This document shows, piece by piece, positions 1 through 64,000 of a stretch of 64,000 nt of DNA. The stretch spans positions 8,618,001 to 8,682,000 of the forward strand of contig NZ_CP082164.1 in assembly GCF_023101685.1 (NCBI RefSeq). Reading direction: 5' to 3'. Position numbers and translations under genes: made by a program. The DNA is from Bradyrhizobium sp. 186 (GTDB lineage: Bacteria > Pseudomonadota > Alphaproteobacteria > Rhizobiales > Xanthobacteraceae). The notes beneath the pieces were generated by a model. It had not been told where the DNA came from and did no database searches. It was given only the letters and a program-made list of their open reading frames with translations. Positions within the stretch are counted from its first letter, which is position 1, and each line of letters opens with the position of its first letter.

Positions 1-467
1 TTGCCAACAATCCGCGTCAACCGCTGCGTTGCGCCATCGCCAGGCATGATTCCGATCGTGATTTCCGGTTGCGCGAGTACGCTGTCTTCCGACACCAGCA
101 GGATGTCAGCGAGCATCGCGAGCTCAAGGCCGCCACCCAGGCATACGCCGCGAACCGCCGCAATGAGCGGCTTAGGAAAGCTAGCGATGCTATTCCATGC
201 ATCCTGCCGTGTGGGGTCGCTCAGCGCCTCGAAGCCGTCCTGCTGCATTTCCTTGATGTCAGCACCAGCGGAGAAGGTGCGTTCATCGCCACTAAGAACT
301 ACGCATCGCACAGCCTCGTCAAGACGAGCTGCACGAAGCGCATCGGCAAGTTGACCCAACAGAGCCGCACTCAATGCGTTTCTTTGCCTTGGGCGATTGA
401 GCCGCAGCAGGAGTATGGCTGGCTCAGGCCGCTCGACGACGACGAGGGATTGCGTGACGAGATTCAT
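1..467 (-). CDS. Enoyl-CoA hydratase/isomerase family protein, C-terminus beyond window
   Basis: The leftward frame starts at ATG 467 and stays open to the window edge, so only about 155 residues are visible. The protein shows the crotonase pattern: an N-terminal LNRPRQRNALS segment, the oxyanion-hole segment FSAGADIKEM, and the second block RGVCLGGGLELAML, followed by PEITIGIMPG. Crotonases hydrate or isomerise acyl-CoA thioesters in the cytoplasm, typically in fatty- or aromatic-acid breakdown. The start lies two bases past the stop of the upstream crotonase gene (stop at 469-471), which suggests translational coupling. The Glu in the LGGGLELA block sits where family members keep a catalytic or structural Glu. 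The substrate cannot be told. Confidence 0.88.
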   Translation of the reverse strand, partial: MNLVTQSLVVVERPEPAILLLRLNRPRQRNALSAALLGQLADALRAARLDEAVRCVVLSGDERTFSAGADIKEMQQDGFEALSDPTRQDAWNSIASFPKPLIAAVRGVCLGGGLELAMLADILLVSEDSVLAQPEITIGIMPGDGATQRLTRIVG

Positions 468-468
468 A

Positions 469-1275
469 TCATTCCTTTGGTGGAAAGACCCTTTGTTCAT
501 GCACCCTGAGGCTAGGCGCCGCCGTCTTCTTGGGAAGGAAGCGCTGCATATTCGCTCGTGCCGTCTCGTGAAGGATATCCTGAGCAAAGTAGCGGTTCGC
601 CAAGTCATCCATGACTTCTGCCCTCGCTGTTACCGAAGTGGAGAAGAATTGTTTCGTGGTCAGCACGGCATGAGGCGGCATTGCCGCTAGGCCTTTGGCG
701 TAGCGGAGCGACGCCTCGCGCGCAGTTTCAGTTGGGAGCGACTGAATGTCAGCCAGCCCCAACCGATGAGCCTCCACGCCATCGATCGGTGTCGGGCTCC
801 AGCTCAAGGAGCGAGCCGCGAACGGTCCAACGCGTGCAGCTAAAGTGTCCAGCCCAAAGCCCGGCAACCAGCCTAAAGACACTTCTGGCAAATGCCAGCG
901 CGCCAATGGAGCGGTTACGACAACGTCGCACGATACTGCGAGCATGAAGCCGCCACCCAAAGCAAACCCATCGACAGCACAGATGACAGGCTTTCTGACA
1001 AGAGCGAGAGAGCGCACAAACGCGCCCAGTCGGCGGTTCAGGTCAAACGTGTCGTTGATGTCGCCGGCCGAAAAGTCCTTAAGGTCTGCACCAGCTGAGA
1101 AACCGGGGCCGTTTCCAGCGAGCAATATCACGTTGACGTCTTTGTCGTTGGCCGCTCTGCTCACGGATTCAAGCAGATCTCTGAGCATGTCTTGGCCCAG
1201 AGCGTTACGTCGCTCTGGCCTGTTCATCGCCAGGATTTCGACCTTGTCCTCGTAATCTCTTGTAACGAACGTCAC
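469..1275 (-). CDS. Enoyl-CoA hydratase/isomerase family protein
   Basis: A second crotonase, 268 residues from GTG 1275. I chose that start because a GGGAGG ribosome site lies just upstream; an ATG at 1308 would overlap the preceding gene by 20 bases. The usual blocks are present: MNRPERRNALG, the oxyanion segment FSAGADLKDF, and GFALGGGFMLAVSCD followed by PEVSLGWLPGFG. The paired gene at 1-467 has Glu in the second glycine block, whereas this one has Phe-Met (GGGFMLA), so the two paralogues may do different steps such as hydration and isomerisation. It sits between a CoA-transferase and another crotonase in one leftward transcription unit, which points to CoA-thioester breakdown of an organic acid. 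The exact substrate is unknown. Confidence 0.88.
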   Translation of the reverse strand: MTFVTRDYEDKVEILAMNRPERRNALGQDMLRDLLESVSRAANDKDVNVILLAGNGPGFSAGADLKDFSAGDINDTFDLNRRLGAFVRSLALVRKPVICAVDGFALGGGFMLAVSCDVVVTAPLARWHLPEVSLGWLPGFGLDTLAARVGPFAARSLSWSPTPIDGVEAHRLGLADIQSLPTETAREASLRYAKGLAAMPPHAVLTTKQFFSTSVTARAEVMDDLANRYFAQDILHETARANMQRFLPKKTAAPSLRVHEQRVFPPKE

Positions 1276-1288
1276 GACGGCCCCCTCC

Positions 1289-2884
1289 CTACGCCTGTCC
1301 GGCGCCATCGTGGAACCGCACCGCCAAATTCATCGGCTCATTCTTGAAAATCCTTGCGTCCATCAGCTTCAGGTCGGGCGACACGGCTATCTCGAATTCA
1401 ATGTTCGGCAGCACGTGCTTTTCGAGTGATACGCCAGGCGCTACTTCGGTCAGCATCAGGCCGTTCGGAGTAAGCTTGAACACGGCACGCTCGGTAATGA
1501 ATACGACCTCTTGCTGGCGCTCTTTTGCGAAAGCGCCGCTGAAGGTGATTTGGTAGACGTCCTTCACCCATTTTTTGACCGTCCCCTCATTGGCAATGAC
1601 GAGAGAGCCGCCTTCCGGGATCGCCTTCAACCCGGACGCCGTAAGAGTGCCGGAGAAGACGACTTTTCGAGCGCCCTGACTGATGTTTATGAAGCCCCCA
1701 GGTCCTATGATCTTGTCGCCGAAGCGGCTAACGTTGACGTTGCCGTGTCGATCGACTTCCGCAGAAGACAGGAATGCGATATCGAGCCCGCCGCCATCGT
1801 AGAAATCGAACTGATCCGGTTGCGGTGCTATCATGTCGTAGTTCGTGCCGGCGCCCGCATCCTGTCCGGGCGCAGGAATGCCGCCAATCACTCCCTGCTC
1901 GGCTGTCAGTGTGACTGAGCGATATATTCCTTCTTCGGCGGCGACGACCGCAATCCCGTTCGAGATGCCATAGCCGATGTTGACGGTAGCTCCGGGGGTC
2001 AACTCAAGCGCCGCGCGACGCGCGATTACCTTTCTCACGTCGAACGGCTGCGAGGCGAATTTGCCATCCGGTACGCGCATTTTGCCCGCATAGGCTGGGC
2101 TATACTCCGTCGCATATGTCTGTCGCTGATTGGGATCGACGACGAGGTAATCGACCAGAACTCCAGGTATTCTTACTTCTCGTTGATTTAGCGTATCGGA
2201 TGCGGCTAGCCGCTTGACCTGGACAATGACTGTTCCACCTGAGCGGCGCGCTGCAGCCGCGATCGACATGCTTTCGCCGACATATGCCTCGTCCTCCAGC
2301 GAGATGTTTCCCTTCTCGTCCGCAATGCTGCCTCTCAGGATGGCGACCTGGATTGGGAAGGTCTTATAGAGCAGGTGCTCTTCTCCTTCGATATCGACAA
2401 GCGCAACCATATCCTCTTTGCTGCACTCGCTTTGCTTACAGCCGCCGATGCGGGGATCGGCGAATGTCCGCAGCCCGACCTTCGTGATTACACCGGGGCG
2501 CCCCGCTGCATTTTCACGGGCGAGCTGTGCCAAGACGCCCTGAGGGAGAGTGTACGCTTCAATTTCATTGGCCAGCGCCCGCCGTCCAAGCGCAGGACAA
2601 TTGTTCAAACCGCTCGCCACAACTCGACGGACCAGGCCCGGAGCAGCCAATTTGTTGAATCCGGTCGTGGCCCAATCGCCAATTGCCACCGTACCAACCA
2701 GCATCAAGTTCTTAGGAGATGCCTGCTCGGAATGAACGTCGCGGAGCGCGTCGATGATCAGCTCCGGGATGGCGACGCCAGCAGAACCACCGAAATAAAC
2801 GCAATCACCATCGGAGATCAGCGATACGGCTTGCCTAGCCGTAATAATTGGCACCTGACCCGTTCGTTTGTCCTTCGCTTGCAT
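1289..2884 (-). CDS. Acetate/propionate-type CoA-transferase
   Basis: The protein is 531 residues from ATG 2884, where GGAGAAGGC precedes the start; longer in-frame starts exist but lack a ribosome site. It belongs to the family I CoA-transferases in the fused one-chain form. The catalytic Glu, which forms a glutamyl-CoA ester in this family, is Glu329 within LTAEQGVIGGIPAPG. The N-terminal half holds GGSAGVAIPE and the C-terminal half a FGDKIIGPGGFINISQGA block typical of the fold. The enzyme would move CoA from a donor thioester to a free acid in the cytoplasm. Followed 13 bases later by a crotonase, it probably activates the acid that the two hydratases then process. Confidence 0.88.
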   Translation of the reverse strand: MQAKDKRTGQVPIITARQAVSLISDGDCVYFGGSAGVAIPELIIDALRDVHSEQASPKNLMLVGTVAIGDWATTGFNKLAAPGLVRRVVASGLNNCPALGRRALANEIEAYTLPQGVLAQLARENAAGRPGVITKVGLRTFADPRIGGCKQSECSKEDMVALVDIEGEEHLLYKTFPIQVAILRGSIADEKGNISLEDEAYVGESMSIAAAARRSGGTVIVQVKRLAASDTLNQREVRIPGVLVDYLVVDPNQRQTYATEYSPAYAGKMRVPDGKFASQPFDVRKVIARRAALELTPGATVNIGYGISNGIAVVAAEEGIYRSVTLTAEQGVIGGIPAPGQDAGAGTNYDMIAPQPDQFDFYDGGGLDIAFLSSAEVDRHGNVNVSRFGDKIIGPGGFINISQGARKVVFSGTLTASGLKAIPEGGSLVIANEGTVKKWVKDVYQITFSGAFAKERQQEVVFITERAVFKLTPNGLMLTEVAPGVSLEKHVLPNIEFEIAVSPDLKLMDARIFKNEPMNLAVRFHDGAGQA

Positions 2885-3073
2885 GCCTTCTCCACTGCCA
2901 AATCGCCGGCTCATTGCTTCTGACCAGCCCAGCTTGCCTCGCACCGGAAGCCGTTGCCGCACGCGAGCGCATTGTGCACCGGCCGCCGAAGTATGAAAAG
3001 GTTTACATCAAGAACCAGCAAGAGTGCAACAAAAAAGATAGGAGATAGGGAAAAGTGATCATCACAGCCGTAT

Positions 3074-3094
3074 ATAGCGGCATTTTGGCGCTAT
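3074..3094. promoter_or_regulatory. 21-bp palindrome, candidate regulator operator
   Basis: An imperfect palindrome with arms ATAGCG and CGCTAT, whose inner bases also pair in part (pattern ATAGCGnCAnnnTGnCGCTAT). It lies in the roughly 300-bp divergent gap between the CoA-transferase gene (start 2884) and the LacI-type gene (start 3189). LacI-family regulators bind such dyads and often control themselves, so autoregulation or divergent control is a reasonable guess. The rest of the gap shows no gene. Confidence 0.4.
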
Positions 3095-3188
3095 TTTTGG
3101 TTCCTTTGAGCCGCCTGATATGGTAACGATTTCAGAACCGATCTGGCGCGCAGCCTCTCAAAGCTGGCGGCGAGGAAGAAATAGGCTC

Positions 3189-4238
3189 ATGGCTTTGGAT
3201 AAAATGCCCCGTGTGGACCAAAAACAATCACCGACTGTCGTCGAAGTAGCCAAGCGGGCGGGCTGTTCTATCGCCACAGTTTCGCGTGTGTTGAATCGAC
3301 CGGAAACCGTTGCGATCGATATGAGAGAGCGCATTTTGCGGGTCGTTGATGAGCTCGGGTACGTTCCCAACGGGTCGGCACGCGCGCTACGATCCTCGCG
3401 TTCCCGGCTGATTGGCTTGATAGTTCCGACGTTAGACAGCGCGATCTTCACTCGAATGCTGGAAGGCCTGGAGAGCCGGCTGGCGCCGGCGGGTGCGTCT
3501 CTGGTCTACTCTGCAACAGGCTACGATCTGGACCGCGAGATCCGCGTTGTACGTAATCTTATCGAAAAAGGAGTGGATGGCATTGTTCTCGTGGGCTCCT
3601 GCCATCGAAAGGAAACCCTCAAGCTGCTGCGTGAACACAAGGTAAGATTTGCAGTAACCTACGCGCTTTCGGACGATGCCTCGATTCCCAGCATGGGTTT
3701 TGACAATCGCAGTGGCGGGGCTTTGGCAGCAAGCTACCTTGCAGACCTCGGTCACAAGAATCTCGGAGTCATTGCTGGTGTAACGCGCGAAAACGATCGT
3801 GCATCTGGTCGCCTTGAGGGCTTTCTGGCCATGGCTGAACGTCGTGGAATAGACCGCTCCAGCATTGTCGTTGTGGAATCCCCCTACGAATTCAGCCGTG
3901 GCCGAGCCGCAGCTAAAATCATTCTCAATCAAAATAGAAATGTAACGGCGATATTTTGCGGAAGCGACGTGCTTGCTGTCGGTGCTTTGCGCGGCTGCCA
4001 GGATGCAGGACTACGTGTACCTCAAGACATATCGATGATCGGTTTCGATAACCTCGATATCGCCGAATATCTCACTCCCGGCCTCACGACGGTTGACGTC
4101 CCGGCTCGTCTGATGGGCGAACAGGCAGCTAATTACTTTCTGGCAGACCGAAATTCGCTGGATATACACTCCAGAGTAGATCTCGAGACGCGGTTGATCG
4201 TTCGAGAATCAACTGCGCCCGCGAGAGATCGACAGTGA
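3189..4238 (+). CDS. LacI-family transcriptional regulator
   Basis: The protein is 349 residues from ATG 3189, preceded by GAGGAAGAAAT; an upstream ATG at 3120 has no ribosome site. The N-terminus carries the LacI helix-turn-helix and hinge: TVVEVAKRAGCSIATVSRVLN, then GYVPNGSARALRSSRS. The remainder is a periplasmic-binding-protein-like sensor domain from about residue 75, with the typical segments LIGLIVPTLDSAIF, GFDNRSGGALAASYLADLGH and DISMIGFDNLDIAEYL. These regulators bind a sugar or sugar acid and release DNA. Its neighbours on the right are a sugar-acid dehydratase-like gene and an aldehyde dehydrogenase, which it may control. The ligand cannot be read from the sequence. Confidence 0.9.
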   Translation: MALDKMPRVDQKQSPTVVEVAKRAGCSIATVSRVLNRPETVAIDMRERILRVVDELGYVPNGSARALRSSRSRLIGLIVPTLDSAIFTRMLEGLESRLAPAGASLVYSATGYDLDREIRVVRNLIEKGVDGIVLVGSCHRKETLKLLREHKVRFAVTYALSDDASIPSMGFDNRSGGALAASYLADLGHKNLGVIAGVTRENDRASGRLEGFLAMAERRGIDRSSIVVVESPYEFSRGRAAAKIILNQNRNVTAIFCGSDVLAVGALRGCQDAGLRVPQDISMIGFDNLDIAEYLTPGLTTVDVPARLMGEQAANYFLADRNSLDIHSRVDLETRLIVRESTAPARDRQ

Positions 4239-4574
4239 CCGAAAGCGCATCCGCATATTGTCACGGGCTGATCTCCCCGCGGATCGGAATGCACGTGCCA
4301 ACGAACTCGTTTGTCGAACGACAGTTGTTAGTGGTTTTGCGTTCCCTGTCGATGTTCGCGCCGAATTTTCGAAGCGCGGCCGAACCGCAGGAGAACTGAC
4401 CGGCAATAGTCCGATATCAGCCGGATAGTAATTTTTGGCAGGTGCTCCGTGACCACGACTGAGGCCCGTTCTTACATATTGTGCGAGCCATAGAACATTC
4501 GCGATACCGGATCGATGAACCCGATACAGCCGCTCATTCCTATGCTCCGCACCCTAGAAAAGAGATCCTGACCC
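4239..4574. other. Intergenic region, no gene seen
   Basis: These 336 bases between the LacI gene and the DapA-family gene hold no frame with coding character and no clear hairpin. They presumably contain the promoter of the dehydratase gene. Confidence 0.5.
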
Positions 4575-5504
4575 ATGCAAACCCAAAAACGTGCGCTCTA
4601 TAGTGGCTTGTTTCCCGTTGCGCCAACGCCATTCACCGACTCTGGAGATCTAGACCTTGAGGGGCAACGGCGCGTTCTGGATTGCATGATCGATCAGAAG
4701 GTCGACGGAATTTGCATCCTGGCCAACTATTCGGAGCAGTTCCTGTTGTCTGATGAGGAACGCAGATTGCTGGTTGACCTCTGCCTATCACATGTGGCTG
4801 GCCGCAAGCCGGTCATGGTGACATGCAGCCATTTCAGCACTCGTATCGCGGTGGAGCGCGCACGTTATGCGGCCGAACGAGGCGCAAGCCTTCTCATGCT
4901 GATGCCGCCTTATCACGGCTCAGGTCTCAAGGCGGACGAAGCCCATATGATCGAGCATTTCGCTCGTGTGGCCGATGCGGCAAGAATCCCGATTATGATT
5001 CAGGATGCGCCGCTCAGCGGCGTGACGCTCTCGGTATCCTTTCTCGTGCGGCTGGCCCAAGAGGTGCCGCTCGCAAACCATTTCAAGATCGAAGTGCCTT
5101 TTGCTGCGGCGAAGCTGCGCAATCTGATCGAGGCAGGAGGTGCTGCCATAGCGGGTCCGTTTGACGGAGAAGAAGCCATTACTATGATGGCAGATCTCGA
5201 AGCTGGCGCGACCGGGACGATGTCGAGCGCGTTGTGTCCCGATCTGTTGCGCGCCGTTTTCGATCATTATATGGCGGGTCGGAGCACGGAAGCGGCCGCC
5301 GCCTATGCAACAGTGCTGCCGTTGATCAACTACGAGAACCGTCAATGTGGCCTGCGCGCTGCCAAGAGCGTGATGAGGGAAGGCAACGTCATCAGATGTG
5401 ACGCTGTGCGGCATCCCCTGGAGCAAATTCATCCCAAAACGAAGGCCGGGCTGATTGAGCTTGCACGCGGGGTCAACCCGTTGGCCCTCCGCTGGGGGCG
5501 CTGA
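4575..5504 (+). CDS. DapA-family aldolase/dehydratase, possibly keto-deoxy sugar acid dehydratase
   Basis: 309 residues, a single TIM-barrel domain of the dihydrodipicolinate synthase family. The Schiff-base lysine is recognisable in NHFKIEVPFAA (about residue 177). The usual GTTGE motif reads NYSEQFLL and the usual YNVP motif reads QDAPLSG, so this is not biosynthetic DapA. The length and these substitutions resemble L-2-keto-3-deoxyarabonate dehydratase-like members, which dehydrate a 2-keto-3-deoxy sugar acid to 2-oxoglutarate semialdehyde. That fits the next gene, an aldehyde dehydrogenase that would make 2-oxoglutarate. The pathway assignment is inference from family and neighbour; other DapA-family lyases are possible. 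Confidence 0.78.
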   Translation: MQTQKRALYSGLFPVAPTPFTDSGDLDLEGQRRVLDCMIDQKVDGICILANYSEQFLLSDEERRLLVDLCLSHVAGRKPVMVTCSHFSTRIAVERARYAAERGASLLMLMPPYHGSGLKADEAHMIEHFARVADAARIPIMIQDAPLSGVTLSVSFLVRLAQEVPLANHFKIEVPFAAAKLRNLIEAGGAAIAGPFDGEEAITMMADLEAGATGTMSSALCPDLLRAVFDHYMAGRSTEAAAAYATVLPLINYENRQCGLRAAKSVMREGNVIRCDAVRHPLEQIHPKTKAGLIELARGVNPLALRWGR

Positions 5505-5592
5505 ATCGTTCTGCTGAAGTGACTCACTCCGGCGATACGATGTGCGAGGCCGTATCTACCTGAAGAATTCAACCCGAGCTCAGAGCTTATCG

Positions 5593-7067
5593 ATGACAAA
5601 GAACTATATTGCTGGCGAGTGGCTTCCCGCGGCAGAGGTCACCCCAAACATCAACCCGTCCAACACCAATGACGTTGTCGGTGAATATGCCCGCGCCTCG
5701 GCCACCGAGACTGAGCGTGCGATCGCCGCCGCTTTTGATGCTTTTCCGGCTTGGTCGCGCTCCTCCATTCAGACCCGGCATGACATCCTCAAGGCGGTTG
5801 GCATGAGATCCAAGCTCGCAAGGACGAGCTCGGCCGCCTGCTCTCCCGCGAGGAGGGAAAGACCTTGCCGGAAGGCATCGGCGAGGTCGCGCGCGCTGGA
5901 CAAATCTTCCATTTTTTTGCCGGTGAGTGCCTCCGGATGGCGGGCGAGAAGCTGCCATCGGTACGGCCATTCGTCGATGTGGAGATCACCCGCGAGCCGG
6001 TTGGCGTCATCGGGCTCATCACTCCCTGGAACTTTCCGATCGCGATTCCAGCCTGGAAGATCGCCCCAGCGCTTGCCTACGGCAACACCGTTGTGTTCAA
6101 GCCTGCCGAGCTCGTGCCGGGTTCGGCTCATGCGCTCTCCGAGATCATCGTACGCGCCGGAGTGCCGCCAGGTGTATTCAACCTCGTCATGGGCCGCGGC
6201 TCGGTGGTTGGCGAGGCGATGCTGAACAGCTCGAAAGTTTCAGCCATCTCCTTTACGGGCTCAGTGCCGACGGGGCGCAAGATCGCCCAGACGTGCATCA
6301 CTTCTGAACCGATGAAGAAGCTTCAACTCGAGATGGGCGGCAAGAACCCTATGGTGGTCCTTGATGATGCCGATCTGGAGCTAGCAGTGGAATGCGCGGT
6401 GAACAGCGCCTTCTTCTCCACCGGCCAGCGCTGTACTGCCTCGTCGCGGCTAATTGTGACAGATGGCATCCACGATCGATTCGTGACCGCCCTGCAGGAG
6501 CGGATGCAGGGGCTTGTCATTGACGATGCGTTGAAAGCCGGCACGCATGTCGGCCCGGTCGTCGACCAGAGCCAACTCGACCAGGACATGAAATATATCA
6601 GCATAGGCCAGGTGGAAGGCGCCAAGCTTGTCGCCGGGGGAAAGCTGCTGAAACGCGACGCGCCCGGATTCTATCTCGCGCCCGCTCTGCTCACGCAGGT
6701 GAGCAATGAGATGCGCGTGGCGCGCGAGGAGATTTTCGGGCCAGTGGCCAGCGTAATCCGGGCGAAGGACTATGACGCGGCGCTTGAACTCGCCAACGAC
6801 ACGCCATTCGGCCTGTCGTCGGGGATCTGCACCACGAGCCTGAAATACGCCGCCCACTTCAAGCGCAATGCAGAGGCCGGCATGGTGATGGTGAATCTGC
6901 CGACGGCCGGCGTGGACTATCACGTGCCGTTCGGCGGCCGCAAAGGCTCCAGTTATGGATCACGCGAGCAGGGCCGTTACGCGCAGGAATTCTATACAAC
7001 GGTGAAGACCGCCTACACTTTCGACGGCAACGGTCCCTACGTCCACAAGACCAAGTCGACCGAGTAA
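5593..7067 (+). pseudogene. Aldehyde dehydrogenase (2-oxoglutarate semialdehyde type), one-base frameshift
   Basis: The N-terminal part (MTKNYIAGEWLPAAE..., from ATG 5593) runs in one frame to about 5803. From there the homologous sequence (EIQARKDELGRLLSREEGK, then LPEGIGEVARAGQIFHF) continues in another frame, so one base has been lost near 5801-5806. With that base restored the protein would be about 491 residues, normal for the family. NAD-binding ITPWNFPIAIPAWK, catalytic Glu in LEMGGKNPMVV and catalytic Cys in GQRCTASSR are all intact. The partner is the DapA-family dehydratase just upstream. It is either a recent pseudogene or a sequencing error; the absence of other damage leaves both open. 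Confidence 0.8.
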
Positions 7068-7126
7068 GTGCGGCAACGCCGCAAATCCCGTTCCGTGTTG
7101 ATCAAAGTCACGCCGGAGGCAGGCGT

Positions 7127-8143
7127 TTGAGTGGTCCAACAATCAGAGACATTGCGCGTGAGGCGAATGTCGGTACCGCAACCGTCGAGCGGGTTCTTAA
7201 CGACCGTGGCGGCGTGAGGACCGAGCTTGCCGAAAGAGTCATCAAGGTTGCAAAGAAGCTAAAATACGGCGACCGGCGATTGAGGCCTCACAGCGGCATC
7301 ATTCGGATTGAGGTGCTTCTCGTTCAGCCGGAGGCCGAAGTGTTTTATGCCGACCTCAACGCTACGTTCCAGAGAATTGCTGCCTCCCTGGACCCAACCA
7401 TTTTGGTGCACCGGACGTTCGTTCGCGAGGATGATATCGCCGCCGTCGCCCAACATATTGCGAAGCCCCCTATTCGCCGAGCCGGCCTCATCGTTCTGGC
7501 TCCAGACCATCCTGAAATTACGGCCAGCATCCGCCAAGTCCGCCTGGCGGGCGTGGAAGTCGTGCAATTGCTGACGGGAAGCGCCGGCGACGATGTGCCC
7601 TATATCGGGATCGACAACTACGCGGCTGGCAGGACTGCCGCCTACTATATGTCGCGCATGTTGCGGGGAAGCAGCGGCACTTTGCTCGCCATGTGCCACA
7701 GCGGAGGCTACCGGGCGCATAGGGAGCGCATACGCGGCTTCTCGGATTATTTAGCGCAGCACACGAATGGCGATCACAATTTCGACCTCGTCATTTTTGG
7801 ACATGACGACAATTTGCTTTCAGCAGAGAGGCTGACGGAAGCCTTGCGCGACAATCGCGTTATCGGACTGTACAGTGTGGGTGCCGGAAGAGAGGGCATC
7901 GCGGCGGCTTTGAACGCTCATCCTGCCAAGGTCTTTTGGATCGGGCACGCGCTTACTCAGAGCACTAAAAAATGTCTCCGGTCGGGTTTGATGGACATCT
8001 GTATCGACGGCGCGCCGGAAACCCAGGCGCGCCGCTCGCTTGATACAGTGCTTCGCCGTCTCGGGTTAATTGATGTGGACGTGAGCAACGCTCCTGTCCA
8101 GTTTCTCACCATCACCGCGCAGAATCTCTCGATCAGCGTCTGA
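7127..8143 (+). CDS. LacI-family transcriptional regulator with sugar-binding-like domain
   Basis: 338 residues from TTG 7127, preceded at the right distance by GGAGG (7115-7119); no ATG is available near the helix-turn-helix. The N-terminus is a LacI-type DNA-binding domain (TIRDIAREANVGTATVERVLN). The sensor domain follows and resembles ribose-binding-protein folds, with IGIDNYAAGRTAAYYM and GLYSVGAGREGIAAAL. It begins only 59 bases after the aldehyde dehydrogenase, so it may be cotranscribed with the sugar-acid genes and give local feedback. Together with the LacI gene at 3189-4238, two regulators of one family bracket the dehydratase/dehydrogenase pair. A short inverted repeat follows the stop at 8147-8170 but has no T-run. 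Confidence 0.88.
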   Translation: MSGPTIRDIAREANVGTATVERVLNDRGGVRTELAERVIKVAKKLKYGDRRLRPHSGIIRIEVLLVQPEAEVFYADLNATFQRIAASLDPTILVHRTFVREDDIAAVAQHIAKPPIRRAGLIVLAPDHPEITASIRQVRLAGVEVVQLLTGSAGDDVPYIGIDNYAAGRTAAYYMSRMLRGSSGTLLAMCHSGGYRAHRERIRGFSDYLAQHTNGDHNFDLVIFGHDDNLLSAERLTEALRDNRVIGLYSVGAGREGIAAALNAHPAKVFWIGHALTQSTKKCLRSGLMDICIDGAPETQARRSLDTVLRRLGLIDVDVSNAPVQFLTITAQNLSISV

Positions 8144-8226
8144 CAGTTGCGGCGATTTACTCCGCCGCAAAAGGAGGGGCTTTCGTGCGGCTGAAGGCTC
8201 GCTCGTCGCAAGCCACGGCACTGGCG

Positions 8227-8264
8227 AAAGAAAAAGGCCGCTGCTGGACCTGTCCAACAGCGGC
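8227..8264 (-). terminator. Rho-independent terminator of the alcohol-oxidation operon
   Basis: A 13-bp stem with one mismatch (arms GCCGCTGCTGGAC, 8237-8249, and GTCCAACAGCGGC, 8252-8264) is followed on the minus strand by a T-rich run (complement of the A-rich bases at 8227-8236). It lies about 230 bases past the stop of the last leftward gene (8495), so it most likely ends the transcript running from 14482. Confidence 0.8.
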
Positions 8265-8494
8265 TTAAGTCGAGGGAGGAAGCAGACGAGCCCGGTCTGC
8301 CAGCGGATCCGTTGCGATCGGACGTGATACGCTCCAGCACGTCGGCCAGATAAACCCGCGGGCTGCTGGCTCTCTCGTAGAGATGCGGGCCCATTACCGA
8401 CGCCGCTCACCATTTCGCAACAACAGTCCTGGTCTGATGGAGGTACACCGCAGAACTCCAAGGGCGTTTGTAGTGCGTTCTTCGCAATGCGCGT

Positions 8495-9145
8495 TCAGCG
8501 GTCCACCGTCTGTTCGATGATGAAGTGCGTCGCATTGACAAAGTCCTGCAAAGGCTGGCCGGCGCGGCGATAGACTTCCCGATCCAGAATAAAGTGACGG
8601 CGGTCTGAGTGCTTTTCGCAGTGCTCCTTTATAAGCAGACCGCCCACTGGAGTGTCTCCTTCGTCGGGCTTCGCCTCTCGGCAAATCCACCCGGCCTCCC
8701 CGTATCGAGCTCTCACGATGAGTGCCAGCAGATATGCCTTTTTACGCCAGAAAGGACGTGCGTTCGGATCCGTGTCGATCCGAATACCTTCCAACGCGCC
8801 GCTGCCGTCGATGAGCCCCGTCAGCAGCACGGGATGACCGCCGATCTTCGTACCCTGATATTTGTCGCTCAGAGCCGCCAACGGATTGAGTTCGTCATTC
8901 AAATGGAACGAGAGAACGTGCAAACCCGATTGATCAGCCGGACATGCCTGAAAGTCGTTCCAGCCCTTTAGCTTGGCTCCTTCCTTAGCGGCACAAGAAA
9001 GGTTGATATACTCTTCAGGCTGGATGTTAGCGACGTGCATCCCAAGGCTCAGGTCGCGCAAGTCGGCCGCCTGAGCCGCGTTGGCACCGTGAACGGCCAA
9101 GAAAAGCAACAGTGGCACCGTCCAGATTGATGGTGTTCGGGTCAT
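8495..9145 (-). CDS. Exported protein of unknown function in the PQQ-dehydrogenase operon
   Basis: 216 residues. A clear Sec signal peptide covers about residues 1-27 (hydrophobic VPLLLFLAVHGANA, likely cleavage after AQA). The mature part has cysteines at scattered positions (LSCAAKE, ACPADQ, WICREA, EHCEK) that could form periplasmic disulfides. I do not recognise the family. Its start overlaps the stop of the cytochrome c gene by four bases (ATGA), so the two are almost certainly translated together. This ties it to periplasmic alcohol oxidation, perhaps as an assembly or accessory factor. That role is inferred from position only. Confidence 0.7.
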   Translation of the reverse strand: MTRTPSIWTVPLLLFLAVHGANAAQAADLRDLSLGMHVANIQPEEYINLSCAAKEGAKLKGWNDFQACPADQSGLHVLSFHLNDELNPLAALSDKYQGTKIGGHPVLLTGLIDGSGALEGIRIDTDPNARPFWRKKAYLLALIVRARYGEAGWICREAKPDEGDTPVGGLLIKEHCEKHSDRRHFILDREVYRRAGQPLQDFVNATHFIIEQTVDR

Positions 9146-9762
9146 CGCTTCTTCTCTTCCGCGCCGGCTGCCTGCGAGTTTAACGGGATGTTCTTGTAGA
9201 CTTCGCAGGCCCTTGAGCCCTCTCCGTAAAAATCACTGCAGTCTTGATAGCTTGTCGGCCCCTTGCCTTTGATATGCTCCAGAACATAGTCGACGACTTT
9301 CTCGATCTCCTTCGGCCGGAGAAACGCAGCCGCATCCGGAGGCAAGTCCTTGCCGAGATCTTGAGCCGTGATGTCCGAGTAGCATCGGTAGTCCTTGTAG
9401 GCGTCGCGATCAAAACGCGGCATTCCTGTTCCTGGCCGTCCGCAATGGACGACCTCGACGATTTGATCTCGGGTGAGCTGCGTTGCTCGCAACGAGAGCG
9501 CTGCGCCACCATAGCCCCCGCCTCCACCGCCATGCCATTTGTGGCAGCCGACACAATTTGCCTTTTCGTAGATGCGCTGGCCCTCATCGAGCGCATGGTG
9601 CGCTCCGTTGATAACCTGCCCCGGTACCGGTGTGCCGCCTTCGCCTCGAGCCAAATCTCGTGTCGCGAGAAACGCCAAAGCACTACCTGCGATCAAACCT
9701 ATCGCGCCAAGGCGCAGCGCGCCTTTAGCCCGCTCGTTCACGCGCCCAACCGTCAATTCCAT
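9142..9762 (-). CDS. Cytochrome c, electron acceptor of the PQQ dehydrogenase
   Basis: 206 residues from ATG 9762, preceded by AGAGGAAAG. An uncleaved anchor or signal segment spans about residues 18-36 (GAIGLIAGSALAFLA). The single haem-binding motif is CVGCH (Cys70, Cys73, His74), with the probable axial Met in GTGMPRF (Met114). A glycine-rich stretch follows the haem motif (WHGGGGGGYGG). Two extra cysteines near the C-terminus (YQDCSD and RACEV) may form a disulfide. Located 67 bases after the PQQ dehydrogenase gene, it is best read as the periplasmic cytochrome that takes electrons from that enzyme and passes them to the respiratory chain. Confidence 0.85.
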   Translation of the reverse strand: MELTVGRVNERAKGALRLGAIGLIAGSALAFLATRDLARGEGGTPVPGQVINGAHHALDEGQRIYEKANCVGCHKWHGGGGGGYGGAALSLRATQLTRDQIVEVVHCGRPGTGMPRFDRDAYKDYRCYSDITAQDLGKDLPPDAAAFLRPKEIEKVVDYVLEHIKGKGPTSYQDCSDFYGEGSRACEVYKNIPLNSQAAGAEEKKR

Positions 9763-9829
9763 TCTTTCCTCTTGAACTATTGACGATTTGGGGCGCGCCC
9801 AAGTGTGCCCCACTTCGCCACGCAGCGGA

Positions 9830-11617
9830 TCACAACGCGAAGACGTAGAGCATGGAGCCCGGCGGGACTTTCTCCAGGCCTTTGGTGGAATCGAGGTTCC
9901 ACTTGTCCCAGGCGCCACCCAGTCCCACGAGGATCGCAATATACTGCTTTCCATCGACCGAGAACGTCATGGGCGGAGCGTTGACGCCGCCACCGGTATT
10001 GAATTCCCATACCTTGTTCAGAGTCTTGGCATCGAGCGCGTAGAGTTCTCCGGATGGATGGCCGGCGAACACCAACTCGGGCGTTGCAAGCAGCCCACCC
10101 AGCATCGGGTACTTGGTCTCATACTTGCCGGTAACCTTACCAGTGCTAGCGTCAATGGCGGTTACGCTCCCCGTTATTGGCAGCTTCACGACTGGACCGC
10201 CACCTGTGAAGAACTCGCGCGCCTTCCAATCGCCAGCGTTGGTCTCCTTGTTGTCCAGCTCGTCGCAGCTCTCGATGACGGGGATGTACCAGGTCGTCAG
10301 TTCTGGATTGTAAGCGGTGGGCGGCCAGTTCTTGCCACCGTTATGTCCGGGACAAACGGTGACATGCGTGTTCTTCCGGTTCAGCGTCACCTGAGGATCA
10401 TAGGTCTGAACTGATTTGCTGGGATCATACTCAATCGGCTTTCCGCTCTCGGGGTTAATGCCTTTGGTCCAAGTCACCTTCTTCACGAAGGGCGTTGCCC
10501 AAAGGAAAGAGCCGTCGGCGCGGTCGAGCGCATAGCCGAAGCCGTTGCGATCGGCTTCAAGGACCACCTTGCGCGCCTTTCCCTTGACAGGGATGTCAAC
10601 CAGCACTCTCTCCGCGACGCTATCATAGTCGAACGGATCATTCGGTGTGTGCTGAAAGTGCCATTTGATCTTTCCGGTGTCCGGATCCAGCGCAAGGGTA
10701 CTATCAGTGTAAAGATTGTCGCCCTGACGGTACTCAGTATCAAAATCTGGACCAGGATTGCCGACGCCCCAGTAGATCAACTGAGCTTGGGGATCGTAGG
10801 AGCCGGTCACCCAGGTCGACCCCCCACCCGTCTTCCAGGCATCATGATTATCCTTCCAGGTTTCGTTGCCCGGTTCGCCGTTCCCTGGAGTCGTATAGGT
10901 TCGCCATACTTCCTTTTGAGACTTCAAATCGGTGGCGGCAATCCAGCCGCGGATGCCGTACTCGGCACCCGCCACGCCGCTAATAGCCATGTTCTTAACG
11001 ATCAATGGCGCGCCAGTGATCACCTCGCCCTTGTCTGGATCGGCTACTTTGCGTTCCCAAGCGACTTTGCCGTCTTCCTTGTTGGTCACGACCAATCGCC
11101 CATCGAGGGTATGAGAGACTACAAAATTGTCCCATAGCGCAGCGCCTCGATTGTTAACGCCGCAACAAGCAATGGCACCGGCCCAGTCATGGTCGGTCTT
11201 CGGATCCATTTTCCAGACCAGATTTCCGTTCGCCCCGTGAAGATCGATTTTATAGACAGATCCCCACCCGTCGGTGACATACATGAATCCGTTCTCGACG
11301 ATCGGAGTTCCTTCGAGGCCGCCATGACTCCAAATACCGCCACCCTCGATGCCGCCCAGAGCCATTGTCCAGGCAACGTGCAGCCCCTTGACCGTATTGC
11401 GATTGATCTGGTTCAGCGGTGAGTAACGCTGTGCCGTGTAGTCGCGGTGGTGATGCAGCCAGTTGCTCGTTTCCTGCGTGGCATTGAGAAGCCGCTTTTC
11501 GGTCGTTTCATCCGAAGCAGCCGCCGCATTCCCAAGCACACCTGCCATTACGCCTATCCCGACGATCGTGCTGATGGTCGCCCAAACTCCAGCTTTTGTC
11601 CTGCTTACCTTGGACAT
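9830..11617 (-). CDS. PQQ-dependent alcohol dehydrogenase, lanthanide-type signature
   Basis: 595 residues from ATG 11617, with a GAGGAG ribosome site. A signal peptide covers about residues 1-34 (ends GNAAAASD). The body is the eight-bladed PQQ propeller. The vicinal disulfide Cys151-Cys152 (IACCGVNNRG) and the GNPGP motif (Asn287) are present. The catalytic Asp region reads PFDYDSV, giving Asp330 and Asp332. The second Asp two residues after the catalytic one marks lanthanide-dependent XoxF/ExaF-type enzymes, whereas calcium enzymes have Ala or Ser or Thr there. There is no fused C-terminal cytochrome domain; a separate cytochrome c gene follows. It should oxidise an alcohol in the periplasm; the substrate is unknown. 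Confidence 0.9.
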   Translation of the reverse strand: MSKVSRTKAGVWATISTIVGIGVMAGVLGNAAAASDETTEKRLLNATQETSNWLHHHRDYTAQRYSPLNQINRNTVKGLHVAWTMALGGIEGGGIWSHGGLEGTPIVENGFMYVTDGWGSVYKIDLHGANGNLVWKMDPKTDHDWAGAIACCGVNNRGAALWDNFVVSHTLDGRLVVTNKEDGKVAWERKVADPDKGEVITGAPLIVKNMAISGVAGAEYGIRGWIAATDLKSQKEVWRTYTTPGNGEPGNETWKDNHDAWKTGGGSTWVTGSYDPQAQLIYWGVGNPGPDFDTEYRQGDNLYTDSTLALDPDTGKIKWHFQHTPNDPFDYDSVAERVLVDIPVKGKARKVVLEADRNGFGYALDRADGSFLWATPFVKKVTWTKGINPESGKPIEYDPSKSVQTYDPQVTLNRKNTHVTVCPGHNGGKNWPPTAYNPELTTWYIPVIESCDELDNKETNAGDWKAREFFTGGGPVVKLPITGSVTAIDASTGKVTGKYETKYPMLGGLLATPELVFAGHPSGELYALDAKTLNKVWEFNTGGGVNAPPMTFSVDGKQYIAILVGLGGAWDKWNLDSTKGLEKVPPGSMLYVFAL

Positions 11618-11705
11618 CCTTGTCGCTCCTCTAGTGGTAATTTGTTCTGTTGATTGTGTTCGAGCTCGATCGCGGTTCGAGGCGATCGCGATTGGACCTG
11701 AGCGT

Positions 11706-14027
11706 CTAGACTCGGATCTGATTGCCTGCCGGAAGAGAACGGATACGTTTGCCCGTGGCCGCAAAAATAGCGTTGCAGAGCGCAGGCAGAAAAGGCGGCA
11801 CTCCCGGCTCGCCGACACCGCCCGCGGGCACGTCAGAACCGTTCGGAACGATGTGAACACGCACATTTATCGGTGCATTGTCTATGCGGGCCACCGGATA
11901 GTCATCAAAATTGCTCTGCTCGGCGCGGCCATTCTTGAACGAAATCTCGCCGATGAAATTGCTGAGCCCCATGACTGCTGCCCCCTCAATCTGGGACCGA
12001 ATCCGCTCGGGGTTGACGGCAAAACCGCAGTCGATAGCAGTCTCGACGCGCGGGATGATGAGCTTTCCTTGACGATCCACCCCAACTTCAACAACTGTCG
12101 CCACGTACGACAGGAAGCTCCGGTGTGCTGCGATTCCGAGCCCGCTTCCCTTTGGAAGCGATCTTCCCCAGTTCGCACGCGAGGCCGCCAAGTTGACCAC
12201 GTTCGCGAGCCGTCCGGTGTCGATGGGGTAGGTTGAATACGGATCGCCGTAGTTCCAAAGCGGATCCGTCACCCCGAGTGTCTCAAGCTCAAGCTGTCGT
12301 GGGAGCCCGATGATTTCGAGGAGGAAGTCTTTGGGATCCTTCCCCAAGGCCTGTGCGATCTCTGCGATAAAGGATTGTACGGCAAACGCATGAGGTATGT
12401 TGTTGACTGACCGAAACCAGCCAATTCGCGTCAGCGCCGCCGCTTCACCAGTCTCGACGCGCATATTTGGGATGTCCAGCGCAACATCTGTAAGCCCCAA
12501 CCCAAGTTCAACAGCCTGCTCGCGCTTCGGGTCAGGCTTGAAATTCGCAAACAAGGTCGGCGCCACCGAACGATGCCGCCATGCAATCACTTTTCCCGAT
12601 GAGTCAACCCCTGCGTCCAAGCGCGAATAAGTGACAGTATGATAGAAGCCATGATGGAGGTCGTCCTCTCGCGTCCAGGCGAGCTTAACCGGCGCGCCAT
12701 CGAGTGCCTTCGAGAGCAGTACGGCTTCCTGCGCGAAATCCGATTGGCACTTTCGGCCAAAGCCACCGCCAAGAAGAGTGACGTTCACTTTGATCTTCTC
12801 GATTGGCAAATCGAGCAGCTTGGCGAATGCTTCGCGCGCGCCAAACGGATATTGCAACGGAGCCCAAACCTCGCACTCGCCATTGCGAATGGCCGCTGTC
12901 GCAACCAGCGGTTCCATCGAGGCTTGAGCGAGGTGCGGCACGTAATACTCCGCGGATAGAACTTTCGACGCGGCCGCGAACGCCTTGTCGAAATCTCCCT
13001 GATTGCGCTCGATACGACCCGGCTTGTTCGCCACTTCGGCCATCTGCCGTCGATATCCGGCGGAATCGTAATCCCCATTTGCGCCGTCTTCCCAGTCGAC
13101 CTTCAGGGCTTCTCGACCCTTTATGGCCGCCCACGTGTTCGTAGCCACCACCGCGATCCCTCCAAGAGGTGAGAATGCGGCAGGCGGCGCCCAGCTGACC
13201 TTGAGTTCCAAGACCTTTTCGACGCCTGGAATTTTGAGGGCATCTGTTGCGTCCAAGGACTTTATCCTGCCGCCGACCACGGGAGGACGGGCAATTACGG
13301 CGTATTTCATGCCCGGCAAGCGGACATCATATCCGTACTCCGCCTTGCCGACAGTGATGTCGAACAAGTCATAGATTGGGATCTTGCCCTGCCCCATATA
13401 CCGGAAAGCACTATCAGGCTTGAACTTGAGGCTCTCTGCTGGCGGGGTCGGCAAGTCCATCGCGGCTTCGGCGAGTTCACCGTAGCCGAGCTTGCGGCTG
13501 GTCGATCGATGTATGACCTCGTGATTGGCCGCTTGAACCTCTGATAAGGCAACTCCCCACTGTGTTGCCGCCGCTTGCTCCAGCATCTGGCGCATCGCCG
13601 CGCCGACTTGTCTCATCGGTTGGAAGAAGTGACGCATGCTACGAGAGCCGTCGGTGTCCTGATTGCCGTACCGCGGCTCATCGGCGACCGCTTGGACTAT
13701 ACGGACCTTCGACCAATCCGCTTCCATTTCGTCCGCCACCACCATCGGAAGTGACGTTCGAATCCCTGTGCCCATCTCGGAACGGTGGGCCGTAATCAAA
13801 ACGATCCCCGACGAATCAATCGATACGAAGACATGCGGATCATTGACAACACTATGCGGCATCTGAGCGCCACCGGTTTCGTATGCTAGACCCGGCTCGA
13901 GGCTAGAGATCTCGGCAGCGAGAACGAAGGCGGCCACAGCGGCCGTCGAGCGAAGGAACTGACGGCGGCTAACGTTCTCGATTTTTACGCAAGGACTGGA
14001 CGAGGTTCTCGGCGCATGCACGTTCAT
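11706..14027 (-). CDS. Molybdopterin-binding subunit of an aldehyde/heterocycle oxidoreductase (xanthine oxidase family)
   Basis: 773 residues from ATG 14027. The N-terminus is a twin-arginine signal (SRRQFLRS at residues 20-27, then a hydrophobic stretch), so the folded enzyme is exported. The protein matches the isoquinoline 1-oxidoreductase beta-subunit type, with two molybdopterin domains. Visible motifs include LGGGFGRKCQSDF, GWFRSVNNIPHAFAV and, near the C-terminus, the GVGEPGVPPFLPAL block that holds the conserved active-site Glu. It starts within two bases of the stop of the 2Fe-2S subunit gene. In an operon with a PQQ alcohol dehydrogenase it probably oxidises the aldehyde product to the acid in the periplasm. 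Confidence 0.88.
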   Translation of the reverse strand: MNVHAPRTSSSPCVKIENVSRRQFLRSTAAVAAFVLAAEISSLEPGLAYETGGAQMPHSVVNDPHVFVSIDSSGIVLITAHRSEMGTGIRTSLPMVVADEMEADWSKVRIVQAVADEPRYGNQDTDGSRSMRHFFQPMRQVGAAMRQMLEQAAATQWGVALSEVQAANHEVIHRSTSRKLGYGELAEAAMDLPTPPAESLKFKPDSAFRYMGQGKIPIYDLFDITVGKAEYGYDVRLPGMKYAVIARPPVVGGRIKSLDATDALKIPGVEKVLELKVSWAPPAAFSPLGGIAVVATNTWAAIKGREALKVDWEDGANGDYDSAGYRRQMAEVANKPGRIERNQGDFDKAFAAASKVLSAEYYVPHLAQASMEPLVATAAIRNGECEVWAPLQYPFGAREAFAKLLDLPIEKIKVNVTLLGGGFGRKCQSDFAQEAVLLSKALDGAPVKLAWTREDDLHHGFYHTVTYSRLDAGVDSSGKVIAWRHRSVAPTLFANFKPDPKREQAVELGLGLTDVALDIPNMRVETGEAAALTRIGWFRSVNNIPHAFAVQSFIAEIAQALGKDPKDFLLEIIGLPRQLELETLGVTDPLWNYGDPYSTYPIDTGRLANVVNLAASRANWGRSLPKGSGLGIAAHRSFLSYVATVVEVGVDRQGKLIIPRVETAIDCGFAVNPERIRSQIEGAAVMGLSNFIGEISFKNGRAEQSNFDDYPVARIDNAPINVRVHIVPNGSDVPAGGVGEPGVPPFLPALCNAIFAATGKRIRSLPAGNQIRV

Positions 14028-14029
14028 CG

Positions 14030-14482
14030 TTAGACCCCCCTTGAGGCTGTGCGCACCGCAGACTGAATCCGCTGGTAGCAGCCGCAGCGGCATATATTCC
14101 CCGCCATTGCGTCGCTGATCTGCTGATCGGAGGGGTTCTTCATCTCGGCAAGGAGAGCGGCGGCCTGCATGATTTGTCCTGCCTGGCAATAACCGCATTG
14201 CGGGACGCGCTCCTCGCGCCATGCCCGCTGAACGGGGTGATTGCCTTCTGCATCCAACCCCTCGATTGTGGTGACTGGTTTCGCGACGTCACCTACGGCC
14301 GTGATGCACGAGCGGATTGCATCGCTGCCTACGTGCACCGTGCAGGCGCCGCACTGAGCAATTCCGCACCCATATTTAGTGCCCGTGAGTCCGATCACAT
14401 CGCGAAGCACCCACAGCAGCGGCGTATCCGGAGACACGTCGACAGTGCACGATGTCTTGTTTATCGTGAGCTCAATACTCAT
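14030..14482 (-). CDS. 2Fe-2S subunit of the molybdenum hydroxylase
   Basis: 150 residues from ATG 14482, preceded by GGAGGTCTGGAG. The protein has the two iron-sulfur domains of this family. The plant-ferredoxin-type cluster uses [14 protein letters not shown] (Cys39, Cys44, Cys47) and Cys59. The alpha-helical cluster uses QCGYC (Cys96, Cys99) and ICRCGCY (Cys131, Cys133). It transfers electrons from the molybdenum centre to an external acceptor. It has no signal of its own, as expected if it rides with the twin-arginine-tagged large subunit. It is the first gene of the leftward operon that ends at the terminator near 8250. No FAD subunit gene is present, as in isoquinoline 1-oxidoreductase-type enzymes. 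Confidence 0.88.
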
Positions 14483-15229
14483 CTCCAGACCTCCTCCAGA
14501 TGGGGCGCTTGGTGGCTTCCAAGCCAAGCGATCGACGATTGTGGGCAGCGGCACGTCCGGGAGGCGCACAACACTTCCCGAGCTCCAAGACGCGCAGCCT
14601 CGTAGCTATCGTCAGCAATCAATCGGGTTAAATAGGAGCGAAGCTTGTCACTTGGACAATGATCGGCCCCGCACGTCATTCCGTGCCTGTCGTTCGTCCC
14701 TCCCGTTTTATGTCTTGACTCAGCTTTTATGGCTTTAAAATAGCTTCCGATCTTTCGAGATCGAAACCGCAGGCTTGAGTGATACCGAAGTGGCTGCTCA
14801 CAATCGCGTTCCGTGATGATCAAAATCCATCAAACGCCCTAGACGGGCATTCGATGGAATCGGCGATCAGGGAATTGACGCGAGGCGAAAGAAACAGACA
14901 AGCTCTGCGCCTGACGCCAGGATTGCGCGACCGGCCCTGCAGCCCAAGGTGATGTCCCGCGCGCTATCGCGCTCAATACTTGGGATAGCCTGAATGGCTT
15001 GGAAAGCTCTGAAGATTCTGGAAGTGTCAATGGGCATGGAAATCAACACGTACGCCTGGGCTTCGGCGAGTAAGAACGTGCTAAAAGAATTGCCGCGGCA
15101 TTCGGTGGCGATGCTGCTGAAGCCGCGGCAGTGTTTTTGAGTGTCACGCAGCGTTTCAACTCTCATCGCGTGACTCGCGTACGATCTGGGCCGGGCACGA
15201 GTAAAACTAGCCCGCACCAGCCCTTGCGC
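14483..15229. other. Region upstream of the operon, no intact gene
   Basis: No frame here has convincing coding character. The part near 14500-14830 should contain the promoter of the leftward aldehyde-oxidase/PQQ operon. The part near 15230 abuts the dead IS256 transposase and may include its degraded end. Confidence 0.4.
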
Positions 15230-16208
15230 CCTGGACTGAGCAGACTAATGGCGCCAAGTCCTGGCTACGGGTCGTCAGCGAGCCCCAGCCGCGCAATGAG
15301 CCCTTGGTGCGCACAGTCCGGTGTCACCTATGGCGAATAGGCCCTCGATCGGATCGAGGGCAGACGATGCCCAATGCTCGGCAGGGGAGTCGTAGAGGGT
15401 CAGAAGTGCGTCGCGATCTGACCAGGCAGTCGACCGCCCGGCCGCACTTGGCGTGGTATTTCTCGGCGAAGAAGTTGATCGCTGCTTCGGCAGACGCCCT
15501 GATCGGGCGCGCGGTAGCCATCTTCATGGTGGCCCGCACCTTCGCACCGAGAGCGGGACCTTGTAAGACATTCAAGGTCTTGTGCACGGACCATCGCTGA
15601 TGCCGCGTCCCATCTCGTCGAACGCCTCCCCAGAAGCCCAGCGCGCTGTCGTCGACGGCCATTTCCGGGGCGATTTGCACCCGGCGCTGCTCAATGTCAA
15701 TCTGTCGATCAAGAGCTCACTCAGCTCTGCGCGCTGTCGCGCACGCCGCCCTGAAAGCCGATCAGCTCCTTCTTGCCTTCCGGAGCCGCGCCCATCAGCA
15801 CCAGCATACATTCCCCGTCTTCCATGCGGGCCTGAAGGAAGAGGCCATCGGCCCATACGTACACTATGGCCGGGCCAACAGATCGCCCCTCTGCCGGCGC
15901 TCGTACTCGCATTGCCACGCGGTCGTCAATCCGCAGACCACCGCAGGCGACAGGTTGGGAGTGTTTGCCCAGCAACGCCGCCAGCGCCTACCGGAGCGAT
16001 GCCGGCCTGGATCGTCCGCCGGGCCATGACCATGCCGGACGACACAGGCGCGCCCGTCTCAAGTCCTTCAGCGTGGCAAGAAATGTTTCACCTTCGATCT
16101 CAATACCGTGTGCCAGAAGCTGCTGCGCACGACACGCAGGGTATCCGTCAGTGGAGCGTAGATCTCGTCAGGCTGACGAAGCGGGCCAATGTTGCTAGGC
16201 GCATCCAT
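15230..16208 (-). pseudogene. IS256-family transposase, heavily frameshifted remnant
   Basis: Reading leftward from ATG 16208, pieces of an IS256-type transposase appear in successive frames. They are PSNIGPLRQPDEIYAPLTDT, then YVWADGLFLQARMEDGECML and LMGAAPEGKKELIGFQGGVR (near 15720-15870), then APEMAVDDSALGFWGGV and SAEAAINFFAEKYHAKCGRA (near 15420-15680), then a decayed DALLTLYDSPAEHW (near 15350). At least four frame changes and several stops separate them, so no active protein can be made. No clear terminal inverted repeats were found. The element marks old transposition at the edge of the catabolic operon. Confidence 0.8.
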
Positions 16209-16562
16209 GGCGTATCGCTCTCATTGGGAGGTTCTGGCAGGCTCGACACCCGCCGCGATACGCGGCCTATCTCAGGCCGTCATTCCCCACGCTCCCGCAT
16301 AGCTCCTTATCAGGTTCTACAAAGAGATTTCTGGAGTGCTAAGCCGGTATCCCTGCGGCTTAGGCCGAATGCTGCGCTAAAATCAAGCACCGCTCCAAAA
16401 CGCTCCCCTCCTCGACCTGCGGCGACACCAGGACGATCTCGCCACCGCCATCCTGCCTATCGAATGTAGCAACCACTTCGCCCGAAGATCACCGATTTCG
16501 AAAATATTCCCGCGAGCCGCAGCCGATGGTAAAGCTTGGCCGCTTGATTTTGGGTGGCTGCA
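16209..16562. other. Intergenic region, probably IS remnant end
   Basis: Nothing coding is recognised. The bases just right of 16208 would be the left flank and end of the IS256-type remnant. Confidence 0.35.
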
Positions 16563-17288
16563 TTAGGTCAATCGCTCGAAGATGACGTTGATGTCGGTCA
16601 TTGCGGCAAGCCGGTATGATCTGCATTCCATCAAATTGATGATACGAGCCCTGTTGCCCTTCAGAAAATGCTCGCTTGGCTCGCACTGGATGACAGCAGG
16701 TCTGATACGCTCGTAGTCAATCGCTTTAATGAGATCGTGATCCAGTCCTTCGCAATCGATAGACAAGAAGTCGACCTTGTTGGAGTATGGGATCAATAGC
16801 TCGTTAATACCCACAGCGCTCACCTCGATATGGTCTCGGATACCTCCTAAGCCGTCGAAGTCGCCAAAACTTTTAACATGTGCTTCATCCACAGACGAAA
16901 GCTCATGGGCGTTTCCGATGAAGAGCGTGGCGGAGGCCTGCGGAGCAGGCAAGACAACTGCCGGCACGAGAACGTCTCTCGGGCGCGCAGTCCGGATCAG
17001 CGCTCCCAACTCAGGATTGGGTTCAACTAGAACACCTTGCGCGCCCCTTTCGTACATAAGATAGGTACTCGAGGTAGATATGGGATGGTTGGCTCCGATC
17101 TCGACATAGAATATACTGTCCCAAGATCTTAGGCTTTTGCAGAGTCTTGCAGCCAAAATTCCTTCCAGAATGATGTCTTCGCCCGCTTGGGCATAGCTAA
17201 CCGGGGCGAAGTGCTTGATCCGAGACTGCGGAAGATGAAGCCTATCGACCTCTTGAATTATGGACTGATTTTCAAACTTGGAATGCAC
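16563..17288 (-). CDS. FkbM-family methyltransferase
   Basis: 241 residues from GTG 17288, with GGGGGTG upstream; no internal ATG would keep the N-terminal part. The protein fits the FkbM methyltransferase family: the SAM-binding glycine-containing segment YVEIGANHPISTSST, the acidic end of the second strand VLVEPNPELGALI, and the later VDFLSIDCEGLDHDLIKAI block. FkbM-type enzymes O-methylate sugars or polyketides and are common in surface-polysaccharide and secondary-metabolite loci. Here it stands alone between an IS remnant and a small orphan frame, so no pathway can be assigned. It appears intact. Confidence 0.82.
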   Translation of the reverse strand: MHSKFENQSIIQEVDRLHLPQSRIKHFAPVSYAQAGEDIILEGILAARLCKSLRSWDSIFYVEIGANHPISTSSTYLMYERGAQGVLVEPNPELGALIRTARPRDVLVPAVVLPAPQASATLFIGNAHELSSVDEAHVKSFGDFDGLGGIRDHIEVSAVGINELLIPYSNKVDFLSIDCEGLDHDLIKAIDYERIRPAVIQCEPSEHFLKGNRARIINLMECRSYRLAAMTDINVIFERLT

Positions 17289-17718
17289 AGGTTCACCCCC
17301 AACGTAACCAGCAATCTTGCGACACGCTCACTACAACCGTAGGCTCTTTGCTCATCATCCCAGCAATCGGCGTGCCACGTCGAATACCGTGCTCGCCCGC
17401 GTAGCGAGAGTGAAACACGCATGCGTGCCAACATGTCCGCTGGAATGGTCGCAACATTTTGTCGGGTACGCGACATCGATGCGATCTATCTGACCTGCAT
17501 AGAGAGGAGGAAGCCCCACCTCTAAACCGACATCGAACTCTGATTGAGATGAGCTGCGCTACGACGATCTGGCATCGAGGCTCACAATTACGACCATCTA
17601 TAAATGACCGAGGCAAAAGTGCTAGGGATCGACAAGAGTGTCTTGGATGGTACTGACCTGCTCCGCATACCTTACCGACGCTGATCTTCGCTCGAAAGCA
17701 CTGGACGGGAGTTGAGCC
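17289..17718. other. Intergenic region, no gene seen
   Basis: About 430 bases without a credible frame, separating the leftward FkbM gene from a rightward small frame. No hairpin or repeat stands out. Confidence 0.4.
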
Positions 17719-18000
17719 ATGTGCCTCGTCAATCTCATCACGCTTGTCGGCACCGAGGGCATTTCCTCGCTTCGTCAAATTCGGCGCGCCGCATTCCACA
17801 TCACGCGCTTTTGGAAAGACGCGGTGGGTCGAACTCCAAATTGGATGCTAGACGGCAATTTGCGGTTGCTCTTGCGTATTCCTGTTTTGGCCCGTCAGAA
17901 TGAAGCGATCCGCACGATTATCTCTGAAATTGCGCAAGAGGCTCCCGGACCCGCCAGCTACACCGCGCAAAGGGACGGTCTGCGCTCGCTCCGCAGTTAG
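17719..18000 (+). CDS. Small orphan protein, uncertain
   Basis: A 93-residue frame from ATG 17719 with GGGAG upstream. It is rich in Arg and hydrophobic residues and contains no motif that I recognise. It ends just before the end of the leftward oxidoreductase pseudogene. It could be a fragment of a larger lost gene or chance coding. Confidence 0.3.
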   Translation: MCLVNLITLVGTEGISSLRQIRRAAFHITRFWKDAVGRTPNWMLDGNLRLLLRIPVLARQNEAIRTIISEIAQEAPGPASYTAQRDGLRSLRS

Positions 18001-18010
18001 AGCGAAACCG

Positions 18011-18908
18011 TTAAGGGCCGGAGAAATGAGCTAGCGTCAGCTCGCCTTTGCCCGCCATAACTGAGACACGGAATTTTTGCGCCGCAGCAGTCAAGACCGG
18101 CACCGACACTGCACTCTCGCCTGCTAAGCGCAAAGCGCACTCGATATCCTTTGCCGAATTCGCAATTGATATTGCCAAGACATCGGGTTTCTCGCCCAAC
18201 AAAAAGGCCACGAAAGCTTGGAATATTCCGCTATTAATAGAGCCGCGACCGATTAAAGAGCGGAGTATTACGAGATCGAGGTCAAGACCGTGCGCAAATT
18301 GGCAGACCTCCGCGGCTACCGCCGCTATGCCCATCGTCATACTGTTGTAGACAAGTTTGATCTTGTGACCTTGTCCGACATCGCCGACATGAAGAACGGT
18401 CTCACGAAATGCAGCAAGAATGCTTTCAGCGACAGGAAAACGCGTTTCATTAGATCCGACCATCGCGTTTCAGAAGGCCAACCTCTGCTTGTTCGGGGCT
18501 CCGTGTTACTGGAGCGTCTATGAAGCTTATGCCATGTTCTTGAGCTTCCTCAGCCAGCGCGATCGTCGAAGCAGGATAAGAAGTCGTGCAGTCAATTATC
18601 AAACCTCCCCGCGGCATATGGACGAACAGTCCATTTTCCCAAGGCACACTGCCTCCACCTCGCAGCTTGAAGGCAAGGATAGCACGACCGCAGTTACATG
18701 TTGCGCCAGCTCCGTGATCGAAGGATGTTCAAGGGCACCCGCGCTAATCAGGCGATCCGCACCGAAACGAGTTTTGTTGGCCTTGATATGTAACTCCATT
18801 TGGTGGCGCAACAGGCTGATACCCATGCCGCTTCCCATGCGCCCTAATCCAATAAGCCCAATTTTCTGCTGTGCAGCTTTGGGGGCGACGTTGAATAGTC
18901 GGTCTTCG
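18011..18908 (-). pseudogene. Beta-hydroxyacid dehydrogenase-type oxidoreductase, frameshifted paralogue
   Basis: Read leftward, three frames together spell a protein closely matching the intact gene at 26224-27150. They are QQKIGLIGLGRMGSGMGISL (near 18850), LIIDCTTSYPASTIALAEEA and FIDAPVTRSPEQAE (near 18500-18610), and HVGDVGQGHKIKLVYNSMTM through KGELTLAHF (18011-18463). The frame changes fall near 18650 and 18470. No start codon lies in frame upstream of about 18908; a stop precedes. The family reduces or oxidises beta-hydroxyacids with NAD(P). It is on the opposite strand to its intact paralogue, so the pair looks like an old inverted duplication, one copy of which decayed. Confidence 0.85.
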
Positions 18909-18969
18909 ACCGATCATAGGTTCTTCGGAACAAATGGTGTGCGCTGGTCACAAGGAGATTCGTACCAAC

Positions 18970-20010
18970 CGGGCAAGCAGTCTCGATCCGTTGCGCCCCT
19001 GCTCCAGGCACCTGATAAGGCCGCACAACGACATCAGCAGCGGCTACCAGGTCCTCTCAGATTTTGTGATGCGGGGATTGGTCCGCACTATCCTGACAAC
19101 GAATTTCGATTCGTCTCTGTCTGACGCTCTGAAGGCGCGGCAACCTCACATCCGTGATGGTTCACGAAGTCAACCGCCCCCCGGTAATTACGACCAGTTC
19201 AACGTCTTCAATAAATGTCAGCTCGTCTGGTTGCACGGACGCGCTGAGCAATATTCCGGACAAGAACGCCGCCGGCGAAGTCGGCGCTCCCGATACCAAC
19301 CTCGCATCACTGCTCAGGCCAGTGCTCGACGGCGCGCCGATTATTCTCATCGGCTATCGCGGAGCCGAGGAAGGCATCTTTGCACAGAACAAGGAAGGGT
19401 GGCTCGATCTTCCTCACGGCATACATATAAGAGTGCATACGTGATGGCGAAACGCTGCGTCCTTATGCCGAGTCGCTCGCACGGAGGCTCGGCACAAATT
19501 TCCGCCTATTAAGATAGATGGCTTCGACGAACTAATTGCCGACCTCGGCAAAGAACTGGTAGGGCACGACCGCTACACAGCCGTTAGCGATGCGTCTGCG
19601 CAAGTTTCGCGGGTGCAGGCGTTTGACGAACGCGTGGTCGCAGGCGCTTCGCTTGACGATCTCGATCTGGATCTAACGCCATCCGTCCTGCGGGATTACT
19701 GCGAAAAACTCGGGCGCGCGCCGGTTACGCGCAACACCCTGCGCGCGCTTATGCCTGAGCAAGGTCTTTTGGTAAGCGGACCCGACAATGAGCAGGTGAC
19801 GGCCGGTGCGCTCATCCTGTTCGGCAAGCGGCTGAAGGATTTTTTCTCGCACGCCGTCATGTCAGTGACAGAGGCGGGCAAGAAACGCGAAATGTACGAG
19901 GCAGTCTGATCAGACTAGTACCGGAAGCTTCTGGAAAAGATCGAGAATCCCGAGGTCAATCCGCTCTTGAGGGTGAAAAAGCGCCGCCAACATGGCGAGC
20001 GGAAGGCTGG
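18970..20010 (+). pseudogene. SIR2-like / Schlafen AlbA-type protein remnant
   Basis: Read rightward across three frames. First comes LSDFVMRGLVRTILTTNFDS, the core of SIR2-like NAD-binding domains, then CQLVWLHGRAEQYS. After a shift near 19250 the sequence is APIILIGYRGAEEGIFAQNK. After further shifts near 19440-19500 it is PPIKIDGFDELIADLGKELV, VRVQ-type linker, AFDERVVAGASLDDLDLDL, GLLVSGPDNEQVTAGALILF and NPEVNPLLRVKKRRQHGE. The second half resembles Schlafen AlbA_2/ATP-binding proteins. SIR2 domains joined to such modules occur in antiphage proteins. Both the start and the end are missing, so it is dead. Confidence 0.65.
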
Positions 20011-20441
20011 ACGTGGGATATCGCTCTTTGGGTGGAGAAGTGGAGGCGTCATGCCCCCACGATGTGCCGCCCTTCCGATTTTCTCCATCACCAACTTTCG
20101 GCGGGGGCGCCGGCCCGGTGGATCGCGGCCGTCCAAAGAGTGCCTTGGCACGAGGCGCCGATCCGTCAGTTGCCCTGCGAACGCTCGTCAGCTGCAAGAT
20201 CAATCGACAACCCCTGGGTGGAATTTTCCTCCCTGTTGATACGCGCCTTCTGCGCGTACCACAGTTTCCGGCATGGCTCGCCAACCTCGCCAATCAGGTG
20301 CTCAGCAAGGAATCACAAGTGATTCCTTCAACTAAAGATCTCGCCAATCAGCGCGGGTGATCGAGGTTATGGGAAATTGAAAGAGACCGCACAGGCCATC
20401 GTCGCGCTGGCAATGCTTGATCACTTTCTTTCCTATACAAG
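20011..20441. other. Region after the SIR2-like remnant, no gene seen
   Basis: No frame is convincing. The GC-rich stretch from 20060 to 20360 could be further debris of the SIR2/Schlafen-like gene or of its flank; no match could be recognised. Confidence 0.35.
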
Positions 20442-21245
20442 TCAGCGCGACCCAAGCTTTTCCCATAAGGAATCAACGGTGTACTGAGGCAGTCGGAGCC
20501 CGAAGACATTGGCCAAGACCTGCTGCAGTTCGATCTTCGTTTCGAGTGTTTGTGTTTCCTTAAATTGGCTGCGAGTCAATCTGAGCTTCTTGTTAAGCAA
20601 GGTTGCACGCCCCTCGGATGTCAGCACACTCATCATGAGTACGGATGGAAAGGGCATACGGTCCCAGCGTGCGCAGATGAAGTTGGCGCCCTCGAAATCT
20701 GGTGGCAGGGCGACGGCTCGGTCGATACCGAAAAGAGCGAACCATTCATCTTCGTTCTTGCGTTCAAGCACGAGCTCTCCACTGGCCGGGTCGGCCCGCA
20801 GACGAAACACGTCATGGCCAACTATTTGCTGCTCCTTCGTATCGATTCGTAGCGGTGCAATCGGTGCCGGACCGGGAAAGCCGGCATCGGCAAGCCAGTC
20901 GTAGCCCTCTATGGTCACGATCAATGCCTGATGTGTGCGTGGGCCACCTTCCGGAGCCCCCATGCGCACCCTGCAAAGAATGGGCCGGACCGTGAAATCG
21001 AGTGCTTCGAGCGCCAAGCCAAACAACTTGTTCAATTCGAAGCAATAGCCGCCTCGCCGGGCATCGATCAGTTTGGCCCAGATCGAATTTTCAGTCAGAT
21101 CGGGGATATCGCCCAGCAGAACATCAATGTTCTCATAGGGGATCGCGCGCATTTGAGCCTGCTGGAGCGCAAGAAGGCCATCAACCGTTGTCGGGACTTG
21201 AGCAAGGCCGATCCGATCGAGATAGGTCGCAATTTTAAATGCCAT
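20442..21245 (-). CDS. nat: Arylamine N-acetyltransferase
   Basis: 267 residues from ATG 21245, preceded by AAGGACGTGCC. The catalytic triad of the NAT family is complete: Cys68 in RRGGYCFELN, His105 in PRTHQAL and Asp120 in WLADAGFPGP. The enzyme transfers an acetyl or other acyl group from CoA to an arylamine or hydrazine; in biosynthetic clusters it can form amides. It lies on the same strand as, and downstream of, the dead queD-like and folE genes, so it may once have shared their pathway. It appears intact, unlike those neighbours. The substrate is unknown. Confidence 0.9.
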   Translation of the reverse strand: MAFKIATYLDRIGLAQVPTTVDGLLALQQAQMRAIPYENIDVLLGDIPDLTENSIWAKLIDARRGGYCFELNKLFGLALEALDFTVRPILCRVRMGAPEGGPRTHQALIVTIEGYDWLADAGFPGPAPIAPLRIDTKEQQIVGHDVFRLRADPASGELVLERKNEDEWFALFGIDRAVALPPDFEGANFICARWDRMPFPSVLMMSVLTSEGRATLLNKKLRLTRSQFKETQTLETKIELQQVLANVFGLRLPQYTVDSLWEKLGSR

Positions 21246-21275
21246 GGCACGTCCTTGATATCTGGATTCGTTTGA

Positions 21276-21623
21276 TTAAGGGGCCGGAAGCGCGATGACT
21301 TCGCAGGGCAACGTGTAGAAGGTGGCCATCTCTCCTCTAGACATGAAACAGCCCGAGCACTCCGGCGACAGCCTCAGTGCCGGTATCGAGCCAACGGGCC
21401 ATTTGTGCACGGTCGGAACAGCCCGTAGGACTTCCGATCCGCGGCGGTTTGCAACGGCGATCTTCCAGCCTTGCGAATCATTTCGTCTCGTCTCGCCGCG
21501 AACGCTCCGCGTTTCCAGATCCACCGTCGCCGGCGATCCGCCATCGCTGAGTAGAGAACGGCGACAGCTACCAGCTGAGGAATCGCTCTCAGCTACACCA
21601 GCAGTTTCCGCCGCGTTCAACAT
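21276..21623 (-). CDS. Hypothetical small protein upstream of nat
   Basis: A 115-residue frame from ATG 21623 with AAGGGCGATGTC upstream, ending 30 bases before nat on the same strand. It contains a cysteine-bearing C-terminal part (ECSGCFMSRGEMATFY) but no family that I recognise. Its position suggests cotranscription with nat, though it may be chance coding. Confidence 0.3.
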   Translation of the reverse strand: MLNAAETAGVAESDSSAGSCRRSLLSDGGSPATVDLETRSVRGETRRNDSQGWKIAVANRRGSEVLRAVPTVHKWPVGSIPALRLSPECSGCFMSRGEMATFYTLPCEVIALPAP

Positions 21624-21689
21624 GACATCGCCCTTGATCAATCGTAGTTACGAAATTGCAGCTCTTGCGCTACTAACGAGCGGCTGTCG

Positions 21690-22028
21690 CTCTTTCCAAA
21701 ACCGTTAACCCGCCGCGCAGTGCCGATCTTTGGTTGACCATTACCCATGTGCAGGGATGCACTTGAATGGCGATGATGCCCGATGTTTCCAACTGTACTG
21801 AGAAGCTTGAGGTGATAAGCAGTGTCGTCAGCGGCCGCAGGTTCGTGCAGCGCAAGCTTGCCTCCCGTGATAAACACTTGCCGAGCGTTGAATACCCGTA
21901 CGGCGAGCAGAAGTTCCTTTGGCGACATCTTGGCCCAACAGCCGACAGTGTGACGACGCGCGCCACTGGCGAAACGTAGCAGATAGGCCGACTTCATGGC
22001 CGTATGTCTTGGTTGATACATAGGTCAC
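21690..22028 (-). pseudogene. 6-carboxytetrahydropterin / 6-pyruvoyltetrahydropterin synthase-like, broken
   Basis: From GTG 22028, three bases after the end of the folE pseudogene, the frame reads YVSTKTYGHEVGLSATFRQW and SHCRLL. This matches the N-terminus of QueD/PTPS proteins, including the zinc-binding His region. The match then breaks; degraded pieces in other frames (for example FNARQVFITGGKLALHE, DDTAYHL) resemble the middle of the family. QueD turns dihydroneopterin triphosphate, the product of FolE, into 6-carboxytetrahydropterin for queuosine or 7-deazaguanine compounds. The folE-queD pairing therefore makes sense as one pathway. The extent of the left end is approximate. Confidence 0.62.
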
Positions 22029-22031
22029 GGT

Positions 22032-22692
22032 TTAGTCCTTGATGAGCGCCAGAAATTCGCTACGCAGCATCTTGCTGTCGCGGAAGCCACCGCGCATGAT
22101 GCTGGTCACCATAGTGGTTTCCGTCTCGCGAACGCCGCGCCAGATCATGCACTGGTGCCGTGCCTTAACGATGACGGCCAATCCCTTCGGCTTAATGCGG
22201 CGCTCCAGCTCGTCTGCTAACATAACAGCGGCTTCCTCTTGGAGTGCGGGCGCGCCATGATCCAGTTAGCCACACGCACAACTTTGCTGATACCGATCAC
22301 CGACTTACCAGGCAGCACGCCGACCCACATGCGGCCAATAACGGGAACAAAGTGGTGCGAGCACGTCGATCTCACGGTGATGGGGCCAAGCGCGTAGATC
22401 TCTTCCAGGCAGCCCGCGTTTGGCAAGTCTGTAGCCTCAGGCGCAGCTTCAAAGCGCCCGGCAAACACCTCGCGCACGTACATCTTGGCTATCCGTTTTG
22501 CGGTCGCAGTCGTGTTGTGGTCGCGGCTGGTGTCGATAACCAGGCCCTCAAGCAAGCCTGCAAGTGCTGCACGACTTCTGCTTGTATTATCTCAACCTCA
22601 CCGGACCTCAAGTATTCTGCGATATTGGCGTTTGCTCCAAACGACACGCTTGCGTCGAGCAGGCGTTTACGAATTGCTTGCGTTGAGCTCAT
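22032..22692 (-). pseudogene. folE: GTP cyclohydrolase I, two frameshifts
   Basis: Three frames read leftward from ATG 22692 rebuild a FolE protein. The first gives AIRKRLLDASVSFGANANIA. The second (22555-22217) gives EGLVIDTSRDHNTTATAKRI, VREVFAGRFEAAP, ITVRSTCSHHFVPVIG and WVGVLPGKSVIGISKV. The third (22223-22032) gives PKGLAVIVKARHQCMIWRGV and SIMRGGFR. Zinc ligands (the CSHH motif and HQCM) are preserved although the reading frame is broken near 22550 and 22225. FolE opens GTP to dihydroneopterin triphosphate, feeding folate, biopterin or 7-deazaguanine routes. The chromosomal copy needed for folate is presumably elsewhere, so this copy was dispensable. Confidence 0.88.
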
Positions 22693-23074
22693 CAAATATC
22701 CGAGCCGGGCGCTTTGCCTCGCTCTTGCGCGAACAAGTTGATCTGCGGGCACTTCTGCATTTCGGTAGTCCACATGATGCCCCTGGCCGTCGGAACGGCC
22801 GCTTGTCGCCACCTGATCTGCGATTACCTGCCGCGCTGGCCTTGACATCCTGGATGATTTCGAGATTTCCACCGTGTCGGCAACATGGCCGGTCGCGCGA
22901 TGCCATCCATTGTGCTGCGTAGCGCCGCCGACGTTCGAACAATGACGGAGTTGCTTGATAGAATAGATAGCTTTCATCTGAACTCTTGAGTGGTGACGGC
23001 GAGAGACCGCTATTCTTGAAATGCGTCCTTCACCGTCGCTGCAATCAACATGCCGAAAACCGCTATGCTAGTCT

Positions 23075-23195
23075 TGCTGGAAGACAACAACACCATGTGC
23101 TTTGCGAGCGTGCGCGGAAACATTTTACGCCCTGATGTCAGGGGCCGGACATGAACGTCTTCAAGACGACACGGCTGAAAACAAACATAGGGGCA
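23075..23195. repeat. Promoter-like repeat copy 1 with TGT-N10-ACA dyad
   Basis: Shares CCATGTGCTT (23093-23102) and a downstream TGAAAACAA stretch with the segment at 23775-23890. A TGT-N10-ACA dyad lies at 23136-23151. That pattern is the NifA upstream activator consensus, but no sigma-54 -24/-12 element was seen close by. Confidence 0.4.
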
Positions 23196-23774
23196 TCAAA
23201 ACATGATACGGTCCCCTTGCCGACCTCGCTCGCGTCTGCGCCATGTGCCTGAAACTACGTTCTGTGAAGTCTAGCCCAATCGCGCGAGCTTCGTTCACAA
23301 ACGCCTCCTCATTTATGTGACGCTTCAATAGCCTTCACTTTGCGCATCGATGCCGTCACGGAGCGTCTACCCCTTCAAAGCCGCAACAACGGCGGACAGC
23401 GCTGTTCGCTCCGTGACATCAAGGAGATCGGAGCGCGCACGAATTCAATCAGCAAACAGGCCCGATGGTCCCTCGGTGGGGCGTCCAGTTCACTGAACGT
23501 CTTCGTTCTTCAGCGTACGGTTGGGACTGGCCGCTTGAGGATTGGACAAAGACATTCCCGCCGCGGCAACAGCCGCGTAACGCTCTTTGCTGCGGCTTCT
23601 AGGCGGAGCACCGCGGGATAGCCCCCATCAGGCACCGTGCCCACCAAAGCTGACTTTTGGCGGCCGCGTTCTCGGAAGTCCGGCAGCCGGATCAGGGCGG
23701 CTTTTTCGAATCACACACTTCGTTTGCCAATCTCGGCGAAGCCTCATGCGCGCGAAAGAGGACTTGGTACGAGC

Positions 23775-23890
23775 CTTGCTTGCTGAGGCGCAAAACCATG
23801 TGCTTCGCGCGAGCCGACGGATTACTCCGCTCGGTGTCGGTTCCAGACATTGGATGTCTGCAATCGGACAGGGTTGAAAACAACAACACG
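23775..23890. repeat. Promoter-like repeat copy 2 with TGT-N10-ACA dyad, upstream of the PurF-like operon
   Basis: CCATGTGCTT at 23796-23805, a TGT-N10-ACA dyad at 23855-23870 and TGAAAACAAC just after. The dyad is about 60 bases before the start codon of the PurF-like gene, rather close for a classic activator site. Similarity to copy 1 suggests a duplicated control region. Confidence 0.42.
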
Positions 23891-23931
23891 CAACGGGCGA
23901 CATCCATAATCGTCCGTCAAGGAGACATAGC

Positions 23932-25524
23932 ATGTCCGGTGTTGCAGGCGCATTTCTGTTGCCTTCAAGCCGCTCACAAAGGACGGTTTACGATCAGCTC
24001 AAGCACATGGTGCCGAAGCTTGAAAACCGTGGACAGGAGGGGTTCGGCGTTGCCGCGTTTATGCATGAAGAACGGTTTCAACATACAAAGTCATGCCGGC
24101 CAGCAGGCAAACTAGCGAGTGTTGATTTCACTGAGCAGGACGCGCATTTCAGACCGCATGTAGCTATAGCACACGTTCGCACTCCCTCTCACAGAGAGAA
24201 GAGTGACGCCGACTTCCAGCCCTTTGACAATCATAAAACCTCCTGCCGCCGTTTGACGGTTTGTTTGAACGGGGCTCTGGTCAACGCTGATGAACTTAGG
24301 AAAGAACTGCACGCTGAAGGTCATGCCATCCGCAGCAAAACCGATGCGGAGCTCTTGCTCAAGCTTATCGAGAGTATTTGTCAAAGAGATTATTGGCAGC
24401 ACGGTCTACCGGTTAACTACGAGAAAGTCTTCCAAGATATTGATAAGGGCGTTGACGGAGCCGTCAGCGCACTCTTGTTGGATGGCCTAGGAAATCTGAC
24501 CGCCTTCCGCAATCGCAGGGGCTTGCGGCCTTTGGAATTCATGCAAACCGAAGATGGTTTTCTACTTTTTGCCTCAGAAAACAGTGCTTTCTCTGGGCTA
24601 CAAGGCCGAGTCGACGAGATCCGGCCAAGCCACATCAAGCATGTGAACGGCAGAACGGGAGACTGCCTTGATCACTTTGTGGGCCAGGCTCGACACAGCC
24701 CCAAGCTTTGCGCCTACGAAACGCTTTATCTGGGAAATGCAAGAACGTTGGTGCAAGGGCACTCTCATCTAGCAACTCGCCATGATATAGGCATGACCTT
24801 GGGCCGAATTGTCTGGCCGCGATTAGCAGTCGAAACAAGCTCCGCTCCCATAATCGTTTCTTCCATGCCGCGCACCGGGATACCGTATGCCGACGGTCTA
24901 TTTGCATCGCTGGCCAAGCAGCAAAGTGCGCTCGTCCAACGGCACGAGGTGATCGCGGTAAACCGTTCTCAGCGCACACTTATCGGATCTCTTGGCGAGC
25001 GCAACTCGCTCATCTGGCAAAAGTACCGCGTCGCAACGAACGACGTCACGGATAGAATCATCGTCGTAGCCGATGAAGCCCTTATTCGTGGCGATACAAG
25101 CCGCGCAGTGACGGAGATGCTCCTTGCCGCTGGGGCAAAGGCTGTGCATTGGGCAATCGGTTCGCCGCCTATCGTTGCACCAAATTACTACGGCATGGGT
25201 ATCGAGACCATAGATGAGCTAGCGTTCTGGAAAATATGGAAAAGCCTGCCACCCGAAACGCAGCAGGATAGCCTGCGCTTTCATAGGATCGCGCCGCAAA
25301 CGCTCCGGGTGATCGAACGCAAAATTGCTCTATCGATCAACGCTGCTACCATCACGTATTTGCCCTTTGAAGATCTGCTTTCCTTGCTGCCGCGGGGACA
25401 TGAGGGAATCGATCTTTCTGCGTTTACGTTCGAGATGCCGACCCCTGGCGGGCAAAAACGCGCAGACGAGAATTTGAATAGATTGATCGCCGATCTCACC
25501 TCAACGAAACCGTCTGCAGCATGA
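23932..25524 (+). CDS. PurF-like (amidophosphoribosyltransferase family) protein with Ser in place of the catalytic Cys
   Basis: 530 residues from ATG 23932 with a textbook AAGGAGA site. The N-terminal half is a class II glutamine amidotransferase fold: HVRTPSH, LNGALVNADELRKEL, KTDAELLLKLI and FRNRRGLRPLEF match PurF blocks. The first residues read MSGVAGA where PurF has a catalytic Cys after Met, so glutaminase activity by the usual route should be lost or altered. The C-terminal phosphoribosyltransferase half keeps SSMPRTGIPYADG and VHWAIGSPPIVAPNYYGM. Its PRPP loop reads IIVVADEALIRGDTS instead of the usual VDDSIVRGTTS. It is probably a specialised paralogue, possibly using ammonia or another amine on PRPP. 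It leads an operon with a HAD phosphatase and an oxidoreductase. Confidence 0.82.
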   Translation: MSGVAGAFLLPSSRSQRTVYDQLKHMVPKLENRGQEGFGVAAFMHEERFQHTKSCRPAGKLASVDFTEQDAHFRPHVAIAHVRTPSHREKSDADFQPFDNHKTSCRRLTVCLNGALVNADELRKELHAEGHAIRSKTDAELLLKLIESICQRDYWQHGLPVNYEKVFQDIDKGVDGAVSALLLDGLGNLTAFRNRRGLRPLEFMQTEDGFLLFASENSAFSGLQGRVDEIRPSHIKHVNGRTGDCLDHFVGQARHSPKLCAYETLYLGNARTLVQGHSHLATRHDIGMTLGRIVWPRLAVETSSAPIIVSSMPRTGIPYADGLFASLAKQQSALVQRHEVIAVNRSQRTLIGSLGERNSLIWQKYRVATNDVTDRIIVVADEALIRGDTSRAVTEMLLAAGAKAVHWAIGSPPIVAPNYYGMGIETIDELAFWKIWKSLPPETQQDSLRFHRIAPQTLRVIERKIALSINAATITYLPFEDLLSLLPRGHEGIDLSAFTFEMPTPGGQKRADENLNRLIADLTSTKPSAA

Positions 25525-25528
25525 GGCC

Positions 25529-26212
25529 ATGATGAAACTTGCTCTTGTATTCGACTGGAACGGCACTCTCCTCGACGACGCCGACGCCTTGCTACAAACG
25601 ACGAACACCATTTTGGGTCGCTTCGGCCGGGCTGCCATCGATATGCAAACTTTCCGGGATCATTTCGATGTTCCACTTTCGGTTTTATTCCGCAATCTAG
25701 GAATGTCGGAGAGCGAAATCGAAACGGTGGATAGCCATGACAGCGCTATTTTTCACGACACCTACGAACCGCTGGCGAGCAAAGCCGATCTGCGCGAAGG
25801 CGCGCGTTGCATATTGGAAACGGCACGTCAACAAGACGTTTCCAGCATTATTGTCAGTAACCATATAGTCGATCCCCTTATTACCCAATTACGAAGACAT
25901 GGAATCGAAGATTGTGTCGCGGAGGTTCTGGCTTTTGAAAGCCGCGCTACTCAATATAAAGGCATAAGCAAAGGAGAGCGGCTTCGTCTGTATATGCGAG
26001 CATACAATCTGAACCCCAGCTCAACGTTCATCGTCGGGGACATGCCGGTCGAAACGGATATTGCACGCGAACTTGGCTTGATCAGCGTAGCCATTACGGG
26101 CGGATTTGTTTCCGAGACGCGTCTGCGAGCGGCGCAGCCGGATTATCTCATCGAGGACCATCATCAGCTGCTGCCCATTCTGCAGGAGCGTGGCCTTTTT
26201 CAGAACTCATAA
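25529..26212 (+). CDS. HAD-superfamily hydrolase
   Basis: 227 residues starting four bases after the PurF-like gene (ATG 25529 or 25532). Motif I is FDWNGTLLDD: the nucleophilic Asp is present but the usual second Asp (DxD) is Asn, a variant seen in some HAD proteins that could lower or change phosphatase activity. Motif II is IIVSNH, motif III the Lys in QYKGISKGERL, and motif IV VGDMPVETDIA. A helical cap lies between motifs I and II. HAD enzymes of this type remove phosphate from small phosphorylated metabolites in the cytoplasm. After a phosphoribosyl-transferring enzyme it may dephosphorylate a nucleotide-like product. Confidence 0.85.
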   Translation: MMKLALVFDWNGTLLDDADALLQTTNTILGRFGRAAIDMQTFRDHFDVPLSVLFRNLGMSESEIETVDSHDSAIFHDTYEPLASKADLREGARCILETARQQDVSSIIVSNHIVDPLITQLRRHGIEDCVAEVLAFESRATQYKGISKGERLRLYMRAYNLNPSSTFIVGDMPVETDIARELGLISVAITGGFVSETRLRAAQPDYLIEDHHQLLPILQERGLFQNS

Positions 26213-26223
26213 CGACGCAGAGC

Positions 26224-27150
26224 ATGACTGAAACTCCGTCAACTGCAACGCCTGGGAAAGTCGGACAACGAATCGGCCTAATCGGCGCAGGGCGCATGGG
26301 AACAGGCATAGGAATCAGTCTTTTGCGTCATGGCGCTGAACTGCATATCAAAGTCAACAGAACCCGTGTTGGCGCGGAACGCTTGACTGGCATGGGTGCT
26401 CATGAGCACACCGCAATTTCTGAATTGGCCCGGCATGTAAGTGCCGTCGTTTTATCCCTGCCCTCAAGTTGCGAGGTCGAGGAAGTCTGCCTTGGGCAAC
26501 ATGGGCTATTTGCACATTTGCCCCGAGAGAGTTTGATACTTGACTGCACGACGTCCTATCCTGCTTCAACCCTCACTCTAGCCGAACAGGCCAAAAAGCA
26601 GGCATTGCACTTCATAGATGCCCCGGTAACACGAAGCCCTGAGCAAGCAGAGCAAGGGCGTCTCAACGCCATCGTTGGATCGGATCAGAACACGTTTCCT
26701 ATCGCGGCTCGTGTTCTTACCGCATTTTGCGAGAACATCGTCCATGTGGGTGATATTGGACAGGGCCATAAGCTCAAACTTGTCTATAATAGCATGACGA
26801 TGGGCATGGCGGCGGTGGTAGCCGAAGCTTGCCAGCTTGCCGATGCCATTGACGTCGACCTTGCAACCTTACGCTCTTTGGTCAGTCGCGGCGCGACCAA
26901 CAGCGGGATATTCCAAAACTTTGCAGCCTTTTTGTTGGACGAAAAGCCGGATGCTTTGGCAATATCGATCAGAAACGCCAAAAAGGATATTGACTGCGGC
27001 GTGCGATTAGCGAACGAAACCGCGTTGAAGGTGCCAGTTCTGACTGCCGCCGCGCAAAAGTTCCAAACCTGTCTCGCCGAAGGCAAGGGTGAATTGACCT
27101 TGCCTCATCTTGCGCTTTCCTCAAGGGATGACGAATCACGGCAGAATTAG
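26224..27150 (+). CDS. NAD(P)-dependent oxidoreductase, beta-hydroxyacid dehydrogenase family
   Basis: 308 residues, 11 bases after the HAD gene. The N-terminal dinucleotide-binding motif is GLIGAGRMGTGIG. The substrate-binding block is FIDAPVTRSPEQA. The catalytic lysine region is VGDIGQGHKLKLVYNSMTMG, where 3-hydroxyisobutyrate dehydrogenases usually show GxGxxxKxxNN. The C-terminal helical domain contains SRGATNSGIFQ. Members reduce or oxidise beta-hydroxyacids or aldehydes. A broken, inverted paralogue lies at 18011-18908. In this operon it could reduce or oxidise a biosynthetic intermediate. It is intact and is the last gene of the three-gene unit. Confidence 0.87.
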   Translation: MTETPSTATPGKVGQRIGLIGAGRMGTGIGISLLRHGAELHIKVNRTRVGAERLTGMGAHEHTAISELARHVSAVVLSLPSSCEVEEVCLGQHGLFAHLPRESLILDCTTSYPASTLTLAEQAKKQALHFIDAPVTRSPEQAEQGRLNAIVGSDQNTFPIAARVLTAFCENIVHVGDIGQGHKLKLVYNSMTMGMAAVVAEACQLADAIDVDLATLRSLVSRGATNSGIFQNFAAFLLDEKPDALAISIRNAKKDIDCGVRLANETALKVPVLTAAAQKFQTCLAEGKGELTLPHLALSSRDDESRQN

Positions 27151-27969
27151 CAGCGACGCACCCAAAACAAACCTCCACAGTCCATGTCTTCCTGTTCTCC
27201 AGCGTCGCCTTCACACGGATGGCCAAAGCGTCGGCTAGATGCTTTTGTGCTCAGCGGACTTCAAAGCGATGCTCGATCCCGGACTGCTATTTTGAGCACG
27301 CAGGCCCGGCCATCGTTCCCGCTTTCCAAGCTCTTTGAAGAATACCAGGCGATCACGAGAGAGGAGACCGCGATTTGGCGCAACAGCCACATAGGGACGT
27401 GAAAGAGCTCGAGGACGTCACCGGCCACAAAGCGGTTGCATAACTTTCTGACGACGCCGGGTAGACTATGCGGAATGGCACCGCGAACGTGTCCTGGCTG
27501 ATGAGGTTGAGGCGGGCATTGCGAACATGTTTATCCGTCCGCTGGCCCATCATCGATGCGTCAAGACCATGATTGCGCAGCTCGGTGGTCGTTCCGACAG
27601 GCAACCTTCGGAAGGGTCTGATGCCTTCGACGCGATTCCGAGGTTAGTCGAGGATGCCCAAGATCGGAACCCGCTGCTCACGGACCGTGGACGCGCATTT
27701 CGTTCTCGGGTGCTTTGCCGAGATCTGCACTAGCCGCACTCTTTGATGCGAGCAGCCTTCCAAGTTGGGCAGCTAACTCCCAAGTGCTTAAACCAATACG
27801 CGCATCAACGCTAACATTCTGGAAATGGCGGGATTTCTAGCTCCAGTACCTAACGCAACGTGAGATTAGAGCGATTTCTTCCTGAGGAATGTTGTGCTGA
27901 AGTTACAGCAATTCACGATGATGTTGCCAAGACGCGCAGAGCCGGGTTCAAGTGAGGAATAACACTCCA
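27151..27969. other. Region without an identified gene
   Basis: About 820 bases. Several short frames exist on both strands (for instance a leftward one near 27353-27604), but none carries a recognisable motif. It may be degraded coding DNA. Confidence 0.35.
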
Positions 27970-28673
27970 ATGAAGAATTTGCTGCTTCTGACTGCAAGCA
28001 TCGTCGCAGTCAACGCGGCGGTCCCCGCATTTGGCGCGGATCTCGCTCCACAGCCTGTCCAATCCAACGCGCCGCAGCTGTCGGTCGCTCCCGCGATCTG
28101 TGACTGGACCGGTTATTATATGGGCATTATCGGCGGCTGGGGCTCGAGCCATAACTGCTGGGAGTTCGCAGGCGTTACTCCCGAAGGCTGCCATGGTACG
28201 ACCGCCGGCACTATCGGTGGCCAGATTGGCTATCGCTGGCAGATGTTCAATGTGGTCTACGGCGTTGAAGGCCAGGGCGACTGGGCAGACTTCAGCGGCT
28301 CCAATATCAGCACCGCTTTCCCGTCGAACATCAATCGAACCAAGACGGATGCGTTCGGCTTGCTCACCGGCCCGATCGGCTACGCCTTCAAAACCGTGCT
28401 GCTTTAGGCCAAGGGCGGTGCTGTGGTGACCAGCAACACAGACCAGATCAACTCGACGGTCACTGGGGCGGAGCTTGCTAAAAGCGATAATGTCCGTTGG
28501 GGCGCGCCGTAGGCGCTGGCCTGGAAGTTAACTTCGCCCCCAGCTGGTCAGTTGGCGTCGAGTATGATCACCTGTTCATGCCGGAGAGCAACGTGACCTT
28601 CCCCGCTGCCGGGTCGGATCGCATTCACCAGGATGGGCTTAACTACAAGCTGTTTCCGATGGTTGGAAAATAG
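27970..28673 (+). pseudogene. Outer-membrane beta-barrel protein (Omp25-like), amber stop and frameshift
   Basis: From ATG 27970 the frame gives a signal peptide (LLLLTASIVAVNAAVPAFGA) and the barrel start ICDWTGYYMGIIGGWGSS, typical of small rhizobial porin-like surface proteins. A TAG at 28405-28407 interrupts YAFKTVLL, after which the same frame continues AKGGAVVTSNTDQINSTV. A further frameshift near 28508 precedes VGAGLEVNFAPSWSVGVEYD and the C-terminal barrel end LNYKLFPMVGK. Three regions of homology separated by two lesions indicate a dead gene. A perfect terminator follows at 28704. Confidence 0.82.
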
Positions 28674-28703
28674 CGATCTCAACACGTTTGCGGCGGATCG
28701 AGG

Positions 28704-28732
28704 AGCCCCGACCTTCGGTCGGGGCTTTTTCT
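28704..28732 (+). terminator. Rho-independent terminator after the Omp pseudogene
   Basis: A perfect 10-bp stem AGCCCCGACC / GGTCGGGGCT with a 3-base loop, followed by TTTTTCTT. It lies 30 bases after the last stop of the Omp pseudogene and belongs to that former transcription unit. Confidence 0.9.
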
Positions 28733-29521
28733 TCGGAGTTGCAGCGCTGACTGGCCGCTTTTGCGGAAGCGCCGCCTTTCCAAGTTACGCAAGGGACATG
28801 ATCTTCTGCACTGGGGCCGGCGATATGCGCCTCGTCGGCAGCGGCACACTGGGTGCACGCGCCAGATCCCAGCCTTCCGCCTCTGAAATGCGCGTGGTGT
28901 GTACGGTCAAGGCTAACGACGCGATTGTCAGGTTCGAGATATCGTTGTTTCCAATCTGACGCGCCCGCGCAACATGAGGCGACTAGAGAACCTTCAGTTT
29001 TCAAACGGCACGCTGCTTGCTTCATTTCGTACCGCCGTCACCGATGCCGGCTTCACGGCGCTTGGCTAAAAACCGGATGCGCGCAATGGAGTGTTTGATG
29101 TGATCTGGAGTTCGTTTCTTCAGGAGCCGCGATGATTGCGCCCATCGCTAGCTGCGAGGTCAATTCGGCAGGCCTTGGCCCAGCAATAAAGTCGACGCCC
29201 GTTCTGTGGAGCTGGTCAGAGGATAAGTTGGCGCGCAGGCCGGCGACGGTTACGGCCGGTCGTCCTTCAATAATCCTTCGCCGATGTATAGCGACGTCAC
29301 CCCCTGTTTCTGGCAGGTCGGTTTGCTCGACAAGATGAAGGTCAGGCGCAGTGTGCGAACTGATTCGAAGTAGCAACTGCCACCCGGATCTCTCACCCCG
29401 TACAGCCAACGCTCGGATCATAGTCCGGTTTGAGGCGCTGCTGCGCTGGAACGATCCACTGCTTGTCCAAACCGTGCTCTCGAAGCACATGCGAAACTGC
29501 TCTTTAAAAGGAAGAGGCTTG
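28733..29521. other. Region without an identified gene
   Basis: About 790 bases. Short frames on both strands have no recognisable motif. The right end must hold the promoter and ribosome site of the MFS gene. Confidence 0.35.
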
Positions 29522-30739
29522 ATGGCAAGTCGCTACATGCCACATATCGGGATGGCTGCGTTGGCCAGTCAGCAGTATCTGGCGATCGCGTTGATCTATT
29601 CGGCCATTCCGGTGATCCTTCGGGGCAACGGCGCCAGCCTGGAACTGGTCGGCTTGTATGGGACGGTCTTCTTTGCCTTCACCGTTAACTTTCTTTGGGC
29701 CCCCGTCGTGGATCGATGGAGCCTCAATCGTCTCGGGCTGAGGCGGTCATGGATCCTGTTGACCCAAATCGCCACTACCACTGCGCTGGCAGTGATGGCA
29801 TTTTTGAACCCAAAGACCGATTTCGTGCCGGTTTTTCTTGTTTCTCTCGCCCTTGCGACCGTCGCCGCCACACAGCGGATCGCAACATTGGGCTACATAG
29901 CGGAAGCCCTCGGTTCCGGCGAGCGTCCGCTCGGCGCTGCGCTGCTGGGCTGGGGACGGGTCGTCGGCCACGTGATCGGTGGCGCGGTCTGCCTCCAGCT
30001 GATCGAGATTGTCGGTTGGCGTCCGGCTTTGCTGGGCTTAGCGCTGCTGCTAGCCGTTTTCGCTGGATGGGTGTTCGCGATTCCTGAACCGCTCCATTGC
30101 ATGAACCGACGGCGCTCACCGCAGCGCCTGTCTATCTTCCCGATCCTTCTCAACAACGGCATGTGGACAACGGCCGCATTGATAGCGCCCGGCGCTATCG
30201 GGATCGCGCTGGCGTTCGCAATGGTGCAGTTGCGGCTCGTCGATCTCGGCTTTGCCGCGGCAGATATCGGATGGATCGGAGCGCTCTCGAACGTCGTGAC
30301 GTATACTATCATCGCGCCAGTGACCAGCGCGATCCTGACCCGAATGGCGCCGAACCGGGGCGTGATCTGGGGCTGTGCAGTCCTGGCCATCGGTTTTGGA
30401 GCGCTTGCGATTATCGATCGCTATGTCGGCGTTTGCGTGAGCGCCGTCGCGAGCGTTGGGATCGTGTTCGCGGCCCTCGCAGTCCAGCATGTTACATTCA
30501 CAAACTGGTTTCTCGCGCTCGCCCGGCCAGGCAAGGCGGGGACAGATGTCACGTTCCTGACTTCGGTGATGTCGGCGTTCGCATTGATAGGCTTCGCGGC
30601 GAGCGGGTTTATCGCGGCGAGATTTGGCTACAGGGTCACGCTGATATTGCCGGGTCTCGGCTATGCTCTTTCAGCCTTGCTCGCTGCGGCATTCATCCGC
30701 GCCGCCAATCTGACACCGCAGCGCGTGGCGAGAGACTGA
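29522..30739 (+). CDS. Major facilitator superfamily transporter
   Basis: 405 residues from ATG 29522, preceded by AGGAAGAGG. The protein is strongly hydrophobic with about 12 membrane segments. Acidic and basic residues between segments 2 and 3 (APVVDRWSLNRLGLRRSW) fit the MFS loop motif. A cytoplasmic loop rich in Arg (MNRRRSPQRL, near residue 200) separates the halves. It resembles the AmpG/RhtX-like branch, which includes importers of muropeptides and siderophores, but the substrate cannot be inferred. It stands alone, with no adjoining gene on the same strand. Confidence 0.83.
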   Translation: MASRYMPHIGMAALASQQYLAIALIYSAIPVILRGNGASLELVGLYGTVFFAFTVNFLWAPVVDRWSLNRLGLRRSWILLTQIATTTALAVMAFLNPKTDFVPVFLVSLALATVAATQRIATLGYIAEALGSGERPLGAALLGWGRVVGHVIGGAVCLQLIEIVGWRPALLGLALLLAVFAGWVFAIPEPLHCMNRRRSPQRLSIFPILLNNGMWTTAALIAPGAIGIALAFAMVQLRLVDLGFAAADIGWIGALSNVVTYTIIAPVTSAILTRMAPNRGVIWGCAVLAIGFGALAIIDRYVGVCVSAVASVGIVFAALAVQHVTFTNWFLALARPGKAGTDVTFLTSVMSAFALIGFAASGFIAARFGYRVTLILPGLGYALSALLAAAFIRAANLTPQRVARD

Positions 30740-31825
30740 TGATCGGACTCACGCACTAGCCAGTCTTCCTGAGTCAGAGCGTGGCGGTCGACAGCAATCA
30801 TACATTTGAGGAAACTAGACGCGGCCCGGCGATTGAGCACCTGGATTGCCCTCGAGATCATCCAACCTGCGCGGATTCGGATCGCTGGCGCTCTGATAGC
30901 CTTCCAGATTGCCTTGCAGAAACAAGAACTCGGTCTGTTTGATCGGTGATTGGCTCATGGCCAGCATTAGATTCACATCCGAGTCGTTTTGTCTTGATCG
31001 TCGCATTCATTTCGACCGCAATACTGCTCATGATCCGTTCGGGCGTCCAGATGGCCCTTTAGGAACCGTACAGGCATGCATAGTCGAGGGACAGCGGCAG
31101 CTTTTTAACCCATTGCGGCGCGCTTTTGGACCATAGAGATGCACGCGCGTCGTTGATTGCGGAAGGTGTGCGCATAGCCTTGCAGTTCGAACGCCGTCCG
31201 CCCACCATGACAAGCGGCGAATAGTGGACGATTGTCTGGAGGGATACCTGTTGCCAGCTTAGGGCGCCGCGCGGCCGCCGGAAGACACTACGCTTGGGCT
31301 GTTCGTGCCAGCCTGATTTTACTTAGAACTTTGAAGCTGGGCAGAGTAGCCGTGGCGCATCAGCCACGTCGAATCCACCAGCCCCCCTCCAGAAGGAGCT
31401 TGTCGACCGGGTTTAGAAGCTGGTCTTTCGATCCATTCATACCTGATAAAATAGCATATATTCGAACCAGTAGCAGTTTTAAACTCACGACAAAAAATCA
31501 ACTGAAGCAAACCGATCAGCTCGAATCAAACTACCGATCTCATTGGCGCCTACAGCTACGATCGGCGACTGAAAACCTCACGTCCTACGAACACCTGCAA
31601 ATGCTGGACTCCCTAGCCAGACCGATTCTAACTTAACGCTCCAAAGAATGCCCGGGACTAAGCACGTAGTTGCCGTATACAACGTGTGCGCTAGGAGCAA
31701 GTGGCTTCGTCACATGGAGCTTGCTCAATGCCTTGGCGAACGGTTGCCCATAGGATCGATTTTTGTCTTCACAGCAGTTTTCAGGCGCAAACTGGCTTCG
31801 ATACAATCATCGTCCATCAAGATGC
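30740..31825. other. Long region without an identified gene
   Basis: Nearly 1.1 kb between the MFS gene and the leftward LuxR gene. No frame on either strand has a motif or convincing start. The base composition is more AT-rich around 31400-31640. Confidence 0.35.
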
Positions 31826-32569
31826 TCACGCAGCATGGACATCAAAAATAAGATTGAGGCGGATCGCCACAATGACGGCTTGGATCCGGCTGGTCGCGCC
31901 CAGCTTTCGCATCGCGTTCTTAAGATGAAAGTTCACCGTATTCTCGCTGATTTGTAATATCCTCCCGATTTCCCATGACGATTTGCCCTCTGCCACCCAC
32001 CGTAGACAATCTAGTTCCCGCTGTGATAGCGCAACTCTCATATTGCAGTTATCTTCCGCCGGACGTGTGATCTCCACACAAGCGGTGTGAAAGTGCCAGG
32101 CTAGTGCGTTGAGATGGCCTTTGGAATGTTGAGCATCGGCATCGTCGAACCGAGATGCAAACGATACGACGGATAATCGACCCAATGGCCCAAACAATGG
32201 TACACTCATGCCGTGCTTGAGACCGGCCTCTCTGGCCTCATCAAGCACGCGCCTTTCGTCGGGCTGTAGTTGATATTGCTCGGCGAGTTGATCCCACAGA
32301 AACGGCCGCGAAAGCGTCGGTGTCCGCCGGACCACCGGATCGATTTTGTGGTACTTTCGCTTAAAATATCGTTCACACCATTCGGGCGGCCACTTAACGG
32401 CCACCGCGGGCGGCGGATACTCCGGTAGGCGAAGTGGCTCCGCGAAATTGAGCGCTCCGTAAGAGACTTCGCTGAAGCCTTCGTCGCTCGCACAGCTCAC
32501 AAGAAGCTCGAAAAGCGATCTGAGGGATTGCGTTCGCGTCGCGCATTCGGTGAAGCTGAAAAGATCCAT
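31826..32569 (-). CDS. LuxR-family regulator with autoinducer-binding-type domain
   Basis: 247 residues from ATG 32569, with GAGGCG upstream. The N-terminal domain (about residues 10-165) has the layout of acyl-homoserine-lactone sensor domains, with WPPEWCERYFKRKYHKIDPVV carrying the conserved Trp, Tyr and Asp region, and PFLWDQL. The C-terminal helix-turn-helix is LSQRELDCLRWVAEGKSSWE, IGRILQISENTVNFHLKNA, the GerE/LuxR type. No luxI synthase gene is visible nearby, so it may be a solo receptor or respond to a signal made elsewhere. The nearest same-strand gene upstream is the diiron protein, about 900 bases away. Confidence 0.88.
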   Translation of the reverse strand: MDLFSFTECATRTQSLRSLFELLVSCASDEGFSEVSYGALNFAEPLRLPEYPPPAVAVKWPPEWCERYFKRKYHKIDPVVRRTPTLSRPFLWDQLAEQYQLQPDERRVLDEAREAGLKHGMSVPLFGPLGRLSVVSFASRFDDADAQHSKGHLNALAWHFHTACVEITRPAEDNCNMRVALSQRELDCLRWVAEGKSSWEIGRILQISENTVNFHLKNAMRKLGATSRIQAVIVAIRLNLIFDVHAA

Positions 32570-33478
32570 TTTGGGCGCCTCAGCGGGCTGGCCCAAAAGG
32601 TCGGTATTGCGCCGCCTCGATTGAGCTTGTTTTAAGCGGAGGCAAGTTCCAATCCGTCGCCGAGCCGCCCCGTGATCTCGAGCTCAACGAGCCCGGTGTC
32701 ACCGCAGATGTTCGGCTTGCCGGCGAGCATGAAAAGAAGTGGGCCACGGTCGTGCACGATCTACGGATCTGCATCGTCAGGCCGCAACTGATCTTCACCG
32801 CGCCGGCGCCGACGAGAGCCCGGTCGATGAGCAGCCCAACAGGCTCGTCGCGCAAGTTTGGCTCCTTGCATGAACAATGCGTGGCGTCTGAGTGCCCTAG
32901 TTGGACGCCTCCGACGCGAACAATTCTTAAGGGTTGAGCGCGACCGGCCCTCGTGGTGCATGACGATGTTCGTCAGGGGGATACCCCGATATGCCTGCAG
33001 TCGGAAATTCTGCTTGGTGCAGAGGGCACGTTGCATACGCATCTCCGGAAGGGAGAGAACCTGGGGATGAGAACAGCAAGTGTCGTACCAGTTGCACCGC
33101 TCCCAAAAATCGGGTTTAACGACAATGACTTGAGAGAATTGGGATAGATGCCGCGGGCGCGTGCGTTGAAGAATTCGCGACATCAGGAGGAAAGCCGACA
33201 GCGCCATTTGGCTTAATTGTTCGTGATGATTGCCTGATTGGCTTTTTCTCTTGACGTGTGATCGGTGCCCCCTTGTGCAAGGCACCGCTGAATCGCTCAT
33301 TATTGCGTGTCGCTTGCCAAGAACCTGAAAACAAGCGGAAAAGTTCAAGGACAGCGCATGCAGGCTATCTGACTCGTCTGTGAGCCGAATCCGCTCTGAC
33401 CGACCAACACATGCAATTCTGAGGCACCGACAGGAGATGAGGCGCAGAAGCTCGTCTGTCCACTTGCGCGCCGACGCT
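32570..33478. other. Region between the diiron gene and the LuxR gene, no gene seen
   Basis: About 910 bases without a recognisable protein on either strand. A luxI-type synthase was looked for here and not found. Confidence 0.4.
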
Positions 33479-34201
33479 TCAATCCGTCACTGCGGCTGTT
33501 AGCGGCTTAGCGACGTTTCTCAGGACAGCGGCGCGGCAGTTGACAAACATCTGCTTCGTGTAATTCCCGCCGAAGTAATCCAGTACGAAGGTGCCGGTAT
33601 AATCCGGATCATTGCCCACGCTGCGGATTAGGCTGTCGAGAATCTCGCCGATTTCGGGAATGCGCTCGCAGTAACGGGCACGGAGAACATTAACAGCGTT
33701 CATCGAGTGAACTGCCTCGTCGGCAACCACCTCTCTCAGGCAACGAAGGAAGCTGCTGCCAAGTCCGGCATAGAACTCTCTATCCGCAGCATAGGCGCGG
33801 CAAGTACACATTTCATCAAATGCGATCATAACGATCAGAGAGAATTCGTCCTTCAAGTATTCATTGATTGCAGAAAAACTATGCGATCGAGCTTCCAATC
33901 TGTCTCGAAGATCTTTTTCGGATTCACCAGCGACAAGCTCCATGATCCGGATGAAACCATCGGTGTGACGCTCTTCATCCGCGGCCCAGGCACTAAAGAA
34001 CGCCTCAGCTTCGTTGGTGGCGATCAGATTTCGGTTGAACAATTCTTGTTTTAAGTGCCTCGCGTCGTATTCAGTATACAACTCTGGCCACAACTTGTCC
34101 CGACGTGCGCGCACAGTCGATGGTCCGGCCGTGAACATCGCCGGCGTCAACTCATCGAAAAAGTCTTTTGGATTCCAGTTCCGTCGAATCGGCGCAATCA
34201 T
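33479..34201 (-). CDS. Ferritin-like diiron oxygenase-type protein
   Basis: 240 residues from ATG 34201, preceded by GAGAAGGA. It is an all-helical protein with the paired carboxylate/His motifs of diiron proteins: ELYTEYDARHLKQE, then WAADEERHTDGF (ExxH-like), then FDEMCTCRAYAAD and VADEAVHSMN (DExxH). This matches the ribonucleotide-reductase-like or AurF/acyl-ACP-desaturase-like fold. Such enzymes use oxygen to hydroxylate, desaturate or N-oxygenate a substrate. A stem formed by GCGAGCG/CGCTCGC lies in the upstream leader. A LuxR-type regulator sits downstream on the same strand, so quorum control is possible. The substrate is unknown. Confidence 0.72.
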   Translation of the reverse strand: MIAPIRRNWNPKDFFDELTPAMFTAGPSTVRARRDKLWPELYTEYDARHLKQELFNRNLIATNEAEAFFSAWAADEERHTDGFIRIMELVAGESEKDLRDRLEARSHSFSAINEYLKDEFSLIVMIAFDEMCTCRAYAADREFYAGLGSSFLRCLREVVADEAVHSMNAVNVLRARYCERIPEIGEILDSLIRSVGNDPDYTGTFVLDYFGGNYTKQMFVNCRAAVLRNVAKPLTAAVTD

Positions 34202-34217
34202 CCGACTGTCCTTCTCT

Positions 34218-34245
34218 GCGAGCGGCCTGGCAGGCGGACGCTCGC
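34218..34245 (-). promoter_or_regulatory. Inverted repeat in the leader of the diiron gene
   Basis: Seven-base arms GCGAGCG (34218-34224) and CGCTCGC (34239-34245) lie directly upstream of the ribosome site of the diiron gene. They could fold in the mRNA leader or form an operator. Confidence 0.35.
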
Positions 34246-34808
34246 AAAGCATACTTGCTCCACACCAAGTATGCTGTCGCCCCCTTGTTTTGGTGGGCAA
34301 TTTCGAGACGCAACTCATCAAACGGTTTGAAACTCGCGATCATCAACAGAAGCTCATGGGGGGCCGTCAACGGTTTTGGAGTTCGCGTGTAGTGTAGGCT
34401 GCGGTACCCCATCGCTTTCTTTGCAAACCGCTCCCTTTGATTGCGCGGCAGGCGAACTGGGGGGGCGCGGCGGCTTGCCGGCGCGCGTCAAAGCAGAGAG
34501 CCGACTGAAGGAATTCTGGCCGATTTGGTCGCGGGCCGCAGGAGCTTCGCTCGGATGTGAAGGAGCATGAGCCAAGCTGAGACCGTCAGCTATGACGGGT
34601 AAACCGGACTTGACCTCCCAAAGCCTCTGACCGCCCCTTTTGACCCAATCCAGGCGTTCAGCCCTGACGACATCGTTCGCGGCATGGCGCCCCGCGCGGC
34701 TGCCAAGGAGATTCTCGAATTCCATTTGGAGCGCGCCTACGCCAGATCTCTACCTAACGAATATCGTCGCAAGTGGCGGTGGCGCGCGATGCTCCACATT
34801 GAATGATT
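34246..34808. other. Region without an identified gene
   Basis: About 560 bases. A rightward stretch near 34640-34735 (reading PIQAFSPDDIVRGMAPRAAA) looks protein-like but has no start or family and may be a fragment of a lost gene. Confidence 0.35.
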
Positions 34809-35003
34809 TCACTTCCCACGGAGTTGCGAGACGTCGGCCCGCTTCTGGAGTAGCAAGCCGAGTTCGCGTGCCTTCTTTCTTACTGAGGTGACATGGCGAT
34901 CAAGCTCACGGGCTACGTCGCCGGCGCAGGTTTTCTGACGCGCGAGAGCTATCAATCGCTGCGCCTCCTGCTTTGACCATTCGCGTGGCCTTAAAGACTT
35001 CAT
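34809..35003 (-). CDS. Small helix-turn-helix protein
   Basis: 64 residues from ATG 35003, with GAGGG upstream. The sequence WSKQEAQRLIALARQKTCAG, DVARELDRHVTSVRKKAREL resembles the SANT/Myb-like or resolvase-type helix-turn-helix of short rhizobial orphan proteins. It starts six bases after the stop of the gene at 35010-35252, so both form a leftward pair. A DNA-binding role is likely; targets are unknown. Confidence 0.68.
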   Translation of the reverse strand: MKSLRPREWSKQEAQRLIALARQKTCAGDVARELDRHVTSVRKKARELGLLLQKRADVSQLRGK

Positions 35004-35009
35004 GCGCCC

Positions 35010-35252
35010 TCATTCGTCTGAAGCGATAGAAGGTGCAGCGATCTCCCCATCTGAGATGGGTGATATAAAGTCTCTGTGCAGGCAAGTTGGTCTTCGGGCG
35101 CCATCGAACAGCACGGTGATGCCCGTGGTACGAAGGCTCACGTCAATGACGATGCCACTCCGGTTAGCCAGCTCTGGGCATCGAGCGGCTCCGAACTTAT
35201 TCATCTTAAAGCGGGTACCGACAACAATTCTGTCGACGTTCTGGTAAGTCAT
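35010..35252 (-). CDS. Conserved small protein of unknown function
   Basis: 80 residues from ATG 35252, with an AGGGG upstream. The core GTRFKMNKFGAARCPELANR, SGIVIDVSLRTTGITVLFDG and LHRDFISPI has the look of a small SH3-like barrel and resembles short proteins common in Bradyrhizobium genomes. It is the first gene of a pair with the small helix-turn-helix protein. No function is assigned. Confidence 0.62.
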   Translation of the reverse strand: MTYQNVDRIVVGTRFKMNKFGAARCPELANRSGIVIDVSLRTTGITVLFDGARRPTCLHRDFISPISDGEIAAPSIASDE

Positions 35253-35682
35253 TACCCCTATCCAGTCAGTGGAAAATGGATAATCGAAAAAGCAAAAACC
35301 CGAAATCAAGCGGGAAACTATATCAGATCAATAATCTACGCAACCATTGGGCGAAATTGCGCCGCAAACGAACCAGGCGCGAATTGGCAGCAGCCAAAAC
35401 TCCCGCGCATTAGCTGCTGGCCCCTTTGAGACATGCCGGGCTACTCAGGCGATGTCCGTTCATTAGACCGGAAGTCACGGCCTCAGGTGCAAACCGACGC
35501 GATTAACGCTTAGCGGACACCCTGTGTGAGTGGCATCGCCATGCTGGCGTTCTCGCCATCTGCATTCTTGTGCATCTGTTGGATAGCGCGTCAAACCTGC
35601 CTGCAGCCCAGTCCCGCCGGCGACAGCTCGTCATCGCGATTGTAACGAGCCGCTTACCCATTGGATGTGCCAGACCATTAGG
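35253..35682. other. Region without an identified gene
   Basis: About 430 bases with no convincing frame. The left end should contain the promoter of the leftward two-gene unit. Confidence 0.35.
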
Positions 35683-36054
35683 TCAATGCATATCAAAAGA
35701 GATGCCGCACACCTCGCTAACGGGCCGCACCGGCGGGAGTGCATACGGCAGATTAAGATGAACGATGCTTGCACTCACTGGCTTTGGTGCGCGGCGGAGC
35801 ACAACGAACACCACGCCCGAAATGGTTGCCCGCCTCCATACCACTCGACAGGCAAGCCTCTTGTGAAGGCTACTGAACAACAGATCAAATTCGCTGGCGA
35901 ATATGTAATAGGGCGTGGAAAGGCGAGCGCCAAAGGCGTTGATGTCGCGCACTACGCACGGATGGAGCCCCATAATTCCATCGAACGAGAGCAATGCCGG
36001 CAGATTGATGACCTCGCGCGGCAGAGCGCGACGTTCCATTGACCTTTCAATCAT
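35683..36054 (-). CDS. PilZ-like domain protein
   Basis: 123 residues from ATG 36054, with GGAG upstream. The start MIERSMERRALPREVINLPA carries the RxxxR-type entry of PilZ domains, and later VRDINAFGARLSTP matches the D/NxSxxG block in part (DINAFGA). PilZ domains bind cyclic di-GMP; here the second motif lacks the usual Ser, so binding is uncertain. The C-terminal 40 residues do not look like the family and may reflect a truncated or extended end. Confidence 0.55.
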   Translation of the reverse strand: MIERSMERRALPREVINLPALLSFDGIMGLHPCVVRDINAFGARLSTPYYIFASEFDLLFSSLHKRLACRVVWRRATISGVVFVVLRRAPKPVSASIVHLNLPYALPPVRPVSEVCGISFDMH

Positions 36055-36480
36055 GGCGAGAACTCCGCACAAGCTTCTTTGCTTCAGTTGCTGGTCCCGC
36101 CGAACCTCGTCAAACAAGATAGTTCGCGCACTCCGCCAGACAAGCAGTTCTGCTGTCTAATTAGAGTTGACTCTAATTCTTCTATTAAAGCGAAGAACAG
36201 ACGGTTCAACAAAATTAGCGCGATACACGAAAACGCGCAGATCGACGCTGCCCAGGCGGATGAATTGAGAAACACTTTTGGCAGCTGTTGGCCCGTAGCG
36301 GAAGTGCTCGCACGCACCTGCAAGGCCAGCATTAAGAGCAAAGCGGACATCACACCCTGCCGCTCCAGCGCTCGAAAATCCTCACAAATGTGGAGCGCAC
36401 CACAAGTAACTGCATCGGATGTGGAGCCCTCCACGTCGTCGGTCTACGCAAATCATGTTGATGCGGCATACACTGGCTTC
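36055..36480. other. Region without an identified gene
   Basis: A rightward frame is open from 36079 into the coiled-coil gene, but its first 134 codons have no coding character and no ribosome site. Confidence 0.35.
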
Positions 36481-37096
36481 ATGCGCAACCCCTTCCGAAA
36501 AGCTCCCATGCAGCAACTCGAAACCACCATCGTCTCGCTTGCGAAGCGCGGCGAACAGCTCGTCGCCAAGCGCGTCACGGCGCAGGCGGCGCTGGACCAG
36601 GCAATTCAGGCTCGCCGGGATACCCTCCTGTCGGCGGACCTCGAAGATCACCGGGAGCTCGACAAGCAGCAGGCTGCCGTGGTCGCGGCAACCTCGGACC
36701 TCGCGGGCATCGACGACGCCCTCGCCGTTCTCGCGCACCAGAAGGCGGAAGGCGAGCGTCAGCTCGCTGCGGAAAGCGAGCGTATTAAGCGTGCTACGGC
36801 AGCAGACAAGTTGGCAAAGCAGGTGACCGCCATCGAGGCTGCGTTGCCGGGCTATCTTGCGCAGTCGCGTGCTCTTACCGATGCCCTGTCCGAAATCGGC
36901 CATTTTCGAGAGCGGCCAGATGGCGGGCTTCCTCCAGAACACCATGGGCCAGATCGAAGTTGCCGCCAACTTCACCCTCGCGGAGCTGAAGGCCATGCCC
37001 GACGCGATCCGGCAGGGTCGGCAGGCGATCCCGCTGGCGCTCGTGCCTGCGAAGGTCGGGGTGGCTGGGCCGCCGCTCACCATGACAGGCTTTTGA
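36481..37096 (+). pseudogene. Coiled-coil protein, one-base frameshift
   Basis: From ATG 36481 the frame reads MRNPFRKAPMQQLETTIVSL followed by a long Ala/Glu/Lys/Arg-rich helix to ALSEIGHF (near 36905). The natural continuation FESGQMAGFLQNTMGQIEVA, NFTLAELKAMPDAIRQGRQA and the stop at 37094-37096 are in another frame. A single-base change near 36900 therefore breaks the gene. The intact form would be about 205 residues, mostly coiled coil. Its stop overlaps the ATG of the following metallopeptidase-like gene, so the two were translationally coupled. Confidence 0.68.
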
Positions 37097-37644
37097 TGAT
37101 GTCTGAAGGAACTCCGTCTGAGGAAGGCACCGCACATCCTGCGACCTCTCTCGGCGCCGCGGGGGTCGCTGCTCACGTCGATGGTGGCGATAACGGCAGC
37201 GACCCCAATGCGGAGGTCGATGAATACGACAGGCTGCTCGCCAAAATCGGCCGCACTTACGACCAGGACTGCCGGGTCGCAATTCACGAGGCGGGCCATA
37301 TCGTGGCTGCGCGCCTACAGGGCCACCCGCTGGGCGGCGCCACGGTGGACCCGGGTTCGGGCTTTGAAGGTCGCGTTTGGGGCGAGGGACACGAGGAAGC
37401 GTTCGCGGAAGGTCGCGGCGATGCCTCCGATGTTCGGGAAGCAATTGCCCCACTGATGCCCGAACCGGGCGAGGCCGTCAGTTCCGTTTCTGACGTATTC
37501 GCGAATGTGCAGAGCCATTGCATCGAGCTGGTAGTCGGTCGGGCCGCTGAGCGCATGCCGTTGGGTGACGACGACACTCCGTCTGCGGCCGATGATCTGC
37601 GGCAAGCCCGCGAGCTGGCGCTGCTCATTTGCAAGAGTGAGTAA
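37096..37644 (+). CDS. Small HExxH-motif metallopeptidase-like protein
   Basis: 182 residues from ATG 37096, or 181 from the next codon. The motif VAIHEAGHIVAARLQGHPLG has the zinc-binding HExxH pattern found in FtsH/M41- and M50-type peptidases. An Asp/Glu-rich N-terminal third precedes it. No AAA or membrane segment is present. Only three bases separate its TAA stop from the next gene in the same frame, which suggests that the two may once have been one chain with the stop as a nonsense mutation. Peptidase activity is possible but unproven. Confidence 0.62.
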   Translation: MMSEGTPSEEGTAHPATSLGAAGVAAHVDGGDNGSDPNAEVDEYDRLLAKIGRTYDQDCRVAIHEAGHIVAARLQGHPLGGATVDPGSGFEGRVWGEGHEEAFAEGRGDASDVREAIAPLMPEPGEAVSSVSDVFANVQSHCIELVVGRAAERMPLGDDDTPSAADDLRQARELALLICKSE

Positions 37645-37647
37645 GCA

Positions 37648-37935
37648 ATGGCCGCGTTCCTCACATACTGCGAGATCGCGGCGCGCGATTTGCTGTTACC
37701 CTATGGCGATCTTATGATGGTGCTGTCTACCGTCTTGCGCATCAAACGCATGCTGGACGCCGTCGAGATCGACGAGATTATTTTGGACGTGGAGACGCAA
37801 AAAGCGTTGGCGATGGAGCATCGGCGCCGCGCCGAATGGCGCAAGAGCGAGCTAGAGGCAGCTCGTTTCCGGGCCGAATGTGAACCGTTTCCGGCTGCAC
37901 GGTTGCGAACTTGTTCTCATGATCAAGTGTCGTAA
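37648..37935 (+). CDS. Small protein, possibly the C-terminal part of the preceding gene
   Basis: 95 residues from ATG 37648, in the same reading frame as the gene ending at 37644. The sequence has helical character: CEIAARDLLLPYGDLMMVLS, TVLRIKRMLDAVEIDEIILD and a charged KALAMEHRRRAEWRKSELEA tail. No family is recognised. If the TAA at 37642-37644 were read through, a 280-residue chain would result. Confidence 0.5.
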   Translation: MAAFLTYCEIAARDLLLPYGDLMMVLSTVLRIKRMLDAVEIDEIILDVETQKALAMEHRRRAEWRKSELEAARFRAECEPFPAARLRTCSHDQVS

Positions 37936-37994
37936 TCAACGATGCTTGTGATCTGAAGGCGCGGCGGATGTAACCGGCCTGATGATCTTGAATG

Positions 37995-38026
37995 GCCCCG
38001 GCGTGCAATATCGTCGGGGCCTTATT
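37995..38026 (+). terminator. Possible terminator after the metallopeptidase-like unit
   Basis: Seven-base arms GGCCCCG (37995-38001) and CGGGGCC (38016-38022) with a 14-base loop and a short T-rich tail (TTATT). It is weaker than the other terminators here. Confidence 0.4.
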
Positions 38027-38136
38027 CATGGTCCCAACGAACAGATTACGAACGCAGAGGGGTCCATCTAAGAACCAACATACCGAGTTCCGAGTTTACA
38101 CAGGCGGGGTAGGTTCGTAGAGATGGGTTATGCGTC

Positions 38137-38334
38137 ATGACGCGCATGCGGTTCATACGAAAAGCCTCGTTAAAGGCTCAGCTTGACCTAGAAGCTCAAC
38201 AGCTACGTGATGAAGCGCGGTCATGCCCGCCAGGACACAAACGAGACAGTCTGCTTAGGAAGGCCCGGCAGAACGAAATCACGTCTCAGATAACCGAGTG
38301 GCTGACCTTGCCAAGATGGCAACCACCCAAGTAA
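38137..38334 (+). CDS. Conserved small charged protein
   Basis: 65 residues from ATG 38137 (or 38146). The composition is strongly charged and helical, with SLKAQLDLEAQQLRDEARSC, PPGHKRDSLLRKARQNEITS and a WLTLPRWQPP tail. It resembles a group of short rhizobial orphan proteins. No function is known to me. Confidence 0.58.
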   Translation: MTRMRFIRKASLKAQLDLEAQQLRDEARSCPPGHKRDSLLRKARQNEITSQITEWLTLPRWQPPK

Positions 38335-38474
38335 GGCCACTTCAGAATGGTCAAGATGGATTAGTGGCGGGGCAAATTGGTGCCTATGCCAGTCGCTTTC
38401 GCGCTGGCGCTCTTTGAGAGATCGACGCAGCTTTGCGGGCCGCTGCCGCAATTGCCGCCGCGGTCAGCGCTAGT

Positions 38475-38675
38475 TCAGCCTTCCTCCGTTAGCCTGGCCA
38501 CAGGTTGACGGCTCACGCGGTCGAGTACGTGGATCACCTCATCTCTGTCCAGAACGGCATGCAGGCGCTCCACCGTGTGTGCCGCATCGAATGAGTTGGA
38601 AATCACACACTCTCTGATGATATGCCGAGCATCCTGCACAGCTCGGAATAGCACTTCCAAGTCAGGATTGTTCAT
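38475..38675 (-). CDS. Conserved small protein
   Basis: 66 residues from ATG 38675, with GGAG upstream. The sequence DLEVLFRAVQDARHIIRECV, SNSFDAAHTVERLHAVLDRD and EVIHVLDRVSRQ suggests a short helical protein of a kind common in Bradyrhizobium. Function unknown. Confidence 0.58.
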   Translation of the reverse strand: MNNPDLEVLFRAVQDARHIIRECVISNSFDAAHTVERLHAVLDRDEVIHVLDRVSRQPVARLTEEG

Positions 38676-39243
38676 CGCCTACTCCAGTAAAAGCAATTGC
38701 GTACTGGGGACTCATGTTCCTGCGGCAGATCACGACATTAGTAGAACTGCCAGTTCGGGAAAAAATGGAAACCTTCGACATGATCGCGAGTTGCAACCGG
38801 AATTTCAGGGCACGGGAGCGACAATGGATGATGAGATGCTTCCGACGGTCGCGGCTAGTGGAGCGTGGACGTTGTACCTAGCGGTGCAATGATGTTGATC
38901 CACTGGACGCACGTCGCTGCACGCTCGAACGATATCTACGGCAACGATGGCAAGCTGGGGAACGATGGCAAGCTGGGGAATGCAACCCGGAAGAGCTGAC
39001 ATGCCTATGCTTGGCTCATCTCTCTCTCGTTCCGGGCGACACTTTGGTAAATACGATGGGGGAGCTGAGAAATTTCGTCAGGCGGGTTGCAACTAGGAGT
39101 GCGCGACCTGACTTGGTTCTTGCGGCAATTGCCTGCCTTGTCTCTGGGATGGTCGTTCTGGCTCTGCGGTTTGTTTTCGGAGCATGTCCCTGACGTGGCG
39201 TGATGGGACAACTCCTATTCGGTTCTCAATCTTCAACGACGCG
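38676..39243. other. Region without an identified gene
   Basis: About 570 bases, with a short tandem repeat listed separately. A rightward frame near 39056-39193 encodes a possible 45-residue hydrophobic peptide but lacks a ribosome site. Confidence 0.35.
38943..38978. repeat. Two-copy 18-bp tandem repeat
   Basis: Two exact copies of AACGATGGCAAGCTGGGG lie side by side, followed by a partial third start (AATGC). Simple local duplication in non-coding DNA. Confidence 0.8.
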
Positions 39244-39277
39244 AGAAAAAAAGCCCGCGCGGGGACCGGCGGGCTTT
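39244..39277 (-). terminator. Rho-independent terminator of csbD
   Basis: Arms AAGCCCGC (39251-39258) and GCGGGCTT (39269-39276), followed on the minus strand by a T-run (complement of the A-run at 39246-39252). It lies seven bases after the csbD stop. Confidence 0.85.
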
Positions 39278-39283
39278 GAGGGG

Positions 39284-39487
39284 CTACCACTTCTGACGAC
39301 CAAACCAATCGTTGAGTTCTTTTTTGGCTTGATCCTTTTGGTAGCCGTAGCGCTGCTGGAGCTTTCCTTCAAGCTGGTCTTGCTTTCCGTCAATGGCGTC
39401 TAAGTCATCGTCCGTCAGCTTGCCCCACTGCTCCTTCACTTTGCCCTTTACCTGCTTCCAGTTTCCTTCGATGCGGTTCCAATCCAT
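39284..39487 (-). CDS. csbD: CsbD-family stress-response protein
   Basis: 67 residues from ATG 39487 with a strong GGAGGAGGA site. The sequence MDWNRIEGNWKQVKGKVKEQ, WGKLTDDDLDAIDGKQDQLE and a C-terminal RYGYQKDQAKKELNDW match the CsbD-like family, small hydrophilic proteins induced by general stress in many bacteria. Biochemical role is unsettled. It has its own terminator just downstream, so it is a single-gene unit. Confidence 0.92.
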   Translation of the reverse strand: MDWNRIEGNWKQVKGKVKEQWGKLTDDDLDAIDGKQDQLEGKLQQRYGYQKDQAKKELNDWFGRQKW

Positions 39488-39829
39488 AGCGTCCTCCTCC
39501 GGTTGGGAGGACAATCCAACGCGCCAGCACGAGCCGAGTTCGAACGGGAAGCCGATTCTGTCGCGCCGCATAGGACGACCCGGAGGAACGTCAGCAGCGA
39601 TCTCGGAATGGCTGTCGCCAAGAGCCCGCTCAACCTCCGACGCGAGCACGGTCAAGTGCTCGGCAAGTTTCGCGAACAGCTCCCCGCTTTTTCGGATCCG
39701 TCGCCAGATCACGAATGAGGGCACATTCGGCGGCGTCGGTGCGGAGCTTCTCCAGCCGGACTTACATGTCCTTCATCGGCGACCTCGCTGTTCCTTTGCT
39801 GGAACATTACAAATACCCTGCTTCCGACC

Positions 39830-41523
39830 CAGACTGTGTAAAAACGTTTTTCTTCCCCCAAAAACAGCACGCAACCGGGGACGATCCGCGTCGACACAAC
39901 GGTCTGAGCATTTTTTGCTTGATCGAGTCCGGGGCCAACCCGGGCGCAAGCTCGGGCCACGCTGCGCGACCTGAACGGTCACACGATGCGCATAACAGCA
40001 CGAACTCTTCACGCCTGGATTGCCAGCAGGAGCGGCTTGATCCCGACGATGTTCATTACGCGCGTGAGGTTGTAGGCGAGTACGTTCAGCGCCATTTCGG
40101 TCGCGACATTGGGCAACCGCTTCATTAGAAAGTGTGTTGCACCCATCCGCATCTTCAGTGTGGCGAACGGATGCTCGACAGTTTCGCGGCGCACACGCAT
40201 GGCTTGCGGGTTCTGATCGAGCCGCGTCTGCGCGGCCTCGACGACATGTTCGTGTTCCCAGCGTCTGATGCGGCGCTCGTTGGACGTTGTGCACTGATCC
40301 TTGAGCGGGCATGTGCGGCACGCCTTCGTCAAGTAAATCCGCATTTTCTGGCCATCTTCATCAGCGGTGAAGTGGTGCGCCAGCTTCTCGCCGGCCGGGC
40401 AGCGATAGACATCGTCCTTGGCCAAATAGACAAAATCAGGTTTCCCAAAGCGGCCTTCCGACTTGGCTCCCGAGGTTTGCGGCTTGGGTAGCGTGACGGC
40501 GACCCCGGCCTGTTCGCATGCCAGGAGTTCCTCACCCTTAAAGTAGCCCCGATCCGCAACGACGTCCAAATGATCGCTGCACAGCGCGGCTTTCGCCGCC
40601 TGCGCCATCGTCGCCAGCTGCGATCGATCGGTGCCGACGTTGGTGACCTCGTGCGCGACAATCAGATGGTTCGTGGTGTCGACCGCACTTTGTACGTTGT
40701 AGGCGACCATGCCGGAGCCGCGCCCGCTCGTTGCCATCGAGCGGCAATCGGGATCGGTCAGCGATATCTGCTTGTCGGGCGAGGCGAGCAATGCCTTTTC
40801 AATCGCGGCCAGCCGTTTCACTTCTTCTTCGAGCTTCGCCAGCTTTTCCCTAAGTCGCGTCTTGGTCAGAAGCACCGTTTCCGACGGCTCTTCTCCTGCC
40901 GCAGTCTGGCGGTCGGCGGTGTCCAGTTGACTCATGTAGCGCGCCACGCTCTCTTCGATCTGCTTCTGGCGGCGCTGGATCTTGCCTTGCGTGAAGTTGT
41001 TGTCCCGACTGTTCACGGCCTTAAACTTGCTGCCGTCGATGGCAACGCTGGCCTTCGTCAGCAGGCCCATCTTGCGGCACAACTCGACGAATTGCGCGCA
41101 AACCTTCTTGATCGCAGCGCCGTTATCCTTGCGGAAGTCGGCGATGGTTTTGTGATCCGGCGCGAGCCGTCCGGTCAGCCACATCACCTCGAGATTGCGG
41201 CCAGCCTCGCGCTCCAGCCGCCGGCTCGACTGCACCCGGTTGAGATAGCCGTAAATGTAAAGCTTGAGCATCGGCGAAGGATGATACGCCGGCCGGCCGG
41301 TCGCCGCAGGATCAACGCCATCGAACCCGAGGCCGCGCAGATCCAACGCCTCCACGAACACATCGACCGCGCGAATAGAATTGCCCTGGTCGACCCAATC
41401 ATCGAGACATTCCGGCAACAGCGTCGTCTGCTGGCGATCCGCCCCTTGAACGAAACCCTGCATCACTTCCCCCGCCGATTCAGCAAGAGAATCATACCAT
41501 CGACCAGGTTTTCACACAGCCTG
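39830..41523. mobile_element. Complete IS1182-type insertion sequence
   Basis: Terminal inverted repeats of about 16 bp with two mismatches: left CAGACTGTGTAAAAAC (39830-39845) and right, read inward, CAGGCTGTGTGAAAAC (41508-41523). They are flanked by a direct repeat GACC (39826-39829 and 41524-41527), consistent with a 4-bp target duplication. The element is 1,694 bp with one intact transposase gene, leftward. Recent insertion is likely. Confidence 0.85.
40009..41466 (-). CDS. IS1182-family transposase
   Basis: 485 residues from ATG 41466 or the next codon. The protein is complete and undamaged. It has the layout of the IS1182 branch: an N-terminal DUF772-type region (AYHPSPMLKLYIYGYLNRVQ, then LEREAGRNLEVMWLTGRLAP, DHKTIADFRKDN), a charged coiled region (about residues 170-230), and a DDE domain with VAIDGSKFKAVNS (first Asp), VVADRGYFKGEEL (second Asp) and RRETVEHPFATLKMRMG (Glu). 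A Cys-rich segment CRTCPLKDQC precedes the last block. It moves the element between the inverted repeats at 39830 and 41523. Confidence 0.92.
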   Translation of the reverse strand: MMQGFVQGADRQQTTLLPECLDDWVDQGNSIRAVDVFVEALDLRGLGFDGVDPAATGRPAYHPSPMLKLYIYGYLNRVQSSRRLEREAGRNLEVMWLTGRLAPDHKTIADFRKDNGAAIKKVCAQFVELCRKMGLLTKASVAIDGSKFKAVNSRDNNFTQGKIQRRQKQIEESVARYMSQLDTADRQTAAGEEPSETVLLTKTRLREKLAKLEEEVKRLAAIEKALLASPDKQISLTDPDCRSMATSGRGSGMVAYNVQSAVDTTNHLIVAHEVTNVGTDRSQLATMAQAAKAALCSDHLDVVADRGYFKGEELLACEQAGVAVTLPKPQTSGAKSEGRFGKPDFVYLAKDDVYRCPAGEKLAHHFTADEDGQKMRIYLTKACRTCPLKDQCTTSNERRIRRWEHEHVVEAAQTRLDQNPQAMRVRRETVEHPFATLKMRMGATHFLMKRLPNVATEMALNVLAYNLTRVMNIVGIKPLLLAIQA

Positions 41524-41527
41524 GACC

Positions 41528-41860
41528 ACAAGTGAACACGGCGATCATCTGATTGGGATTAGCGTGCCGGGGCATGGCGGACGTCCCCATCCGCCAGCCC
41601 ATCGGACCGCCGGCCCCACCGTCCTCTCCCTCCGCCGCAAGGGGCCGGCTGGCCCGAGGCGGCTTTGCGCAACATCAAAGCGAGATCGGCTACTCCGGAT
41701 AGGCTGGACGTGTAGCCGAACGACCTCTTGTCAGGCTGCTGAGGTTATGAGGCCCCGGGCTCCTAGGCACACCGGGCCTCGCCCTAACTGCTGATCCGCG
41801 TCCTGCCATGGCGCACTGCGTGCGAGGTCTCCCTCGTGTCGAGGCGACAGGAAGCTCTAC
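41528..41860. other. Right flank of the IS element, no gene seen
   Basis: About 330 bases without a convincing frame. The DNA that the IS element interrupted does not show an obvious gene on either side. Confidence 0.4.
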
Positions 41861-42127
41861 ATGTTCCCCAAAGAGTACGCCGATGATCTCGGCGCGACGG
41901 TGCGCTATGCACTAGAGACAACTCGTGCAATCGCGGTCTGTCCCTTCCATTCTGATGTAACCATCCGCGTCGGTGACGATGCGGCCGAAAGCCATGCCTT
42001 CGAGCGCGCCAAAAGGATCGTTAAGAGCGACGGTACGAATTGGAGTTCAAAGGCGCTCAACGAAGAGATTGGTCGGCAACTCAGCGAAGCGGCAGATGGG
42101 GAATGCCCCCGCTGCGCGTCGCATTGA
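41861..42127 (+). CDS. Conserved small protein
   Basis: 88 residues from ATG 41861, with AGGAAG upstream. The centre reads AIAVCPFHSDVTIRVGDDAA, ESHAFERAKRI, followed by a C-terminal CPRC pair. Together with Cys and His in CPFH it could bind a metal. I recognise it only as a Bradyrhizobium-type orphan; function unknown. Confidence 0.62.
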   Translation: MFPKEYADDLGATVRYALETTRAIAVCPFHSDVTIRVGDDAAESHAFERAKRIVKSDGTNWSSKALNEEIGRQLSEAADGECPRCASH

Positions 42128-42167
42128 ACCGATGCAACGGGGCAGTGCGCTCAGGCTTGTGGCCGCG

Positions 42168-42344
42168 CTAGTGCGGCTCGCGATTGTCAGCTATCTCGCG
42201 CGCTGCCAGATTTAGCTCCAGCTCTCTGAGCTGCTCAATCAGCAACTCTACGATCTCTTCATAGTCGGAGAGCGTCAATGAATGCACGCCGCGCAATGTC
42301 AGTTGGTTCTGAAGGATGATTGCCATCATGGCTTTAACGCTCAT
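42168..42344 (-). CDS. Small helical protein, 58 residues
   Basis: From ATG 42344 (with GGAGG at the right spacing) to TAG at 42168-42170. The sequence starts MSVKAMMAIILQNQLTLRGV and ends in a leucine/glutamate-rich helix (VELLIEQLRELELNLAAREI). The strong ribosome site and regular helical pattern support a real gene. Function unknown. Confidence 0.62.
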   Translation of the reverse strand: MSVKAMMAIILQNQLTLRGVHSLTLSDYEEIVELLIEQLRELELNLAAREIADNREPH

Positions 42345-42590
42345 GGGGCCTCCGGCTGAAAAACTCGATCGTCCTGAAATTCAATCTGAAGTAGACGCCC
42401 AAGATCGACTATGCGCAACGTCCGTAGGACTACGGACAATGCGTGGACCGCAGCGCACAAAGAGCGCCTAAGACCAAAGTCGCAGCCTCATCGGACAAGC
42501 GCCTTCTCGCCGCGACCAATTTGTCGAACCCTCTGCGGGAGGCGAATAAACGATCTGAATTAGCGCACCAGTGAGGTGATCTGCCAAACA

Positions 42591-42622
42591 AAAAAGATCG
42601 CGCCCACCGGGGCGCGATCTTT
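42591..42622 (-). terminator. Rho-independent terminator of the small exported-protein gene
   Basis: A 13-bp stem (AAAGATCGCGCCC / GGGCGCGATCTTT) with an ACCG loop. On the minus strand it is followed by T-rich sequence. It sits 30 bases after the stop of the gene at 42653-42925. Confidence 0.85.
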
Positions 42623-42652
42623 CTCGAAGTTCGCCAGAATTCGATCAGAAAT

Positions 42653-42925
42653 TCATTGCTTCTCTTTGATAACGGTCGTGCTGCTGGTGCTGCTACCAAC
42701 GGTGCCTTCCTCGCAGACTTTGGTCTGCTTAATGCGGTCTTCAGCTTCGACGCGGCTCTTGAAGGCCATCGGACCGATCTGCGTCACGACTTCCTTGTCC
42801 GCCGGGCGCGTGGAGGTAATCGTGCAGTTGTGGCTAGGTCCTTGCACGACGTAGAACTCGTCAGCGAGTGCTGGGGCGGCGCATCCGACGATGAGCGCGC
42901 CAGTAAGAAGAAGGGATGCTTTCAT
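42653..42925 (-). CDS. Small exported protein of unknown function
   Basis: 90 residues from ATG 42925, with AGAGAGGTGACA upstream. A signal peptide (MKASLLLTGALIVGCAAPAL, cleavage after ALA) leads a short mature part with FYVVQGPSHNCTITSTRPAD and a later VCEEGTVGSSTSSTTV, which gives one likely disulfide (Cys in HNC and VCEE). It resembles small periplasmic proteins common in Bradyrhizobium. A perfect terminator follows. Function unknown. Confidence 0.75.
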   Translation of the reverse strand: MKASLLLTGALIVGCAAPALADEFYVVQGPSHNCTITSTRPADKEVVTQIGPMAFKSRVEAEDRIKQTKVCEEGTVGSSTSSTTVIKEKQ

Positions 42926-43199
42926 TGTCACCTCTCTGTTCAAACACTGCCCAATAAAGAGGACGTACGGATAAACAGAAATCCACGTGCTATAGCGCGC
43001 ACGATTGGATTATCGCTTACCCTCCAAATCCTCTTCGGTTCTGTAACTCACCCGACATTTCGAGGTTCCGCAGTTTCTGGTACAAACAAAGGCCAGCACC
43101 AGGTCGAATTGAGGTTGGCGCGCAACGGGTGTCTGATGCGAAATTCCAGGGGGACGGCCGCATGTCCGCCTTACCCCAACGGCCGCATTTACACATCGC

Positions 43200-43300
43200 G
43201 CCTTGTTCGTCGTCAGGATCACCGGCATCGCCTTCGGATGGATCGGTGCGACCACCGCATTCGGCGTAGTCGTCAGGAAACCATAGACAAGATGCGGCCC
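43200..43300 (-). pseudogene. SRAP (YedK-like) C-terminal fragment
   Basis: The leftward reading PHLVYGFLTTTPNAVVAPIH, PKAMPVILTT matches the conserved C-terminal part of SOS-response-associated peptidases, including the catalytic His in the PIHPKAMPVIL block. It lacks any start and decays after ILTT. The N-terminal part of the same family lies at 44103-44237, so one gene was probably split and eroded. Confidence 0.72.
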
Positions 43301-43479
43301 GGGTATCTGGCTTGGACTCCGCCCGGCGCCGACAGGTGCGGTCGCGACGTGCGTCTGTATCCTAATTCCCACACTTGCGACCAAAAGAGCGTCTGTTTGT
43401 CGCTTTTCGAACAGACAGGCCAAATCCGCTCCGTTCCAACTCCACTATTGGAAGCAGTCATCGGTTGGGGAGGCGAAAA

Positions 43480-43704
43480 ATGCAACGTTCCCTGAAAATT
43501 GACATGACGCGCGACAAATATGTCGAGCGGTGCAAGCAACGAGCCTTCGATCATCTTGACCAAGGCGACCTTAAGAACTCGGTCGTCTCGTTGGTCGGCA
43601 ATATGAACGCGCGTCCCGATTGCGAACTGCCACACTACTTGGCAACGCTTGGCGCTTCGCTGCTAACGGCTGAACGATGCGCTCGGCTGGAGGACGCTCA
43701 TTGA
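43480..43704 (+). CDS. Conserved small protein
   Basis: 74 residues from ATG 43480, with GGGGAGGCG upstream. The core MTRDKYVERCKQRAFDHLDQ, GDLKNSVVSLVGNMNARPDC resembles a family of short proteins frequent in Bradyrhizobium, helical with TPR-like spacing. It lies between the two SRAP fragments. Function unknown. Confidence 0.6.
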   Translation: MQRSLKIDMTRDKYVERCKQRAFDHLDQGDLKNSVVSLVGNMNARPDCELPHYLATLGASLLTAERCARLEDAH

Positions 43705-43824
43705 AGGATTGAGGTGATGGTCCGATGATCAAGCCAGCCAGGGTCTGGCGGTCAAATTTGACAAGGAACAAGCCGAGCACATCGACCGGACACCGATGGA
43801 TGAGCGCGGACCTTGGGGGGTGGG

Positions 43825-44055
43825 ATGGCGCACTACCGAGCTTACCTTTTGGATCACGACCGCCACGTTATAAGCGTGGCAAATTTGCAGTGTGCCGACG
43901 AGCAGGAAGCACGGGAACGTGCTCAGCAGCTAGTTGATACCAACGACATCGAGCTATGGCAACTCGACCGGCGTATTGCGGTGTTTGAAGCCGTCACAAG
44001 CCGAGCCTCGCACGCGGCAGGACAGGAAAGACCGCGGCGCCCTACAGACAAATGA
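43825..44055 (+). CDS. Conserved small protein
   Basis: 76 residues from ATG 43825, with GGGGGGTGGG directly upstream. The sequence MAHYRAYLLDHDRHVISVAN, LQCADEQEARERAQQLVDTN, DIELWQLDRRIAVFE matches a short alpha/beta protein type common in Bradyrhizobium. It lies between the two SRAP fragments. Function unknown. Confidence 0.65.
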   Translation: MAHYRAYLLDHDRHVISVANLQCADEQEARERAQQLVDTNDIELWQLDRRIAVFEAVTSRASHAAGQERPRRPTDK

Positions 44056-44102
44056 AGCGTGCGTGAAAGTTCAGTGCGCGTCTCAGTCCTAGGCTTCGGT
44101 TG

Positions 44103-44237
44103 GTTACGGATCACAGGCGCGGGATAGCTGGGGAAGACGCCCGGCACGGACTGCAAGTTGCCGACGTAGCGATTGACCACGCGGAAGAGCGCGAGGATGG
44201 CGCCTTGGTTGGTGGTGATGCTGTAGAGGTTGCACAC
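44103..44237 (-). pseudogene. SRAP (YedK-like) N-terminal fragment
   Basis: From GTG 44237 the reading is CNLYSITTNQGAILALFRVV, NRYVGNLQSVPGVFPSYPAP, VIRN. Cys2, the residue that attacks abasic sites in single-stranded DNA in YedK/HMCES proteins, is preserved with its CNLYS motif. The match ends at VIRN and the central catalytic part is absent. The C-terminal part lies 0.8 kb away at 43200-43300 on the same strand. Confidence 0.75.
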
Positions 44238-44267
44238 AGAGAGGTCCGCGCTCAAACGTATGCGAAC

Positions 44268-44468
44268 CTACATCGTACGTTGCTGATTAGTCCGCAGTCT
44301 CCGCACGTAGTAGCCTTGTCTTTCGACGGCTGACTTGATCTCGTCGCTGACTTTGACCACTCGTTTCTTGCTCTTCCGCCATTTACCCGGGGAGCCGAGT
44401 ACCGGCATTGCGGAGCCTTTGCGTAGGACGAGCAGATTACGTTTCTGATTGATGTAGATGTCGAACAT
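44268..44468 (-). CDS. Conserved small basic protein
   Basis: 66 residues from ATG 44468, with AAGGGGG upstream. The sequence [20 protein letters not shown] and [20 protein letters not shown] is strongly basic and of a type seen repeatedly in rhizobia. Function unknown. Confidence 0.62.
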
Positions 44469-45159
44469 AGGTGCCCCCTTGCGACCGTCCAGCGTAGCGT
44501 CTCGGGTGGCTGCATGGGTTGTAAATTTGCCACGGGTATTGCTTCGTTTTTGGCCGATGTTCCACTTCAGGAACGAGTAAGAAAAAGCCGCATGCCTTTT
44601 GAAATTGTGGGCATGAGACTCGCAACTGCCCTCATTGCCGCTAGCATCCTCGTCGTTCTTGCGATCTACTTTTCGGCGGCTTTCCGCCGAATCTCCGGCT
44701 CAACTAAACCGCGCCGTGCTTCGATGCCCCGAAGGAAGCGACTCCATATACCCTCAGCGCGAACATCATTCCGATCCTCGCATTAAAGCTGGCTGAAGAG
44801 CTCGCTTCAAGTTCGGGGAACTGAGCCACCAATTTTCTCAGTATGCCACCGAGGCGTCTCCCGCCCTTTAGAAAGCGGCAGTCGCGATGGTATGCCGCCG
44901 CTGCGGGGATCAGAATTTGGCGCACTGCGCCCTCCCCAAACCTTGAAGGCGCGCGCGTCCACAATGAATTCGCGCCCTGACTTGCTTGAGCCCGAACTCT
45001 CTAGAATGCCATCGACTTCAGAAGCCTTCGTGCAGATCGCGCAGTCTCAAAACCGCGTCGACAAATGCAAGATCGATGATGCAGTCGTCGGCGCCTCGAC
45101 CAGAGCACAGCTGTGCTTTCAATTTGTGCCATCACTCAAATGATCGGCGGAGCTTAGCA
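44469..45159. other. Region without an identified gene
   Basis: About 690 bases. A rightward frame near 44592 encodes a possible membrane segment ([20 protein letters not shown]), and a leftward frame at 44704-44964 is open, but neither has a motif or clear ribosome site. Confidence 0.35.
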
Positions 45160-45261
45160 ATGACTCTTGAGCACTCCGACACGGAACGGGTTTGCGGGCC
45201 CGGTCAACTACCAACCCTCGTAATTGATCTAGATGACGGAAGCATGTCACCTATCGATTGA
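45160..45261 (+). CDS. Possible 33-residue peptide upstream of the PEP mutase gene
   Basis: From ATG 45160, with GGAG eight bases upstream, to TGA 45261. It is acidic (ends VIDLDDGSMSPID). It lies 48 bases before the PEP mutase start on the same strand. It could be a real short gene, a leader, or chance. Confidence 0.3.
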   Translation: MTLEHSDTERVCGPGQLPTLVIDLDDGSMSPID

Positions 45262-45309
45262 TGAAATCGGCCGGTCTACACGTTAGGCCAGTCATCACAA
45301 GGAATTGGA

Positions 45310-46251
45310 ATGCAAGACCGATTACCATCTGTTCTCGCCAACGGCCCTGATCAATCCGTCGGTTCCTCACGTGCTGAAATGCTGCGCGCCGAAATCTGCT
45401 CCCGCAGAGAGCTATCGTTCCTCATGGAAGCGCATGATGGTCTCTCCGCCGCAATCGCTGAGCGCGCAGGGTTCAAAGGCCTCTGGGCGTCCGGCCTGTC
45501 TATTGCCTGCTCCCTGGGCTACCGCGATGCCAACGAAGCGTCGTGGAGCCAACTCGTAGACGTAGTCGAGCGGATCGTGGACTCGAGCGAACTGCCTGTG
45601 CTCGTTGACGGAGATGGCGGCTTCGGGAATTTCAACAATGCGCGCCTCGTGACACGCAGGCTCCGTCAGCGTGGAGCAGCCGGCGTCGCGCTCGAGGACA
45701 GCTGCTTTCCGAAGATGAACTCGTTTGTTGGGCATCGGCACCCCCTCGCCGATATCGACGAATTCTCTGGCCGCCTCCGGGCAGTGAAGGATACAGTCGC
45801 GGACGACTTGATCTTGGTGGCAAGGATCGAGGCGTTGATCGCTGGGCATGAGATGGACGAAGCACTTTCGCGCGCTCACGCCTACGCCGACGCGGGAGCC
45901 GATGCGATCCTCATTCATTCGCGAAGGAGCACCGCGGACGAAATCCTTTCGTTCGCGCGCGCTTGGCAGAACAGATTGCCGGTCGTGATCGTTCCGACGA
46001 AATACTATCGAACGCCGATCTCTGTATACCGCAAAGCCAGCATCTCTACGGTGATCTGGGCCAACCACTCTATGCGAGCGGCAATAGCGGCAATGCGTCA
46101 AGTCTGTGGTCGCATCATCGCTGAGGAAAGCACCGCGAGCATTGAGCCGCACATTGCTACTCTCGAGGAAGTCTTCGAACTGTTCAAGTACGACGAACTC
46201 GCCCGTGCGGAAACGCGATATTTGCGGCCCGACGCTGAACTGCGCAAATAG
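45310..46251 (+). CDS. pepM: Phosphoenolpyruvate mutase (isocitrate lyase superfamily)
   Basis: 313 residues from ATG 45310, with AAGGAA upstream. The fold is a phosphoenolpyruvate mutase/isocitrate lyase TIM barrel. Metal-binding acids lie in PVLVDGDGGFGN (Asp100, Asp102). The diagnostic loop reads LEDSCFPKMNSF (residues 128-139). The family motif is EDKxxPKxNS, so the gating Lys135 and Asn137 are kept while the first Lys is replaced by Ser131. PEP mutase rearranges phosphoenolpyruvate into phosphonopyruvate, the entry step to nearly all natural phosphonates. It is followed by nucleotidyltransferase, CDP-alcohol phosphatidyltransferase and PLP-enzyme genes. Phosphonopyruvate hydrolase is an alternative role, but the neighbours favour biosynthesis. 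Confidence 0.85.
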   Translation: MQDRLPSVLANGPDQSVGSSRAEMLRAEICSRRELSFLMEAHDGLSAAIAERAGFKGLWASGLSIACSLGYRDANEASWSQLVDVVERIVDSSELPVLVDGDGGFGNFNNARLVTRRLRQRGAAGVALEDSCFPKMNSFVGHRHPLADIDEFSGRLRAVKDTVADDLILVARIEALIAGHEMDEALSRAHAYADAGADAILIHSRRSTADEILSFARAWQNRLPVVIVPTKYYRTPISVYRKASISTVIWANHSMRAAIAAMRQVCGRIIAEESTASIEPHIATLEEVFELFKYDELARAETRYLRPDAELRK

Positions 46252-46618
46252 GGTTTCGTCGACACAGGAGCGCATATTCGTTGTCGAAGACCTACTGTCC
46301 TGGACTTCCTCCTAGCTGGCCAGGTTCGACTGCAATCTCAAATGCCTAATCATTGCACTGAGATGTCCTTAGATGGCGTAGCACGCCTCACTCAACCGAA
46401 ATGCGCACTTTGCCATCTCGGCAGCTCGAGGCACCGGATCCAGCGCCTCCCTTCTCTCTGGAGAACGGACCGACGAGGACCATTTGTCTGTCTTCACGCT
46501 TGGGCTCCATTTTCAGATGGCTCCGGCAGACCTGATCTCGCTTCAGCACGCCTAAGCTGGCGCCGAAGAAGTCCGTCGGTGTTTCACCTTAGAGGCGCGA
46601 CGAAAAAGGAACTAAACG
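46252..46618. other. Gap within the phosphonate gene set
   Basis: About 370 bases between the mutase and nucleotidyltransferase genes. One frame (AHFAISAARGTGSSASLLSG and so on) looks partly protein-like but has no start; it could be the tail of a lost gene. No terminator was found. Confidence 0.35.
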
Positions 46619-47419
46619 GTGACCGATGCTCCCAAGAACGCCGTCATTCTCGCCGCTGGCTGCGGCTCTCGCCTGCGTCCTCTGACAGATCTGCGGCCGA
46701 AGTCGCTGGTCGAGGTCAACGGCACTTCGATTCTTCACAACGCTCTGCACAATCTGGAATCTGTCGGCGTGGAAGAGGTGACGATCGTGGTGGGTTACCG
46801 CAAAGACGCCATTCAATATGCCTGCGGTAGCCACTTTGGCGAACTCAAAATCAAATATGTCGAGTCGACCGTCTTCGACCGCACCGGAAGCGCCTATTCT
46901 TTGTGGCTGGCGCGCGACGCTCTTCTCTCCGGAAACTGCTTTCTTCTCGAGGGCGACGTCTTTTTCGAAGAGGATGCGCTGCGACACTTGATGGTCTGCC
47001 GGGGGACTGACGTAGCTGCAGTCGTTCCCTTCGATGATTCAATGGAAGGGTCGGCCGTTCTGTTGTCGCAGAACGGCTTCATCTCAGGTTTTCGATTGAA
47101 GCAAACCGCGGCAAATCTTGTTGCGGATGGCCCAAAGCTTTTCAAGACGATGAACCTCCTACGGCTTTCGGCGCCGACACTCAAGGCAACGATCGTTCCG
47201 ACACTGGACGATATCATCGCCGCTGGAGCTAGGCAGACCTACACCGAAGAACTTTTGGATTATCTGATTGACAGGAGAGGCCTACAGCTCGCCGCGGCGC
47301 GATGCGATGGCCTCAGCTGGTACGAAATTGATAATGCTGACGATTTGGAGATTGCCGAGCGCATTTTCAAGGACCGAACGAATGCCTACGCGGCGAGACG
47401 TGATTTGCAAACGAGGTGA
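46619..47419 (+). CDS. Nucleotidyltransferase, probable CTP-dependent headgroup activator
   Basis: 266 residues from GTG 46619, with AAAAAGGAA upstream. The N-terminus shows the nucleotide-binding signature LAAGCGSRLRPLTDLRPKSL of the sugar-phosphate/choline-phosphate nucleotidyltransferase family. FLLEGDVFFEEDAL carries the metal-binding acid of the product site, and SWYEIDNADDLEIAERI is the typical C-terminal metal-binding block of LicC- and PntC-like cytidylyltransferases. In this context it most likely makes a CMP-activated phosphonate, for example CMP-2-aminoethylphosphonate. Its stop is seven bases from the next start, indicating one transcript. Confidence 0.83.
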   Translation: MTDAPKNAVILAAGCGSRLRPLTDLRPKSLVEVNGTSILHNALHNLESVGVEEVTIVVGYRKDAIQYACGSHFGELKIKYVESTVFDRTGSAYSLWLARDALLSGNCFLLEGDVFFEEDALRHLMVCRGTDVAAVVPFDDSMEGSAVLLSQNGFISGFRLKQTAANLVADGPKLFKTMNLLRLSAPTLKATIVPTLDDIIAAGARQTYTEELLDYLIDRRGLQLAAARCDGLSWYEIDNADDLEIAERIFKDRTNAYAARRDLQTR

Positions 47420-47426
47420 GAGTTCA

Positions 47427-48032
47427 ATGCTGAAATACCTTTGGGATCCAGCGAACGCGATAACGATCACAGGTCTTCTCTTTTCCTCCGCCAGCCTGTT
47501 TTTAGCTCTCTCTGACCGCCTTGAGCTATCTGTGGCAGCAGCGCTTTGGGCTGTTCTATCGGACCACCTGGACGGGTTTGTGGCAGGTCGCACCAAAGGT
47601 CGCGATCCAGATGTCGCAAAAATGGGAGCGAGCCTCGACGGGTTTGCAGATATCGTCTATGGAGCCGTTGTGCCTGCGGTAGTTGTGGTACAAGTCAGCC
47701 AAGCTTCACAAGTCGCGCTTGCGACCGCAACCGCTCTACTGGTGACGGGAGCAATAAGGCTTAGCTACTTTGCGAACTTTGGCAGGTCGCGTGATGGACG
47801 CTTCTTGGGCGTCCCCTTGTCATACGACGTGCCGCTCCTGGCGCTTCTATTTCTTTTTAAGCCTCTTATTCCTGCTGAAGCATTTCCTGACGTCGTGAAC
47901 ATTGCCTTCTTGCTGCTCGCTATAGCGCATGTCGCGCCTGTTCGCGTGCCACCACTCAGCGCAACAATGTATACGGCAATAAGCATCTTCGCCGTCGCGT
48001 CATCGGTGATTTTAGCCAGTCGCTCCCTTTGA
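47427..48032 (+). CDS. CDP-alcohol phosphatidyltransferase-family membrane enzyme
   Basis: 201 residues from ATG 47427, with GAGGTGAG upstream. About six membrane segments. The family motif is present as DHLDGFVAGR followed by GASLDGFAD: Asp46, Asp49-Gly50, then Gly67, Asp71 and Asp75. There is one extra residue between the Ala and Arg and a longer spacer than in the standard D2DG2AR8G3D3D pattern. These enzymes replace CMP of a CDP- or CMP-activated group with an alcohol in the membrane. After a nucleotidyltransferase in a phosphonate cluster it is best read as the step that transfers a phosphonate headgroup to a lipid alcohol. Confidence 0.85.
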   Translation: MLKYLWDPANAITITGLLFSSASLFLALSDRLELSVAAALWAVLSDHLDGFVAGRTKGRDPDVAKMGASLDGFADIVYGAVVPAVVVVQVSQASQVALATATALLVTGAIRLSYFANFGRSRDGRFLGVPLSYDVPLLALLFLFKPLIPAEAFPDVVNIAFLLLAIAHVAPVRVPPLSATMYTAISIFAVASSVILASRSL

Positions 48033-48265
48033 TTGCGGATGGAAGTATGATCCAGCGACCGGCCTTCTTGGGCTTGCAGGCTTCACTCCATGCAGGTCAC
48101 ATGATGACGTGTAGTCTCGCCAACCGCGGCGTGCACCAGACTTGTTGCCGAGAACATTTCCGCACGGATCGGCACTGCTCGATGCTTGTTCGCTGGGAGC
48201 TTGTCGAGAGATCGCGACCATCCTACGATTTTCGTTTGTCCTGAAACGTTGAGCTAGTCGCACTC

Positions 48266-49375
48266 ATGAACAGCGCAGCACAAATCGCCGTATCCCTTAG
48301 GTCGGACGAGGTCTCTGACCTGGTCAACCGATTCCCCGGCGGCTATTGGAAATATGACATCAAGGACTTCGTCCTTCTGGTAAATCCTTATTTTCCGCCG
48401 CAGGCGTTCCTTGACGAACTTAAGAACGCTCTACCGCGGCTTATTACTTGCTATCCCTCTCCTAATGCGCAGATGGTCCAGCTTCTTGCGGATGCGGTGA
48501 AGACGCCGGCGAATAATCTTGTCATTTGCAATGGCGTGGCTGAACTGATTCCCATCCTCCTTGGCCGACTGGGTATGAGGATTGCTGTCCCGGTCCCAAC
48601 CTTCAATCCCTATGAAACCACCGCCTTGCCCGGGCGGTTGTCACGCTTTTTCCTGTCACCGCCAGATTTTGAACTCGATGTGCACCGCTATGCAGCATTT
48701 GCGCGTACAAATGGTGTCGACGGCGCTGTCGTGATATCGCCGAATAATCCCACTTCGCGGATGGTTCCCTATGCGGATTTACTATATCTCGCTTCCGCGC
48801 TTCGAGCTCAACAGCAACTCCTACTGATCGATGAGTCATTTATCGAGTTTAGTGAGCTCGGGCGAAGTGCGAGCCTGGAAAATCACTTGCTCGAATTTCC
48901 CAATGTGATCGTTCTCAAAAGCCTGGGAAAGATTTACGGGACATGCGGTTTACGGATGGGGTATGCGGCATCAGCAAATGTACAGACGATGGACGAAATT
49001 AGAGCCGCCCTCCCCACGTGGAATGTCAATACGTTTGCTGAGTTTTTTCTAAGCAAGCTTCCTCACCTGGCGCACGCGGCAAAGCAGAGTTGGGTGAGGG
49101 TAGGCAGCGACAGGGACAAACTATACGCAGACCTGCGCAGCATCGACGGAATGAGAGTTCTGAAGCCCGACGCAAATTTCGTGTTCTGCGAACTCCCGCC
49201 CCATTGGCCGGATGGGGACGTGATCGCCTCGACACTTTTAAAAGATAGACGGATATTGATCAGGCACAATGGCGGCAAGACGCTTCAGAATGGCAAACGA
49301 TTCCTGCGCATCGCAAGCCGCACTGAAGACGACAATAGGCTTTTGGTGGAAGCACTGAAAGACATCTCTGATTAG
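48266..49375 (+). CDS. PLP-dependent aminotransferase/decarboxylase, HisC/CobD-like
   Basis: 369 residues. Fold type I PLP enzyme: NGVAELIPILLGR near the cofactor, ISPNNPTSR (Asn161), LLIDESFIEF (Asp189) and the Schiff-base Lys222 in LKSLGKIYGTCGLRMGYAAS. The NGVAELI and KxYGxxGLRxGY blocks resemble CobD (threonine-phosphate decarboxylase) as much as HisC. In a phosphonate cluster it could aminate phosphonopyruvate to phosphonoalanine, or decarboxylate phosphonoalanine to 2-aminoethylphosphonate. Either would help explain the absence of a phosphonopyruvate decarboxylase. The choice cannot be made from sequence alone. It starts 233 bases after the phosphatidyltransferase gene on the same strand. 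Confidence 0.83.
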   Translation: MNSAAQIAVSLRSDEVSDLVNRFPGGYWKYDIKDFVLLVNPYFPPQAFLDELKNALPRLITCYPSPNAQMVQLLADAVKTPANNLVICNGVAELIPILLGRLGMRIAVPVPTFNPYETTALPGRLSRFFLSPPDFELDVHRYAAFARTNGVDGAVVISPNNPTSRMVPYADLLYLASALRAQQQLLLIDESFIEFSELGRSASLENHLLEFPNVIVLKSLGKIYGTCGLRMGYAASANVQTMDEIRAALPTWNVNTFAEFFLSKLPHLAHAAKQSWVRVGSDRDKLYADLRSIDGMRVLKPDANFVFCELPPHWPDGDVIASTLLKDRRILIRHNGGKTLQNGKRFLRIASRTEDDNRLLVEALKDISD

Positions 49376-49879
49376 CGCAACCGACGCCGGTACTGAGCCT
49401 TCTCATGGCTGATCCAGAAGGAAGAGACTTTAGTTGGGCGGCCAGAGCTGCAATCGCAGAAAACTCCATTACGCTTTTCTTCTATCTGGTAGGTCGAGCG
49501 GAATCAAAGCAGATCAAGGCGCCGCGGCAACCACATCGCGGTTCTCTTCGCGCGGTCGGCGACCACAATCTTCCAGCGCGGATCGGCTATGTACAGCACG
49601 GTGGCTGATCTTCATGCTTACCTAATCTGGTATGTGACACAAGAGCGCGTCCGCGCAGGCGGACCGAAGTCCGCCACGCTCGAGTAATAAGGCGCGAAAA
49701 TTGCCTCATCGGGTCACATGCCCATCCTCAAGCCACGCACACTGAGTCTGCTGTTCAAGTGCGAGCGTCGTCCTCCCGGGGCAAGCCTCATCATTTCCGC
49801 CTTCGCGATGTTCGACCTCGCCCACCGGGCGTGGACCGTCTGAAAGCGGGTTCTCCCGATTCCCGGAACGACCGTATCT
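49376..49879. other. Region without an identified gene
   Basis: About 500 bases after the PLP-enzyme gene, with only short frames. It leads into IS110 debris. Confidence 0.35.
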
Positions 49880-50486
49880 GCATTAAGTCGTCATGCCCTC
49901 GCCTATTGGTGTTGCCATCTCGTTGTCGGCCTGCCTCATGCCGCCAGCGACAGCTTCGGTTCCTTGTATATCTCTCGCCCCCGACAATCGATAATCCTTA
50001 GTAACTCCGCTGTCCCGTTGCGCCCCTTGGCCGACGCGATGCCGAGTTCGGCCAGGTGCCCGCGCAGTGCATTGCTCAACATTGGTACGCTGGCGCACCA
50101 GCGATTGTCGGGTCCGGTGCAGCATCAAAACGGTCTGCTCCTCCGTCGTCTCTTGATCGGGACAAAACGCATCGACGGCCGCGTCACAGCCTCACAGATT
50201 GCAGCGGCATCATTCGCATCATTCTTGCTGCGGTTGAGGTAAGCCTTCACATAGCTCGGAGGTATCAGTCTGACTGTATGACCAAGCGCCTGAAGTTCGC
50301 GGCCCCAATGATGCGCTGACGGACATGCTTCGATCCCAACCAAACAACGTGGCAGCTGGCAAAAATACTCCAGCACCTTTGCCCGACTTACCCGCTTGCG
50401 ATCAAGACCGCGCCCGTAACATCGATCCGATGCACCTGGAACACCGACTTCGCAATATCCAGACCAATCGTGCTAACCTCGCCCAT
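49880..50486 (-). pseudogene. IS110-family transposase, broken N-terminal part
   Basis: From ATG 50486: GEVSTIGLDIAKSVFQVHRI (the DEDD-type first Asp). The next frame (50376-50125) gives CLVGIEACPSAHHWGRELQA, LGHTVRLIPPSYVKAYLNRS, KNDANDAAAICEAVTRPSMR. Another frame gives LMLHRTRQSLVRQRTNVEQC and then decay. At least two frameshifts break the gene and the C-terminal half is missing. IS110 elements have no typical inverted repeats. Confidence 0.85.
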
Positions 50487-50635
50487 GGACGGCTCCCTCA
50501 ACGGGCAGATCAGGCTTCCCAGCACGCCCGGCATATTCCGGCGGTGCCAACGTGGTCGGCTTGGCGATGTCAGGCGTGCTGAGCAACATCGCCGATGTCC
50601 CGGCTGGTCACAAGTACGAACTGCAGATGAGGCAA

Positions 50636-50803
50636 TCACGACCATCTTCGAGACCGGCCGGTCCAGTCGCCCGCCGCAGCCTTGAGCAGCGGCATGCTAT
50701 CGAGCGCCGGGTCGTCGGGCTCGACCAGATACGTCAGCAAGGCGCCAGGTGTATTGCGTTTGATTTTAGCCAGATCAGCGCGGCGGTTGTGACGATTACT
50801 CAT
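50636..50803 (-). CDS. Small conserved protein, probably truncated
   Basis: 55 residues from ATG 50803, with GAGGTATCACC upstream. MSNRHNRRADLAKIKRNTPG, ALLTYLVEPDDPALDS resembles short Bradyrhizobium orphan proteins that are longer in their C-terminal part, so this copy may end early through a frame change. Function unknown. Confidence 0.45.
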   Translation of the reverse strand: MSNRHNRRADLAKIKRNTPGALLTYLVEPDDPALDSMPLLKAAAGDWTGRSRRWS

Positions 50804-51004
50804 GGTGATACCTCGTCGTCTCCCCGCAATCGTTTCTGTCACCCAGTTTGTCGTCGTAGCAAGCCATCTGGTGGTGCCTTGCGTGGCGGGCGTGGCGCGC
50901 GGCGGTGCATCATGCTGTAGCGCTAGATGTAACGCCAAACGCTCGCGGCATGCGCGCGTTCTGCACGCCCCCGAACAGAACCGCGAGCTGGAGCGCTGCA
51001 GCGT

Positions 51005-51310
51005 TTAAGCCTTGCCGCACTGCTCGCATGTCCTGCACGGTTCCGGAAGAATCTCGCCCTGGTCACGACCGTGGGAGACACGGCGGCTCGTGTGTCGGGC
51101 ATCGAACCTGAACCATGCGTAGTTGTCTTTCCCGGTATGCTTCAAGCCAGGAATCCATTTCAAGCGGCCGACCGCCACGATGTGCGAGCACGCCTGCGCC
51201 CAGTCACGTGTTCCAGCAACAGCCACGTTGGCGCGATGCGCTCGAAGTGCGCGATCAGCGCATGCATCACCTCGCGGGTGTAGGGCGGGCTGGCGGGCGA
51301 GGACGTCTTT
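51005..51310 (-). pseudogene. Remnant of a plasmid- or phage-like gene
   Basis: Two frames give YTREVMHALIAHFERIAPTW, LLLEHVTG and then RLKWIPGLKHTGKDNYAWFR, FDARHTSRRVSHGRDQGE. The pieces read as one conserved-looking protein interrupted near 51230. I recall similar orphan proteins in Bradyrhizobium accessory regions but no known function. It lies in a stretch with IS110 debris. Confidence 0.42.
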
Positions 51311-51994
51311 TCACTTCCGCACGTTCCGATGCCTGTACTGCCGGAAGAAGCGCAGAGCGTCGCGCCAGAGGCGCCGTGCCTGACCATTGACGAGCTACTG
51401 GCGCAGATCGAGAGCCCCGTCACACGCCTGACGCCACAGGAGCGAGCTAGACGATGCCCTAGTAGCACCAGCGGCGAGGATAATAAATGGTGAAGCCGCC
51501 GCGGCCTAGCTAGGCCGTGCTTGGATCGGATCAGTCGGCCATTTGACGGCGCGCAAGGCGCCGAAGGCATTGTTGCTTGGGTCTTGACATGCAGCTGGAA
51601 CATTGCCCAAGCGCGGTTCAAACATCTCGATCTTCTGTTTGATCGAACGCGCGACCGCGACCACCGCGTCGGTCCCCTGCCCGATCGCGTTGTTGAGATC
51701 GGGCATGCCGAAGTCAGGCCCTATTTCGCAGCAGCCACAATTCAAGCGGGCCGCCGCGAGTCTTCCGCAAAGAGACGTGGCCGACTCATCTGGCGGCGTT
51801 CCGCTCGCATAGACAAAGTGGCGGCGATCTCGCTCCTGCCGGAACTGGTAGGGGGCGCCGCTGAGTTTTTTGAATATTCTTTGCCGCTTCGGCGAGAAGC
51901 TCTTCCCAACTGAAGCACTCGGCACGCAATCCATGCGGTTACGACCTATCGAGATCATGGGTTCTCCAAAGAGAAAAGACCAAAGGACACGGTC
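51311..51994. other. Region without an identified gene
   Basis: About 680 bases before the cytochrome P450 gene. Short frames on both strands have no motif. The right end holds the AAAGGA ribosome site of the P450 gene. Confidence 0.35.
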
Positions 51995-53236
51995 ATGAAA
52001 ACGCTCTTTGACGTGCGCGGAGGCGAAGATGTGCGCGGCATCCCGTTGAGCGATCTAGATGTTAGCGAACCTAGACGATTTCAAGATGATAGCTTATGGC
52101 CTTGCTTCGAGCGGCTGCGAAGGGAAGATCCCGTTCACCACTGCCAAGACAGCCCATACGGACCATATTGGTCGATAACGAAATACCGCGATATCGTGGC
52201 CGTCGATACAAATCATAAAATATTCTCGTCAGAGCAAGGTGTCACGATCCTCGACGTGCCCGAGGAACATTGGACACCGAGTTTCATCAAGGTGGGTCCT
52301 CCCAAACATGCCGCGCAGCGCAACACCGTACGTCCGATACTCGCACCGGACAATTTGGAAAAACTCGAAGGATTAATCCGCAGTCGCGCTAGAACAATCC
52401 TTGATGGCCTGCCGCGCAATGAAGCCTTCAACTGGGTCGATATGGTCTCGATCGAGTTGACGACGCAGATGCTGGCCACGCTTTTCGACTTTCCGTTCGA
52501 GGATCGCCGGCTCCTGACGTATTGGTCGGACGTAGCCGTTGCAGCGCCGACGGTTGGGCAGGCGATCGACAGCTGGGGCAAGCGAAGCGCAATCCTGTCC
52601 GAGTGCTTGAAATATTTTACTCGGCTTTGGCGGGAGCGGATAAATGCCGAGCCACGATTTGATCTCATTTCGATGATGGCGCACTCGTCCGGGACTCGGC
52701 ATATGGAGCCACGTGAGTTTCTTGGCAATCTCATTCTACTGATCGTGGGGGGCAACGACACCACGCGCAATTCGATCACCGGTGGCCTGCTGTTCATGAA
52801 CCAGCACCCCTCCGAGCTACGAAAGCTACGAGATAACCCCGCCTTGGTGTCGAGCGCTGTGTCCGAGATTATTCGATACCAAACGCCCATCGCACATATG
52901 CGCCGCAACGCCACCGCGGACATCATCATGGGAGGCAAACAAATCAGGCGAGGCGACAAGGTCGTAATGTGGTACATCTCTGGCAACCGGGACGATGAGG
53001 TCATCGAGGACGCCAACAAATTTACGATCGATCGCAAGAACGTGCGCCAACATCTCTCGTTCGGATACGGCATCCATCGTTGCCTTGGTCGACATCTCGC
53101 GCAGCTGCAGCTTAAAGTCCTCTGGGAGGAGATACTGAATAAACGCATGGAGGTCGAGGTCGTTGGCGATCCGGAGCGCGTTGCATCGAACTTCGTGTAC
53201 GGTTATTCCGCACTCCCGGTCCGAATCATAGTCTAG
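51995..53236 (+). CDS. Cytochrome P450
   Basis: 413 residues from ATG 51995, with AAAGGACACGG upstream. All P450 hallmarks are present: I-helix oxygen-binding GGNDTTRN (residues 253-258 with Thr256/257), ExxR in SEIIRY (Glu291, Arg294) and the haem-binding FGYGIHRCLGRH with Cys363. It is a soluble bacterial class I enzyme, so it needs ferredoxin and reductase, neither of which is nearby. The sequence resembles terpene- or alkyl-hydroxylating bacterial P450s more than the CYP112/114/117 gibberellin enzymes of rhizobia, but I cannot place it. It stands as a single-gene unit. Confidence 0.92.
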   Translation: MKTLFDVRGGEDVRGIPLSDLDVSEPRRFQDDSLWPCFERLRREDPVHHCQDSPYGPYWSITKYRDIVAVDTNHKIFSSEQGVTILDVPEEHWTPSFIKVGPPKHAAQRNTVRPILAPDNLEKLEGLIRSRARTILDGLPRNEAFNWVDMVSIELTTQMLATLFDFPFEDRRLLTYWSDVAVAAPTVGQAIDSWGKRSAILSECLKYFTRLWRERINAEPRFDLISMMAHSSGTRHMEPREFLGNLILLIVGGNDTTRNSITGGLLFMNQHPSELRKLRDNPALVSSAVSEIIRYQTPIAHMRRNATADIIMGGKQIRRGDKVVMWYISGNRDDEVIEDANKFTIDRKNVRQHLSFGYGIHRCLGRHLAQLQLKVLWEEILNKRMEVEVVGDPERVASNFVYGYSALPVRIIV

Positions 53237-53882
53237 GCTGTGACGCCCTGAAATGACGCGTGAGCTACACGGCAGGACCGTCGTCGGCGCCCTGATGACC
53301 AGTTACGCCACTGCGCGCGGACCGGCGCGCGCCGCTGAAGGTTGCCATCCCGGCTGGAGCCGGCACCTCTTGACCAACTTGGTCCGCCACTACGCTTCGC
53401 GTGACGCATCTCTCAAAGGCATCAAGTCCATGTCCGGGAACTCTGTCACAATCAGATTCAGACCGGAGCACGGGCGTATAAGGTGATAGGTAAGCAGCAA
53501 AGAGACCCGCAAGCCCGAACCTTTGGCCGCAGCGGTCCTCCGGTGGCGGCTTATCGCTTCGAAGACAGCCGCTCCGGCGAATGCGCTGTTCGCTATTCAG
53601 TGGCCTTCTGCCCGCGCAGAAGCCGACCGGCGTGCGGCCTGATCCTGAGCCCCTGCGGCCATCATCGTCGGCAGCAACCGCAGCTGCAGTGCCCATCATC
53701 ATGGCGGTGTCAGGCCGCAATGAATGCGCGATCATCGCGATCCGTCATCGGCGCTACCGGTCGATCCAGAGCGGGCGCGGGGCGACGGGCGGACCAACTT
53801 CACCGCATGGTCCGGCCTCGAGGGTGCGTGGCCACAGGTTCACATACACGCGTCAGCGACGGTCTGGTCAGGCCGAGGAGCA
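53237..53882. other. Region without an identified gene
   Basis: About 650 GC-rich bases between the P450 gene and the end of the leftward ATPase gene. Nothing is recognised. Confidence 0.4.
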
Positions 53883-56351
53883 TCAGTTCTTCTTCGGCAC
53901 GAGGTTGAGACTGACGGCGCCGCAACTGCAGCGGAGCACTTCCTTGTCACCCTTGATGGGCGAAACGCAGAGGAATTCGCCGCAATCGGTGTTGGGGCAC
54001 TGCATCATTTGAAGCAATTGTTGAAACGAACTCACGACCGCAGCGAATTCCTTCGATTGCAGGTCCGCCCAGGCGTTGTAGTGAACCGCCTTGTTGATCA
54101 TCCACTCTTCGGACTTTGTCGCCGCCACCCGCTTTTTGGATTCTATCTGGAGCGTTTCGGCATCCTGAATATTTTTCCCCCACGAGGACGCGGAGTCGCG
54201 CGCCTCTTTGAGGCGGGCCTTCCATGCGGCCAACACCCCGGGCCAGAGATCGCCCAGGTCGTATTGTCCGTTTCCATGATATTCGATGCGAGCGCGCAGA
54301 TTATCCGCAAGGATCGTCGAGGTGAACTCCAGATAGCGTCGCAAAGTCCCTGCCGCCAAGGATACATTTTCATTGGCGAGGTGTTTCTGGATCTGCGTCC
54401 AGACGTCACCTTCGTTCCAGACCTGTGGGCCACTGTCGACCGTCCAGCCGCCAAAGCTAAGAGTGCTCTGAACCAGCTTTTCGCTCTGCATGAACTTGAG
54501 CCACACGCCGTCGTGAGTGGTCAGGACAAACTGCGTGTTTGGAAATTTCTGCTTCAGGAGCGCGCAAACCTCACGACGATGGCCGGCGTCGACCGACATC
54601 AGCACATCGTCGAGGACGGCAAGCGTAAATCCGTCGCCGAGCGTGTGCTTCACCAGTGCAAGATAGAGGCAAAGCCCCATGCCATCCTGATGGCCCTCGC
54701 TGTGGTAGGCCCCGGGAGGAAATCTGCCTCGTCCGTAAAAGTCGACATCGAAGGCCAGTTTGCCCAATGATGCAGAGAGCTTGCCCTCGAACTTGGCCTC
54801 ATCGTCGCGGTTGATGAAACTGTAGTATTCGGTGAAGTCCTTCTGCACCTTGTCGTAGATGCCTTCCAAGATTGCGGTGCTGACCGTACCGTAGTGGCTA
54901 AACACCGCAGAAGCTGTTTCGGCCTGCTGGGCCGCGATATTGAGGGTCTGCTGCGTCCCACGGCATTGATCGTATTTCTCCTGGGCGACGATCAAGAATT
55001 CCTTGGCTTCTTCCTCCTTTGAAGGGTCGGAGAGCGTATCGATATAGGCCGCCAGACGATCGGTGGGCTGAAGCAACTCGACCGCGGGCGATGCCCCCAG
55101 TCGACCAAGGGCTTGCAGCGCCTCGGCGATCGCTGCCGGGTCGCGGACGACCTTGTCTAGTGTGTCGCGGTCACCGTCGACGGCCTTTGCGTGGGACCGC
55201 AGCGACGCGGCATCTATAGGAGGATTGGCCTTTTCGCACCATTCGGCCACTTTGCCCGCGTCAAGCGCCATAGCCCGCAGGTGAGCCGCGAGGGGGTCGA
55301 TCGCCCGGGCCAGTTGCTTCAATACCGTCGAGGCTGCATCTGCCTTTGCGATCTTCTCTTGAAGATGCGCTGCCAGCAGGGCCATCTCCCAGGGACCGTC
55401 GCACAGCGGACAAGCGTCTCCTTCGACCAGCTCAAGACCCCGCTCAACCAAGGCGCGCTGCTTGACAACCCTTAACAGAGCCGGATCGTCCGTGAGCTGA
55501 GCGAGATCGGCCACTGCTTCAGACTTTGCGCCAGCTATGGTTGTTTCCTGTGAGACAGCCAGCCTCTTCAGGAAGCTCGCAAGGTCATTGTTGGCGCTGA
55601 GCTTGGAGAACGGCTGCGACGCCCCGTGCTCGGCATCTGGATTGATGCCTACCTTCAAGGCATTTTCCGGCGCGAGGTCCGCCACAGGATCGAGCTTCAG
55701 CACAGCTCGACGAGCATTTACAGAAGCAAGCAGATCAGTTTTGTTTGGGGTGGCAATGCCGAGATGGCGAAAGAAATCGGACTTGGTCCGCCGATCCTCC
55801 GCCTCGGCCCTTCCGTGGTCGCGTTTTGCATCGTTGGCAACGCGTTGGAGTGAGACCCGCAGCTTTTCGAGCTGATCAAGGCGCAGCAGCTCTTGGACGT
55901 ATTGTGATCGTTTGCCTGCAGGAACGAGAATGTATTTGATGATTTCTCGACGAGACAGGGCAAACTCAGGATGGGTTTCGAGCTGCGCCAGAAGCGCCCT
56001 GGTTTCAGCACTGCTCGGCTTGAGTACCGCGGCGCCTGGATTCTTCACGCTCCGCTCGATTATGAAGCTCTTTTTGAGAGCGGGCGCATAGACCTGCAGG
56101 CGAACGAGCGCGCTTTCGGGCTTTTTGCTCGCGTCGACATGTGGAGCGTGCGCCTTGACACTCAGCTCCGCCGTGCCCGCGCCGCCGAGACGAGTGATGT
56201 TCCCGGTGAGGGCAAATTCGATCGCATCCACGATGCCGCTCTTGCCAGTACCGTTCGGCCCCGCAATGCCAAAACTCCTTCGGCCCAACGAGCGCTTGAG
56301 ATGACGAATTCCACGGAACTCGACAATTTCGATTTCTTCAATCTGGATCAT
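53883..56351 (-). CDS. SMC/RecF-like ATPase with zinc motifs
   Basis: 822 residues. Walker A is GPNGTGKSG (residues 31-39), a signature-like SEGHQ lies at 551-555, Walker B is LDDVLMSVD (580-588) and the switch His is in TTHD (611-614). Helical arms fill the middle, with CPLC at 314-317 like a Rad50 zinc hook. After the ATPase a 200-residue tail ends in a zinc-ribbon-like set (Cys785, Cys790, Cys808, Cys810). This is a RecF/SbcC-type AAA_23 ATPase. Its start overlaps the 66-residue gene upstream by 14 bases. Such ATPases occur in repair, condensation and phage-defence modules; no nuclease or toxin gene is adjacent. Confidence 0.82.
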   Translation of the reverse strand: MIQIEEIEIVEFRGIRHLKRSLGRRSFGIAGPNGTGKSGIVDAIEFALTGNITRLGGAGTAELSVKAHAPHVDASKKPESALVRLQVYAPALKKSFIIERSVKNPGAAVLKPSSAETRALLAQLETHPEFALSRREIIKYILVPAGKRSQYVQELLRLDQLEKLRVSLQRVANDAKRDHGRAEAEDRRTKSDFFRHLGIATPNKTDLLASVNARRAVLKLDPVADLAPENALKVGINPDAEHGASQPFSKLSANNDLASFLKRLAVSQETTIAGAKSEAVADLAQLTDDPALLRVVKQRALVERGLELVEGDACPLCDGPWEMALLAAHLQEKIAKADAASTVLKQLARAIDPLAAHLRAMALDAGKVAEWCEKANPPIDAASLRSHAKAVDGDRDTLDKVVRDPAAIAEALQALGRLGASPAVELLQPTDRLAAYIDTLSDPSKEEEAKEFLIVAQEKYDQCRGTQQTLNIAAQQAETASAVFSHYGTVSTAILEGIYDKVQKDFTEYYSFINRDDEAKFEGKLSASLGKLAFDVDFYGRGRFPPGAYHSEGHQDGMGLCLYLALVKHTLGDGFTLAVLDDVLMSVDAGHRREVCALLKQKFPNTQFVLTTHDGVWLKFMQSEKLVQSTLSFGGWTVDSGPQVWNEGDVWTQIQKHLANENVSLAAGTLRRYLEFTSTILADNLRARIEYHGNGQYDLGDLWPGVLAAWKARLKEARDSASSWGKNIQDAETLQIESKKRVAATKSEEWMINKAVHYNAWADLQSKEFAAVVSSFQQLLQMMQCPNTDCGEFLCVSPIKGDKEVLRCSCGAVSLNLVPKKN

Positions 56352-56538
56352 TGCTCGGCTCAGCAGCGTTGAAAATGGCCGCCCGCAGGCTCTCGGCGTC
56401 CAATTGATGATCCGCCAGTGCCTTTCGCAGCGCCGACAAAGACGCCGGCGAAAGGGTTTTCTGGTCCTCGAGCTTTTTCAAGAAGGCATCGACAACGGAT
56501 GAGACCGTAGATGAAAAGGGAAGATCGTCAGCGGCCAT
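56338..56538 (-). CDS. Small partner protein of the SMC-like ATPase
   Basis: 66 residues from ATG 56538, with AGGA upstream. It is helical: SSVVDAFLKKLEDQKTLSPA, SLSALRKALADHQLDAESLR. Its last 14 bases overlap the start of the ATPase gene, implying translational coupling and probably a physical partner or accessory subunit. No family is recognised. Confidence 0.7.
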   Translation of the reverse strand: MAADDLPFSSTVSSVVDAFLKKLEDQKTLSPASLSALRKALADHQLDAESLRAAIFNAAEPSNDPD

Positions 56539-56969
56539 ATGGTTGCTATTCCTGGGCTGGCCACCTGCTTCTGTGCGGCAGCGTCAATCGCGAGACGTCT
56601 CGACAAACAGCTTCCGGACGTGGTCCTAATGCTTGTGCACAATGCGCCGCTAATCGCTTACGTTACTAGCCCGGCAAAGCCGCCCAGAACGCTTCGCCAA
56701 ATGAATTGAGATTAGAACTGAGCCACCCAACTGGCACGATGAAGCCGACTTGAAAGCGCTGCCCGAAAATCAATCAAGCCGACCGATCGACCATCGGAAC
56801 AATCTGCCAGTGACCTCGGCCGGAGTTTGACTTGAACTGCGTTAGCGAGCACACCGCGGAGGCCAAGCCGACGCAAACGAAGCAAAGAACGCTGCCCTCT
56901 CAAGCTTGACATATTTTCCTGCCCCAGACCCGTGGCGGGGCTCATTTAACCCGCCACGGCAGCTGCGAA
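56539..56969. other. Region without an identified gene
   Basis: About 430 bases. It should contain the promoter of the leftward ATPase pair. No other signal was found. Confidence 0.4.
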
Positions 56970-57128
56970 CTAGGCTAGGCGGCCGCAATGTTCGCAGCGC
57001 GGCCGCCCTCCGGTGCCGGAGGCGAGATACTGCCGTTCGATGTTATTGCCCTCGGTACACTTGTCGTTGTCGTGATAGACGTTTCGCGCACCAGGTTTCG
57101 TTGAATGAAATGGTGAAACTTTCGACAT
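56970..57128 (-). CDS. Small zinc-finger-like protein, 52 residues
   Basis: From ATG 57128, with GGGGA upstream, to TAG at 56970-56972. The core VYHDNDKCTEGNNIERQYLA followed by GTGGRPRCEHCGRL has Cys, Cys and Cys in a CTEGNN...CEHC arrangement with His nearby, fitting a small metal-binding protein. Similar short proteins are widespread in Bradyrhizobium. Function unknown. Confidence 0.7.
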   Translation of the reverse strand: MSKVSPFHSTKPGARNVYHDNDKCTEGNNIERQYLASGTGGRPRCEHCGRLA

Positions 57129-57316
57129 AAATCGGTCCCCGACGGAGATGGGTGTATTTGTTCGTACATGGTAGCAAACATGAGGGTTTGAATTGATGCA
57201 ATGACTCTCGAGCCAGCGCTTAAATTTGGCGCTCCATCGAATTTTTCGACGAATTCCACCATCGATCGCAGCAGACCGGCCCTTGCGGGGTGCAGATCGA
57301 GCTTGAGTTTTGTCAG

Positions 57317-58810
57317 TTATTGGGACGACCCCACGACGTCAGCAAAATCAAGATAGACTGCCTCACCGACCTGCACACGACGAAGGTGCTGCCGGTATGC
57401 GCCGCTGCTGGTCTCGTATATCTTTTCAATCGTAAGAGGCACGTCCTGTCCATCATCGATAAAGACCTCTGCGAGCGCACGACCGGTCATCGTTGCCGGT
57501 CGCGAAAGGCCCAGAAGACCGAGCACTGTCGGCGCAATATCGCAAATGTCTGAGAGAACTTGCGAGACGAAGCCGTTTTTGATCAGCGGTCCCGCCAAAA
57601 TGCCGACCGACGACATCTCCTTGGCATGCAACCCGCCGTGCACTCCGAAGCCGAACGCCCCATCCGCACTCCAGGTGCGGCCCATAAGGCCAAATGGATC
57701 GAGACTGTCATCCGACCGGAACGAGAACAGAATGTCCGCCGATCGGGCATGGTCGGCGAACACCAAATGGCGGGCAAAGCTGCCCGGTGCAATGCCATCG
57801 ACCGCGCCACCCGCGGTAAACACCGGACCACACCAGGGCCGCTCGATCATCGATCCTACTGTGCGGCGGATAACGGCGTCCGATGGCTCGGCGAGGTAAA
57901 TTGCTCCGACTTGGCCAGGTATGACGATGGCATCAATCCCGGCCGCCGGTGCCGGGCCGCAGCGCAGCCCGGCAGCCTCGAGCGTCTCAAATAGATCGGC
58001 CCGCGCATGCACCGTCACATGTCCATGATCGGAGGCGGCGATCAGGTGCACGCCAAGGGAGACGCCCTCAGCCTCCCACCAATCGAGCACGCGGCCCAAC
58101 TGCCGATCGACAAAGCTGATCGCTTCCAGCGTCTTTGGCGCGCCAGTCCCACAATCGTGCGAGGAAATATCGGGCTCGCCGAAGGAGAGGATTGCGACGT
58201 CGGGCCGAATTTGAGGCCAGATTACGTCGAGGAACGCTGAAGTCAGAAAGGCTTGAGAGGCAAGATCTGGGTTGCCGGGGGGCGGCGGCGCAGGCGTCGG
58301 CCCCAGCAGGGTCTCCACCTGTCTGAGCATCTCGGCGGAGGTCGCGATGCAAGGGAAGTGGCCGGAGAGCGTCACTTGTCTGAACTTCCGAGCTTTGTGG
58401 TTCAGCAGGCGCGTTGCCCCCGCCGAGTTGGAAGCGAGGACTGAGAAGGTCCAGCCGTTCGCCGCGAGGATCTCACCAAGTGATGGCACACCGAGTAGAT
58501 GGCCCTCGCTCGCGGCATCAAGGTGCTCGATCAGGCGCGCGTCGCTCGTGTCGACAGAGCGCGGTATCGGCGACTGCCTGTCGAGATATTGATTTCCAAT
58601 GATGCCGTGGCGATCCGGCGTCGCGCCAGTGACGAGGCTCGTGAGCGCTATTCGTGTTTCACTGGGATAGACAGTGCGCTGCCTGGCCAGCACCGCACCG
58701 CGGCGCTGGAGCCTGACCAGATTCGGCGTCAATGATGGTTTGACGAGATCGGGTCGAAGCCCATCGAACAGCACGATGAGAACCCGATTCCGGTTCGGTC
58801 GGTCGAACAT
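57317..58810 (-). CDS. Alkaline phosphatase superfamily hydrolase (nucleotide pyrophosphatase/phosphodiesterase type)
   Basis: 497 residues from ATG 58810. The metal-binding core of the alkaline phosphatase superfamily is clear: first Asp in LIVLFDGLRPD, the nucleophile Thr in YPSETRIALTSLVTGATPDRH, Asp/His in FGEPDISSHDCG, Asp-His in ASDHGHVTV and a further His in GVHGGLHAKEM. The layout fits type I phosphodiesterases such as nucleotide pyrophosphatases; related members hydrolyse phosphonoacetate. No signal peptide is evident, so it may act in the cytoplasm. It is a single-gene unit, and a link to the phosphonate cluster 8 kb away is only speculative. Confidence 0.83.
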   Translation of the reverse strand: MFDRPNRNRVLIVLFDGLRPDLVKPSLTPNLVRLQRRGAVLARQRTVYPSETRIALTSLVTGATPDRHGIIGNQYLDRQSPIPRSVDTSDARLIEHLDAASEGHLLGVPSLGEILAANGWTFSVLASNSAGATRLLNHKARKFRQVTLSGHFPCIATSAEMLRQVETLLGPTPAPPPPGNPDLASQAFLTSAFLDVIWPQIRPDVAILSFGEPDISSHDCGTGAPKTLEAISFVDRQLGRVLDWWEAEGVSLGVHLIAASDHGHVTVHARADLFETLEAAGLRCGPAPAAGIDAIVIPGQVGAIYLAEPSDAVIRRTVGSMIERPWCGPVFTAGGAVDGIAPGSFARHLVFADHARSADILFSFRSDDSLDPFGLMGRTWSADGAFGFGVHGGLHAKEMSSVGILAGPLIKNGFVSQVLSDICDIAPTVLGLLGLSRPATMTGRALAEVFIDDGQDVPLTIEKIYETSSGAYRQHLRRVQVGEAVYLDFADVVGSSQ

Positions 58811-59662
58811 GCGTAAAGCTTTCGTCTAGCTGGAACGTAGCGGACCGGGAGCGACCAGGACTTGGCTGGCGCAGCCCAGCGCCATCGACTTGGAGCCGAG
58901 GCTGATCGCTAGAGCGAGCGCAATGCGGGTATGGCGCTCCCAGCCATGCTGACCAAAGCCCGGCCAGCGCGACGGCCGGTACCGAGCCGGGATTAGCGGC
59001 GTGCGAGCGCCAGCAGCTCTCCTCAGCCGTAGATCGGCCCAGCTTGTCTTGGACGGAGGCTGCGGCGTCAGTGGTTTGGTCTGATCATGATCGCCTGATG
59101 CACCTCTGCCGGCGCAGCGCCAAGCCACGGAATTCCCCACAGACCTCAAGGACAGTCCAACCGCGGCGAGGACGTTAGGTAGGACATCGAACAAGCCGAG
59201 GGTAGCATCGGCTCGCAAGCAAGAATGGCAAATGCCGCGTCCAAGCAAACTTTCTCGGCGCCGTAGTCGCGATTGAGCCTGAAATCGAGGGCTGATGCAG
59301 CCTTCGGCTCGTTTCGCGCGGCGGTTCGATTCCGGCGATTGCGATGCATCTCGTGTGCTTGACAGGAATTCCGCAGTTGTGGAGCTCGCAGACACCGGTC
59401 GACCTGTCGAAAATTGATGTGCCCTGACGTGATCGCATCGATCCCCGTGCGCGCCGCTGGGCCGCACGATTTGTCGGCTTTGCTATCGAAGGGAGGGACC
59501 CAGAGCCATTCTGCCAAGCGTGACAAGTTGGAAATCCTGCAAATCGCCAGAGGACGCCTTGAGGATTCCTACTCGCTCTCAAGCGAGTTAACCACTTTGG
59601 TTATCGCTTTTTGAAATGAAATGATCGAAAAATAAGATGCTAGTAACTGTCCCTTCTAACCC
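58811..59662. other. Region without an identified gene
   Basis: About 850 bases between the hydrolase and MATE genes. Open frames on the minus strand near 58830-59580 have no recognisable motif. Confidence 0.4.
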
Positions 59663-61075
59663 TCAGTGAGCGCGGCTTGTCAAGTGGCGGAACCGCAAGA
59701 CAAGGAGCGCCGCATAGACAGTCGTTCCGATCGACAAGCCAATCCATATACCAATGGCGCCCAGACCCATCTTCAGACCGAGCCAATAGCTGAGCGAAAA
59801 GCCGATCAGCCACCAAGCAAAGGCAGCAAACAGAAGCGGCACCCGCGTGTCCCTCAATCCGCGCAGGCCGCCTGCCGCAATGCACTGGGCCGCGTCAGTG
59901 ATAAAGAGGGTTGCGCCGACCACGATGAGCTTTGCGGCAACGCCAATCGTTGCCTCGGAATCGCCGGCCGATCTGCCCAGAAACAGCTCGACGATCTCAA
60001 AACGTGCGGCGATCAGCGTAAGCGTTAGCGTTGCGGCTATGACAATACCAAGCAACATCGCTGCCAGATTTGCCCGCTTGACGCCTGCACGGTCGTCGCG
60101 GCCGGCGGCATGGCCGACGCGTACGGCCGCGGCCGTGCCAACGCCGAGATAAATCATAAACATGATCGCGGCAATCTGAACAACAATCTGATGAGCGGCC
60201 AGTGCACTGGTGCTGATCAAGCCCGCAAGGAGCGACGTGGCCAAAAATAGTCCCGACTCGATCAATGAAGCGATGGAGATCGGCGTCCCGATTGCGATGA
60301 GCGGCCGCATTGCGCGCCAATCGAAACGCCAGAGATGCGCAAAGACATGGTAGTCACGGAACGGCCGGCGCAGTGCAGCGAACCACAACCCGGCCAAAAA
60401 AATGCTGCAGTTGACGAGCGTGGTCGCAAGACCTGCCCCGAACAGCTCGAGCCGGGGCAGCCCAAGCTTGCCATAGGCCAGCATATAGACCAGCAAGGCA
60501 TTGAGGGGGATGGCTGATAACGTAATCCAGAAGACTGGCTGTGGCCGATTGACCCCGCCCATGAAACTGCGGATAGCAAAAAACGCCAGTGCCGGAGCCC
60601 CGCCGAAGGCTAATCCGAAGAGGTATTGCTGGGCGAGCTGCGCCACATCTGGGGCTTGGCCCATCGCAAGCAGTATTTTCTCTGCTCGCAGCGCCACAAC
60701 AATGATCGGGAATGATAGGATCAGGGCCGCCCATAAGCCCATGCGCAGCGTACGCCGTACCGCGCCTAGATTATTTTCCCCAAACGCTCGCGCCGCCAAA
60801 GGCGCGATGGCACTTAGTAGTCCCACGCCGAAGGTGACGCTAATGAAATAGATCCGGCCCGCCAGCGCTGCCGCGGCGAGCGCCTCAGCGCTGATGCGCC
60901 CGATGAAGGCAAGGTCGGTCGTCATCATCGCGATCTGCCCAACCTGCGTCAGCACCATTGGCAACGCGAGTTTCGCGGTTTCGCCGAGCTCGATAGAGAA
61001 GCGACGGATAGCCGCCCGTCTCGTCCCTTCTGGTCGCGAGATTAATGCCGGCTTTGTCTTGGCTATCTTGTCCAT
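59663..61075 (-). CDS. MATE-family multidrug/metabolite exporter
   Basis: 470 residues from ATG 61075, strongly hydrophobic with about 12 membrane segments in two similar halves. Characteristic stretches are ALPMVLTQVGQIAMMTTDLA at the first helix, FIGRISAEALAAAALAGRIY, and in the second half IGTPISIASLIESGLFLATS, followed by AAHQIVVQIAAIMFMIYLGV and AAAVRVGHAAG. These match the NorM branch, which exports cationic drugs and metabolites by sodium or proton exchange. No regulator adjoins. It could export a product of this region, but nothing proves that. Confidence 0.9.
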   Translation of the reverse strand: MDKIAKTKPALISRPEGTRRAAIRRFSIELGETAKLALPMVLTQVGQIAMMTTDLAFIGRISAEALAAAALAGRIYFISVTFGVGLLSAIAPLAARAFGENNLGAVRRTLRMGLWAALILSFPIIVVALRAEKILLAMGQAPDVAQLAQQYLFGLAFGGAPALAFFAIRSFMGGVNRPQPVFWITLSAIPLNALLVYMLAYGKLGLPRLELFGAGLATTLVNCSIFLAGLWFAALRRPFRDYHVFAHLWRFDWRAMRPLIAIGTPISIASLIESGLFLATSLLAGLISTSALAAHQIVVQIAAIMFMIYLGVGTAAAVRVGHAAGRDDRAGVKRANLAAMLLGIVIAATLTLTLIAARFEIVELFLGRSAGDSEATIGVAAKLIVVGATLFITDAAQCIAAGGLRGLRDTRVPLLFAAFAWWLIGFSLSYWLGLKMGLGAIGIWIGLSIGTTVYAALLVLRFRHLTSRAH

Positions 61076-62251
61076 ATAATCATGTCGCCGTTTGCGTGGG
61101 CGAACGAAATACCGCTTTTTTTCACGGGAGTATTACGTTCTGACGTAAATTCGCGGTCAGCCCGCGATGCTGCTCGCGGGCAGCCTCGTGCGACCGCACG
61201 TTGTTTAGATGCAAAAACTGACGACGGCTTGGCTTCGTGCAGCGCGGCCCCGATTTTCGCATGCGATAAGCGCCAAGGAGAGGTTGCAAATGCCGCGCCA
61301 GAATTGGCCAATCACCGCAATGGCGCAACGGTGACGGCGCGCATCGGGATCGAGCGAGGTCGATCGAGGAGGCGATTCATGCGCAGGCCACTGGGTTGAT
61401 GCCAAAGATTGGAGGGCCCGAACTCGGACCCGATCCATGCCATGAACTGAAGACTTATCATCCCGCAACCCATCCCTGCACTTCTGAGCAATCGATGGGA
61501 TCTCACTGTTCAAAGCCCATGCCAACTGCGACAGCTTGACTAATGCTTCCTCTCATCCAAGCCGACCTGTCGCGGGATCGACAGCACGTCGCAAACAAGA
61601 CAACCGGCATCGCACGCGCTCAGCCCGAGAGGGCGGCGATGCGACTACACGGTGGGTCGCAATTTCATCGGTTAGGAAGACCTAGCGGGATTGATTCGTC
61701 ACGAGCTCTGTAAGCTCGCGCCTGCTCGACTGGATCACAGATATCGATATGCAATCACATTGATGAGCTGCGCGGCCTCGATCCCGCTCTTGGCGCCTTG
61801 GAAAATGAAGTGCTCTCGGCAGTGGGTCACAAGTCAGCAAGCCATAGACGTCGATGGTGACTTCCCCTTTCTTTGGCCTCGCGCACGCTGATCTAGTTCG
61901 TTCACACCGGACACATTCCGCTCGGCGGCTGCAGCCCTTTTTTCGTCTGTTTGGGTGACGGCATGCGCCAGCTTGGGGGTCGACCGCTCATGGACGCCAT
62001 GAGAATATAACAAGAACACCGAGTCGTGTCCCGACTCGGCAGTTTTGTGGGCGGCGAGCGGCTCGGCCGAGACAAGCAGCACGACCCGAGCTGCGAGGGC
62101 ACATGAAAGTGGCGAGTCCGAAGGCTGCACATGGAATCCGGTGCTCTGCCCCCTTTGTTAGCCTTACCCAGCAAGGTTTCCGTTTGAAAAGCGATGATGT
62201 GTGCTACCCGGCCTTAGGTAGCGCCGGTATTGTCGGGCTTTCATTGAACCT
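61076..62251. other. Long region without an identified gene
   Basis: Nearly 1.2 kb upstream of the MATE gene. A leftward frame at 61834-62130 has a signal-like stretch (ALAARVVLLVSAEPLAAHKT) but an uncertain start. Nothing else is supported. Confidence 0.4.
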
Positions 62252-62665
62252 TTGCGTGCGCATGTGAGCTTTCAGCTGTCCATACTGAAGATACTTGCCG
62301 GGCAGCCGGGCGGCCGAGCCAGACTTGAACTCGTCAAACAGCACTTGGCCATCTTTTACACCAGCGGGCCCGAGTGGCCGGCGCGCATGAAGCGCATCGC
62401 AAGCCGCGAGCCGAACCTCGATATCTTCGGACAAAAGCTCATCGACCGGGAGGTGGGATACTGGACCATCACTGAGGAGGGACGGAAGGTCCTTGAGGCC
62501 CTTGAGAAGCTCGATCGATATGTGGCGCAAGGCCAGCCCGAGGCACAGGCCGATGAGCCAGCTGGCGATGAGCGACCGCCATTGCCGGCTGCGCCGCCAC
62601 GACCGATCGCCCGCAGGAACCGTCCTCAGCGTAAACGGTTGTGGGTCAGGCAGCTCTTCGATTAG
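62252..62665 (+). CDS. Winged-helix-like conserved protein
   Basis: 137 residues. The N-terminal part (VSFQLSILKILAGQPGGRAR, LELVKQHLAIF, then EVGYWTITEEGRKVLEALEK) has the pattern of a winged helix such as Mrr N-terminal or PadR-like domains. The C-terminal 45 residues are rich in Pro and Arg. It is followed after 29 bases by a broken cold-shock gene. A DNA-binding role is possible. Confidence 0.6.
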   Translation: MRAHVSFQLSILKILAGQPGGRARLELVKQHLAIFYTSGPEWPARMKRIASREPNLDIFGQKLIDREVGYWTITEEGRKVLEALEKLDRYVAQGQPEAQADEPAGDERPPLPAAPPRPIARRNRPQRKRLWVRQLFD

Positions 62666-62694
62666 ATCGCGGAACTTCAGTTTGAAATAATGCA

Positions 62695-62902
62695 ATGGCA
62701 ATGGGGACTGTGAAGTGGTTCAACGCGACCAAGGGATACCGGCTTCATCCAGCCAGAAGACGGGGGAGCTGACGTCTTCGTTCACATCAGCGCGGTCGAG
62801 AAGGCCGGCTACACCAATCTCGCGGAAGGCGTTCGGGTCAGCTACGAGCTGATGGCTGGTCGTTCGGGCAAGATGAGCGCCGAAAATCTGCGCATCGGCT
62901 GA
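62695..62902 (+). pseudogene. Cold-shock protein, one-base frameshift
   Basis: From ATG 62695 (or 62701) the frame reads MGTVKWFNATKGY, the start of a CspA-type protein, and is shifted by one extra C at 62739-62740. The natural continuation GFIQPEDGGADVFVHISAVE, KAGYTNLAEGVRVSYELMAG, RSGKMSAENLRIG is in another frame and ends at TGA 62902. RNP1 (KGYGFI) spans the lesion and RNP2 (VFVHIS) is intact. The repaired protein would be 68 residues. Cold-shock proteins bind single-stranded RNA or DNA. It could be a true pseudogene or a sequencing error. Confidence 0.85.
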
Positions 62903-63077
62903 TCGACTTGCCCTGAGGAACCTGCCAAGCTTTGGCGTTTCTGAATTAGCTTCTGGCTTGCGCGAGAAGTCATCGACTCAGCAAATCTCCCGGCACCGCT
63001 GAGGCCGTTTCCTGTCCGACGCACGATCAGCGCTGCGCATCGGAGCGCCGTGCGAGGCGCTTATCGGGATCGCATTT

Positions 63078-64000
63078 TCAAGCAGACATTGCAGCGAGGG
63101 ATGCGACAAATCTCTCGGCTGCTTCAACGCGCGAGCACTGGATCCGTTCGTTCACTCCGTGGGACGAGCGAAGATCGATCTCACCATACAGGCAGATCGG
63201 TAGCTCCCGGTTGTTTTTGAAGCGCCGGTCCGGGCCGCCCTTACGATTCACGTAGCGCCAGGTCTGGTCTACGACAGTCGCGTCGGCGGGCGGCGTCTCT
63301 TCCTCGATAAAGCGAGCGCTTCGAAACATGAATTCAACGTCTTCGTAGCCGAACCCGGCAACAGTCTTGCCGGTAGTAACCAGGATCGCGTCAGGTGTCA
63401 GATAGAACGTCTCTTTTCCGAGTGGCAACTTCAGGAAATCGACGTTGCTTTTGACCAGCGGTGGCTTCTCCCTGGCTAACGAAATCTGGTGTCTTTGAAT
63501 CAGCTTCGAGGCGCCCGCGCTGCGTTTCCAATCCGTTTCTTGTCGCTCAAGAGGGACATTCCATATGCGACCGCAACTCGCCAAGTCATGGAATGCGCGG
63601 GTCAGGGCCTCAAACCGCGCTGACTGCTCCGCTGGCAGCTCGTACGCGAGCGACACGGTACTCGTTTCGAGGCCATGGATGGCCAGAGATCCGAGGACAA
63701 GAACCAGCCCAGCGGTCAGAAGAAAGGCTGCAACAGGAGGAACGGCCGAAGCTGAAGCCGCGAGCTTGAGGGCACCGAACGCGAAGAGCACCGACAATAG
63801 CGCGATGAGTAGCTTGCATCGGCGCCAGCGGGTTCGGCCGGCTGCCAAGGTCTGTGCAATCTCGATGGTCGAGTTGGCGACCAGGTCATCGATCGAAGCA
63901 CTGTCGATGACAGTGCCTTCGTCCGAACCGATTGGTCCACGGGGCGGGAAATTGGGCGTTTCCGGCAGAGGGGGCGGCGATGCACCAACCGATGCGTAGG
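63078..64000 (-). CDS. Membrane protein of unknown function, N-terminus beyond window
   Basis: The leftward frame is open from the right window edge to 63078, so the N-terminus is missing. The visible 306 residues start with a Pro-rich cytoplasmic stretch (ASPPPLPETPNFPPRGPIGS) and two membrane segments (LLIALLSVLFAFGALKL, and PVAAFLLTAGLVLVLGSLAI). A soluble domain follows, with REKPPLVKSNVDFLKLPLGK, ETFYLTPDAILVTTGKTVAG and DQTWRYVNRKGGPDRRFKNN. The later part resembles uncharacterised domains of rhizobial membrane proteins. No function can be assigned. Confidence 0.72.
   Translation of the reverse strand, partial: YASVGASPPPLPETPNFPPRGPIGSDEGTVIDSASIDDLVANSTIEIAQTLAAGRTRWRRCKLLIALLSVLFAFGALKLAASASAVPPVAAFLLTAGLVLVLGSLAIHGLETSTVSLAYELPAEQSARFEALTRAFHDLASCGRIWNVPLERQETDWKRSAGASKLIQRHQISLAREKPPLVKSNVDFLKLPLGKETFYLTPDAILVTTGKTVAGFGYEDVEFMFRSARFIEEETPPADATVVDQTWRYVNRKGGPDRRFKNNRELPICLYGEIDLRSSHGVNERIQCSRVEAAERFVASLAAMSA

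Follow-up and report, generated by a model that had tools for sequence, protein, structure and literature searches.

A conserved four-gene phosphonate operon of Bradyrhizobium with a CobD-like PLP enzyme, and a possible tie to nodule-made phosphonate esters

The window is the whole stretch of DNA that was analysed, 64,000 nucleotides of Bradyrhizobium sp. 186 (contig NZ_CP082164.1, positions 8,618,001 to 8,682,000). A rightward series of a PEP mutase, a LicC/PntC-like nucleotidyltransferase, a CDP-alcohol transferase and a CobD/HisC-like PLP enzyme had been predicted from its letters, and this series is confirmed: pepM, ntp, cdpP and plp are all present and intact, in one order.

45202..45229, + strand: operator-like palindrome GGTCAACTACCAACCCTCGTAATTGATC, 28 bp, upstream of pepM
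45310..46251, + strand: pepM, PEP mutase, 313 aa (TIGR02320 over cut-off; motif EDSCFPKMNS)
46252..46618, no strand: gap of 367 bp between pepM and ntp, where related clusters have an aspartate-aminotransferase-like gene
46619..47419, + strand: ntp, LicC/PntC-like nucleotidyltransferase, 266 aa (LAAGCGSRLRPLTDLRPK signature; NTP_transf_3)
47427..48032, + strand: cdpP, CDP-alcohol phosphatidyltransferase, 201 aa (PF01066)
48266..49375, + strand: plp, CobD-like PLP enzyme, 369 aa (CobD and HisC models; solved-chain matches)

Of 265 Bradyrhizobium genomes, 16 have the same gene order (17 loci in all, with that of the window counted), and the median dN/dS against the window copies is 0.17-0.21 for the operon genes, as under purifying selection. 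Therefore, the operon is not a chance arrangement. Clusters with pepM are common among these 265 genomes, and 107 of the 110 that bear pepM also have nifH. In an order-wide sample, plp was matched at 1e-45 in 3 of 397 genomes, among them the window's own; the other two matches are long frames, probably fused.

The core of the palindrome lies, with at most 4 mismatches, upstream of 50 of the 67 pepM genes that have upstream DNA (L062 was left out, given that its upstream falls outside its locus), and shuffled upstreams never gave better than 8 mismatches. With at most 3 mismatches there are three sites in 10.77 Mb versus 0 in the control; the 3-kb stretches read around the other two genomic sites hold no recognisable phosphonate gene. 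This operator-like palindrome is a common feature of Bradyrhizobium pepM clusters. A sigma-54/NifA promoter was also considered for window-type pepM, and promoter-site scans found none; nor does the window contain a nod box.

PepM scores 336.1 bits against the NCBIfam equivalog model TIGR02320, with a cut-off of 319.55, and its closest solved chain is the PEP mutase of Mytilus (1m1b, 321 bits; phosphonopyruvate hydrolase 2dua, 201 bits). When it is aligned to the Mytilus enzyme, the RD, both Asp of DGD, the E of LED, the K and NS of PKxNS and the R of ARIE are present, which we take, in role and numbering, to be the metal and substrate residues of that enzyme. The motif EDKXXXXXNS served as a PEP mutase filter in Rice et al. 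2019 (PMC6697681), whereas the window protein reads EDSCFPKMNS; the claim made here is therefore that it works like a PEP mutase, not that it belongs to the motif class. The motif can be read in 54 Bradyrhizobium PepM frames, as EDS in 48 and as EDK in 6 (4 further frames are unreadable), so that mining filtered by the EDK motif would miss such proteins and may hide much of a rhizobial PEP mutase family.

The product of ntp scores 54.5 bits for NTP_transf_3 (cut-off 27) and has the nucleotide loop LAAGxGxRLxPxTxxxPK from residue 11; LicC (1jyk) is its closest solved match, and PntC (6pd1) is matched as well. The mechanical reading frame of cdpP opens at 47268, inside ntp, and by our own reading the ATG at 47427 is the likely start. 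CdpP scores 29.7 bits for PF01066 (cut-off 22) and has four catalytic Asp in the motif DHLDGFVAG...GASLDGFAD, at residue 46, with Gly at the place where the consensus residue is Arg. The family matches support the predicted phosphonate biosynthesis, CMP activation and CDP-alcohol-type transfer, and the CobD-like PLP enzyme does appear to be the odd step.

A phosphonopyruvate decarboxylase (Ppd) had been noted as not visible in the window, and a search of the whole genome agrees: nothing exceeds the TIGR03297 cut-off (best 144.8 of 312.5 bits), and the three best places, examined as Ppd candidates, are split sulfopyruvate-decarboxylase-like genes, all below it. By the original prediction's own terms, ppd plus a separate 2-aminoethylphosphonate (AEP) transaminase elsewhere in the genome, forming the standard pathway, would have counted against it. 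The Ppd half of that pair has no match over its cut-off. For the transaminase half, the best PhnW match reaches 321.4 bits against a TIGR02326 cut-off of 400.8, and the same stretch passes the AEP-transaminase model NF010006 (338.4 versus 296). That stretch makes up the N-terminal half of a protein of 850 aa whose other half is an OAH-sulfhydrylase, a layout that we take to be that of the rhizobitoxine enzyme RtxA, and in our judgement the fusion should not be counted as a plain AEP transaminase. Whether or not an AEP transaminase exists, the standard AEP pathway is incomplete, given the lack of Ppd.

The PLP enzyme is below the cut-offs of both the CobD model TIGR01140 (181.7 versus 290.55 bits) and the HisC model TIGR01141 (125.2 versus 276.55 bits), and is thus CobD-like rather than CobD; its setting is a phosphonate gene set, not a cobamide one. 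The solved chains that a Plp profile matches best are, in descending order, 6oux (235 bits), 3ftb (208), CobD 1lc5 (170) and HisC 8bj1 (156). The first of these is named as Thr-P-decarboxylase-like and is presumably SMUL_1544, so that the decarboxylases of the CobD and SMUL_1544 type are among the best matches; 3ftb was deposited as a HisC yet bears Phe at the position of Phe192. This Phe192 is invariant across 48 relatives and is common to 6oux, 3ftb and 1lc5, whereas the HisC chain 8bj1, as well as 8bj4 and 3euc, has Tyr. Decarboxylation of phosphonoalanine to 2-aminoethylphosphonate is our preferred reading of Plp, making it a candidate phosphonoalanine decarboxylase. The PLP gene c7, which follows cdpP in other clusters, was considered as a plp homologue and has no close homology to it.

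The gap between pepM and ntp bears on a second reading. The window's own gap contains no aminotransferase remnant above shuffled controls, but L049, the most divergent window-type locus, keeps an aminotransferase scar there. The window type has lost the dedicated aminotransferase of related clusters, and elsewhere in the genome there is no close copy of it (best 36% identity). This loss, together with the presence of plp, would fit just as well with Plp as the phosphonopyruvate aminotransferase of the window lineage, replacing the aspartate-aminotransferase-like enzyme and leading to a phosphonoalanine ester; Plp does match HisC, the second-best solved chain was deposited as such, and a branch in which phosphonopyruvate is transaminated is already known (PMC11867202). 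Such a role is unlikely, since both enzymes occur together in all six pepM-plp loci read in other rhizobia (in four of which the PLP part lies within a longer, probably fused protein), the scores and Phe192 favour the decarboxylases, and the pepM-ntp-cdpP locus L174 has no aminotransferase and no plp either.

Alternatively, Plp might decarboxylate O-phosphoserine, or phosphothreonine, to a second phospho-alcohol, which would supply the acceptor or feed a parallel CDP-ethanolamine branch. Relatives that are fused with a nucleotidyltransferase have CDP-alcohol transferases as neighbours, and the stretches read around them contain no pepM; some pepM clusters have a separate ntp plus a long PLP protein, and the best solved relative is Thr-P-decarboxylase-like. 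The window-type Plp, however, stands alone and belongs to the pepM operon at every one of the 17 loci, and we regard this alternative as improbable.

With Plp as a phosphonoalanine decarboxylase, a pathway can be proposed. Judging by its family, PepM would very probably convert PEP to phosphonopyruvate, and a general aminotransferase would yield phosphonoalanine, which Plp would decarboxylate to 2-aminoethylphosphonate; this irreversible step would pull the unfavourable mutase equilibrium in place of Ppd. Ntp would then form CMP-AEP, and CdpP would move the phosphonyl group onto an alcohol. The Pnt pathways with PntC (PMC6697681) likewise have a PEP mutase and a LicC-like cytidylyltransferase and a CMP-activated aminophosphonate, but those clusters hold Ppd and an AEP transaminase where the window has a CobD-like PLP enzyme along with a CDP-alcohol transferase. 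In the phosphonoalamide pathway (PMC11867202), phosphonopyruvate is not decarboxylated but converted by the transaminase PnaA to phosphonoalanine, and the same may hold for the rhizobial clusters that bear an aminotransferase; in that pathway ATP-grasp ligases assemble a tripeptide as the product, and the window type is without the aminotransferase.

The system extends beyond the four genes, in a way that was invisible to the earlier reader from the letters of the window alone. Three further genes and a promoter-like site lie downstream in the window.

57317..58810, - strand: pde, alkaline-phosphatase-superfamily phosphodiesterase, 497 aa (PF01663, 111 bits)
58826..59467, - strand: small gene in the MATE-pde interval, beside pde or MATE in several plp-bearing loci
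59663..61075, - strand: MATE-family protein, candidate exporter (TIGR00797 over cut-off), near pde in plp-bearing loci
61285..61300, - strand: sigma-54-like site upstream of MATE-pde, with a NifA-type UAS at 61568-61583

Full-length copies of pde with at least 82% identity are present in 14 of the 16 plp-bearing genomes, and none above 77% was found in the 249 others. The small gene matches neither an NCBIfam model at 1e-10 nor a Pfam model at 1e-5. For both sigma-54-like and NifA-type UAS sites, the frequency in the window barely exceeds that in shuffled sequence, and of 11 MATE upstreams 4 retain the sigma-54-like site.

In relatives, pde is the last gene of an importer operon, and in several rhizobial genera pepM clusters have genes for an importer, a phosphodiesterase, a transaminase (PalB) and a phosphonopyruvate hydrolase (pphA) in their vicinity. 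These four would together make up a matching uptake and breakdown route, the mirror image of the biosynthesis; Rhizobium sp. CCGE531 is one relative in which the set is intact. The two are linked: pepM is present in 52 of 55 Bradyrhizobium genomes with pphA versus 58 of 210 without it, and 14 records have both genes on one plasmid, with 6.8-33.6 kb between them. The Pal2 system for phosphonoalanine degradation in Variovorax (palA/palB) reportedly also comprises a transaminase, a phosphonopyruvate hydrolase and a LysR regulator, as the rhizobial module does; the latter differs in being joined to the importer and phosphodiesterase, often near pepM.

These partners bear on the nature of the product. 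The original prediction had a phosphonolipid headgroup, with the CMP-aminophosphonate transferred to diacylglycerol. CDP-alcohol phosphatidyltransferases usually act on lipids, and the NCBIfam models nearest to CdpP, those of PssA and archaetidylserine synthases, all score below cut-off. Apart from the family of the transferase, nothing points to a lipid, and a solute importer, phosphodiesterase and phosphonopyruvate hydrolase near related clusters are sensible for a small soluble ester, exported and re-imported. A true phosphonolipid is therefore possible but not favoured, and we consider it rather unlikely. The reading that we prefer, at a little under an even chance, is that the operon makes an activated aminophosphonate, with decarboxylation by Plp replacing Ppd, and joins it to an alcohol, giving a small exported ester of the rhizopine or opine type, made in nodules; a structural lipid would be the less probable product.

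The window strain itself has palB-pphA about 31 kb from pepM, with pphA frameshifted and a stop in one permease, and so may recycle nothing. Either palB or pphA is defective in 9 of 11 plp-bearing modules versus 3 of 12 modules without plp (Fisher p 0.012), where the 12 were taken from the 44 plp-lacking genomes with pphA, three plp-lacking loci and a G189 copy that has no palB are excluded, and pphA lesions are counted from residue 21 onwards, given that some stops can precede the start annotated for the 290-aa protein. The lesions fall at different places in different modules. This decay of phosphonoalanine-breakdown genes in the window lineage fits a changed product, since a product that has ceased to yield phosphonoalanine would leave these genes without use. 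At the level of plasmids, plp and pphA are not associated (pphA in 2 of 8 plp-bearing versus 12 of 48 other pepM records), and the equal rates leave the idea of a product switch unsupported there; Mesorhizobium loti 582, which holds plp and palB-pphA together, also counts against it.

In rhizopine (mos/moc) and agrocinopine systems, synthesis and catabolism are linked on symbiotic or tumour-inducing elements, and agrocinopine uptake uses an oligopeptide-type importer and a phosphodiesterase. The rhizobial pepM clusters resemble both in their linked synthesis and catabolism and in having an importer of this type with a phosphodiesterase, and the close linkage on a symbiotic element that is typical of rhizopines is seen in relatives of the window strain. 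Literature searches found no phosphonate rhizopine or opine, and we know of none.

Published lacZ fusions in M. loti R7A, a relative whose cluster (msi323-msi327) has an aminotransferase and asnB, gave 827 units for pepM, 2456 for aatA and 862 for asnB in nodules, where nifH gave 855. In broth the fusions gave < 20 units, in a nifA2 mutant those of pepM, aatA and asnB gave 7.7-22 units, and mutants of these genes were fully effective in nodules, so that the genes are dispensable. By analogy, a pattern that is silent in broth, strong in nodules and dispensable would be that of a rhizopine. We suggest, tentatively and with the odds leaning somewhat against it, that phosphonate opines made in nodules form a large class in rhizobia that has been overlooked. 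These would be aminophosphonate esters, assembled by PepM, a cytidylyltransferase and a CDP-alcohol transferase together with a transaminase, a CobD-like decarboxylase or both, and recoverable by kin through uptake and breakdown genes nearby; the window's variant would have a phosphonoalanine PLP decarboxylase in place of Ppd. If so, phosphonates would be produced on land in root nodules, where bacteria trade a source of P, N and C usable by few others, and the rhizopines of legume symbionts would include a second chemical class. Such a system would also explain why the R7A fusions are as strong as nifH or stronger, though the genes are dispensable. As a separate observation, a related cluster sits on a Ti plasmid.

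The stretch (C1:8618001-8682000 of a 10.77 Mb genome) has a G+C content of 57%, versus 61-66% in 14 short samples from other parts of the same genome. The four-gene phosphonate set of the original prediction is confirmed, with all four reading frames intact.

45310-46251, rightward: pepM, PEP mutase, intact ORF
46619-47419, rightward: ntp, LicC/PntC-like nucleotidyltransferase, intact ORF
47427-48032, rightward: cdpP, CDP-alcohol phosphatidyltransferase, intact, start by our own reading
48266-49375, rightward: plp, CobD-like PLP enzyme, intact ORF

PepM scores above the cut-off of the PEP-mutase model and is nearest to the Mytilus enzyme, Ntp has the LicC/PntC loop, with solved chains of both LicC and PntC among its matches, and CdpP retains all four aspartates of its family. 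The operon is likely to synthesize a CMP-activated aminophosphonate and then to transfer it to an alcohol. Of 265 Bradyrhizobium genomes, 16 have a plp orthologue of at least 84% identity, at 17 loci in total. All 16 have nifH, and Bradyrhizobium sp. 187, the annotated plasmid relative, is a root-nodule isolate. The order pepM-ntp-cdpP-plp is kept in 17/17 loci, with intact copies of plp and cdpP in all 17, of ntp in 16 and of pepM in 15. Compared with the window copies, the median dN/dS is 0.18 for pepM, 0.21 for ntp and for cdpP, and 0.17 for plp.

The claimed lack of a phosphonopyruvate decarboxylase (Ppd) extends to the whole genome, where a profile search found none over cut-off. One single further place resembles the window PepM at 1e-50, a gene like pphA (phosphonopyruvate hydrolase) about 31 kb downstream of pepM. 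The best stretch resembling the 2-aminoethylphosphonate transaminase PhnW is half of a fused protein and falls below the TIGR02326 cut-off and above that of NF010006. The C-P lyase PhnI is encoded as well.

We give about an even chance that plp encodes a phosphonoalanine decarboxylase. The CobD model gives its product 182 bits and the HisC model 125, both under cut-off. A profile of 48 plp relatives matches the solved chains 6oux (235 bits), 3ftb (208), CobD (170) and the HisC chain 8bj1 (156); 3ftb was deposited as HisC, and 6oux is a threonine-phosphate-decarboxylase-like enzyme, which we take to be the L-serine-phosphate decarboxylase SMUL_1544. At residue 192 all 48 relatives have Phe; the equivalent residue is Phe in 6oux, 3ftb and CobD and Tyr in 8bj1, 8bj4 and 3euc. 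Alternatively, plp might be the aminotransferase of pepM clusters. This is probably not all that it is, because both enzymes co-occur in the six non-Bradyrhizobium pepM loci read with a plp-type enzyme, a separate aminotransferase adjoining pepM in 6/6. The plp-type enzyme stands alone in Rhizobium sp. 007 and M. loti 582 and is part of a longer protein in S. fredii CCBAU 83666, S. meliloti AK83, S. garamanticum and Mesorhizobium sp. 131-3-5; an R. jaguaris record, with pepM and plp far apart, was left out of the set. The window-type operon has lost the aminotransferase gene. The most divergent such locus, L049, retains a scar of the first part of that gene in its pepM-ntp gap, recognizable both as protein (E 6e-4) and as DNA (78% over 102 bp, E 2e-15). 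No such scar is found in the window's own pepM-ntp gap, and a search of the window genome alone for a close copy elsewhere gave none, the best being 36%.

A second module appears to mirror synthesis. On a Bradyrhizobium sp. 4 plasmid, in sp. 187 and in M. loti 582, a phosphodiesterase gene (pde) is preceded by genes for a solute-binding protein, two ATPases and two oligopeptide-type permeases. These genes face pphA. A LysR regulator accompanies them and, in M. loti, so does the transaminase gene palB. Breakdown would then be synthesis in reverse: the compound would be imported, its ester cleaved, and the product transaminated and finally hydrolyzed, yielding pyruvate and phosphate. Rhizobium sp. 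CCGE531 has the two modules next to each other, as pepM-aminotransferase-ntp-cdpP-asnB, pde-dipeptidase-importer and LysR-palB-pphA. The importer varies, being sugar-type in S. meliloti ml47 and M. huakuii, with no pde in the M. huakuii stretch read. On 14 plasmids (records of 281 to 1717 kb) pepM and pphA lie 6.8 to 33.6 kb apart; since these include near-duplicates, no joint probability is claimed. Within Bradyrhizobium, pepM is present in 52 of 55 genomes with pphA versus 58 of 210 others, and, counting nifH genomes only, in 51/53 with pphA versus 56/106 without. Of the 16 plp genomes, 14 have a full-length pde with 82% identity or more, and no copy exceeds 77% in the 249 others. Genome G190, in which pde, importer and pphA are present and pepM at 1e-90 is not, is possibly a consumer only. 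Overall, a small, opine-like product is somewhat favored over the phosphonolipid first proposed.

In the window's lineage the breakdown genes decay. Either palB or pphA is defective, at differing places, in 9 of 11 palB-type modules of plp genomes versus 3 of 12 examined in genomes without plp (Fisher p 0.012, treating genomes as independent, though they are related), and sequencing errors could account for some of the lesions seen in draft genomes. The window genome has pphA frameshifted near residue 23 and a stop in one permease, about 31 kb downstream of pepM. The synthesis genes of this lineage stay largely intact, and the decay may reflect a product change away from phosphonoalanine, consistent with decarboxylation by plp. 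Against such a change, plasmid pepM records with plp do not differ from the rest in having pphA (2/8 and 12/48), and M. loti 582 carries plp together with palB-pphA, annotated as whole genes.

In 50 of the 67 pepM upstreams compared, a partly palindromic 28-bp site, its consensus self-complementary at 22/28 positions, lies 83-149 bp ahead of the gene; the upstream of Rhizobium sp. 007 (L062) falls outside the fetched locus and is not among the 67. The 17 without the site comprise 9/9 non-Bradyrhizobium loci and four Ppd-type and four other Bradyrhizobium loci. Within 400 bp upstream of other genes it occurs at the aminotransferase (5/30) and ntp (2/59); upstream of pphA (0/10), palB (0/6), importer (0/19) and pde (0/34) it was sought and not found. 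The window genome has three sites in all with at most 3 mismatches, and no recognizable phosphonate gene follows the other two in the 3-kb stretches read. A LuxR-type gene near pepM in eight loci (L037, L038, L044, L105, L153, L154, L169 and L185), with an autoinducer-binding domain in the one member scanned, could encode a regulator acting at the palindrome.

Gene names and order suggest that msi genes of Mesorhizobium loti R7A belong to these pepM clusters. As reported in passages of PMC3538637, fusions to pepM (msi327), aatA (msi326) and asnB (msi323) each gave <20 units in broth and 827, 2456 and 862 units in 14-day nodules (nifH, 855), falling to 7.7, 16.2 and 22 units in a nifA2 mutant. 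In the same passages the genes are without a preceding NifA promoter, mutants form fully effective nodules and the product is left undiscussed; the word "phosphonate" has zero occurrences in the paper. This pattern is the one expected of a rhizopine.

More widely, 110 of 265 Bradyrhizobium genomes have pepM at E 1e-90 or better, and nifH is present in 107 of these. Among 40 loci compared, 13 pair pepM with a full aminotransferase of the same kind; others comprise pepM-ntp-cdpP or pepM-ntp and lack that enzyme. The Ppd-type cluster c19 is represented in six of the 40, and the one member scored is over cut-off. The motif EDS replaces EDK in 48 of 54 readable Bradyrhizobium PepM ORFs, which would be dropped by the filter used in PMC6697681 because it demands EDKXXXXXNS.

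Related pepM clusters occur on plasmids of Sinorhizobium, Rhizobium, Mesorhizobium and Agrobacterium, including one Ti plasmid. That plasmid, pTi_CFBP1905 (L242), has a pepM-aminotransferase-ntp-oxidoreductase-CDP-alcohol-transferase cluster, accompanied by genes resembling those for ornithine cyclodeaminase and cysteine synthase. On the Mesorhizobium sp. 131-3-5 plasmid (L251), a pepM cluster and importer stand just ahead of nifHDKEN, the last annotated importer gene ending about 4 kb before nifH. Behind pepM...plp on the Rhizobium sp. 007 plasmid (L062:9244-17122) are genes for an octopine/nopaline-dehydrogenase-family protein, a methyltransferase, an MFS transporter, a methylaspartate ammonia-lyase and a metallophosphoesterase, a set that may be another opine-like hint. 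On Priestia megaterium pBM700 (L065), a gene that fuses a nucleotidyltransferase with a PLP enzyme has as neighbors two ATP-grasp genes and one for a DXP reductoisomerase, the last possibly a self-resistance copy.

Elsewhere in the window genome, C1:8997779-8998846 (L255, L259) belongs to a gene whose 850-aa product joins a PhnW-like aminotransferase to an OAH sulfhydrylase; because this layout is that of the rhizobitoxine enzyme RtxA, the strain may make rhizobitoxine. Between plp and pde (51995-53236) lies a cytochrome P450 gene, visible in just 1 of the 16 other window-type loci as fetched, whose best model, SolI, is below cut-off (446 of 850 bits). A perfect sigma-54 site and a perfect NifA-type UAS (17362-17377 and 17460-17475) lie ahead of an FkbM-methyltransferase gene at 16563-17288.
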